Positions 1-35,826 of a stretch of 35,826 nt of DNA are shown here, in pieces (position 1 is the first letter of the stretch; every line of letters starts with the position of its first letter). This stretch comes from Clostridia bacterium (GTDB taxonomy: Bacteria > Bacillota > Clostridia > Oscillospirales > Acutalibacteraceae). Both the position numbers and the translations under genes were made by a program. The DNA is taken from the NCBI GenBank assembly GCA_017397105.1, contig JAFQKF010000042.1, forward strand, positions 1-35,826, read 5' to 3'. A model generated the notes under the pieces. That model did no database searches and was not told the DNA's origin. It worked only from the letters and a program-made list of their open reading frames with translations.

Positions 1-303
1 CGCCGAAACATCATAACCACGTGAAATGTAATCGGGGAAACCGGTAATAAAAACAATCTGCATACTGCTGTTCGTTTCACGGATTTTCTCGGCAAGCTCA
101 ATGCCGTCCATCGCCTTCATCTGAATATCAAGCAGAAGAATATCGAAGTTTTTATCTTCCTCATACTTGAAAAGAAACGCTTCCGCACTCGCAAAACCCG
201 AAATGTTTACGGCGGTTTTGGTTGCCTTTGCCCACTCCTGCGTGAGCGATGTCAGATATTCAATTTCAATCAGTTCATCATCGCACACAGCTATATTGAG
301 CAT
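1..303 (-). CDS. LytTR-type response regulator, receiver domain (partial, C-terminus outside window)
   Basis: Reading leftward from the ATG at 303-301, an open frame of 101 codons runs off the window edge. The protein begins MLNIAVCDDE, the typical receiver start with the acidic pair D8/D9. The phosphoacceptor is D59 in FDILLLDIQM, and the switch Thr lies in VFITG near residue 87. The short acidic N-terminus and the DYISRGYDV segment resemble AgrA/VirR-like regulators, which carry a LytTR DNA-binding domain after the receiver. That output domain is not visible, so the subfamily is inferred. A Shine-Dalgarno (AAAGGA) lies just upstream, with its own promoter at 337-365. A partner histidine kinase would be expected to the left, outside the window. 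Confidence 0.85.
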   Translation of the reverse strand, partial: MLNIAVCDDELIEIEYLTSLTQEWAKATKTAVNISGFASAEAFLFKYEEDKNFDILLLDIQMKAMDGIELAEKIRETNSSMQIVFITGFPDYISRGYDVSA

Positions 304-336
304 AGTAATCGTTCCTTTCGGTATGTTTGTAAAATA

Positions 337-365
337 ATTATACTATTTTCTACATAAAAAATCAA
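337..365 (-). promoter_or_regulatory. Promoter of the response regulator
   Basis: On the minus strand, TTGATT (365-360) and TATAAT (342-337) are separated by 17 bp, about 35 bases before the regulator start. This gives the regulator its own transcription independent of the TnpV gene upstream of it. Confidence 0.6.
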
Positions 366-417
366 TCCGAACAAAAATTATTGGCGATAGGAAATTTTCA
401 CCCTGCCTCCGTTTTCA

Positions 418-780
418 CTAGTTAAATACTATTTCACTATTTACAATTTCTCTTGCCCTTGCTTCAATATTTTGCATATGGCATATCCATTCCATTTGAT
501 TTTCTTCTTTCAGTTGCTCGGTTACACATTCTGCATGTTTCATCTGTTCAATAAGAGTATCAAACATCTGTTGTGCCTGATTTTCTACCTCGGCACAGTG
601 CTTATAAAGTTTGCCTTGAGTAAGCAGTGTTGTAAACAGCACTTTTTTATGTTTCAAAAGATAATCCTTGTGCATCATTCCCCATTTGCCTAGTCTGATA
701 TTTGTTTCTTCGGGCGGTAATACAAGGTTAGGAATATTGTAGTCTCCAACTCGTCTATAAGTGATATTTTTAGTTTTCAT
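418..780 (-). CDS. tnpV: TnpV-like transposon-encoded protein
   Basis: A 120-residue protein with the character of the TnpV family, small proteins carried by Clostridia mobilizable transposons and conjugative elements. Recognisable segments are the N-terminal YRRVGDYNIPNLVLPPE, then LGKWGMMHKDYLLKHK, TTLLTQGKLYKHCAEVE and EENQMEWICHMQNI, ending in EIVFN. The length is usual for the family. A Shine-Dalgarno (AAAGGAT) precedes the ATG. The molecular function of TnpV is not established. The gene is visibly more AT-rich than the chromosomal genes to its right. No integrase or transposase is visible beside it, so it is either the edge of an element extending left or a remnant. Confidence 0.85.
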   Translation of the reverse strand: MKTKNITYRRVGDYNIPNLVLPPEETNIRLGKWGMMHKDYLLKHKKVLFTTLLTQGKLYKHCAEVENQAQQMFDTLIEQMKHAECVTEQLKEENQMEWICHMQNIEARAREIVNSEIVFN

Positions 781-877
781 AGTATTTATCCTTTCTTTTT
801 ACTCTGTTTAAACAAGGTAGGGAGCGTAGAATACCATGTTTGAAGCCGGTTTTACTTATATTTTGAGTAAATCCCTT

Positions 878-916
878 ATGAACACCCGCACCATGCAAAA
901 ACGCACTTTTGTCTAA
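878..916 (+). CDS. Possible 12-codon leader peptide upstream of the MATE gene
   Basis: A short frame, ATG to TAA, encodes MNTRTMQKRTFV. Its last codons form the 5' arm of the intrinsic terminator at 897-935, and its stop codon lies in the terminator loop. This is the geometry of ribosome-mediated attenuation: a ribosome on the leader would block the hairpin and let transcription continue into the pump gene. No good Shine-Dalgarno is visible before the ATG, which is the main weakness. Treat it as a hypothesis. Confidence 0.3.
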   Translation: MNTRTMQKRTFV

Positions 917-935
917 TGACAAAGGTGCGTTTTTT
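897..935 (+). terminator. Intrinsic terminator or attenuator in the MATE leader
   Basis: AACGCACTTTTGTC pairs with GACAAAGGTGCGTT across a four-base loop, followed by a run of six T. It ends 28 bases before the MATE start, in a region where the left neighbour is divergent, so there is no obvious plus-strand gene for it to terminate. It therefore most likely acts as an attenuator of the MATE transcript, or is left over from a lost gene. Confidence 0.75.
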
Positions 936-963
936 GAATGATATTTTGATTGAGAGAAAAGAT

Positions 964-2286
964 ATGGATTTATTAAACGGTAACGTCATAAAGCTTTTTA
1001 TGAAGTTTCTTATCCCCGCAATCAGCAGTGCCATAGCTGTTGCGGCTTACAGCCTCATAGACACTATCGCAATCGGGCAAGGCGTTGGCGCAGACGGCAC
1101 GGCAGCGTGCGCTATTCTTCTGCCGGTGTTTTCAATTGCAAGCTTCATAGGCCTTTTATGCGGCATAGGCGGTTGTGTTTTAAAAAGCCGGGCAAAGGGT
1201 CAGGGAAATGAAGAAAAAGCAAACGCTTACTTCACCGCCGCAACAGTTCTTGTGGGCATAATAACCGCTGTTGTGTGGGTAGCAGGCACGCTGACGCAAG
1301 AGGATTTATACAGAGCGTGCGGCGCTGACGAGATACTGCTTCTCTATACGGCAGAATACGGAATCCGGATTTTTGCCTGCCTGCCATCGTTTGTTCTTAC
1401 GACTTTTTTAGGTGCGTTTATCCGCACGGACGGTGCTCCCCGTTTCGTTATGTACTGCACTATGATTGGCGGTGTTATAAACGTTATAGGAGATTGGCTG
1501 TTTGTGTTTCCTCTTAAAATGGGCATGGCAGGCGCAGCAATAGCAACCGTTCTGGGCTCGATAGTTCAGACCGCTTTGCTTATTGCATTTATTCTGCGCA
1601 AGAAAACGTCGTTAAAATTTGTAAAACCGCACAAATGGTTTCCGGCAATAAAAAAAATCATAGCTGTGGGATTCGGCTCAGGCTTCGGTTCATTATCACT
1701 TATTGCAATATCTTTCATTGCAAACAATCAGATTATGAAATACTGCGGTGCACCGGCCCTTGCTTTATACGGTGTGCTTGGCACGGTATCAGCGCTGTTC
1801 CTGAGCATTTTTTCAGGTGTCGGCCAAGCCGCACAGCCCATTATATCTGAAAACTACGGCGCCGGAAATCACGAGCGCTGCCGTGAAACGGAGCATCTCG
1901 GAATAAAAACCGCGCTTTTGCTGGGAACTGTGTTTGCGATTGCGTGCATAGCCTTCCCTGTTCAGATTACGGGAATTTTCATGAAGATGACGCCTGAGGT
2001 TGCAGAAATAACACCCTACATTCTGAGGGTTTATTCTCTTTCCTTCGTGCCGTTGGCACTCAACACTTTTGCCACTTATTATTTGCAATCCGTTACGCTT
2101 TCCAGGATGGCATCCGTCATTTCAACCGCAAGAGGGCTTGTGCTCAACGGTCTGTTTCTGTATATCTTCCCTCTGTTCATGGGAGGAAACGGAATATGGT
2201 GGGCAGTATTCTTTGCAGAAGCAGCAACTGCAGTAATCAGCGTTACCTATTTATTGATTCAACACAAAAATTTCAGCCTCCAATGA
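964..2286 (+). CDS. MATE family multidrug efflux transporter
   Basis: A 440-residue, about 12-helix membrane protein beginning MDLLNGNVIKLFMKFLIPAIS, the usual N-terminus of Clostridia MATE pumps. MATE proteins export cationic drugs and dyes using Na+ or H+ gradients. Family-like segments include YSLIDTIAIGQGVG in the first repeat half and LALYGVLGTVSALFLSIFSGVGQAAQPIISENYGAG in the second. A longer frame opens at 916, but that ATG lies in the loop of the terminator and has no ribosome site. The ATG at 964 follows a weak GAGAG and matches the usual family start. The TnpV gene to the left raises the possibility that this is mobile-element cargo. The terminator at 2294-2337 closes the unit. Confidence 0.88.
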   Translation: MDLLNGNVIKLFMKFLIPAISSAIAVAAYSLIDTIAIGQGVGADGTAACAILLPVFSIASFIGLLCGIGGCVLKSRAKGQGNEEKANAYFTAATVLVGIITAVVWVAGTLTQEDLYRACGADEILLLYTAEYGIRIFACLPSFVLTTFLGAFIRTDGAPRFVMYCTMIGGVINVIGDWLFVFPLKMGMAGAAIATVLGSIVQTALLIAFILRKKTSLKFVKPHKWFPAIKKIIAVGFGSGFGSLSLIAISFIANNQIMKYCGAPALALYGVLGTVSALFLSIFSGVGQAAQPIISENYGAGNHERCRETEHLGIKTALLLGTVFAIACIAFPVQITGIFMKMTPEVAEITPYILRVYSLSFVPLALNTFATYYLQSVTLSRMASVISTARGLVLNGLFLYIFPLFMGGNGIWWAVFFAEAATAVISVTYLLIQHKNFSLQ

Positions 2287-2293
2287 CAACAAA

Positions 2294-2337
2294 AAATCCG
2301 AACCTTATCTTCAGTAAAGAAGACGGGTTCGGATTTT
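2294..2337. terminator. Bidirectional terminator between the convergent MATE and hydrolase-like genes
   Basis: AAATCCGAACC pairs with GGTTCGGATTT around a loop of about 20 bases, flanked by A and T runs. It lies directly after the MATE stop and ahead of the convergent gene's stop at 2381. Confidence 0.8.
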
Positions 2338-2380
2338 ATTTGTTTTATCGGAGTTTTATAATTTTCTGCAAATCAGAACA

Positions 2381-4057
2381 TTATTGCTGAACTTCACCGC
2401 TGTTTGCATTTTCCTGAATAAATTCAATAAAGAGCTTGAACCAGCGTACAAATGAATTGATTGCAACTCTGATCTTATCAAAAATTGTTTTAGGTGTATA
2501 AACGTCGGGGTCTGCATCCCAGAACTCTGTGTTGCAGTTTTCCTCAGTCATCGGGAAAAGTAAATCCTCTTCAGTATTATATACCATGAACTGTGAATAC
2601 GGGAAGTCGTCAAAGGTCAGCTGTCTGTCAGAAGAGCAAATGTCATAAAGCATCTTCAGCTCGTATGTAGTCCAGTTGGAATGGCTTGAGCCCTTGATAA
2701 ACCAGGTAAGATCAGGGAACAGACAGGTGGAAGCGTCAATCTGTTTATCGGGAGAAATATACTTACCCTTACCTTCCGCTACTCTCTTGGCGATATAATC
2801 ATCCGAAAGAGTTTCATAAACGCTCGATGTTGTTGCACCGAAGGATGAACGCTCAACGGAAGCGAACTGGTCACCAATCTTATCAGCGCTTGCGCAGATG
2901 GGGATTATCTGATAACCGTACTTGGAAATGATACCCAAGTTAGCGCCGCCGTCCTTGATTGCCTTAAGGAGTTCGGGGATTCTCTGACGAACTTCTCTGT
3001 CATAATTATCAAGCTTTGCGATAAGACCTGCATATTCTTTTCTCTTTTCGCTGCCTTCTTCACCGAAAACGTAATACTTTGCGTCTTCATAGTCCTCGGG
3101 AGAAACGCATGCCCAATAGTTAGGCCATGTATAGAAGGTTGAAAGAGCAAGAGCAGAGGTTACGCCCTCAACAAGTTTGTCGTAGAAAATATTCTCGGTA
3201 GTACTGATAACACCTTCAAGGAGACCGGTCTGAACAAGCATATCGATGGTTTCCATAATGAAATCATCAATGCTGAACATTCCGAGGCCTTCAACGTCCT
3301 TAAGAATTCTCATAAGAGCGGGAGGAGCAATGTCAAACTTTGCGCAGATAACCTCACTGAGGATTTCAGCGCCGCCCGCAACGCTGCCGTCAATGCCGAC
3401 ACCCTGAATATCTCCAACACCGTACTTTGAAACGTAAGCAAGGAAAACGTTGGTGCCGAGGCAGGTTGCCGTAACGCCGACCTTTTCACAACCGGTTGAT
3501 GCTTTCAGATCCTGAATGTACTCGTGGAAGAGATCTGCTGATTCCATGGGATCCAATCTCCAGTCATAATAGAACCAGTAATCAATCCATGAATAATAAC
3601 CCTTTGCACCTTTTCTGTCATTATGTCTTTTATCTTCCATTTCAAGCTTGCGGGCCTCAGACAAGCCGGAGCCGTTTGGAACGTTTCCGTCTTTATCAAG
3701 CAAGGAATTGGCGAAGATTTTGCCGATTTCGGTTTCAAGACCTTCATAAAGGTCATCCCAGCTGTTCAGAGCCAGACCCTTTGCAAGAGCGGGCAAAAGA
3801 GTTTCTGCCATTGATTTGTACAGCTCGCTGTTGTCTGTACCGCCTTCTTCAGTGTTGTTGCTTGAGAAAAGCTTTGTCAGATCATTGTAATGGAATATTT
3901 TATTTCCCTCAGCATCATACAATGCCTCACCGTCACCCGAAATACGGATAACGGGAATCTGACTCTGGGTTTCATCAATGTTTACCCATGAAAAAGCGGG
4001 CAGCATAAAGCTGAGCACGAGAACTACTGCCAGTAAAATTGAAATTACTTTTTTCAT
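2381..4057 (-). CDS. Secreted alpha/beta-hydrolase-like protein with Cys at the nucleophile position
   Basis: A 558-residue protein with a Sec signal peptide (residues 1-23, MKKVISILLAVVLVLSFMLP then AFS). The central part resembles lecithin:cholesterol acyltransferase/lipase-like alpha/beta hydrolases: YYDWRLDP, then a helix, GCEKVGVTATCLGTNVF at about residues 189-204, and IDGSVAGGAE. The position where Ser is expected in the nucleophile elbow is occupied by C199 (TCLGT instead of HSxGG). It may be a Cys-nucleophile enzyme or a non-catalytic relative. A late TEEDLLFP segment could carry the acid residue; I cannot identify the His with confidence. The start is well supported by an AGGAG site and the promoter at 4103-4131. 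It is monocistronic, facing away from the small membrane genes to its right. Confidence 0.55.
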   Translation of the reverse strand: MKKVISILLAVVLVLSFMLPAFSWVNIDETQSQIPVIRISGDGEALYDAEGNKIFHYNDLTKLFSSNNTEEGGTDNSELYKSMAETLLPALAKGLALNSWDDLYEGLETEIGKIFANSLLDKDGNVPNGSGLSEARKLEMEDKRHNDRKGAKGYYSWIDYWFYYDWRLDPMESADLFHEYIQDLKASTGCEKVGVTATCLGTNVFLAYVSKYGVGDIQGVGIDGSVAGGAEILSEVICAKFDIAPPALMRILKDVEGLGMFSIDDFIMETIDMLVQTGLLEGVISTTENIFYDKLVEGVTSALALSTFYTWPNYWACVSPEDYEDAKYYVFGEEGSEKRKEYAGLIAKLDNYDREVRQRIPELLKAIKDGGANLGIISKYGYQIIPICASADKIGDQFASVERSSFGATTSSVYETLSDDYIAKRVAEGKGKYISPDKQIDASTCLFPDLTWFIKGSSHSNWTTYELKMLYDICSSDRQLTFDDFPYSQFMVYNTEEDLLFPMTEENCNTEFWDADPDVYTPKTIFDKIRVAINSFVRWFKLFIEFIQENANSGEVQQ

Positions 4058-4102
4058 TTCTGTTCCTCTCTCCTTTTATAATTATTTTTAAATATCCACC
4101 GT

Positions 4103-4131
4103 ATTATACAGTAAAGCTTCGCTTTTGTCAA
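4103..4131 (-). promoter_or_regulatory. Promoter of the secreted hydrolase-like gene
   Basis: On the minus strand, a perfect TTGACA (4131-4126) and a perfect TATAAT (4108-4103) are separated by 17 bp, implying strong constitutive expression. Confidence 0.85.
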
Positions 4132-4147
4132 TGCTTTTACTTTTTTG

Positions 4148-4176
4148 TTGAAAAACGCAGACCTGTATGGTACAAT
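4148..4176 (+). promoter_or_regulatory. Promoter of the small membrane-protein pair
   Basis: TTGAAA (4148-4153), a 17-bp spacer and TACAAT (4171-4176) lie 34 bases before the TTG start of the first gene. It is divergent from the promoter at 4103-4131. Confidence 0.75.
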
Positions 4177-4209
4177 TATCCCGACAGTTTCACAAGGGAG
4201 GTCGGTTTA

Positions 4210-4488
4210 TTGAAGAAAATCCGCATAGCTTCGCTGATTCTTTTTGTTATCACAACCGTCATAAGCATCGACTTGCTTTTTAATCTTCTCGGCAATATTG
4301 ACCCTGCAAAAAACGACGGACTCGGGATGTTCAGCATCATCATTCCCGGTCACGTTTATTTCGGGGACAGTCTGTGGTCGCTTGAAAGGTTTTATGATGC
4401 CTTTGTAACCAGCGCCCTTGTATCCCTTGCAGTATTTATTGAAAACATTATTCTGTCAATTATCGCTATTGCGAAAAGCGAAAAATAA
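4210..4488 (+). CDS. Small membrane protein, function unknown (TTG start)
   Basis: A 92-residue protein with two hydrophobic segments (about residues 5-27 and 65-88) flanking an outside loop that includes GHVYFGDSLWSLERFY. I do not recognise the family. The open frame extends upstream to 4039, but that part overlaps the promoters. The TTG at 4210 has an AAGGGAGG ribosome site at 4194-4201 with an 8-base gap, so it is the real start. Only 12 bases separate it from the next gene, which also has a good ribosome site, so the two form a small operon. Confidence 0.75.
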   Translation: MKKIRIASLILFVITTVISIDLLFNLLGNIDPAKNDGLGMFSIIIPGHVYFGDSLWSLERFYDAFVTSALVSLAVFIENIILSIIAIAKSEK

Positions 4489-4500
4489 AAGGAGATTTTT

Positions 4501-4917
4501 ATGGAATTATTCAAACAAATCTGGTTCGCTGACCCTTACTCCGCTTTTGCGGTAATCTGCCTTATCGGATATTTCTTCGGCATGGCAATCGTTTTCATCA
4601 CAAACCCCATCAAAAATGCCGAGAGTTTCTCCGTAAAGCCTGTTGACAACGCAGGCAAAACGGAAATCCGTGTCTATTACGGCGGAATATCCTTTGCTCT
4701 GGGCGCATTTCTGCTTTTCCTGACCGTATCACTCGGCACTGCCTTTTATTCACTCGTTGGCGGTTTATTCTTCGCAACAACCGTTTTCGTTACAAGAACG
4801 GTTTTCCTCTGCGTTGACAAGGGCTGGAAATGCCCCTACACCAAGCTTGCAATCCCTGCAGAGGGTTTCTTTGTAATCGCTCTCTGGACCTGCTTCATTC
4901 TCTCAAAAACTCACTGA
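4501..4917 (+). CDS. DUF4345-like integral membrane protein
   Basis: A 138-residue protein with four predicted transmembrane helices. The segment EIRVYYGGISFALGAFLLFL resembles the conserved centre of DUF4345 proteins, which have no known function. The start ATG follows AAAGGAGATTTTT, a good ribosome site. It is the second gene of a two-gene unit with the 92-residue membrane protein and is followed by a clear terminator. The family call rests on that one motif and the topology. Confidence 0.6.
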   Translation: MELFKQIWFADPYSAFAVICLIGYFFGMAIVFITNPIKNAESFSVKPVDNAGKTEIRVYYGGISFALGAFLLFLTVSLGTAFYSLVGGLFFATTVFVTRTVFLCVDKGWKCPYTKLAIPAEGFFVIALWTCFILSKTH

Positions 4918-4928
4918 ACACAATTCTA

Positions 4929-4972
4929 AAGGCTGTATCGGCAACTGTCAGGTGCTGATACAGCCTTATTTT
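4929..4972. terminator. Terminator between convergent genes
   Basis: AAGGCTGTATCGGCA pairs with TGCTGATACAGCCTT around a nine-base loop, followed by ATTTTTA. It closes the small membrane operon and touches the stop codon of the convergent symporter gene. Confidence 0.8.
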
Positions 4973-6417
4973 TATGCATTGATTTTTTCTTCTTTTTGCG
5001 CCATGAGCTCTCTTCGTTTTTTAAGCTCCGATTCAATGAAAGCCCTTTGCTCCTTATCGTCCTTGACAAACATAATAACGATAACGTAAAGAATCTGACC
5101 GATAACGGGGCCGAGCATGAAAATGGGCCACTGCCATTTCATATAAAGAGGACCCTGCTGGTGATTCTTGAGCGAGCCGTCATACTTAATCCAATCAAGT
5201 ATAAGACCGCTGAGCAGGAGATTTACAGCTGAAGCAATCTTGGTAATGAAGTTCTGAATCGAGAACGAAATGCCTTCCGTGCGTTTACCCGTTTTGTACT
5301 CAACATAATCAATGGAGTCACTGGTAAGCGAACGGTGAGCAACGTCCATCATATTTGAAGGAATTGCAACTATCGCCATGAGAGCGCAGACAACGTAAAT
5401 GGCGCCAACGCTTTCAAATCCGACGAAATAGCTGATTGTTCTGAGCACAATGGAGATACCCTGCGCAATGATGAGAATCCTCTTCATTCCACCAACCTTA
5501 TCCGAAATCTTGGTGGCAAAGAAAATAGCAATGGCACCGGGAGCCCCCATAAGAATGCCGTAAACAACCTGAGAAGTACCGCCGTCAAAGCTTGCAAAGC
5601 CGAAATCGAAGCTCTCTCTGCTTTCAAAGAAATATGCCCAGGGCAGAAGCGAAGAGGTAACGCTGCTGAGGAATCTTGCAAGAGAAATAAGAAGCAGCGT
5701 TTTATTATGCCTGAGAACAAAAATCGCCTCAAATATACTTTCGTTGGTTTTGGGTGTTTCCACCATCTCCTTCATGGAGTGAGCGGACATTGATAACAGC
5801 TCGCCGCCAAGGCCGAAAACAAGAGCAAACACGGCAAAAACAGTAACGTCATCCCAGCCGAACGTTCCCGATACAAAGGAGCGTATCATCTGAAACGCAC
5901 CCGCGATAATCGAGCCTGCGCCTGCGCCGATTGTTACCCACTGCGAAACCTTGGCACGTTCCTTTGAACTGGGTGACGACACGGCAACCATTCCCCACAG
6001 AGCAACGTCCTGCACGGAATAAAACAAATCCCAGAGCAGATACTCAACAAAAATCAGCACAACAGTCGCCATAGGACTCAGGCCGAAATTGATGAACATA
6101 AGCGCCGAAAGGATGCCGATAACCGGCGGCAGATAAACAAGATACGGGCGAAGCTTTTCGCCGTTTTTAAATCTGTGCTTGTCAACCATAGCGCCGATAA
6201 TGGGATCGTTTACGGAATCCCACGCTCTGGTAATACTCGTTATGTAGCCAACCGTTTTAGGCGCTATTTTAAGCACTGAAGCACAGTAATAAAACAACCA
6301 GCCTGAAATATAACTGTAAGTCATATTCTGGCCTGCAAGACCGACAGCGTAAGAAAAAAGATTCTTCGTTTTTACGTATCCGCCTTCATCCGGTATAACA
6401 CGGGGTTCATTTGACAT
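4972..6417 (-). CDS. GPH-family (MelB-like) sugar:cation symporter
   Basis: A 481-residue, 12-helix MFS_2-type transporter. The N-terminal region has KNLFSYAVGLAGQNMTYSYISGWL and the diagnostic helix-2 segment ITRAWDSVNDPIIGAMVDKHRF, whose Asp residues bind the coupling cation in MelB. GEKLRPYL follows, as is usual in this family. These proteins import glycosides, pentosides or hexuronides with Na+ or H+. The substrate cannot be read from the sequence and no glycosidase is adjacent, though GH5 and GH38 enzymes occur elsewhere in the window. The gene has its own promoter at 6455-6484 with a palindrome overlapping the -35 box, so it is probably controlled by a repressor. Confidence 0.85.
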   Translation of the reverse strand: MSNEPRVIPDEGGYVKTKNLFSYAVGLAGQNMTYSYISGWLFYYCASVLKIAPKTVGYITSITRAWDSVNDPIIGAMVDKHRFKNGEKLRPYLVYLPPVIGILSALMFINFGLSPMATVVLIFVEYLLWDLFYSVQDVALWGMVAVSSPSSKERAKVSQWVTIGAGAGSIIAGAFQMIRSFVSGTFGWDDVTVFAVFALVFGLGGELLSMSAHSMKEMVETPKTNESIFEAIFVLRHNKTLLLISLARFLSSVTSSLLPWAYFFESRESFDFGFASFDGGTSQVVYGILMGAPGAIAIFFATKISDKVGGMKRILIIAQGISIVLRTISYFVGFESVGAIYVVCALMAIVAIPSNMMDVAHRSLTSDSIDYVEYKTGKRTEGISFSIQNFITKIASAVNLLLSGLILDWIKYDGSLKNHQQGPLYMKWQWPIFMLGPVIGQILYVIVIMFVKDDKEQRAFIESELKKRRELMAQKEEKINA

Positions 6418-6454
6418 AGAATCAGACCTTTCCCGATTACTTTATTGTTAATTG

Positions 6455-6484
6455 ATTATACCATATATTCTCTGCTTTTTTCAA
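6455..6484 (-). promoter_or_regulatory. Promoter of the GPH symporter
   Basis: On the minus strand, TTGAAA (6484-6479) and TATAAT (6460-6455) are separated by 18 bp. The -35 box lies inside the inverted repeat at 6471-6489. Confidence 0.75.
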
Positions 6485-6489
6485 GCAGA
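6471..6489. promoter_or_regulatory. Inverted repeat overlapping the symporter -35 box (candidate operator)
   Basis: A perfect 7-bp inverted repeat (TCTGCTT and AAGCAGA) with a 5-bp spacer covers the -35 element. This is a plausible operator for a repressor, but no cognate regulator can be named. Confidence 0.4.
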
Positions 6490-6542
6490 TGCATACTAAC
6501 TGTCATTTTATCCAAAAACAAACTTATATATTTATATACACC

Positions 6543-7613
6543 TTACAAATCTTTTTCCATTCTTTTCATTTTTCGGCGGGTGCGGTTAAGATGCCGTTCA
6601 AAGCTTCCGCTCGTTATGAATTCCGCAAGCACATACTGGTCAAGCACAGGAACCGTGCAGGAGTTATGCCCCAGCCTTTCATCGTATATTTTCATAAGCT
6701 CTTCGGACAAAATCATGTATCCCATTCTCATTGACGGAGAAAGACTCCTTGAAAAAGTATTCATGTAAATTACACGTTGATTCTTATCAAGAGAATAAAG
6801 AGATTCAATCGGATTGCCGGGCATAAAAAACTCGCTTTCAAAGTCATCCTCAACTATATAGCCCGAGCTCTTCTTTGCCCAACCGAGGTATTCGCATCTT
6901 TTGGAAAAGCTTGCGGTAGCACCTGACGGATAACTGTGAAACGGTGTAACGTGAAGCACGTCCATATCAGCTTTTTCAAGGCACGAGCTTTCAATTCCGT
7001 CCGCTCCCATTTTAAGCTTTACCGTCTTTACACCTGCCGCAGTGTATACCGCTTCAATCTGACGGTATGACGGATCCTCAATCCCGAACACCTTATCCAT
7101 GCCCAGAATCTTTACAACGGATTCATAAAGCTGCTCTGAGCCCGATCCGATAATTATACTTTCGGGCTGAGCAAGCATACTTCTGTAACGCAGAAGATAC
7201 TCTGAAATCGCATTTCTCAGCACGGCACACCCCTTATTGGGAGATTTTTCAAAAAGCCTTTCGCCGTTATCAGCAATAACCTTACGGATTGTTTTAAACC
7301 ACACCGAGTATTCAAAATCTGTTTTTTCACCCGAAGACTCATCTTCAAGCAAAACAAGAGGCGAAACAGCCGCAGACTCTGACGGTGCATAAAAATCCGA
7401 TGCAGCATTAACGTAATAACCGCTGCGCTCCCTTGCTGTAATGAACCCCTCATCAGCAAGCCTTCTGTATGCCGCCTCAACTGTAACGGTGCTGCACCCT
7501 GCTTTATCGGCAGCAACACGCTTTGAGGGTAAGCGCTCATTTGCCTTATATTCACCGCTTATTATTTTTCTCTTTTCCCTGCGGTAAAGCTCCAAATATT
7601 TTTTATCAGCCAT
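6543..7613 (-). CDS. MocR/PdxR-like GntR-aminotransferase fusion regulator, C-terminally short and lacking the PLP lysine
   Basis: A 356-residue protein. Residues 1-70 are a GntR winged helix (KRKIISGEYKANERLPSKR and VEAAYRRLADEGFI). Residues from about 100 are a fold-type-I aminotransferase-like domain with TPFHSYPSG (223-231) and EDDFESEF (255-262). MocR proteins are usually about 460-480 residues; this one stops after HLNRTRRKMKRMEKDL, so about 100 residues of the C-terminal small domain are missing, and no remnant follows. The PLP-binding Lys in the usual TFSKxLxPxxRxGY motif is R289 here (NTFSRSLSPSMRMGY). It diverges from a pyridoxal kinase gene, so a PdxR-like role in vitamin B6 salvage is likely. 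A good AAAAAAGGAG lies 16 bases before the ATG, farther than usual, with no better start in frame. Confidence 0.8.
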   Translation of the reverse strand: MADKKYLELYRREKRKIISGEYKANERLPSKRVAADKAGCSTVTVEAAYRRLADEGFITARERSGYYVNAASDFYAPSESAAVSPLVLLEDESSGEKTDFEYSVWFKTIRKVIADNGERLFEKSPNKGCAVLRNAISEYLLRYRSMLAQPESIIIGSGSEQLYESVVKILGMDKVFGIEDPSYRQIEAVYTAAGVKTVKLKMGADGIESSCLEKADMDVLHVTPFHSYPSGATASFSKRCEYLGWAKKSSGYIVEDDFESEFFMPGNPIESLYSLDKNQRVIYMNTFSRSLSPSMRMGYMILSEELMKIYDERLGHNSCTVPVLDQYVLAEFITSGSFERHLNRTRRKMKRMEKDL

Positions 7614-7657
7614 CTGGTTATATAAAATTCTCCTTTTTTGACTATTTAAACATCACC

Positions 7658-7691
7658 AATTTGTATTATAATTGAAATCAGAAAATTTGTA
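7658..7691. promoter_or_regulatory. Direct repeat in the divergent regulator-kinase control region
   Basis: AATTTGTA occurs at 7658-7665 and again at 7684-7691, flanking a good -10 box (TATAAT, 7667-7672). The only -35-like element (TTGACT, 7638-7643) is 23 bp away, too far for unaided use. That fits an activator-dependent promoter, and MocR regulators are known to bind direct repeats. The assignment is inference. Confidence 0.35.
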
Positions 7692-7706
7692 AAGGAGCAA
7701 AAAGAT

Positions 7707-8537
7707 ATGTCTAACAAAAAAGTTCTCACCGTTCAGGATATCTCCTGCTACGGACAGTGCTCCCTCACGGTTGCTCTGCCCATCATTTCCGCTTGCGGAC
7801 TTGAAACCTGCGTGCTTCCCTCTGCCGTGCTTTCCACTCACACCGGCGGATTCAAGGGCTTCACCTTCCGTGACCTTACAGAAGATATCCCGCTTATCCG
7901 TAAGCATTGGGAAAGCGAAGGAATCAAATTCAACGCAATTTACACGGGTTACCTCGGCAGTGAAAAACAGATTGAATATGTTGATGACCTTTTCAATTCG
8001 GTAGCTGCAGACGGTTGCCTTAAGATTGTTGACCCTGCTATGGCAGACAACGGCAAGCTGTATCCCGGCTTTGATGCCGCTTTCGCAAACACCATGAAAT
8101 CTCTCTGTGCAAAAGCCGATTACGTACTCCCCAACATCACCGAAGCCTGCCTTCTCACCGACACCCCCTACACCGCCGAATATGACAGAGAATTCATTGA
8201 CACTATTCTTGAAAAGCTCTGTGCACTCGGTGCAAAGAACGTTGTGCTTACAGGCATTGCTTACGATTGCGAAAGCACCGGTGTTGTTGTATACGAAAAC
8301 GGCGAATACAGCTACTACAAGCACAAGAAGCTTGCTAAGGGTTGCCACGGTACAGGCGATATCTATGCCTCAGCCTTCACAGGCGCTCTTATGAGAGGCA
8401 AAAGCGCATTTGATGCCGCAAAAATCGCCGCCGACTACGCCGTAAAATGCATTGAAATGACCCAGGGCGATGAAAGCCACTGGTACGGCGCAAGATTTGA
8501 ACCCGTTCTTCCCGAGCTTATAAAGGCACTTGACTAA
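7707..8537 (+). CDS. pdxY: Pyridoxal/pyridoxamine kinase
   Basis: A 276-residue ribokinase-superfamily enzyme that phosphorylates vitamin B6 vitamers with ATP to supply PLP. Motifs are VLTVQDISCYGQCSLTVALP at the N-terminus, STHTGGF around residues 43-49, VDPAMADNGKLY (108-119), NITEACLL (143-150) and the anion-hole/catalytic KGCHGTGD (211-218, catalytic D218). The length is usual for PdxY/PdxK-type enzymes in Firmicutes. The ATG follows AAAGGAGCAAAAAGAT, a strong ribosome site. It diverges from the MocR/PdxR-like gene, the usual partner of B6-salvage genes, and ends in a strong terminator. Whether PdxY or the alternative PdxK name fits better cannot be decided here. Confidence 0.87.
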   Translation: MSNKKVLTVQDISCYGQCSLTVALPIISACGLETCVLPSAVLSTHTGGFKGFTFRDLTEDIPLIRKHWESEGIKFNAIYTGYLGSEKQIEYVDDLFNSVAADGCLKIVDPAMADNGKLYPGFDAAFANTMKSLCAKADYVLPNITEACLLTDTPYTAEYDREFIDTILEKLCALGAKNVVLTGIAYDCESTGVVVYENGEYSYYKHKKLAKGCHGTGDIYASAFTGALMRGKSAFDAAKIAADYAVKCIEMTQGDESHWYGARFEPVLPELIKALD

Positions 8538-8546
8538 AAACAAAAG

Positions 8547-8586
8547 TCCCAACTCAAGGCATCTTGCCCTGAGTTGGGATTTTTTT
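8547..8586. terminator. Bidirectional terminator after the pyridoxal kinase
   Basis: TCCCAACTCA (plus inner GGC) pairs with TGAGTTGGGA (plus inner GCC), followed by seven T on the plus strand. The minus strand also reads into a T-rich run, so it can serve the convergent phosphoesterase gene as well. Confidence 0.88.
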
Positions 8587-9745
8587 AATCAAAAATCTTT
8601 TTTAATGCCTTCACGGTTTTGAATGTAAGCGCAGTTGCGGCACAGACCGAGCCTGCAATAAGAATTCCTTTTTCAAGAATTTTATCATCCGCATCCCAGA
8701 TGTAACGCAGATTTGCGCCAAGCGAATCTCCGCATAAATCTGTATAATCAAGAGTATATGTTTCAAACTCATCAGGCTTGTTTTCATCAAGCACAAACAC
8801 CCTGACACCCCTCTGGTCATTACCGTAGCATCTGAACGAAGCGGCAGGAGTGGCAACGAATTTTATGCCGTCAACCTCACCCACAAAGTTATTGCAATGG
8901 TCGTGACCCGTAACCACAGCCATAACGTCGCCCGTTTCTTTGATTGCTTCAAACAGACCGAATTCATCGTCACAGCCGTTGAAATACTCGCCGAGGAATC
9001 CGCTTGCTTTTTCAGTATCAAGGCAATAATACTTGTTACTGTCATAAGCCTTGACAGCGCCGCGCTTAGTCGGCTTGCATTCTTTAAGAAGTTCAAGAGT
9101 CTGATTGAGCGGAATATGCTGGAAAAGCAGGGATTTAACAAGCTTGCCGCCGTTCTCCGCCTTTAACTGAGCGCTTTTTTCCTTATACCACTCAACGGTT
9201 TCCTTCTTTATTGCCGCATATCCTCTGTCCTCCTGATGATCATGCCATGCGCAGTCAAGCATCCAGAGGTTAAACACGGTTTTTGAACCGTCATTTGACA
9301 AAACGGGAATATTGTAAGTATCGCAATCCACTCTGTGGTCAGAATCATTCATGGGAAGGCACATTGAATATTTTCTGTAAGCCTCGATATGCTCCTGCTT
9401 TGTTACGCAGTTACAGTCATCATGGTTGCCGTAAACCATTGCAAAAGGAATTCCCCTTCTCTCAAGCGGATCAAGAATATGCGCAAGGGATTTTTCAATT
9501 CTGTCATAAGTAGCCTGCCAACCCGAAGCCACCTGACGGGTTCCGAATCTTGCATCAAGCAAGTGGTTACCGAGGATATTGTCGCCCGTAAAGAGCACAA
9601 GGTCGGGCTTAACTTTGTCGTAAGCACTGTCAAGCATTTTAACCATCGCCTTGCGTACGTAAACCATATCCTGAGGGTCACTGACCTGCATTATTACGAG
9701 CTTACCGTCCTCATTAAGCCTTATTTCATTTGTTTTTCTGCTCAT
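8585..9745 (-). CDS. Calcineurin-like metallophosphoesterase with a C-terminal hydrophobic segment
   Basis: A 386-residue protein with the metallophosphoesterase motif series: VSDPQD (residues 22-26), FTGDN (52-56), YGNHDD (105-110), a late QHIP and TGHDHCNNF. In the first motif the usual D-x-H is D23-P-Q25, so one metal ligand is replaced by Gln; the other ligands are intact. A hydrophobic stretch near the end (GILIAGSVCAATAL) may be a membrane anchor. It lies 11 bases downstream of the flavin reductase-rubredoxin gene with its own CGGAGG site, so the two are co-transcribed. The substrate is unknown. It resembles the phosphoesterase at 31653-32675 in motif pattern and length. Confidence 0.82.
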   Translation of the reverse strand: MSRKTNEIRLNEDGKLVIMQVSDPQDMVYVRKAMVKMLDSAYDKVKPDLVLFTGDNILGNHLLDARFGTRQVASGWQATYDRIEKSLAHILDPLERRGIPFAMVYGNHDDCNCVTKQEHIEAYRKYSMCLPMNDSDHRVDCDTYNIPVLSNDGSKTVFNLWMLDCAWHDHQEDRGYAAIKKETVEWYKEKSAQLKAENGGKLVKSLLFQHIPLNQTLELLKECKPTKRGAVKAYDSNKYYCLDTEKASGFLGEYFNGCDDEFGLFEAIKETGDVMAVVTGHDHCNNFVGEVDGIKFVATPAASFRCYGNDQRGVRVFVLDENKPDEFETYTLDYTDLCGDSLGANLRYIWDADDKILEKGILIAGSVCAATALTFKTVKALKKIFD

Positions 9746-9756
9746 TTTATCCTCCG

Positions 9757-10500
9757 TTAAACCTCTTCAAAATCAGATGCGGGGTGCTTGCACAACGGGC
9801 ACGTGAAATCGGCAGGCAATTCCTCCGCCTCATGTACGTAACCGCAGATTTTACATACGAATTTTTTCTTTTTCTTTTCGGCAGGCACCTCTTCAAAATC
9901 AGATGCAGGATGCTTGCACAACGGGCACGTAAAATCGGCAGGCAACTCTTCTGCTTCGTGGACGTAGCCGCAGATTTTACACACAAACTTCTTTTTTGAG
10001 CCGCCGTTTGCCGCAGGCTTGGGTTTAACGTTTGCAAAATAATATTCATAAGTCATGGAAGAATCCTTGCTCAGCTCTTTCGCAAAGGTAACCTCAGCCA
10101 TAAAAAGAGTGTGGGTGCCGCAATCAACACTTGAAACAACCTTTGCCCCAAGCACGGCGTTTGTGCCCTGCGTTACGTATGCCACGCCGTTTTCGGCGCG
10201 TTCAAAAGCCGCAAAATCTGCAAATTTATCGGTATTTCTGCCGCTTTGGAATCCGAAATGCTTAAAAAGCTCAAAGCTTGCGGCGGTGCTGATAACGGAA
10301 AGATTGAACTCCCCCGTATCTGCAATCATACCGTGAGTATAATTATCTTTATTTACCGCAATAACTATCTGCAAAGGGGTTGCAGTCACCTGCATGGCGG
10401 TATTGATTATACAGCCGTTATCCTTATCTCCCTGCTTTGCGGTAAGCACAAAAAGACCGTAAGAAAGCTTGTAAATTGCGTTATTATCAATATTCGGCAT
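9757..10500 (-). CDS. Flavin reductase fused to two tandem rubredoxin domains (high-molecular-weight rubredoxin-like)
   Basis: A 247-residue protein. Residues 1 to about 155 form a flavin reductase-like (FMN-binding split barrel) domain beginning MPNIDNNAIYKLSYGLFVLT, with a central NTAMQVTATP. Two near-identical rubredoxin modules follow, each with CKICGYVHE and CPLCKHPASDFEEV (four Cys that bind iron), separated by a short Lys-rich linker. The usual architecture has one rubredoxin. The family passes electrons to oxygen- or NO-reducing flavodiiron proteins in anaerobes, so an oxidative-stress role is likely. An in-frame ATG at 10515 lies within the ribosome site, so the ATG at 10500 after GGGAGGAA (10513-10506) is the start. 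The promoter is at 10531-10559. Confidence 0.87.
   Translation of the reverse strand: MPNIDNNAIYKLSYGLFVLTAKQGDKDNGCIINTAMQVTATPLQIVIAVNKDNYTHGMIADTGEFNLSVISTAASFELFKHFGFQSGRNTDKFADFAAFERAENGVAYVTQGTNAVLGAKVVSSVDCGTHTLFMAEVTFAKELSKDSSMTYEYYFANVKPKPAANGGSKKKFVCKICGYVHEAEELPADFTCPLCKHPASDFEEVPAEKKKKKFVCKICGYVHEAEELPADFTCPLCKHPASDFEEV
9761..9996 (-). repeat. Tandem duplication of the rubredoxin coding unit
   Basis: Two in-frame units of about 110 bp, at 9761-9870 and 9887-9996. By eye they differ at about 15 positions, all of which appear synonymous, so the encoded modules are identical over the core. The DNA divergence argues against an assembly artefact. Confidence 0.85.
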
Positions 10501-10530
10501 ATTTCTTCCTCCCATAAAATGTATGCTGTT

Positions 10531-10559
10531 ATTGTATCATATCTCAACTGTTTTATCAA
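10531..10559 (-). promoter_or_regulatory. Promoter of the flavin reductase-rubredoxin/phosphoesterase operon
   Basis: On the minus strand, TTGATA (10559-10554) and TACAAT (10536-10531) are separated by 17 bp, about 30 bases before the start codon. Confidence 0.7.
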
Positions 10560-10589
10560 TATTATTTATGTGAATATACTTTGGCGGTG

Positions 10590-10618
10590 TTGATTTTTAT
10601 TTTTCAACCTGCTATGAT
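10590..10618 (+). promoter_or_regulatory. Promoter of the DUF3298-like lipoprotein gene
   Basis: TTGATT (10590-10595), a 17-bp spacer and TATGAT (10613-10618) lie 28 bases before the ATG, with CGGAGG in between. Confidence 0.6.
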
Positions 10619-10646
10619 TCAAGTATAAATACGTCGGAGGTAAACC

Positions 10647-11405
10647 ATGAAGAAAGCATTGATATTATGCACAATTGCATTGATTGTACTTTCACTTTGC
10701 TCCTGCAGTGCAGGTAACACCAAAGAAAACAAAACAAATCCGGAAAAAACCGTTTTTAACAGCATCTCCGATAAAGCGGAAGTTCACGCAGACGACGGCA
10801 CTCTCGTATACAAAGCCTCCGTTGTATATCCCGAGATTACAATGACCGATAATAAACCGTCGCAAGAAAAAATCAACGGCTATTTCAAGCAGGAAGCAAG
10901 CAAAATTCTATCCCCTGAAAAAGACTACGTTGCTGAATACGAAAGCTACAAATCAGACGGGCTTGATTATTTCAGCAACGCCGAAATATCCGTGGTGATC
11001 ACCAATCTTTATTCGGACGATAAGATTATATCGTTCACTGCAGATTTCTACGTTCATGAGGCGTGCGCAATAAGCAGTTACGAATACAAATCGGGGATTT
11101 GCTTCCTGAAGGAAAGCGGAGAAAAGCTTGAGCTTGAAGCCCTGACAAGCGACGTCACCGCTTTCAACTCAAAGCTTGCGCAGACCGTTTCGGCATCGCT
11201 TACGCAAATGGAAAACAACTCGGAAATAGCCGGCGTATCAACCGACGATGCACTGAACATGATTAATTCCCACGAGTTTTTCTGGACTCTTGACGGCGAA
11301 ACTCTTACGGTTATATTCCCCACGGGAAGCGTTGCACCGAATTATCTCGGTTCAATTGAAATCCCTGTTAAATTAGAAGAATTCAGCGAAATAATCAGTA
11401 TTTAA
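10647..11405 (+). CDS. Lipoprotein with DUF4163/DUF3298-like (RsiV-like) extracellular domain
   Basis: A 252-residue protein with a lipoprotein signal peptide ending in LSLCSCSAG (lipobox LCSC, with lipidation expected on the second Cys). The exported part has VYPEI, then a linker helix (QEKINGYFKQEASKIL), SVVITNLYSDDKIISFTADFYVHEACAISSYEYKSGICF, and a C-terminal FWTLDGETLTVIF strand pair. This order resembles the DUF4163 plus DUF3298 pair found in RsiV and PdaC. RsiV binds lysozyme, but that function cannot be assumed here. It is monocistronic, with its own promoter and a hairpin after the stop. Confidence 0.65.
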   Translation: MKKALILCTIALIVLSLCSCSAGNTKENKTNPEKTVFNSISDKAEVHADDGTLVYKASVVYPEITMTDNKPSQEKINGYFKQEASKILSPEKDYVAEYESYKSDGLDYFSNAEISVVITNLYSDDKIISFTADFYVHEACAISSYEYKSGICFLKESGEKLELEALTSDVTAFNSKLAQTVSASLTQMENNSEIAGVSTDDALNMINSHEFFWTLDGETLTVIFPTGSVAPNYLGSIEIPVKLEEFSEIISI

Positions 11406-11409
11406 AAAG

Positions 11410-11438
11410 AACGGCTGACCGTAAAACGGTCAGCCGTT
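11410..11438. terminator. Terminator hairpin between convergent lipoprotein genes
   Basis: AACGGCTGACCGT pairs perfectly with ACGGTCAGCCGTT around a three-base loop. The following T run is short (TTT), and the minus strand has an equally short tract, so it probably serves both flanking genes. Confidence 0.7.
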
Positions 11439-11443
11439 TCGGA

Positions 11444-11920
11444 TTATTTGTTGGGTGTTTCGGATGCGTAACTGCAGTTGATATAATCATCCGCTCCGCG
11501 TGCAAAATCAACGTAAACGGTTTCAACGTCATCCTCAACGTAAAGATTTACGTAGCCGGAAACGTGGTTGCCGTTTTTGCCGGAGAAGCCCGTTTTCTCC
11601 CCTTCAATAAGCGCCAAATACGTAATTTCATTATAAATGTTACCTGCTTTATCCTCAATCACAACAGCCGACGTGTCATTAATAATAATACCGTCAACCG
11701 TATAGCTGCCATCCTCGGCAATCTCACTCTTAAGAGTTTTGTAATCAGAATAGAATACAATAAACCTGCCGCTTGCGGGATTACCCTTCATATCCGTAAC
11801 CTTACCCGTAAGAACAACGGTATTATTTACGTCAAATCCCTTTGGCGAACACGAAGCAAGCGAAAGCACAAGCATCGTCACGCATAAGGCGAGTGCGGTA
11901 ATTCTTTTTACAGTTTTCAT
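11444..11920 (-). CDS. Lipoprotein with a carboxypeptidase-regulatory-like beta domain
   Basis: A 158-residue protein with a lipoprotein signal peptide ending in LSLASC (lipobox LASC). The first part of the exported region, VVLTGKVTDMKGNPASGRFIVFYSDYKTLKSEIAEDGSYTVDG split over two strands, looks like a carboxypeptidase-regulatory-like (CarboxypepD_reg/Cna-B type) fold. The rest is acidic and unassigned. It starts 12 bases after the stop of the upstream GH5 gene, with an AAAGGAG site overlapping that gene's end, so it is co-transcribed with the glycosidase. A surface accessory role is possible. Confidence 0.65.
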   Translation of the reverse strand: MKTVKRITALALCVTMLVLSLASCSPKGFDVNNTVVLTGKVTDMKGNPASGRFIVFYSDYKTLKSEIAEDGSYTVDGIIINDTSAVVIEDKAGNIYNEITYLALIEGEKTGFSGKNGNHVSGYVNLYVEDDVETVYVDFARGADDYINCSYASETPNK

Positions 11921-11932
11921 TGTTTTTCTCCT

Positions 11933-13171
11933 TTAAAAATATTTACGAACTGTATCGCAAAGTCCGGTATAACTGAAGCTTTTATCTGTGCGGAGGGCTT
12001 CGCCCCATTTTCGTTGGATTTCTTCATAAGAATCGTTTTTTACATCGGCTTTTTCAATGCCCGACGAGCCGTAAACAAACCAGTCGGATTTATCGGCCCC
12101 GTTACCCGAGCCCTTATAGCTCCATGTAGTCCACGAAAATCCGAAAAAGTTGAAAATACCGAGCACGCTGTTCCACGTTGCATCGCCCATAGGCTTGAAC
12201 TCGCCGATCAAGACCGGAACTGCCGAAGGATGCAAGCGGGTTGCAAGCGCTATAAAGAAATATTTGATGTTGGCAGAATCGTAAAGGTGGAGCTGATAAA
12301 TAACGTTCTCCCAGCCCATTTTTGAGGGCATAGGCAGGTTATTTATTCTCCATATCCCGCACATGGTGATAATACGGTCGGAATCCTCCTCACGCACGGC
12401 ATCATAAAGATATGCGTACATATCGGCTATATACTTATCCTTCTGCTCATCACTCAATCCGTCAACGTCGCCCAAAGGCTCGTTGAGCAAATCAAACATC
12501 GCCACCGCAGGATTACCCTTATATCTTTTTGCAACGTATCGCCAAAGCTCGGCGGTAAGCTTCCTGCAAAGCTCGCCGTATGCGGAATCCGAATAAAGCT
12601 CATAAACGCCGCTTGTGCCCGAATGCTGAGCCGCATTCTGAGAGCCCTGAGCGCCGTGCAAATCAAGAATAACGTAAATCCTTCGCTGCGAGCATTCGGA
12701 AACTATCCAGTCAAGGCGGCTGAAATCCCATTCGCCGTTTTCATCAAGAATTTTAGTTCCCTTCTCGTCACTGTAAAAATTCCTGTACCAGAACGGAACC
12801 CTTACACAGTTATAGCCAAGCCGAGCAATTGTATCAAAGTCTTCCTCGGTAATCCAGTTATCCTGATAACCGTTAATAAGAGCATATGCACCGTCCGCAC
12901 CGAAGCGCTGTGTAAGGACATTGAACGTAGTAAGATTATCTTCACTCGACTCAACGGGACTCATCCAGCTTTCCTGCACAAGCCAGCTGCCGAGATTAAC
13001 ACCCTTAAGGGTTACTTTTTTACCGCTTTGGTTGACGATTCTTCTGCCTTTGGTTGTAAGCATATCGTTCTGACTAAAGCCGCAAGCTTCCTGCGCAGAT
13101 GCAGGCATCGCGGTGCACACGGACACCACGGCACAAACACACAGAAAAACACTCAGCAACCTTTTAAACAT
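11933..13171 (-). CDS. Secreted glycoside hydrolase family 5
   Basis: A 412-residue protein with a signal peptide (residues 1 to about 26, ending PASA). The GH5 (beta/alpha)8 signatures are present: LKGVNLGSWLVQESWM (55-70), CVRVPFWY (122-129), ILDLHGAQGSQN (168-179), FDLLNEP (226-232) with acid/base E231, H295/Y297 in YQLHLYD, and nucleophile E324 in LIGEFKPMG. The NLGSWL start resembles exo-beta-1,3-glucanase-like GH5 members, but cellulase or mannanase activity is also possible in this family. It has a strong promoter (13213-13241) and is followed by a co-transcribed lipoprotein. No carbohydrate-binding module or surface anchor is present. Confidence 0.87.
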   Translation of the reverse strand: MFKRLLSVFLCVCAVVSVCTAMPASAQEACGFSQNDMLTTKGRRIVNQSGKKVTLKGVNLGSWLVQESWMSPVESSEDNLTTFNVLTQRFGADGAYALINGYQDNWITEEDFDTIARLGYNCVRVPFWYRNFYSDEKGTKILDENGEWDFSRLDWIVSECSQRRIYVILDLHGAQGSQNAAQHSGTSGVYELYSDSAYGELCRKLTAELWRYVAKRYKGNPAVAMFDLLNEPLGDVDGLSDEQKDKYIADMYAYLYDAVREEDSDRIITMCGIWRINNLPMPSKMGWENVIYQLHLYDSANIKYFFIALATRLHPSAVPVLIGEFKPMGDATWNSVLGIFNFFGFSWTTWSYKGSGNGADKSDWFVYGSSGIEKADVKNDSYEEIQRKWGEALRTDKSFSYTGLCDTVRKYF

Positions 13172-13212
13172 ACTGAATACTCCTTTTTAAAAGCCAATAA
13201 TATTTACAGTTT

Positions 13213-13241
13213 AGTATACATTGATTTCATTTTAATGTCAA
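13213..13241 (-). promoter_or_regulatory. Promoter of the GH5-lipoprotein operon
   Basis: On the minus strand, a perfect TTGACA (13241-13236) and TATACT (13218-13213) are separated by 17 bp. Confidence 0.8.
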
Positions 13242-13322
13242 CCGCTCCGTAGCTGCCGCTCTTTCATCCGGCTTTTTTATTGAACTAAGCTAAAGTAATC
13301 TTCAATTTACAGTTTGTTAATC

Positions 13323-13351
13323 TTTACTTTATATTTTGTTTATGATATAAT
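13323..13351 (+). promoter_or_regulatory. Promoter of the ABC-2 operon
   Basis: TTTACT (13323-13328), a 17-bp spacer and a perfect TATAAT (13346-13351) lie about 50 bases before the TTG start of the ATPase gene. Confidence 0.6.
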
Positions 13352-13402
13352 TCACAATTAGTTGTATTATAAAACCAGTTTCAACCGAACGGAGGAATTG
13401 TT

Positions 13403-14464
13403 TTGATTGAAGTTAAAAATCTCACAAAAAACTACGGCGACGTTGTTGCCGTAAACGACATCAGCTTCACCGTTGAAGCAGGAAAAATCTACGGCTTCCT
13501 CGGCCCTAACGGAGCAGGCAAGTCAACCACCATGAATATAATAACAGGTTGCCTTTCCGCCTCCTCAGGCACTGTGACCGTTGACGGCCACGATATTTTT
13601 GACGACCCTATCGGCGCAAAAAAATGCATCGGCTATCTGCCTGAAATTCCCCCTCTTTACACAGACATGACTCCCCTTGAGTTTCTCACGTTTGTAGGCA
13701 GAGCGAAGGGTCTTAAGAAGCAGGAGCTTTCATCTGCCGTAGTATCCGTAATGGAGAAAACGGATATCTTCGACGTACGCTCAAGACTCATCAAAAATCT
13801 TTCAAAAGGCTATAAGCAAAGAGTAGGCATTGCCCAGGCCATCCTCGGCAATCCAAAAGTAATTATACTTGACGAGCCCACGGTTGGCCTTGACCCTATT
13901 CAGATTGTGGAAATCCGTTCACTTATCAGAGAGCTGAGCAAGGAGCACACAGTAATCCTCAGCAGCCACATTCTGCCCGAGGTAAGCGAAATCTGCGATG
14001 AAATCCTTATTATTTCCAACGGAAAGCTCGTTGCATCCGACACAGCTGAAAACCTTATAAAGAAATTCAACCCCGAAACAGTTACCGAGCTTGTTATCTC
14101 AGGTGACGTTGAGGCCTGCGCAAATGCTCTTGCAGCAATTGACGAAATCTCAAAAATCGAAATTGACGACGCAGCCGAAGACGGCACCGTCAAGCTCTTC
14201 CTTCACATACCGAGCAACGAGGATATAAGGCAGAAGGTTGCAGAAAAAATCGTAGAAAGCGGAGCGCTTATGCTTTCCATGAACACCGTAAAAGCAAGCC
14301 TTGAGGATATTTTCCTTGAGGTAACAAGCGAAAACATCGGTGTTTTGACAAGGGAAGCGGAAACCGCTGAACAAAGTGCAGAAGAAAGCACCGAAAACGG
14401 CACAGAAGAAACAGCCGAAGCTTGCACAGAAGAGAATGAAGAAAAGGAGGATGAAGAAGCATGA
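13403..14464 (+). CDS. ABC-2 transporter ATP-binding protein (GldA-like)
   Basis: A 353-residue ATPase with Walker A GPNGAGKST (34-42), signature LSKGYKQR (133-140), Walker B VIILDEP (153-159, catalytic E158) and the switch His in ILSSHILPE. After the nucleotide domain comes a ferredoxin-like extension (about 230-310) usual for GldA/CcmA-type ATPases. It ends in an unusual acidic tail of about 35 residues, rich in Glu (TAEQSAEESTENGTEE and onward). The TTG at 13403 is the start, preceded by GGAGG with an 8-base gap. It overlaps the permease gene by 4 bases (ATGA). It drives the transporter formed with the next three genes; the substrate is unknown. Confidence 0.9.
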   Translation: MIEVKNLTKNYGDVVAVNDISFTVEAGKIYGFLGPNGAGKSTTMNIITGCLSASSGTVTVDGHDIFDDPIGAKKCIGYLPEIPPLYTDMTPLEFLTFVGRAKGLKKQELSSAVVSVMEKTDIFDVRSRLIKNLSKGYKQRVGIAQAILGNPKVIILDEPTVGLDPIQIVEIRSLIRELSKEHTVILSSHILPEVSEICDEILIISNGKLVASDTAENLIKKFNPETVTELVISGDVEACANALAAIDEISKIEIDDAAEDGTVKLFLHIPSNEDIRQKVAEKIVESGALMLSMNTVKASLEDIFLEVTSENIGVLTREAETAEQSAEESTENGTEETAEACTEENEEKEDEEA

Positions 14465-15324
14465 GTGCAATTTTCAGAAAAGAACTCAAAAGCTATTTCA
14501 CAGGGCCTATCGCCTACGTGTTCATGGCTGTTCTGCTTGTAACAACAGGTATTTACACCATGATTTACAATCTTTCCTATCAATACGCAACCTACGAATA
14601 CGTTTACGGCGCAGTTTCCTTTATTTATCTTATAATAATTCCCATCCTCACAATGAGAATTTTTGCAGAAGAAAGAAAGCAGAAAACAGAGCAGCTTCTT
14701 TACTGTCTGCCGTTAAAAATGTCCTCCATCGTTGCAGGCAAATATCTCGCCGCCGTTACCGTGCTCGCAGTCCCCTGCGCAATAACGGGCATTTATCCTT
14801 TCATTCTTTCACTTTACGGAAACGTTAATTTCAAAATTGTTTTTGTTTCCCTGTTGGCATTCTTCCTTCTCGGTGCGGCACTCATTGCAGTGTGTATGTT
14901 TATATCCTCACTTACCGAGAATCAGATTCTCGCCGCAATCATTTCCTTTATCGTTGTATTTATCAATTATTTTATCGCTAACCTTTCAGGCTTCGTTTCG
15001 GGCTCAAGCTTCGCCTCCTGCCTGTGCCTGATGGCGGTAATCGTTGCCCTTGCGCTTATCGTTAATTATCTTACAAAAAACAAGCTCCTTGCAGAAATCG
15101 TTGCAATTGTTCTGCTTGCGGCATTGCTTGCAGTTTTCCTTATTGACCCCTCGCTCCTTGAGGGCGTTGCTCCCGAAATTCTCAACAGACTCGCTCTTTT
15201 CGACGGATTTTACAACATGGTTTACGGTCTGTTTGACCTTGGCACGGTTGTAATGTTCCTGAGCGTTGTTGTTTTGTTCAATCACATGAGCGTTGTTTCA
15301 CTTGAAAAAAGGAGGTGGGCATGA
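14461..15324 (+). CDS. ABC-2 type permease (GldF-like)
   Basis: A 287-residue protein with six or seven hydrophobic segments. It begins MSAIFRKELKSYFTGPIAYVF, a classic ABC-2 permease N-terminus, followed by IIIPILTMRIFAEERKQKTEQLL, in which the charged coupling helix ERKQKTEQLL is typical of GldF/NosY-like permeases. Translation is coupled to the ATPase gene by ATGA overlap, and its stop overlaps the next start in the same way. It presumably forms the membrane channel with the ATPase. Confidence 0.87.
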   Translation: MSAIFRKELKSYFTGPIAYVFMAVLLVTTGIYTMIYNLSYQYATYEYVYGAVSFIYLIIIPILTMRIFAEERKQKTEQLLYCLPLKMSSIVAGKYLAAVTVLAVPCAITGIYPFILSLYGNVNFKIVFVSLLAFFLLGAALIAVCMFISSLTENQILAAIISFIVVFINYFIANLSGFVSGSSFASCLCLMAVIVALALIVNYLTKNKLLAEIVAIVLLAALLAVFLIDPSLLEGVAPEILNRLALFDGFYNMVYGLFDLGTVVMFLSVVVLFNHMSVVSLEKRRWA

Positions 15325-16781
15325 TGAAGAAAAAGAAAAACACTCAGCAGGTCGGCTTTAAAGACGCATTCACCTCAAAGGCATCAAAAGCCGGCGGCTT
15401 CAGCCTTGCTGTTTCAGCGGTAGTGCTTGTAATAATCGTTGTTGCCAACCTTTTAATCTCCGCCCTCCCCTCTGAGTATACAAGCTTTGACCTCACGCTT
15501 GACGATACTTTTTCTGTCAGCTCCCAGACCGTGGATTTCCTGAGCACTGTTGACAGTGACATCACTGTTTACCACGTTTGCCAGGACGGAAACGAAGATT
15601 CCTACGTCACCAATCTTATTGAGCAGTACGATGAACTCTCTGATAAAATCACGGTTAAAACAGTTGACCCCGTTGTCAATCCTGCTTTCACCTCAAAATA
15701 CACCGACGGTGAACTTACCGACAACAGCCTTATCGTTGTAAACGGCGAGCGTTCAAAATGCGTAAGCTACAACGATATGTATGATTATCAGATGGATTAC
15801 TCATCATACTCATACCAGACCACGGCATTCAAAGGTGAAAACTCACTCACAAACGCAATCGACTACGTTACAAACGACAATCTTCCCTCAGTATATTTTG
15901 TAACCGGCCACGGAGAGGCTGAGCTTGAAGCTTCTTTCGCCTCCGCCCTTTCGAGTGCAAACTATCTTACCGAAAAATTCAGCCTTCTCGGATCAGAGGG
16001 TATCCCCGAAGAGGCTGACTGCGTGGCAATCGTTTCCCCCGCTTCCGACTTTTCTGAAAATGACGTAAAGCTCCTTGAAGATTACGTTGCAAACTCAGGC
16101 AAGCTCTTCCTTTCCACGGATAATATCACCAAGGAAAGCCACCCCAATCTTTACTCTTTTATTGAGCATTACGGCATTCTGCCCGTTGATGGCACCGTGG
16201 TTGAAACCGACACCAGTATGTGCTATATGTACTACACCTTCCTTCTGCCTGATTTCGGCACTCACGAAATCATGAGCGGTATGGAAAATTATGACGTGCT
16301 TCTCCCCGGCACACAGGGTGCAACTCTTGCTGAAGAAAAGCGTGACGGTGTTTCGGTTTACACTCTTCTTTCATCCTCCGGCAAAGCATACTCCACAGTT
16401 GATTTTGAAACCAAGGAAAGCCTTGAAGCAGGCGAAAACGATATTCTTGCTCCCGAGCTCGGCTTCGGACTCGGTTTTGCGGTAACGGATTCTTCCGTAA
16501 ATTCCGATGCTCCCGGTATGCTTATATACTTCCCTTCAAGCGCATTCATGAGCGCCGAGTATGACGTTACGGGCGCAAACTCCATGGTTTTCGTAAACTC
16601 ATTCGGCTGGCTCACCGAAAAAGAAGCATCGCTGAGCATCCCCGCCAAAAGCATGCAGATGGAAACCCTCACCGTTGACGAGGCGTCGGCAAACATCCTG
16701 AAAATTCTCTTTATTTTCATCATCCCTGCAATTCTTCTTGTTGTGGGCTTTGTAATCTTCATCAAAAGGAGAAAGCGCTGA
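15321..16781 (+). CDS. GldG-family ABC-associated protein
   Basis: A protein of about 486 residues with an N-terminal membrane helix (near residues 25-45), a large extracytoplasmic domain, and a C-terminal helix followed by KRRKR. The outer domain has YTSFDLTLDDTFSVS, DSDITVYHV, VYFVTGHGEAE and CVAIVSPASDFSENDVKLLEDYV, typical of the GldG/ABC_transp_aux family. The open frame begins with a GTG at 15315, but that overlaps the AAGGAGG ribosome site (15309-15315). The ATG at 15321 makes an ATGA overlap with the permease stop; the ATG at 15324 is equally possible. These proteins accompany ABC-2 transporters outside gliding bacteria, and the cargo is unknown. Confidence 0.82.
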   Translation: MMKKKKNTQQVGFKDAFTSKASKAGGFSLAVSAVVLVIIVVANLLISALPSEYTSFDLTLDDTFSVSSQTVDFLSTVDSDITVYHVCQDGNEDSYVTNLIEQYDELSDKITVKTVDPVVNPAFTSKYTDGELTDNSLIVVNGERSKCVSYNDMYDYQMDYSSYSYQTTAFKGENSLTNAIDYVTNDNLPSVYFVTGHGEAELEASFASALSSANYLTEKFSLLGSEGIPEEADCVAIVSPASDFSENDVKLLEDYVANSGKLFLSTDNITKESHPNLYSFIEHYGILPVDGTVVETDTSMCYMYYTFLLPDFGTHEIMSGMENYDVLLPGTQGATLAEEKRDGVSVYTLLSSSGKAYSTVDFETKESLEAGENDILAPELGFGLGFAVTDSSVNSDAPGMLIYFPSSAFMSAEYDVTGANSMVFVNSFGWLTEKEASLSIPAKSMQMETLTVDEASANILKILFIFIIPAILLVVGFVIFIKRRKR

Positions 16782-18160
16782 TGAAAAAATCCGTAAAACT
16801 GCTTATTCTTTTGCTTGTGCTTGCGGTTTTAACAGGAGGCTATGCGGCTGTCAGATATTTTGATACGGCAAAGAACAACACGGATGAGGTTCAGGAGGAA
16901 CAGCTGATAATCGCTGCTTCGCTTGATTCATCCGCAGTCACCTCTTTAAGCTGGAAAAACAGCAACACCGAAATCAACCTCGTTCTCAAAGAAAACGAAT
17001 GGCAGTATATTGAGGACAGCGGCTTCCCCGTTGACCAGACCTATCCCGAGGAAATACTCAAGGCTGTAAGCGAGGTTACCGCCTCAAGAATTGTCAGCGA
17101 AGCAGCAGAGGATCTTGCACAGTACGGACTTGAGCCCCCTGCATACAGAGCGGTAATGCAGTTCTCCGACGGCAGTAGTACCGAATACTATATAGGCAAT
17201 TATTCTTCCGCTGCAGGTGCTTACTACTTCAAAACCTCTGCCTCGGATTCGGTTTATCTTGTTGACGATACCCTGCCCACTCTTTTCAACAACGAGCTTC
17301 TCAGCATTATCGAGTACGAAGCAATTCCTTCAATATCCGATTTCTCAAAACTTGAAATCACCGCAGGCAATAAATCCACGGTTATTGAGGCTCTTGACGG
17401 CAGCAAGTATTCATACACGGATTTGTATAAATATTTTGTTGTTGACGGCGCAGATTATATCCCCGTTGATTCGGATATGGCTTATGCGATAGAAACCGAC
17501 GTTTCTTCCGTTGCATGGAGCACCTGCGTTGACTATACGGGAAAATATGAGGATTTCGGGCTTGACAATCCCTCGTATAAAATCGGTATTTCTTATACCG
17601 ACAGCGACGCAAAAGACAGCAAGCTCACACTTCTTATCGGCACAGCAACCGATGACGGCAGCTACTACGCCTGCATTGAGGGCAGCGGAATGATTTACAC
17701 CGTATCCGATTCGGTAATATCCTCGCTTCTCATTGATAACGCAGAAGAAATCTACTCGTTTGATATGTGCAGAGCGGTTTACTACAACGTTTCAGAGCTT
17801 GATATCACCTACAAGGGCAAGCAATACAACTTCAGCGTGGTCCGTGATATAGCAACAGACGAAAACGGTGAAAACACCCCGTCTGACGTATACACACTCA
17901 ATTCAAAAGATGCGGATTCCTCCGCTTGTGACGATTTCTTCTATGCATTCTTTGATATCAAAGGCACAGAGTATCTCGCAGAAGATTATGTCGTTTCAGG
18001 CGACGCCGTAATGAGCGCAAAGGTTGTTTCCGATTCGGGCATAACGGAATTTAAGCTTTACGAATACGACGAAAGCAATTATATCGTTTCAATCGGCGGC
18101 AAAACGAGAATCACCGTAGCAAAAGCCGATATTGAAGCGCTCAACTGGAATATTGCATAA
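16781..18160 (+). CDS. DUF4340 membrane-anchored extracytoplasmic protein
   Basis: A 459-residue protein with one N-terminal membrane helix (about 5-27) and a long outer region built from repeated modules. Two copies of the DUF4340-like pattern are visible: LVLKENEWQYIEDSGFPVD with LAQYGLEPPAYRAVMQFSDG and YYIGNYSSAAGAYYF, and later FGLDNPSYKIGISYTD with LTLLIGTATDDGSYYA. The start overlaps the GldG stop by 1 base (TGATG). The gene order ATPase, permease, GldG and DUF4340 recurs in bacteria, indicating one functional complex. The role is unknown. Confidence 0.8.
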   Translation: MKKSVKLLILLLVLAVLTGGYAAVRYFDTAKNNTDEVQEEQLIIAASLDSSAVTSLSWKNSNTEINLVLKENEWQYIEDSGFPVDQTYPEEILKAVSEVTASRIVSEAAEDLAQYGLEPPAYRAVMQFSDGSSTEYYIGNYSSAAGAYYFKTSASDSVYLVDDTLPTLFNNELLSIIEYEAIPSISDFSKLEITAGNKSTVIEALDGSKYSYTDLYKYFVVDGADYIPVDSDMAYAIETDVSSVAWSTCVDYTGKYEDFGLDNPSYKIGISYTDSDAKDSKLTLLIGTATDDGSYYACIEGSGMIYTVSDSVISSLLIDNAEEIYSFDMCRAVYYNVSELDITYKGKQYNFSVVRDIATDENGENTPSDVYTLNSKDADSSACDDFFYAFFDIKGTEYLAEDYVVSGDAVMSAKVVSDSGITEFKLYEYDESNYIVSIGGKTRITVAKADIEALNWNIA

Positions 18161-18167
18161 TCAAAAA

Positions 18168-18194
18168 AGGCACACGGTATTAGTCCGTGTGCCT
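18168..18194. terminator. Hairpin terminator after the ABC-2 operon
   Basis: AGGCACACGG pairs with CCGTGTGCCT around a seven-base loop. The plus-strand T tract is weak (ATTGATTTATT). The A run before it would make a stronger terminator for minus-strand transcripts. Confidence 0.65.
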
Positions 18195-18259
18195 ATTGAT
18201 TTATTAAATGATTTGTGTTATTTTAATAATTAGTTTATTAAGAAAGGTGCTGTTTTAAA

Positions 18260-19519
18260 ATGAAAGTTGCATTGGAGTACAGCGAAAAATTTGACATTGC
18301 CGCTCAGGCAAGATACGCTTACAGAGGCATTGCAAAAATCTGTGAAAAGATCGGCCCCCGCAAGCCCGGCTCGCCCGAAGAGCTCAGAGCTCAGCAGTGG
18401 ATGGGCAAAGACCTTTCCAACTACTGCGAAAAGGTTGATATTGAAGATTTCACAGTTCACCGTCAGGCATTTATGGGATTTATCCCCTTCACCGTTGCTT
18501 GCGCTATCCTGAGCGTTTTTATGTTCGCATTCGTCAGCCCCATTGTTTCGGCTGTTATCGTTGTTGCGGGATTCGTTCCGCTTATTCTTGAGTTCCTTAT
18601 GTATAAGCAGTTCTGCGACCCTCTTTTCAAAGGTCATCCCAGCCATAACGTTATTGCAAGAAGAGCTCCCAAGGGCGAAATCAAAAAGAGAATAATCCTT
18701 GTCGGCCACGCTGACAGCCAGTTTGAATGGACTCTTAACTATCTCCTCGGCGGCGTAGGAATGAAGCTTGTGCTTATTCCTGCGGTTGTAGGTCTTGTAG
18801 CAGACCTCATCATAGCAATCCTCGGCATCATTTTTGCAGGCAACAGCGGTGCTCTCGGCGCAACCGAAGGCGGTATACATAAATTTATGATTTTCGCTTT
18901 CGTTGTAGGTTGCGTTTTCATCCCCTTCCAGATTGCTTTCCTTTTCTTCCAGAGCTACACCAAGAGCGTTCCCGGCGCATCGGACAACCTTTCAGGCTGC
19001 TTTGTTTCCATGAGCATCCCCAAGGCTCTTGAAGAGGCTGACGTCCGCTTTGAGAATACAGAGGTTGTAATCATCTGCTCAGGTTCGGAAGAAGCGGGCC
19101 TCAGAGGCGCAAAGGCTTACGTAAAGGCTCACGAAAAAGAGCTTAAGGAAATTGAAACAGTTGTTATCGGTTGCGATACATTCCGTGACCTTGAGGATAT
19201 GGCTGTTTATGACCGTGACCTCAGCGGTACTGTAAAGCACCATGCAGGCGCAAAGAATCTCGTTAAAAACGCTGCTGCAAACTGCGGCTACGAGCTTGAT
19301 TTTGCTTCAATTTACCTTGGTGCCTGCGATGCGGCGGCTTTCACTCAGAAAGGTATCCCTGCCACAGGCTTTGCAGCTATGGACCCCACTCCCCCCAAGT
19401 ATTACCACACAAGGCTTGACAACGTTGAAAATCTTCGTGAAGATGCTCTTGCTGCAGGTATAGAGATACTTGTTGAAACCGTTTGTATGTATGATAAAGA
19501 AGGACTTCCCAAGGTATAA
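18260..19519 (+). CDS. Membrane-embedded M28 family zinc aminopeptidase-like protein
   Basis: A 419-residue protein combining an M28 peptidase core with hydrophobic segments inserted at about 72-115 and 165-230. The metal-binding set is complete: H150-A-D152, D242 in PGASDNLSG, general base E277 and ligand E278 in GSEEAGLRG, D306 in VIGCDTF, and H383 in KYYHTRLDN. M28 enzymes remove N-terminal residues from peptides; the substrate here is unknown, and the side of the membrane on which the catalytic part lies is uncertain. The ribosome site AAAGG is about 13 bases from the ATG, rather far. The rRNA methyltransferase gene begins 3 bases after its stop. Confidence 0.8.
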   Translation: MKVALEYSEKFDIAAQARYAYRGIAKICEKIGPRKPGSPEELRAQQWMGKDLSNYCEKVDIEDFTVHRQAFMGFIPFTVACAILSVFMFAFVSPIVSAVIVVAGFVPLILEFLMYKQFCDPLFKGHPSHNVIARRAPKGEIKKRIILVGHADSQFEWTLNYLLGGVGMKLVLIPAVVGLVADLIIAILGIIFAGNSGALGATEGGIHKFMIFAFVVGCVFIPFQIAFLFFQSYTKSVPGASDNLSGCFVSMSIPKALEEADVRFENTEVVIICSGSEEAGLRGAKAYVKAHEKELKEIETVVIGCDTFRDLEDMAVYDRDLSGTVKHHAGAKNLVKNAAANCGYELDFASIYLGACDAAAFTQKGIPATGFAAMDPTPPKYYHTRLDNVENLREDALAAGIEILVETVCMYDKEGLPKV

Positions 19520-19522
19520 GAT

Positions 19523-20176
19523 ATGACTGTTCTCGATGGTAAAAACGAAAAAAATATAACCTTGCAGGAGCTCAGCGACCTTGCGGCACGGTATGAAAAA
19601 ACTGTGGTTGACCTCGGCACGGGCGACGGCAGAAACGTTTACCGCAAGGCAAAGCTAAACCCCGACACTCTGTTTATAGGAATTGACCCCGTAAGGGACA
19701 ATATGCTTGAAATATCTTCAAAGTTAAAAAAGAAGCCTGCAAAGGGCGGACTTGAAAACGTTCTGCTTGTAATTGCAAGCGCAGAAAATATGCCATGCGA
19801 ACTGGAAAGCATTGCGCACTGCGTTACCGTGCTTTTCCCATGGGGCACTCTGCTTGAGGGAATAGTCAAGCCGACTCAACAGATTCTCGGCGCGGTTTCT
19901 TTTGCCGCCAAGGATAAGGCAGACTTTGAATTCATAACCACCTATTCCGACTCCTGCGAAGAGGCTACCATTGAAAACAGAGGCTTGCCGCCGCTTAGTA
20001 TCGAATACTTCAACGGCGATTACCGCAACATTCTCAAGGAAAAAGGCTTTGAAATTGAGAACGTTGAGCTTCACGGCAACGAATACGTAAAAAGCTTTGA
20101 TTCTATGTGGGCAAAGCGTCTCGCTTTCGGCAGAAAACGTGATTTTTACAGAATAACCGGCACAATAAATAAATAG
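19523..20176 (+). CDS. npmA-like: NpmA/KamB-like 16S rRNA (adenine-1408 N1) methyltransferase
   Basis: A 217-residue class I SAM-dependent methyltransferase. It has the full signature of the A1408 N1-methyltransferases that give pan-aminoglycoside resistance: VVDLGTGDGRNVY with SAM-binding D30, FIGIDPVRDNM, KKPAKGGLENV, ASAENMP with E88, LFPWGTLLEGIVKP with W107, and a C-terminal SMWAKRLAFGRKRDFYR with W196, R204 and R206. In NpmA the two matching Trp residues sandwich the flipped A1408 and the C-terminal Arg residues contact rRNA. Length and residue spacing match NpmA (219 residues) nearly throughout, from memory of that sequence. The start is 3 bases after the M28 peptidase stop, with AAGGT as ribosome site, so translation is probably coupled. 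Composition looks like the neighbours and no mobile gene is adjacent. Confidence 0.88.
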   Translation: MTVLDGKNEKNITLQELSDLAARYEKTVVDLGTGDGRNVYRKAKLNPDTLFIGIDPVRDNMLEISSKLKKKPAKGGLENVLLVIASAENMPCELESIAHCVTVLFPWGTLLEGIVKPTQQILGAVSFAAKDKADFEFITTYSDSCEEATIENRGLPPLSIEYFNGDYRNILKEKGFEIENVELHGNEYVKSFDSMWAKRLAFGRKRDFYRITGTINK

Positions 20177-20182
20177 CAACAA

Positions 20183-20217
20183 AACGGAACTGTCCGCAAA
20201 AGGCAGTTCCGTTTTTT
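20183..20217 (+). terminator. Terminator after the methyltransferase
   Basis: AACGGAACTG pairs with CAGTTCCGTT around an 11-base loop, followed by TTTT. It closes the peptidase-methyltransferase unit. Confidence 0.85.
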
Positions 20218-20286
20218 ACTTCAAAAAGCCAAAATTCCCAATTAATTACAACAATCAGAACCGTTTACTTTTTTAGTGATTTAGTA

Positions 20287-20315
20287 TTGAAAAACTTGAA
20301 AAATGCGTTTATAAT
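20287..20315 (+). promoter_or_regulatory. Promoter of the CREST-like membrane protein gene
   Basis: TTGAAA (20287-20292), a 17-bp spacer and a perfect TATAAT (20310-20315) lie 30 bases before the start. Confidence 0.8.
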
Positions 20316-20345
20316 TAACATACTAATATTTAAGGAAGGGGTCTT

Positions 20346-21215
20346 TTGAAGATGCTTCATCTCCCGATGCTGTCAATCAACTTCATTGATTGGCTCTCAT
20401 TCAAGGACATTCCGCTTTTTGACGGCGCAATGTCACTTGCAGAATACTGCGCTCAGTATTCCGCTGTACAAACCAACTGGGCATACACCTATGCCGGCAT
20501 TATCGGTATCATTATTCTTCTTCTCAAAAAGAACAAGAAGTGGTACTGGTACATTTTCCTTTCACTTTTCATGATCATGTCCGTAACATCCGTAGGAATG
20601 CACACCGCTAACTACGGCGAATTCCAGCCCTTCGTGCTTACAACAAAGCTTCTTGCAAGCTACGTTGATATGTCCTTTACAGAGCTCGTTGCATGGTCCG
20701 GCGTTTGCTGCTTTGCTTTTGAATTCTATGAGGATAACAAAAAGCTCAGGAACAAATTCCTGATTTTTGACACGGTGATTATGCTGGCTGTTATCGGAAT
20801 TCTTACATACGAAGTATTTGTTGTTCACAACCGCCCCCTTTATTTTGGCGGCGGCGGAGCTCCCATGGACGGTAAGACCGGCGGCCTTTCAATCGCAGAG
20901 CTTGGCTGCTTCATCACCGCTCTCCCCATCCTCTATCTCCTCTTCGCAAACTTAAAGAAGATGACCAAAACAGAGCTTTCTCTTTTCCTTCTTCTTATCG
21001 GTACAATTCTTATTGCATTCATCATCACCTCCATCTGGGGCGACAATGAAATCGCTGATTTCGCACTCGGCAACTTCCACGGTCACTCCACATGGCATAT
21101 GCTCGGCGCTCTCCTTGAGCTTGAAGTTGTTGTTTGGGTTGACGCCCGTGAAACAACCAGAAAACTTGCCAAAGCAAAGGAAGAAGCTCTTGCAGAGGCT
21201 GCTAAAGCCGCTTAA
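20346..21215 (+). CDS. Seven-helix membrane protein resembling the CREST hydrolase superfamily
   Basis: A 289-residue protein with about seven transmembrane helices. It carries the residue pattern described for CREST proteins (alkaline ceramidase, PAQR receptors, Per1, SID-1, TMEM8): S82-x3-H86 in VTSVGMHT at helix 2, D108 in SYVDMSF near helix 3, and H247-x3-H251 in GHSTWHMLGAL at the last helix. In ceramidases and PAQR proteins these residues bind zinc and catalyse amide hydrolysis of lipids. The assignment rests on these motifs and topology, so the enzyme activity is inference. The Ala/Lys/Glu-rich C-terminal tail (KLAKAKEEALAEAAKAA) is probably helical. The TTG at 20346 follows AAGGAAGG by 6 bases; the in-frame ATG at 20352 is an alternative. 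Monocistronic. Confidence 0.5.
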   Translation: MKMLHLPMLSINFIDWLSFKDIPLFDGAMSLAEYCAQYSAVQTNWAYTYAGIIGIIILLLKKNKKWYWYIFLSLFMIMSVTSVGMHTANYGEFQPFVLTTKLLASYVDMSFTELVAWSGVCCFAFEFYEDNKKLRNKFLIFDTVIMLAVIGILTYEVFVVHNRPLYFGGGGAPMDGKTGGLSIAELGCFITALPILYLLFANLKKMTKTELSLFLLLIGTILIAFIITSIWGDNEIADFALGNFHGHSTWHMLGALLELEVVVWVDARETTRKLAKAKEEALAEAAKAA

Positions 21216-21232
21216 ACACTCGCATAAAAATT

Positions 21233-21269
21233 ACGCCGCAAGCTTTCGCTTGCGGCGTTCTTGTTTTTT
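21233..21269 (+). terminator. Terminator after the CREST-like gene
   Basis: ACGCCGCAAGC pairs with GCTTGCGGCGT around TTTC, followed by TCTTGTTTTTT. It separates this gene from the convergent mannosidase. Confidence 0.85.
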
Positions 21270-21270
21270 A

Positions 21271-23766
21271 TCAGTCCTCGGGAATTCCTTCAAGGAAATC
21301 GGTCTGGGTAACAAATCCCTCTGAATCAACTCTGAAGGTTTTGATTTCATTGGGCTTGAACTCGGCATAAAATGCGGCATCGAATATATCGCACTTAATC
21401 ATTGCCTTAGTTACCTTGCCGCAGGTTTCGGAGCAGCGGATTATTGCATCGCCTGAACCGTCCTCGCAGAATTTAACTGCGTTAACAATAACGTTTGCGG
21501 CATCAACCGTGATGTAGCTCTTGTACTGAGGCAGAGTGCCCTTATGGTAGCTTGCGGGTACGGTTACGGGTTTATAAGTAAACACCTCTGCACGAGCGGT
21601 TGCTTCGCAGGGCTTTATGTCGCCCGAATGGGGATAAACTGCATATTCAAAACGCTGAAGTCCCTCGTCGGTATAGTTGAACAGGGCATCAGGTCTGTAG
21701 GAATAATGATCAGCAAAAATGGAGTTCCTCAGAAGAGTTATTCTCAGCTCGTTTTCAGGGCAGGAATAGCTGTATTTTGAATCGCTCATTACCGCAATAC
21801 CCTTGCGCACTCCGTTATCCGTAACGGTAAGGTCTCCCCACTTGAGTGCGGGCTCTTCCTCGCCGTTGCAGGGACGCTTTATGAAGCCTGCAGGAATTTC
21901 ATAGGTTGAGATACCGTCCTCACCTTTCATGGGGAAAGGCATTTTAAGGATTGTAAGAGGCTCCTGCCAGATTGCCTTGCACTTAACTCTGAGCTCCTTC
22001 TGCTCCGATGCAAGGATGAAATCCTGAGTAAGAGCGGAATCGTTATACTTGTGTACTGTTCTTACAACGCTTCTTACGGGACCTTCCTCAACAAGCCTGA
22101 TGCTTTCAAGCTTCATGGTATCAACTACCGTATCAAACTTGAAAATATTGTGAGCCCAGGTATCGGGCTTTGTATTATCGAAAACGGTGGGAACGCAGAA
22201 ATTCTCAGCCCCTGCGTATTCTTCGCCGTCCTCTTTATTTACAAGGCTTGATATGCCGCCTGTTGCAGAATTAAAGGTAACCTTTATATACTTATTCTCA
22301 ACAGTTATTGCACCGTTTGCCTCGCTTGCCTTAACGTCGGTTTCCTTGGTGTAATCATACTCATCGTCTTCGTCGAAATCAATAAGCCAGAGCCAGTAAA
22401 CGGCATAACCCATGGCAGGAACCTTTGCAACGAAAAGAGTGTCCATATGACTGTCGTTTGAACGGGATGAGCGTACGTTCTGATAAGGCACTTCGTTATG
22501 CTGCCAATCCTCAACCTTTTTGGAGGGGTGATAGGTGCGTACGGGCACCTCAATCTCCCACGAATGAGGATTGAATACAACAACAGGTCTGGGATATTTA
22601 AGATTGCGGCAATGGTGACGGTCATTGCATGAAACGGAATCGGAAACACCGTCAATCCACGTATCAATATTTGACGAAATCTTAAGCAGAGCGTTATTCT
22701 CGGCATTTGCGGCAACGGTCATGGCGTAGCCCATAGTGTCACGCACATCCTCATATGCTTCCATTATGGAGCAGCCGCAGAGAATATCGTGGAACTGATT
22801 GAAGCAGACGTTTCTCCATGCTTCGGCAAAATTTTCAGTCTGCGCTTTAATACCGAGAGTTCTGGAAGCAATGGTATTCCACTTTTCAGCAGCAGCAAGC
22901 CAGCCTTCGGCTTTTCTGTTAAGTTGCTTTACCATGGAAGTTGCTGAATAGCAACCGCTTGCATGGTGCTGAAGCTCATCGCTCCATACGGGCAAATCAA
23001 CCGCACTTGCGCAGATTGACTCAAAGTAATCATCGGGTGATGAGAATTCAAGCTCCGCCTCACCGTTTTCCGATTTTTCTATAAGATGCTCGATATCGCC
23101 CTTGGTGGGTCCGCCGCCGTGATTGCCAACGCCGTAGAAGAGCATACAATCGTGGCCCTTTTTCTCAGAAATATCAGAAAGAGTTTCAATTTTATAATCA
23201 AGGGTCTTTTTACCGTCGCCTGCATAGCCTGTAGGAATACGGTAGGTAAGAACTCTTGAGCCATCTGCACTTTCCCACCAGAAAAGGGGTGAAGGCGCAT
23301 CGGGATTTTCTCTTAAATCAGGGCGCATCATAACGTAATATTTCATACCGCCCTTTACAAGAAGCTGAGGAATCATTGCGTTGTGGCCGAAAGAGTCAAC
23401 GTTATATCCGCTGTTGCAGATTTTGCCGAACTTTTCATAATAGTAAAGCTGGCTGTAAAGAGCCTGACGGGCGAAGCTTTCGCCGCTGGGCATATTGCAG
23501 TCCGGCTGAACCCACCAGCCGTTTACAGGTACCCACCTGCCCTTGCGTACCATTCTTTTGATTTCAGCAAACATTTCAGGGTCAATCTCCTCAACCCATC
23601 TGTAATAAGCGGCCGAGGAACAGGTGAAAACAAAATCGTCATATTCGTTGAGTCTGTCAAGCGCACTGCGGAAGGTCTGGAGCACTTCGCCGCAGCCCTC
23701 CTGCCAACGCCAAAGCCAGATTGGGTCAAGGTGAGCATTTCCGATAAGATGAAGTTTTTTATCCAT
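21271..23766 (-). CDS. Alpha-mannosidase, glycoside hydrolase family 38
   Basis: An 831-residue cytoplasmic enzyme with no signal peptide. The GH38 catalytic domain opens with LIGNAHLDPIWLWRWQEG, in which H12 and D14 bind zinc, and has the nucleophile D124 in SGYNVDSFGHN. DIL and the FNQFHDIL segment follow, then the C-terminal beta domains of the family. It hydrolyses terminal alpha-mannosides, probably on imported glycans. The start codon overlaps the end of the upstream 600-residue gene by 8 bases, so the two are translationally coupled and likely act on the same substrate. The operon promoter is at 25592-25620. Confidence 0.9.
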   Translation of the reverse strand: MDKKLHLIGNAHLDPIWLWRWQEGCGEVLQTFRSALDRLNEYDDFVFTCSSAAYYRWVEEIDPEMFAEIKRMVRKGRWVPVNGWWVQPDCNMPSGESFARQALYSQLYYYEKFGKICNSGYNVDSFGHNAMIPQLLVKGGMKYYVMMRPDLRENPDAPSPLFWWESADGSRVLTYRIPTGYAGDGKKTLDYKIETLSDISEKKGHDCMLFYGVGNHGGGPTKGDIEHLIEKSENGEAELEFSSPDDYFESICASAVDLPVWSDELQHHASGCYSATSMVKQLNRKAEGWLAAAEKWNTIASRTLGIKAQTENFAEAWRNVCFNQFHDILCGCSIMEAYEDVRDTMGYAMTVAANAENNALLKISSNIDTWIDGVSDSVSCNDRHHCRNLKYPRPVVVFNPHSWEIEVPVRTYHPSKKVEDWQHNEVPYQNVRSSRSNDSHMDTLFVAKVPAMGYAVYWLWLIDFDEDDEYDYTKETDVKASEANGAITVENKYIKVTFNSATGGISSLVNKEDGEEYAGAENFCVPTVFDNTKPDTWAHNIFKFDTVVDTMKLESIRLVEEGPVRSVVRTVHKYNDSALTQDFILASEQKELRVKCKAIWQEPLTILKMPFPMKGEDGISTYEIPAGFIKRPCNGEEEPALKWGDLTVTDNGVRKGIAVMSDSKYSYSCPENELRITLLRNSIFADHYSYRPDALFNYTDEGLQRFEYAVYPHSGDIKPCEATARAEVFTYKPVTVPASYHKGTLPQYKSYITVDAANVIVNAVKFCEDGSGDAIIRCSETCGKVTKAMIKCDIFDAAFYAEFKPNEIKTFRVDSEGFVTQTDFLEGIPED

Positions 23767-25561
23767 TGATATTCTCTCCTTCGTCTTTTATAAATCCGTA
23801 ATATCTGCCCATCCAGTAGGCATAGCTGTAAACGTAGCAGCTTTCAACAACGTTCAATCCGCCAGAATCCTCGTTTTTGTATTCAAGCGTATTTCTGTCA
23901 TACTTGGAAATGAAGCATTCATCGGGAGGAAGCACGCCGGCAACCTCTTTGTACTCCTCGGAATGGCGGATTACCGCAACATCCTTTCTGCCAACAAGGG
24001 AAACACCTGCCGCAAGACGGCTTGCGTTCGTTCTGTAGAACCAGGTTGCAATCGTGTCCATATCAAGCTCTTCATCAGGGCAAGCAACGGCATAGGGGAA
24101 ATCGTAGCCGGGATTATGTTCCCTTGCAATGGAAGTTCTCCAGGTCTTATATGCCTTGCGGTATTTTGCAAGCAGCTCTTCATCCTTTTCAAGGGTGCAA
24201 AGACCGAAGAGAGATACGGTTGCAAGCATATGGTCACCGTACATAATCTCTTCCTCAAATGCACAGCCCATTGAAAGGCAGGACTGATAAAGACGGTCAA
24301 AATGCTTCATGGGCAAATCGGCATAACCTTTTTCAATAAGCTCTTCATAGGATTTCTGCCATCTTTCCTCTTTACCCGCAATTGCCATTGCAACTTTGAG
24401 ATACATAAGCATTTCAGCGGAATTGAGGCAGGCATCTACCCAGCCGAACGGAGTTTCAAAATATTCGGTATTCCACTTTGCCCAGGTGGTGGGTTCTCCT
24501 GAGTAGTCAAGAAGCTGATAGCCGTTGTCGATAATGAAATCCGTTATACGTATAACGGTTTCCTTAATAATGGCATCGAGTTCAGGATCGTCCTCACCAA
24601 GAATTTCATGAGCCACAAGCATGAAAAGGTAATGGGTGCTGATTTCATCACTGCTTGTGTCTGCCTTGTAAACTATATCGTCATCCGTATAGCCGAGGTC
24701 TTTATAAAGATGAGCCAGTCTGTCGGGAATGGGGGCGCTTGCATCAATTTCAAGCCCTGAAATACCCTTCTTTTCGGCGAAAGAAGTTTTAAGGCACGTT
24801 GCTTTTCCGCCTGTTTTTCTGAAGAAAAGTCCGTCATCAGGCAGGGGTTCATCCGCACAAAGATACGTTCTTGCAACAAATCCGTTGCCTCTGCCGTGAA
24901 TATAGGTAAGGAGCAGAACAGCCTCAGCCGAACGGGTTGCAACCGCTTTTGCCTTCAAGGTTTCAGGATGGTCGGCACCCTTTTCCCTTTTAAGGACAGC
25001 ATATCTGTAAAGCTCGCCCATTGTAAAAGATGCGGTAAAGCAGCCGTCATTATCGGAATGTCCGTAAGGGAACGCAGAGGTTACGTCACCGGGAACGGCA
25101 AGATGCTTCTGGGTTATCATACCTCTTCTGTCAACGTATTTCGTGGTTTCTTCAAGAAGGATGTCAGCCTTTTCACGGGCAGAAATCATCCTGAGTTCAA
25201 TAAGAGTTACGCCGTTTTCGGTAAGCACCCACACACCCTTTTCATCAGCATAAAGAGCCTTTACGCTGTTGTCGGGCAAATCTCTGTCCGCCGAAAAATA
25301 CATAACGGCGTCAGCTTTTCTTTCGGCCTTGGAATCATACCTTGTAAGACCGTTGGATGCACCGTACCACATTGCACCGTCTGCCGCCTGAACATAGCAA
25401 CAGTAATCGCTTTTCCTTGAAGGAAGAGGAAGCGGAAAATCGGAAAGATCGGGTGCTTCGCACTTCACCTCAAAAAGAGCTGAAGGCACTTCGGCACTGT
25501 CTTTCTTGTAAAACTTTGAAAATCTGCATAAATGGGGTTTAAGAGTGTAAGTATTTTTCAT
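23759..25561 (-). CDS. Unassigned 600-residue protein: propeller-like N-terminus and helical glycosidase-like C-terminus
   Basis: I cannot place this protein in a named family. Residues to about 130 hold two blade-like repeats (GAMWYGASNGLTRYD and KGVWVLTENGVTLIEL) like those of two-component-regulator propellers, though there are too few for a closed propeller. The rest is rich in long helices with aromatic and acidic residues (LLDYSGEPTTWAKWNTEYF, ACLNSAEMLMYLKVAMAIAG, EEIMYGDHMLATVSLFGL), suggesting an (alpha/alpha)6 toroid as in many glycosidases and lyases. No signal peptide is present. It is the first gene of the operon and overlaps the GH38 mannosidase by 8 bases, so a role in the same glycan pathway is inferred. 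Confidence 0.6.
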   Translation of the reverse strand: MKNTYTLKPHLCRFSKFYKKDSAEVPSALFEVKCEAPDLSDFPLPLPSRKSDYCCYVQAADGAMWYGASNGLTRYDSKAERKADAVMYFSADRDLPDNSVKALYADEKGVWVLTENGVTLIELRMISAREKADILLEETTKYVDRRGMITQKHLAVPGDVTSAFPYGHSDNDGCFTASFTMGELYRYAVLKREKGADHPETLKAKAVATRSAEAVLLLTYIHGRGNGFVARTYLCADEPLPDDGLFFRKTGGKATCLKTSFAEKKGISGLEIDASAPIPDRLAHLYKDLGYTDDDIVYKADTSSDEISTHYLFMLVAHEILGEDDPELDAIIKETVIRITDFIIDNGYQLLDYSGEPTTWAKWNTEYFETPFGWVDACLNSAEMLMYLKVAMAIAGKEERWQKSYEELIEKGYADLPMKHFDRLYQSCLSMGCAFEEEIMYGDHMLATVSLFGLCTLEKDEELLAKYRKAYKTWRTSIAREHNPGYDFPYAVACPDEELDMDTIATWFYRTNASRLAAGVSLVGRKDVAVIRHSEEYKEVAGVLPPDECFISKYDRNTLEYKNEDSGGLNVVESCYVYSYAYWMGRYYGFIKDEGENING

Positions 25562-25591
25562 ATTACTTCTCCTGTTAATATAAGTACTATG

Positions 25592-25620
25592 ATTATAACA
25601 GAAGCCTTACTTTGTTTCAA
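25592..25620 (-). promoter_or_regulatory. Promoter of the GH38 operon
   Basis: On the minus strand, TTGAAA (25620-25615) and a perfect TATAAT (25597-25592) are separated by 17 bp, with AGGAG ahead of the ATG at 25561. Confidence 0.8.
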
Positions 25621-25660
25621 TAACAAATTTGGTAATTTCAACGGATTTTTGTTTCTTCGC

Positions 25661-25689
25661 TTGACACCGGGGATTAAAGGTAATAATAT
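25661..25689 (+). promoter_or_regulatory. Promoter of the DUF2156 gene
   Basis: A perfect TTGACA (25661-25666), a 17-bp spacer and TAATAT (25684-25689) lie 31 bases before the ATG. The -10 box is imperfect. Confidence 0.5.
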
Positions 25690-25720
25690 TTACTGAGAAA
25701 TATAAACGGACGGACAAATT

Positions 25721-26605
25721 ATGCTGGAATTCAAAAAACTTTCCCTTGAGGATATACCTGTAATAAGAGAATATTTTCTTAAATATCCCTGCCGCTCCTG
25801 CGATGCAACAATCGGCGGAGTTTTTATGTGGCGTGATTATTTCGGCAGTGAGTATGCGATATTCAATAATACTTTAATATTCAAGGTTGACTATCTTGAT
25901 TCTCAGGTTGCCTTCACCTGCCCCGTGGGTGAGGATTTTGAGGGCGCTTGCGAGCAAATAAAAGATTACTGCTCCGCTCACTCCATAGCGCCGGTTTTCT
26001 GCGTTGTTACAGACTCAAATCTTAAAAAGATAGAAAAGCTCTTCCCCGACTATTCGGCACACAGCGAGCGTGACTGGGCTGACTACATCTACTCTGCAGA
26101 AGCACTCAGAACCCTTGCGGGCAGAAAATACAGCGCACAGAGAAACCACATCAACAAATTCAAGCGTCTGTATCCCGACAGCAGCTTTGAAAAAATGACC
26201 GCTCAAACAGCAAAGGACTGCATTGATTTTCTTCTCAACAAAATCGCTCTTAAAGATTCCGAATCCGCCCTTGAGGAGCGCCGTAAGGTCATAGAAGTGC
26301 TTGAAAACTTTGATGCATACGGTTTCGATTCGGGAATTCTCAGGGTTGGCGGAGAAATAGTCGGATTTTCCTGCGGCGAAACAATGGGCGATACTCTTGT
26401 TGTTCATATTGAAAAAGCAAACATTGCCTATGACGGAGTTTATCAGATGCTTACAAACTCATACCTTCAGACGTTTTTAAAGCCTGAAGTGCTCTTTGTA
26501 AACAGAGAAGATGATGCGGGCGACGAGGGCTTACGCAAGGCAAAGCTTGCATATCATCCTATCGAGCTGCTCAATAAGCAAACAGTAACCGTAAATTCAT
26601 TTTAA
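25721..26605 (+). CDS. DUF2156 protein (GNAT-like, phosphatidylglycerol lysyltransferase-related)
   Basis: A 294-residue soluble protein of the DUF2156 type, related to the aminoacyl-transfer domain of MprF/FmhB-like enzymes. Recognisable family segments are FMWRDYFGSEYA near the N-terminus, DWADYIYSAEALRTLAGRKYSAQRNHINKF split around the middle, and the C-terminal FVNREDDAGDEGLRKAKLAYHP. Stand-alone members lack the membrane flippase domain of MprF, and their substrate is not established. The gene is monocistronic with its own promoter and terminator. Confidence 0.82.
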   Translation: MLEFKKLSLEDIPVIREYFLKYPCRSCDATIGGVFMWRDYFGSEYAIFNNTLIFKVDYLDSQVAFTCPVGEDFEGACEQIKDYCSAHSIAPVFCVVTDSNLKKIEKLFPDYSAHSERDWADYIYSAEALRTLAGRKYSAQRNHINKFKRLYPDSSFEKMTAQTAKDCIDFLLNKIALKDSESALEERRKVIEVLENFDAYGFDSGILRVGGEIVGFSCGETMGDTLVVHIEKANIAYDGVYQMLTNSYLQTFLKPEVLFVNREDDAGDEGLRKAKLAYHPIELLNKQTVTVNSF

Positions 26606-26612
26606 CAGTCAA

Positions 26613-26645
26613 AAACGACCGATTCAGCAGAATCGGTCGTTTTTT
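26613..26645. terminator. Terminator between convergent DUF2156 and FkbM genes
   Basis: AACGACCGATTC pairs perfectly with GAATCGGTCGTT around AGCA, followed by TTTT. The A run on the other side allows action in both directions. Confidence 0.88.
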
Positions 26646-27702
26646 ATATGCAATATAAGTTCATATCCCAACAAGGGATGTATTTATGACGCCTGAGATG
26701 TATTTCATAATCAGGATTGATTTCATTGATTTTCAACACGAGGGAGAAAATATCGCACGAGCGGTGATATGCGGCAACGTTAAGCTTCGGTTTTAGTTCT
26801 GCCAGAGTTTTGCGTGCGCCGTCTAGCATATCGCTCTCAGCGCCTTCAACGTCCGCCTTTATATAAGAAACTCCTCTGCCTTCACAAAGCGAGTCCACAC
26901 AAACCGCAGCAGTTTCTTCGCCGCTTTTGCTTATTGCAGACTGACGCCCCGCCGCTGAATCAAAGCATACAACGCCGTCTTTTTTACAAACAGCCGCTCT
27001 GATTGCCCTTGAGTTTTTCACGTCTGCAAGATACTTTTCAAGCTTTGCAAAGGTTTTTCTGTCCGCCTCAACCGCGGTAACCGAAGAATAACGTCCCTCT
27101 GTATAATGCAGAAATTCTTCTACCGTGTCACCCTTATATGCGCCGAGGTCAAGATAATCCTCACCGTCGCCAAGCTTAAGTATACCATTGAACGCTTCGT
27201 CCTTATCGGTTGTAATCCGCACAAGGTCATCAAGCTCTCCGCCGAAAAGGAACTGCACGCAGCCCTCAAAAACCTCTTTGGATTTACTGTCACACATAAG
27301 AGAATATGCCGCTTCAAGCTCTCCGATATGCTGTTCAACAAAACTGCGGTTAAAAATCTCATCCCCGTAAACGGGAACACACGGAACGATAACGGTATGC
27401 CTTTCAGCTATTGAAAGCACGTTTTCAATCACTTCATCAATACAGGTGGCAAAAGCAACAGCTACGGTAAGAGCTCCGAACTCCTGCTCAAAATCGCTCA
27501 GTTTCTTCACCTTGAAGCCTCTGAAGCTCTGACCTCTTACAAAAGCATCGCTTGCAAAAACGCCTTCAACCCTGATGCCAAGGCGGTAAAGCTCATCGAG
27601 CACTTTATCGGCACCGTTACCCATGCCGTAAATGACAATGGGATTTTTACTTTCCGCCAGCTTTTCCCACGAGGATTTTTTACCGAGTAACCCGTTTATC
27701 AC
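26644..27702 (-). CDS. FkbM-family methyltransferase with an N-terminal Rossmann-like domain
   Basis: A 352-residue protein. The N-terminal part (about 20-110) looks like a nucleotide-binding Rossmann domain: PIVIYGMGNGADKVLDELYRLGIRVEGVFASD. The C-terminal part is an FkbM-type SAM methyltransferase with DYLDLGAYKGDTVEEF (182-197), VTAVEADRKTFAKLEKYL, and YIKADVEGAESDML near the end. Family members O-methylate sugars and natural products; the acceptor is unknown. Its start overlaps the stop of the Gfo/Idh/MocA oxidoreductase gene (ATGA), so the pair is one operon, consistent with sugar or polyol modification. Confidence 0.85.
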   Translation of the reverse strand: MINGLLGKKSSWEKLAESKNPIVIYGMGNGADKVLDELYRLGIRVEGVFASDAFVRGQSFRGFKVKKLSDFEQEFGALTVAVAFATCIDEVIENVLSIAERHTVIVPCVPVYGDEIFNRSFVEQHIGELEAAYSLMCDSKSKEVFEGCVQFLFGGELDDLVRITTDKDEAFNGILKLGDGEDYLDLGAYKGDTVEEFLHYTEGRYSSVTAVEADRKTFAKLEKYLADVKNSRAIRAAVCKKDGVVCFDSAAGRQSAISKSGEETAAVCVDSLCEGRGVSYIKADVEGAESDMLDGARKTLAELKPKLNVAAYHRSCDIFSLVLKINEINPDYEIHLRRHKYIPCWDMNLYCI

Positions 27703-28982
27703 AAAATCACCTTTTCAACTCTGCCGCCGTTTTCTCTTGAAGTATCTGCGAGAAAAACAACAAGATGGCCGGCAAAGGAATCTTCAATGGAGGTGCAGGA
27801 AAGAGTGGTTTCATCTCCCCTGACGTAATCGACAAAATCGCTCGCAAGTGCCAGATCACCGCCGCCGTGGCTGTCATTGGCAACGTTTACGTCAACAGTT
27901 TTGCTCCTGAATTCACATTCGGGCGAAGGGTCAATAAGCGAAACTCTGAATATTCCTCTTTCAAAATCGCCGTCAATTTCACCCTTCGTGCCTACGATAT
28001 GTATGGTTCTTCTACCGGTACTCGAGCCGCCAACCATATTGTGGGTACCCGTTGCACCGCTTTTAAACTGAACAAGAACACTCTGATGGTCAACAACGTT
28101 ATTATCGCTCTTAAATGCGCAAACGCCGTAAGGGCTGTCACCCTTAAGAAGATTGATTTTATCCTCTATGGTAACGTTTTCCTTGCCCTCAAGAGCATCC
28201 CACACATAGAAAGACCAACGGTCGGGATGATCGATGTATATTCTTTTTGCAGAGTAAAGGCATTCATCAACAAGAGGACAGTCAACAAGGCACTTTGTTC
28301 CCGAATTCGCAGGAGCATTCTCAGGCACAAACTGCTGATTGCATCCGAAGCTTGAAACAAAAGCAGGCTTGTCATCGCCCATGAGCCACATCATCAAATC
28401 AACGTCATGGCAGCATTTTGCAAGAAGCATTGAGCTGTGGCATCTGTCAGAATTATTCCATTTACCTCTGACGTGACTTGTGGACATATGATGGTAGCTT
28501 ACGTATTCACAGGTCTGAATGTTGATGATATCGCCGATTTCGCCGCTTACAAGCCTCTTCTTGATTTCGCTGTAAAACGGAGTATATCTTAAAACAAAGC
28601 AAACCATTACCTTGCGTCCGTATTTTTTCGCCGCTTCAACAAGCTCACGGGCTTCACTCTCATTTACAGCAAAGGGCTTTTCAAGCAAAACGTCATAGCC
28701 TGCCTCAAGCAGAGGCACGGTAGTTTCAACGTGAATATCATCCATTGTGCCGTTGATTACCGCATCCGCAAACTTAGGCGCTTTTGCAAGCTCCTGAGCG
28801 GTTTTAAAGCAATGCTCGGCAGGGATATCAAACATCCGGGCAATAGCATTTCTGCGCACCTCATCAGGGTCCGCAACACCAACAATCTCAAGCTTGTCCG
28901 GCTTAACAGAGGCAAGCTGTGAATACACTATACTTCTGTGACCGCCGCCTACTATAACTGTTTTTAAAGGTTTTTTCTCCAT
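27699..28982 (-). CDS. Gfo/Idh/MocA-family NAD(P)-dependent oxidoreductase
   Basis: A 427-residue dehydrogenase. The N-terminal Rossmann fold begins KTVIVGGGHRS (a variant of GxGxxG), with VGVADPDE for the cofactor and the catalytic-site LLEKPFAVNESEA near residue 100. The C-terminal substrate domain has SMLLAKCCHDVDLMMWL, carrying the conserved His-Asp pair. A Cys-rich insertion (GTKCLVDCPLVDECLYSA) is seen in a subset of this family and may bind a metal. Such enzymes oxidise or epimerise sugars and inositols. It is the first gene of an operon with the FkbM methyltransferase. The ribosome site CAGGTGATG is moderate. Confidence 0.87.
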   Translation of the reverse strand: MEKKPLKTVIVGGGHRSIVYSQLASVKPDKLEIVGVADPDEVRRNAIARMFDIPAEHCFKTAQELAKAPKFADAVINGTMDDIHVETTVPLLEAGYDVLLEKPFAVNESEARELVEAAKKYGRKVMVCFVLRYTPFYSEIKKRLVSGEIGDIINIQTCEYVSYHHMSTSHVRGKWNNSDRCHSSMLLAKCCHDVDLMMWLMGDDKPAFVSSFGCNQQFVPENAPANSGTKCLVDCPLVDECLYSAKRIYIDHPDRWSFYVWDALEGKENVTIEDKINLLKGDSPYGVCAFKSDNNVVDHQSVLVQFKSGATGTHNMVGGSSTGRRTIHIVGTKGEIDGDFERGIFRVSLIDPSPECEFRSKTVDVNVANDSHGGGDLALASDFVDYVRGDETTLSCTSIEDSFAGHLVVFLADTSRENGGRVEKVIL

Positions 28983-29035
28983 AACACATCACCTGTTTCA
29001 AAATCCTTTAAGATTTTTGAAATTCAAACTAAATG

Positions 29036-29064
29036 AATATAACATATTATCAAACATATTTCAA
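29036..29064 (-). promoter_or_regulatory. Promoter of the oxidoreductase-FkbM operon
   Basis: On the minus strand, TTGAAA (29064-29059) and TATATT (29041-29036) are separated by 17 bp. Confidence 0.7.
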
Positions 29065-29107
29065 CCACTTAAAGCGGTAAATTGCAACTTTTTTCTTCTT
29101 TTTTCTC

Positions 29108-29136
29108 TTGACAATATAATCCGCTTATGTTACAAT
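29108..29136 (+). promoter_or_regulatory. Promoter of the OFA transporter
   Basis: A perfect TTGACA (29108-29113), a 17-bp spacer and TACAAT (29131-29136). The transcript would begin just before the inverted repeat at 29150-29185. Confidence 0.8.
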
Positions 29137-29149
29137 CCACTTGTAAACT

Positions 29150-29185
29150 TTAGCGATTAAAAGTGCTACAGCTTTCAATCGCTAA
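29150..29185 (+). promoter_or_regulatory. Inverted repeat in the OFA transporter leader
   Basis: TTAGCGATT and AATCGCTAA form a perfect 9-bp inverted repeat with an 18-base spacer. Inside it AAAG and CTTT can extend the stem after one mismatch. It lies between the promoter and the ribosome site (GGAGG, 29198-29202) and has no T run, so it is not a terminator. It could be an operator or an RNA hairpin. Confidence 0.5.
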
Positions 29186-29209
29186 TTATCAATGCACGGA
29201 GGTAATCCT

Positions 29210-30436
29210 ATGAGCAACACAAAAACCGTCACAAGATGGCCCCGACTTCTTTTGGGAGCAATTTCGCTTCTTTTTGCAGGAATTATTTACGCCTGGTCAG
29301 TAATAAAATCCCCGTTCGGAAGCGGCGGCTTCGGCTGGTCAAACTCGGCACTTGGTCTCAACTACACAATAACAATGTGTATGTTCTGCCTCGGCGGTCT
29401 GTTTTCGGGTCTGCTTGCAAAAAAGGTGTCTGTTAAAGTGCGTATGACCGCAAGCGCAGTTCTTATAGCCGCAGGTATGTTTATCACCTCACTGCTTGAC
29501 GGTTCAAATCCCGCCCTGCTCTACGTTGGATACGGACTTATGATGGGTCTCGGCGTAGGTATTGTTTACAATATAGTTGTTGCGCTCACAAATGCCTGGT
29601 TCCCCGATAAAAAAGGTGTTGCTTCCGGCGTGCTTATGATGACATTCGGATTCAGCTCTCTGCTTTTCGGCAAAATTGCGGATTATATGTTCTCAACCGA
29701 AATCGGCTGGAGCAATACGTACAGAATCCTCGGAATTGCAATAGGAATAGTTACACTCGTTGTCGGTCTGCTTATAAGAGGACCGAAAGAGGATGAAATC
29801 GCTCCGTTCCTTGCCGCTGTAAAATCCAAAAAATCAGGTGCCGCTGCTGCCGAAGAAAAGGATTATACCGCAGGCGAAATGTTAAAGCGTTCCTCTTTCT
29901 GGAAGCTTTTCGTTTTCTTCGTTTTGCTTACAGCTGTTGGCGGCGTTGCGCTGAGCTTCGGCAAAGATATCTTCCTTTCCGTTAACGTTGAAAGCACACT
30001 TGCCGTAACAATTGCAAGCTTCCTCGCAATATTCAACGGGGTCGGCAGACTTTGCTCAGGCGCAATATTCGATGCCCTCGGAATCCGCCGTACCCAGTTT
30101 GTAACAAGTGCAGTTGTTATTGGCGCATCCGCTCTTACAACAATCGGCATTGCCGTAAACAGCTCCGTGCTTTCAATTATCGGCGTTTGTCTTTGTGCAT
30201 TTTCCTACGGCTTTGCTCCTACGGTTTCCGCCGCGTTTGCAGGCGCTTTTTACGGAAGAAAGAATTTCGCACTCAACTTCAGCATCCTCAATCTCATTCT
30301 TATCCCCTCCGCATTTTATTCGACAGTTGCAGGCTCAATTGTTGACTCAACGGGCGGATTCCTTGTAGTTTTCATCATCCTTACGGTATTCTCCGTAATC
30401 GGTCTTATTGACAACATCTTTATAAAACGCCCCTGA
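29210..30436 (+). CDS. MFS transporter, OFA (oxalate/formate antiporter-like) family
   Basis: A 408-residue, 12-helix MFS protein. The start region RWPRLLLGAISLLFAGIIYAWSV, followed by the SPFGSGGFGWSNSALGLNYTI segment, is characteristic of OFA transporters, as are NAWFPDKKGVASGVLMM and FNGVGRLCSGAIFDALG. OFA members exchange or import small carboxylates such as oxalate, formate or lactate; the substrate here is not resolved. The frame opens at 29192, but that ATG overlaps the GGAGG ribosome site, so the ATG at 29210 is the start. Monocistronic with its own promoter, a leader hairpin and a terminator. Confidence 0.87.
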   Translation: MSNTKTVTRWPRLLLGAISLLFAGIIYAWSVIKSPFGSGGFGWSNSALGLNYTITMCMFCLGGLFSGLLAKKVSVKVRMTASAVLIAAGMFITSLLDGSNPALLYVGYGLMMGLGVGIVYNIVVALTNAWFPDKKGVASGVLMMTFGFSSLLFGKIADYMFSTEIGWSNTYRILGIAIGIVTLVVGLLIRGPKEDEIAPFLAAVKSKKSGAAAAEEKDYTAGEMLKRSSFWKLFVFFVLLTAVGGVALSFGKDIFLSVNVESTLAVTIASFLAIFNGVGRLCSGAIFDALGIRRTQFVTSAVVIGASALTTIGIAVNSSVLSIIGVCLCAFSYGFAPTVSAAFAGAFYGRKNFALNFSILNLILIPSAFYSTVAGSIVDSTGGFLVVFIILTVFSVIGLIDNIFIKRP

Positions 30437-30449
30437 TTTGTGGCTCTTT

Positions 30450-30479
30450 ACTGCACGGCACAAAGCCGTGCAGTTTTTT
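30450..30479 (+). terminator. Terminator after the OFA transporter
   Basis: ACTGCACGGC pairs with GCCGTGCAGT around a five-base loop, followed by five further T. Confidence 0.9.
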
Positions 30480-30532
30480 GTAAATTATCTAAACCTGCCG
30501 CATTATGTCACATTTTTCTCAATATCTTGCGG

Positions 30533-30561
30533 TTGCAGTATTTTATAAAATAAAGTATAAT
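30533..30561 (+). promoter_or_regulatory. Promoter of the lipid kinase-phosphoesterase operon
   Basis: TTGCAG (30533-30538), a 17-bp spacer and a perfect TATAAT (30556-30561) lie 29 bases before the start codon. Confidence 0.7.
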
Positions 30562-30590
30562 TGCTTTAAATACATTAAAAGGTGAAAAAT

Positions 30591-31637
30591 ATGAAAAAAA
30601 GAAAAGCTCTTCTTGTAGTAAACCCCTGCTCGGGCAAAAATAAATCCAGACTGCGCCCCGAGGAAGTAGTTGAAAAGATGAACGATACGGATATTGATTT
30701 TATCGTTAAGGAAACAACGGGACCCGGCGATGCCACTCAGATTGTAAAAGACCACGGTGATGACTGTGACCTTGTAATCTGCTGCGGCGGCGACGGCACC
30801 TTTAACGAAACGATAAACGGAGTTATGAGACTTGAGAAACGTGTTCCTCTGGGCTATATTCCCATGGGCTCAACAAACGACCTTGCAAGCACGATGTGCC
30901 TGCCTGCAGGCGTTGACAAGGCAACCGATATTATAAAGGACGGTCACACTAACGGCTACGATATCGGCCTGTTCAACAACCGTTATTTTTCATACGTTGC
31001 CTCCTTCGGCCCGGGCTCTGACCTTTCATACAACACCTCGCAGAAGCTCAAGAATCAATTCGGCCACAACGCATACGTAATTTACGCAGTTTTCTTCCAG
31101 CTTTTCCATATGCTCAGCCAGGTTAAACCCAAGCACATTGTTTTTGAATATGACGGCGGCGTAATTGAAGATGATTTCTTCTTCTGCGCTATTTCAAATT
31201 CCACATCGGTCGGCGGTGTTTTCAAATATGACAGGGACGACGTAAAGCTTGATGACGGACTTTTTGAAGTACTCCTTGTGCGCAAGCTCAGAAATCCCCT
31301 TGAAGCGGTAGGAATGTTCAGAAAAATCCAGAAGCGTGATTATGACGGCGATACTCTGCTTTATTTCAAAACGTCCCGTGCAAGGCTCACTTTTGACGAA
31401 CCCGAGGCATGGACTCTTGACGGAGAATATGCAGGCGAAATAAAGGATATCCGATTCAGCGTTCTTTCAAAAGCGATTGACATCTACTCCCCCGAAAGCT
31501 CCATGTTTATCGGCGGAGAGCCTCAGCCCGCTTTTGTACGCGAGCCCAAAGCCAAAAAGAAGAAAAAGGCTGACGGTGAAGTTAATTCAGAATCCGAAAA
31601 TACCAAGCAGGAAAAAGAACCCGAAACATTTTCTTAA
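30591..31637 (+). CDS. Diacylglycerol kinase-family lipid kinase
   Basis: A 348-residue protein of the DAGK/YegS/BmrU family, which phosphorylates diacylglycerol or related lipids with ATP. Motifs are ALLVVNPCSGKNKS at the N-terminus, CCGGDGTFNETINGVM (the nucleotide-binding GGDGT), YIPMGSTNDLAST, and a late LTFDEPEAWTLDGEYA. A Lys-rich then acidic C-terminal tail (AKKKKKADG, then an Asn/Glu stretch) is extra to the family and probably disordered. The frame opens with a GTG at 30582 that overlaps the AAAAGGTG ribosome site, so the ATG at 30591 is preferred. It leads an operon with two metallophosphoesterases, suggesting linked phospho-metabolism, though no pathway is proven. Confidence 0.85.
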   Translation: MKKRKALLVVNPCSGKNKSRLRPEEVVEKMNDTDIDFIVKETTGPGDATQIVKDHGDDCDLVICCGGDGTFNETINGVMRLEKRVPLGYIPMGSTNDLASTMCLPAGVDKATDIIKDGHTNGYDIGLFNNRYFSYVASFGPGSDLSYNTSQKLKNQFGHNAYVIYAVFFQLFHMLSQVKPKHIVFEYDGGVIEDDFFFCAISNSTSVGGVFKYDRDDVKLDDGLFEVLLVRKLRNPLEAVGMFRKIQKRDYDGDTLLYFKTSRARLTFDEPEAWTLDGEYAGEIKDIRFSVLSKAIDIYSPESSMFIGGEPQPAFVREPKAKKKKKADGEVNSESENTKQEKEPETFS

Positions 31638-31652
31638 GCGGAGCGGATAATT

Positions 31653-32675
31653 ATGAATATCAATGAACTCCTTTATCTCAAGCACACACTCAGATTTGAC
31701 GAAAACGGGAAATTCAGAATTCTTCTTATGTCCGATTTGCACGCAGGCAAAAACTTCAACCCCCAGTTAACCGATGCAATTGAGGCAACCGTTGCTCACA
31801 CAAAGCCGAATCTTGTTCTTATAAACGGCGACACCTCGGGCTGCAGGGATGACGTTCACTGCGAAACCTGCGAAGAGCTAAGGGATTTATTGAAAGAAAT
31901 CACCCGTCCCATGGAAAGCAGAAAAATCCCGTGGGCTCACACCTTCGGCAATCACGATGATAACTACGGCTTACCGATTGGCGTTCAGCAGAAGGTGTAT
32001 GAAGAATTCGAATACTGTATCTCAAAAAGCGGCGATGAAGACATTTCGGGTACAGGCAACTACGTGCTGCCCGTGCTTTCCAATTCGTCGGATAAAATCA
32101 GATTCAACGTGTGGGGCTTTGATTCCCACAGTAATATTCCGAAATTTGCAAAGCAAATCGGTCTGCCCGAAAACACACGCATTAAAATGCGTACCCCCAC
32201 TTACATAGGAAACGATTACGATTCAATTCATCCCGACCAGATTCACTGGTATTACAGCGCCTCAAAGGCTCTTGAAAAATATAACGGCGAAAAAATCCCG
32301 GCTATCGCTTTCATGCATATTGCCATACCCGAATTTATGGTAATAGTAAGGAACCGTGAGCATTGCGGATACAAAGGCAACCAGCGTGAAGACCTTGGCT
32401 GCGGCGATATCAATTTCGGATTTTTCGGCGCTTGCCTTGAAAGAGGCGACGTAAAAGGAATCTTCGCAGGCCACGACCATGTGAACGATTTCACGGGCAG
32501 GTATATGGGAATAATGCTCGGCTACGACGGCGGACTTACCTATGACGGTTATCAGGATGACGATATAAGAGGCGCAAGACTTTTTGAAATTGATGAAAAC
32601 GATGCCGCCAATTTTGAAACCCGTATGATTTACACCAGAGATATTATGGGAGAAAAAGGTGACAGAAGAATTTAA
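31653..32675 (+). CDS. Calcineurin-like metallophosphoesterase
   Basis: A 340-residue soluble phosphoesterase with the standard metal-ligand motifs: LLMSDLHAGKN (D28-L-H30), LINGDTSG, TFGNHDDNYG, a late FMHIAIPE, and FAGHDHVNDFTG. No signal peptide. Motif pattern and length are close to the protein at 8585-9745, but here the first motif is the normal D-x-H. It lies 15 bases after the lipid kinase stop, with GGAGCGG as ribosome site, and 11 bases before a second phosphoesterase. The substrate is unknown. Confidence 0.85.
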   Translation: MNINELLYLKHTLRFDENGKFRILLMSDLHAGKNFNPQLTDAIEATVAHTKPNLVLINGDTSGCRDDVHCETCEELRDLLKEITRPMESRKIPWAHTFGNHDDNYGLPIGVQQKVYEEFEYCISKSGDEDISGTGNYVLPVLSNSSDKIRFNVWGFDSHSNIPKFAKQIGLPENTRIKMRTPTYIGNDYDSIHPDQIHWYYSASKALEKYNGEKIPAIAFMHIAIPEFMVIVRNREHCGYKGNQREDLGCGDINFGFFGACLERGDVKGIFAGHDHVNDFTGRYMGIMLGYDGGLTYDGYQDDDIRGARLFEIDENDAANFETRMIYTRDIMGEKGDRRI

Positions 32676-32686
32676 GGAGTAATACT

Positions 32687-33799
32687 ATGGATTTTGCAGA
32701 GGCCTTCACGTCGGCAACAGCAAAGCTTTCGCTTATGCTTCCCTTTAAATTCACTCAGAAAGCCTGCGTTTTTGAAACAGGCGATTCAATGTATACCGTT
32801 ATGTGGGAAACCAACCTCAAAGCAAACGGATACGTAACCTACACCTACAATTCAAAGCAATATACAGTCTACGACCAGGTCTGCGGCAACATACGCACCC
32901 ACGAAACAATTCACAGCGTAAGAATACCGAAAGAGCATCTGGATAATAACACCTATCGCTTTCATTCGCAGTTTGTAGGTATGAAATACGGCTACGATGC
33001 AATAAAAGGCAAAACGCTGTCCTCTTCCCTCGTGTATTTCAAAGGCTATCACAATCAGGATGAAATCAACGTCTACACCCTTTCCGATATTCACGGCAAC
33101 CTTGCAGAAGCTCTTGATTCAATCAAAAACATCGATGTGCCTGCCGATATAATCGTTTTAAACGGCGACATTTCAAGCACGATTGTTTTCAAAAAGGATT
33201 TTACCAAGAAGATTCTCGGCTACGCTTATGAGCTTTCAAATGGCGAAATCCCTGTGGTATACACAAGAGGAAATCACGAAACAAGGGGCGAATACGCATC
33301 CTGCGTCGCTCAGAATTTCCGCATAAACGGCACGGGTATGTATTTCACGTTCAATTACGGACCCTTGTGGGCAGCTGTGCTTGACAGCGGTGAGGATAAA
33401 CCCGACGACCACAAGGAATACAACGGTCTTGTTGATTTTGAAACTTACTTACGTGAACAAACGGACTGGCTTTCTTCTCTCAGTTCCGATATCGGCAAAG
33501 GCTCGGATTTCAGGCTCGCTTTTTCTCATATGCCTGATATTGATGACCGACACGGCAGCAACTGGGCAAAGGAGCTGGAAAGGCTCGGTGTGCAGGCTCT
33601 TTTCAGCGGACACACCCACACCCTTGACCTTCGCTCCAAGTTTAACGAGGAATACCCGTTTTATACCGTTATCGAAGGCGGCAGGAACGGTAAACTCGGC
33701 TATGTGGCAAGCGTAGCCACCCTTTGCAAAAATAAATCCATGTGCGTAAAGGCATACAATGCTTCAGGTAAGCTTGAAGAAGAATATTATGAATTATAA
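32687..33799 (+). CDS. Metallophosphoesterase with a purple-acid-phosphatase-like N-terminal domain
   Basis: A 370-residue protein. Residues 1 to about 120 look like a beta-sandwich similar to the fibronectin-like N-terminal domain of purple acid phosphatases (MYTVMWETNLKANGYVTY, then IHSVRIPKEHLDNNTYRF). The catalytic part has VYTLSDIHGN, LNGDISS, TRGNHETRG, FSHMPD and FSGHTHTLDL, a complete ligand set. No signal peptide is visible, unlike secreted members of that class, so it is probably cytoplasmic. AAGGAG precedes the ATG. It is the last gene of the kinase-phosphoesterase operon and is followed by a hairpin. Confidence 0.83.
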   Translation: MDFAEAFTSATAKLSLMLPFKFTQKACVFETGDSMYTVMWETNLKANGYVTYTYNSKQYTVYDQVCGNIRTHETIHSVRIPKEHLDNNTYRFHSQFVGMKYGYDAIKGKTLSSSLVYFKGYHNQDEINVYTLSDIHGNLAEALDSIKNIDVPADIIVLNGDISSTIVFKKDFTKKILGYAYELSNGEIPVVYTRGNHETRGEYASCVAQNFRINGTGMYFTFNYGPLWAAVLDSGEDKPDDHKEYNGLVDFETYLREQTDWLSSLSSDIGKGSDFRLAFSHMPDIDDRHGSNWAKELERLGVQALFSGHTHTLDLRSKFNEEYPFYTVIEGGRNGKLGYVASVATLCKNKSMCVKAYNASGKLEEEYYEL

Positions 33800-33804
33800 A
33801 AATG

Positions 33805-33836
33805 AAGCTCGGCTTTGTTGCCGAGCTTTAAATTTT
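33805..33836. terminator. Terminator between convergent phosphoesterase and ZIP genes
   Basis: AAGCTCGGC pairs with GCCGAGCTT around a six-base loop, with TTAAATTTT after it on the plus strand. It also reaches the ZIP gene stop codon. Confidence 0.75.
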
Positions 33837-34611
33837 ATCCCAACGCTACGTCCAGCACCATCATCAGCGAAAATCCGAAAAGCATCATAATTGCCATAAG
33901 CGGTTTTTTTGAATCCTGCTGACTTTCGGGCACAAGCTCCCTGACCACAACGTATATCATTGCGCCTGCCGCAACCGAAAGCATAAACGGAAGCAAGCTT
34001 CTCATACTGACTGTCAGCAACGCACCAAGCACTGCAGAAATCGGTTCAACAGCACCGCTTAACTGACCGATAAAAAAAGCTTTTCCTCTCTTCATCCCGT
34101 CGCAACGCAGCGGCACACTCACTGCCATACCCTCAGGCAAGTTCTGAATTCCTATTCCAAAGGCAAGCAACACAGCGCCCGCAAGGGTTGCACCCTCTAT
34201 AGAATGAGCAAGAGAGCCGAACGCAACGCCAACCGCAAGCCCCTCGGGGATATTATGAAACGTTACGCTTGACACAAGCATAAGGCTGCGCTTATCAGTA
34301 TCCCGAAAACTTTTGATACGGCAAAAACGATCGGCGAAAAAATCACCTGCCATAAGCACCGCTCCGCCTGTCAGAAATCCCAAGAGGCACACAAGCCACG
34401 CATTCATACGAAGCTCCACGGCGAGTGAAATTGCAGGAGCAAGAAGCGACCAAAAGGATGCGGCGGTCATAACCCCTGCCGCAAGCGAAAGCATTGAATT
34501 TATAACACTACTGTTTATGCGCACAAAAAATATAACAACAGCCGCACCTGCCGCAGTCATTCCCCAAGTAAAAAGCGAGGCAAGCAGCGCCTGTAACGTA
34601 TGATCAAGCAT
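33835..34611 (-). CDS. ZIP-family metal transporter (GufA-like)
   Basis: A 258-residue protein with about eight helices. It has the two ZIP metal-site motifs: SVTFHNIPEGLAVGVAFG (H119, N120, E123) in helix 4 and GIQNLPEGMAVSVPL (Q156, N157, E160) in helix 5. The Gln in the second motif is common in the GufA subfamily. Such proteins take up zinc and other divalent metals. The ATG at 34611 is about 22 bases from the only strong Shine-Dalgarno (AAAGGAGGG), and no standard start codon lies between them in frame, so translation initiation is unusual or the start is mis-set. A TATAAT box is present on the minus strand at 34663-34658 without a convincing -35 partner. Confidence 0.85.
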   Translation of the reverse strand: MLDHTLQALLASLFTWGMTAAGAAVVIFFVRINSSVINSMLSLAAGVMTAASFWSLLAPAISLAVELRMNAWLVCLLGFLTGGAVLMAGDFFADRFCRIKSFRDTDKRSLMLVSSVTFHNIPEGLAVGVAFGSLAHSIEGATLAGAVLLAFGIGIQNLPEGMAVSVPLRCDGMKRGKAFFIGQLSGAVEPISAVLGALLTVSMRSLLPFMLSVAAGAMIYVVVRELVPESQQDSKKPLMAIMMLFGFSLMMVLDVALG

Positions 34612-34772
34612 AGAAAACTCTGCCGTATTTCTCCCTCCTTTGAAAGGCAGTCACTACATTATACGCAGAGTTTTTACTCTTGACATTGTTTTAATTGCCA
34701 TATATTTTCATTGTATTTGTATGACTTTACAAAAAAGAGTAATAATAATTAAACAACATTTCCAAAAAACAC

Positions 34773-34801
34773 TTGACAATATTAAAACGATGTTGTATTA
34801 T
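34773..34801 (+). promoter_or_regulatory. tRNA-Lys promoter
   Basis: A perfect TTGACA (34773-34778), a 17-bp spacer and TATTAT (34796-34801) lie 19 bases before the mature tRNA 5' end. No gene occupies 34612-34820; apart from this promoter I see only AT-rich sequence. Confidence 0.85.
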
Positions 34802-34820
34802 GTTTAGGCGTTGAAAAAAC

Positions 34821-34896
34821 GATCCATTAGCTCAGTTGGCAGAGCACTTGACTTTTAATCAAGGTGTCCGGAGTTCGAATCTCCGATGGATCACCA
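34821..34896 (+). tRNA. tRNA-Lys (anticodon UUU)
   Basis: A complete 76-base cloverleaf with encoded CCA. The acceptor stem is GATCCAT with ATGGATC, the D stem GCTC with GAGC, the anticodon stem CTTGA with TCAAG around the loop CTTTTAA (anticodon TTT), and the T stem CGGAG with CTCCG around TTCGAAT. It is a single gene with its own promoter and terminator. The MobV module to the right makes it a candidate integration site. Confidence 0.97.
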
Positions 34897-34903
34897 AACA
34901 CTT

Positions 34904-34952
34904 GATATCCGAACTAATCTATGAAGATGGTTTAGTTTGGGTATCTTTTTTT
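34904..34952 (+). terminator. Terminator of tRNA-Lys
   Basis: GATATCCGAACTAATC pairs, with several G-T pairs, with GGTTTAGTTTGGGTATC, followed by seven T. It begins eight bases after the tRNA CCA end. Confidence 0.8.
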
Positions 34953-34972
34953 CTTATCAATAAGTAAACAGC

Positions 34973-35014
34973 AAAAAGACGGTAGTAACTCTTCTCTGTT
35001 ACTACCGTCTTTTT
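34973..35014. terminator. Perfect 17-bp hairpin, bidirectional terminator between tRNA-Lys and the Mob module
   Basis: AAAAAGACGGTAGTAAC and its exact complement flank an eight-base loop, giving a T run on both strands. It most likely terminates the leftward Mob operon (35033-35826) and insulates the tRNA. It could also mark the edge of the mobile element. Confidence 0.8.
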
Positions 35015-35032
35015 ATGTATGGTTGTGAGATT

Positions 35033-35131
35033 TTAATCTTCAAGATATTTTATCCACATATCCAGCCACAAAGCGATTATTTCTTTCCCTTCATCAGGTG
35101 AAATGTAATAATCAGTGCTGAGGTTATCCAA
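35033..35131 (-). CDS. Small 32-residue protein downstream of the Mob relaxase (TTG start), unknown
   Basis: A short frame encodes a peptide from (M)DNLSTDYYISPDEGKEI to LWLDMWIKYLED. The TTG start (35131-35129) follows AAGAAAGGAG with a nine-base gap, and it begins 27 bases after the relaxase stop, so it is probably co-transcribed. The sequence is amphipathic and acidic, with Trp and Tyr, and has the look of a conserved element gene, but I do not recognise the family. Confidence 0.5.
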   Translation of the reverse strand: MDNLSTDYYISPDEGKEIIALWLDMWIKYLED

Positions 35132-35158
35132 TAAAATTTTCTCCTTTCTTCGATAACT

Positions 35159-35826
35159 TTATTCTAAATTTGTCTTATGAATCTGCGTTGAGATTTTGCC
35201 TCTATTTTTATACGCACCGAGAATTTCGGGCGGTATGTTTTCAACTGCTTTTTTGAGTTCTTCGTATTCCTGAAGTTTGCGGGAAATTTCAAGTTTTTTG
35301 AGGGTGCTCTCTTTACTGTCATCAAGCTTTTTCTCAAGCTCTGCATTCTCTGTCTTTAGTGTCTTATACGCTGCATCGTATTTTTTCAGCTTTGTCTTCA
35401 TCTGCTCAACACCGGGGATATATTCATCAAGCAACGCTTCGATTTCTGCAACTTTTTTCTTTGCATTCAGCGGATTGATTTCCGTCAGTAAGTTCATCAG
35501 CATTTCTCTTTGTTTGTTCAGCTTTACGGCTTGTTTGAAAAGCCTCGGCGGAATATGTTCTCTGCCCGTTTCACTTGCACTTTCGCCCCGTTCCATATCG
35601 GGGTATTTCTTCACCATGTGTTTCCAGAATTCATCCTGCCACCAGGTCAGCTTTTTTCTGTTGCCGACTATGTCTTTTGCACTCAGTCTGCCGTCTTCCG
35701 TTATCGGAACAAACGACAGATGCATATGCGGCGTTTTTTCATCAACGTGAATCACCGCTGATATGATTCTTTCCTTTGGAACGTGTTTCAGAATGAAATT
35801 CAGAGCGTGTTCAAAGTATTCTTTGA
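35159..35826 (-). CDS. MobV/Pre-type plasmid mobilization relaxase (partial, N-terminus outside window)
   Basis: The open frame runs to the right window edge. The GTG at 35755 is not a real start, because codons continue upstream without a stop and encode KEYFEHALNFILKHVPKER followed by IISAVIHVDEKTPHMHLSFVPI. The HVDEKTPHMH segment is the MobV metal-binding motif (HxDExxPHMH). Further on come WWQDEFWKHM and a long coiled coil (about the last 110 residues, with AELEKKLDD and LQEYEELKKA). MobV relaxases nick an origin of transfer to move plasmids and integrated mobilizable elements. The C-terminal portion looks complete. A small gene follows. Confidence 0.88.
   Translation of the reverse strand, partial: KEYFEHALNFILKHVPKERIISAVIHVDEKTPHMHLSFVPITEDGRLSAKDIVGNRKKLTWWQDEFWKHMVKKYPDMERGESASETGREHIPPRLFKQAVKLNKQREMLMNLLTEINPLNAKKKVAEIEALLDEYIPGVEQMKTKLKKYDAAYKTLKTENAELEKKLDDSKESTLKKLEISRKLQEYEELKKAVENIPPEILGAYKNRGKISTQIHKTNLE

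Follow-up and report, generated by a model that had tools for sequence, protein, structure and literature searches.

The gene at 19523..20176 on the forward strand of the window, by which is meant the whole 35,826-nucleotide stretch of DNA analysed, is quite probably a working m1A1408 methylase that is native to its host and gives it intrinsic resistance, with the wider clade around it as the likely reservoir of the clinical enzyme NpmA. The source of NpmA has been an open matter. In the present analysis NpmA nests among uncultured Clostridia, largely from ruminant guts, and one branch of this clade is shown to inherit the methyltransferase gene vertically, which indicates a probable origin for the hospital resistance gene npmA. 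The window is the whole contig of a genome that is 76% complete, and the account draws on these of its features:

418-780, reverse strand: TnpV gene (PF14198)
13403..14464, forward strand: ABC transporter ATPase (PF00005), at the head of the conserved operon nearby
14461..15324, forward strand: ABC-2 type membrane protein (PF12679)
15315..16781, forward strand: GldG-like ABC auxiliary protein (PF09822)
16781..18160, forward strand: DUF4340 protein (PF14238), last gene of the conserved operon
18168..18194, forward strand: terminator-like hairpin between the DUF4340 and M28 genes (stem of 10 pairs; folding energy -21.1 kcal/mol, z -6.9)
18260..19519, forward strand: M28-family peptidase gene (PF04389, 79.7 bits), with membrane segments recognised by eye
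19523..20176, forward strand: NpmA/Kam-family 16S rRNA (adenine-1408-N1) methyltransferase gene, an intact ATG open reading frame of 217 aa, identified by PF24675, the NpmA structures and key residues
20181..20215, forward strand: terminator-like hairpin downstream of the methyltransferase gene, with a T-rich tail (folding energy -20.2 kcal/mol, z -5.8)
35159-35755, reverse strand: C-terminal part of a Mob_Pre relaxase fragment (PF01076)

The original prediction of an NpmA/KamB-like A1408 methyltransferase at this locus is borne out by the family match. The Pfam NpmA model, PF24675, covers residues 3-213 of the 217 in the protein and scores 214.8 bits against a cut-off of 60 (E 1e-63), and the best matches among solved structures are three NpmA chain sequences (E 2e-72 to 9e-72; 244-246 bits), followed at 89-120 bits by 7jlz, NpmB1 (7ehf), 4rwz, the CacKam chains and KamB (3mq2). 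On the allele-level NCBIfam model of NpmA, NF000030, the protein scores 248.5 bits, below the cut-off of 470, and it is therefore a relative of NpmA and not an npmA allele. The two proteins are identical at 112 of 217 aligned residues (51.6%).

Of 27 NpmA positions checked in the alignment, 24 are identical in the window protein: D30, G32, T33, G34, N38, D55, P56, K67, K70, K71, E88 and F105, and further along P106, W107, T109, L110, E146, R153, S195, W197, R200, L201, R205 and R207 (NpmA numbering). The other three are substituted, K66 by S, A86 by S and L196 by M. D30, E88 and W107 carry the same numbers in both proteins, whilst W196, R204 and R206 of the window protein correspond to W197, R205 and R207 of NpmA, so that every residue singled out beforehand is present at a near-identical position. 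W107 and W197 line the A1408 channel and have been called universal in the m1A1408 family (PMC12340973); among 86 aligned rows W107 is found in all 86 and W197 in 85, the exception being a gap. The residues of the beta2/3, beta5/6 and beta6/7 linkers which contact the 30S subunit are, K66 apart, likewise kept (K67, K70, K71, E146, R153, R204 and R206). Roles on the 30S subunit have been assigned to E146, R153 and R207 and to the positively charged beta2/3 linker, and N1 methylation of A1408 is described as blocking kanamycin, neomycin and apramycin (PMC4705659).

By homology, the enzyme would use its beta2/3 linker, which is rich in lysine, to dock on the mature 30S subunit. A1408 would be flipped out of helix 44 and held between W107 and W196, with R204 and R206 at the phosphate, and its N1 would be methylated with SAM as the donor. 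The expected outcome is intrinsic resistance to aminoglycosides of the kanamycin, neomycin and apramycin types. If this is true, some commensal Clostridia would be intrinsically resistant to apramycin-type drugs.

The local arrangement agrees with that described beforehand. The M28 reading frame ends at 19519, 3 bases before the methyltransferase ATG at 19523, and strong hairpins flank the pair, as expected of a terminator-bounded unit; the downstream hairpin was detected by folding and missed by the terminator scan. The M28 gene is the probable co-transcribed partner of the methyltransferase gene, in the window only. Five promoter-like sites were found compared with 4.8 in shuffled sequence, and since they are no commoner than in shuffles no promoter has been assigned. 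The composition of the gene is also native: its GC3 of 0.509 lies 0.76 SD above the mean of the 30 other chosen window ORFs (0.476 +/- 0.043). A Pfam scan of all 31 chosen ORFs left six or so with no match, and its only mobile-element matches are the TnpV and Mob_Pre genes, both close to the contig ends and 15-19 kb from the methyltransferase gene. The absence of an adjacent mobile gene thus holds as stated, there being none within 15 kb in this Pfam scan, albeit qualified by these two genes, at which the assembly of the contig probably broke. No drug-related gene was found in the window. Beyond the downstream hairpin, 20346-21215 (+) encodes a 289-aa protein, membrane-like by eye and lacking a Pfam match, with a promoter-like site at 20287-20315 ahead of it (11/12 matches).

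The gene is a long-resident, vertically inherited chromosomal gene of one gut Clostridia clade. Five of the 45 genomes of the genus carry a protein above the family cut-off, and an RpoB tree with 25 of the 45 places these five carriers in a single clade (support 100/99). This tree stems from 30 of the 45 genomes, which were searched and gave 26 matches; with the fragmentary G001 left out, its rows comprise the 5 carriers, G016 and 19 non-carriers. The RpoB order of the carriers, (G000,(G031,(G030,(G013,G066)))), agrees with the methyltransferase tree except within the last three. In 5/5 carriers the same four genes, ABC ATPase, ABC-2, GldG-like and DUF4340, precede the methyltransferase gene in the same order, their tblastn identities between the window and the four congeners being 61-67%, 55-56%, 39-46% and 29-33%, respectively, whilst the methyltransferases of the congeners share 59-62% protein identity with the window copy. 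The dN/dS values for five carrier pairs including the window are 0.07-0.14, and are approximate because dS is 1.1-2.5; a less saturated pair elsewhere in the family, L073/L075, has a dN of 0.054 and a dS of 0.53. It is the single RpoB clade, the agreeing protein tree, the shared operon and this purifying selection which together mark the gene as native, and the conserved operon and RpoB tree answer the question of synteny raised in the original prediction in favour of vertical inheritance in the genus. Fixation in the clade and purifying selection show that the function of the gene has been kept.

The immediate surroundings of the gene differ within the genus: where the window has its M28 gene, the four congeners have a PDZ lipoprotein gene between DUF4340 and methyltransferase (a Pfam assignment in three; weak HtrA-type matches in L020), and a DNA-deoxyinosine glycosylase gene follows the methyltransferase gene in all four (TIGR04274) but not in the window. 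Few genomes of the genus have the ABC/GldG-like/DUF4340 operon at all. The DUF4340 protein occurs in 6/45 genomes and accompanies the methyltransferase in five of the six; the sixth, G016, has the GldG-like gene too, but other genes downstream. By count this co-occurrence has a Fisher p of 5e-6, a value which relatedness makes too small. The four congener loci match public MAG contigs (L055-L058), one with goat omasum in its title and three with RUG isolate names, which presumably denote rumen genomes.

The wider relationships of the protein place it firmly with NpmA. A family tree of 86 proteins was built; 101 proteins were drawn for it, with 13 duplicates and 7 rows that were short or interrupted left out. 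The window protein and its four congeners form one group (100/96), which lies within a clade of 17 rows made up of clinical NpmA and 16 uncultured Clostridia proteins, the window protein included (100/99 in the full tree and 100/97 in a reduced tree). Of the 15 named loci of this clade, five have a ruminant gut site in their titles and six more bear RUG names. The rows nearest to NpmA are L060 and L063, from uncultured Ruminococcus with RUG names (99/93 in the full tree, 94/94 in the reduced tree), whose identity to NpmA is 55-56%. Joining NpmA to the window group instead is not rejected (AU p 0.174 in the reduced tree), and the reduced tree carries a long-branch warning among its outgroups together with the lower support for the sister of NpmA. 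Membership of NpmA in the 17-row clade is accordingly firm, its exact sister unsure. The residues of A1408 recognition, W107, W197, R205, R207, E146 and R153, are kept in all 17 rows.

The wider clade of the window gene is the likely reservoir of clinical NpmA, mobilisation having presumably run from these Clostridia outwards. The backbone of the pARS3 transposon has been traced to plasmids of gut Firmicutes and a gut origin proposed by Jones et al. 2010, who found no relative of NpmA among the human gut data of that time (PMC2822762). The suggestion that the window gene might be a chromosomal source or relative of npmA holds as regards a chromosomal relative. The gene is not the direct source, being 51.6% identical where L060 and L063 are nearer. 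In the literature surveyed, which lay outside the NpmA2, NpmB and NpmC papers, no report was found of NpmA nesting here or of a linkage to rsmI or rsgA.

In the genomes sampled the m1A1408 family is rare and patchy. It is present in 3/394 genomes of the order, 5/391 of the class and 9/398 of the phylum (the window's own genome being counted each time), and in 2/297 of the family of G245. Where present it can be long settled, as in the group g333, which includes Herbivorax and Acetivibrio alkalicellulosi; here 5/5 genomes carry the gene, with a common downstream neighbour family (a SEC-C motif in L026). Six f121 genomes have a leuA-type gene downstream in 6/6 and a CxxCxxCC-type gene upstream in 5/6, one member of each type having been named by profile match. 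An alignment-based scan of named contigs gave relatives in many phyla, of which the best 80 of 108 were kept, whereas a single-sequence scan of contigs gave none. Anaerobacterium chartisolvens and Acetivibrio alkalicellulosi are cultured, non-pathogenic organisms that carry such a relative. Searches of plasmids, phages and viral contigs with the window protein and with the alignment found no relative; the plasmid search is weak, since npmA itself was not shown by it.

Other genes of RNA modification also adjoin the family. L080 has a divergent TruB-type gene at 5169-5978 (-) (PF01509; under the TIGR00431 cut-off) that resembles genes in four further WWE3 loci, and in L106 the neighbour is mnmA at 6661-7773 (+), a similar gene being seen in L103. 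L088, L092 and L113 have DUF371 genes beside the family member, to which tblastn adds L118, L125 and L131; DUF371 may be a decoding-centre partner. As for the target nucleotide, the assemblies of the five carriers and of G245 contain no 16S gene (two of the eight genomes examined had one), so that A1408 is not readable in the carriers. The 16S segment CGCCCGTCACACC, in which the A is taken to stand at position 1408, was found in two other lineages, in 5/5 copies of G660 and in the 2 of 3 G705 copies that were displayed.

Three other explanations of the gene have been weighed and all are disfavoured. Recent acquisition, in which a mobile element brought in a resistance gene and the short contig hides the fact, would suit the patchy distribution and the two mobile-element genes, TnpV and Mob_Pre, towards the ends of the contig. 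It is nonetheless very unlikely, given that copies 59-62% identical to that of the window have the same operon neighbours in five species-level genomes, that the RpoB tree is congruent and the GC3 native, and that naming by eye puts two of the congener copies near genes of rnf type and one near genes of pyr type. A methyltransferase with some other RNA target, such as a TrmB-like tRNA enzyme, has even less to commend it: the protein matches TrmB models through the shared SAM fold at 26.4 bits, far short of the cut-off of 112.65, the A1408-recognition residues are invariant in the NpmA clade, and the 86-protein tree, a check proposed at the outset, groups the protein with NpmA and not with TrmB or another family. 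The least credible of the three is KamB-like self-protection of an aminoglycoside producer. The Kam enzymes of producers are homologous, the tree including Streptomyces and Actinokineospora rows, but each carrier has one DHQ-synthase-family gene (5/5, in assemblies 76-97% complete), as for AroB alone and so with no sign of a 2-deoxy-scyllo-inosose synthase, and no 2-deoxystreptamine-type cluster was seen among the 31 window ORFs scanned.

A more substantial rival, still less likely than not, concerns the main role of this lineage. Constitutive methylation of A1408 may be a native modification of the decoding centre in 30S maturation, alongside RsmI, which acts at C1402, and RsgA; resistance would then be a side effect and NpmA a captured maturation gene. 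In the NpmA clade the immediate neighbour is rsmI for 6 of the 16 native genes and rsgA for 2, with all six RsmI proteins passing TIGR00096 and both RsgA proteins TIGR00157. Two gene orders occur with rsmI, which follows the npmA-like gene in L060 and L063 (24-26 bases between) and precedes it in L064-L067 (from a 4-base overlap to 57 bases apart), whilst rsgA lies directly upstream in L068 (4947-5828 (+), 151 bases) and L069 (5021-6004 (+), 4-base overlap). Neighbours were read in 82 loci, 77 of them with both sides and with spurious frames possible in those of high GC; rsmI is next door in 7/82 loci compared with about 0.08 expected, under a crude 2,000-gene model which ignores relatedness. 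Between loci rsmI and the methyltransferase gene beside it diverge in step, for example at 63/63% and 75/74% identity. Outside the Clostridia, in Pseudomonadota, a DUF371-RsmI fusion (PF04027; TIGR00096 over cut-off) overlaps the NpmA-family gene by 17 bases in L110 (6632-7888 (+)) and lies one gene away in L109 (7381-8655 (+)). Fixation of the gene in g333 and the want of drug-related genes in the window speak for such a role as well.

Against a decoding-centre role, the rare and patchy occurrence (as in the family of G245) is unlike that of a housekeeping gene, and rsmI and rsgA neighbours are absent from the window's own group (0/5) and from L059, L061 and L062. For E. coli there are moreover reports that NpmA prevents RsmF from acting at C1407 and lowers fitness, although accuracy and tolerance of stress are also said to be unimpaired (PMC12406665). 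Rarity favours an accessory role, and adjacency to rsmI or rsgA a role in maturation. The housekeeping methyltransferase envisaged as an option in the original prediction gains from the neighbours of related genes but not from those of the window gene itself. A bolder reading, less likely than not, is that some gut Clostridia naturally and constitutively carry m1A1408 at the decoding centre, through an enzyme expressed together with RsmI or RsgA as the 30S subunit matures; that the pan-aminoglycoside resistance gene npmA is such a maturation gene, taken up first by a gut plasmid and later by IS26; and that the window gene is fixed by vertical descent in the same lineage and has moved beside the ABC/DUF4340 operon. 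The repeated adjacency to rsmI and rsgA offers a testable proposal for the role of such enzymes before resistance, and the long-settled chromosomal relative in the window suggests that npmA may have originated as an ordinary ribosome-modifying gene.

As regards the native, resistance-conferring methylase preferred here, parallels can be drawn with several known systems. NpmA of the E. coli plasmid pARS3 (PDB 3p2e, 3mte and 4ox9) belongs to the same Pfam family and the same clade, the identity extending over 217 residues, and its A1408-channel, SAM-pocket and phosphate-contact residues are also those of the window protein. It differs in that npmA is carried on an IS26 transposon (PMC2822762), whereas the window gene is chromosomal, vertically inherited and set in an ABC/M28 neighbourhood, with S in place of K66. 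RsmI, the 16S rRNA C1402 2'-O-methyltransferase, resembles these enzymes in acting on a nearby decoding-centre nucleotide of the mature 30S subunit (PMC5053481) and adjoins six members of the clade. It is of an unrelated family (TP_methylase), has another target and is not found beside the window gene.

NpmB1, KamB, CacKam, Kmr and WarA are members of the same m1A1408 family as the window protein, although the NpmB1, KamB and CacKam chains match it much less closely than do those of NpmA. NpmB1 groups with Acidobacteriota rows and CacKam with Actinomycetota rows, whilst KamB, Kmr and WarA fall outside the tree sample. Two Acidobacteriota loci, L095 and L123, hold chromosomal relatives of the E. 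coli NpmB1, with which they are grouped at 100/99, L095 being 82% identical over 172 columns; theirs is the likely source lineage of npmB.

In C. difficile npmA2 is known (PMC9311965), and earlier work, reportedly that of Witek and Conn in 2014, expressed four hypothetical relatives from a variety of bacteria (PMC4705659). Compared by description only, npmA2 and NpmC resemble the window gene in being A1408 methyltransferases from gut bacteria. NpmC reportedly comes from the gut of humans and animals. Chromosomal relatives and the gut relative NpmC are already in print, and to these the window gene adds another member.
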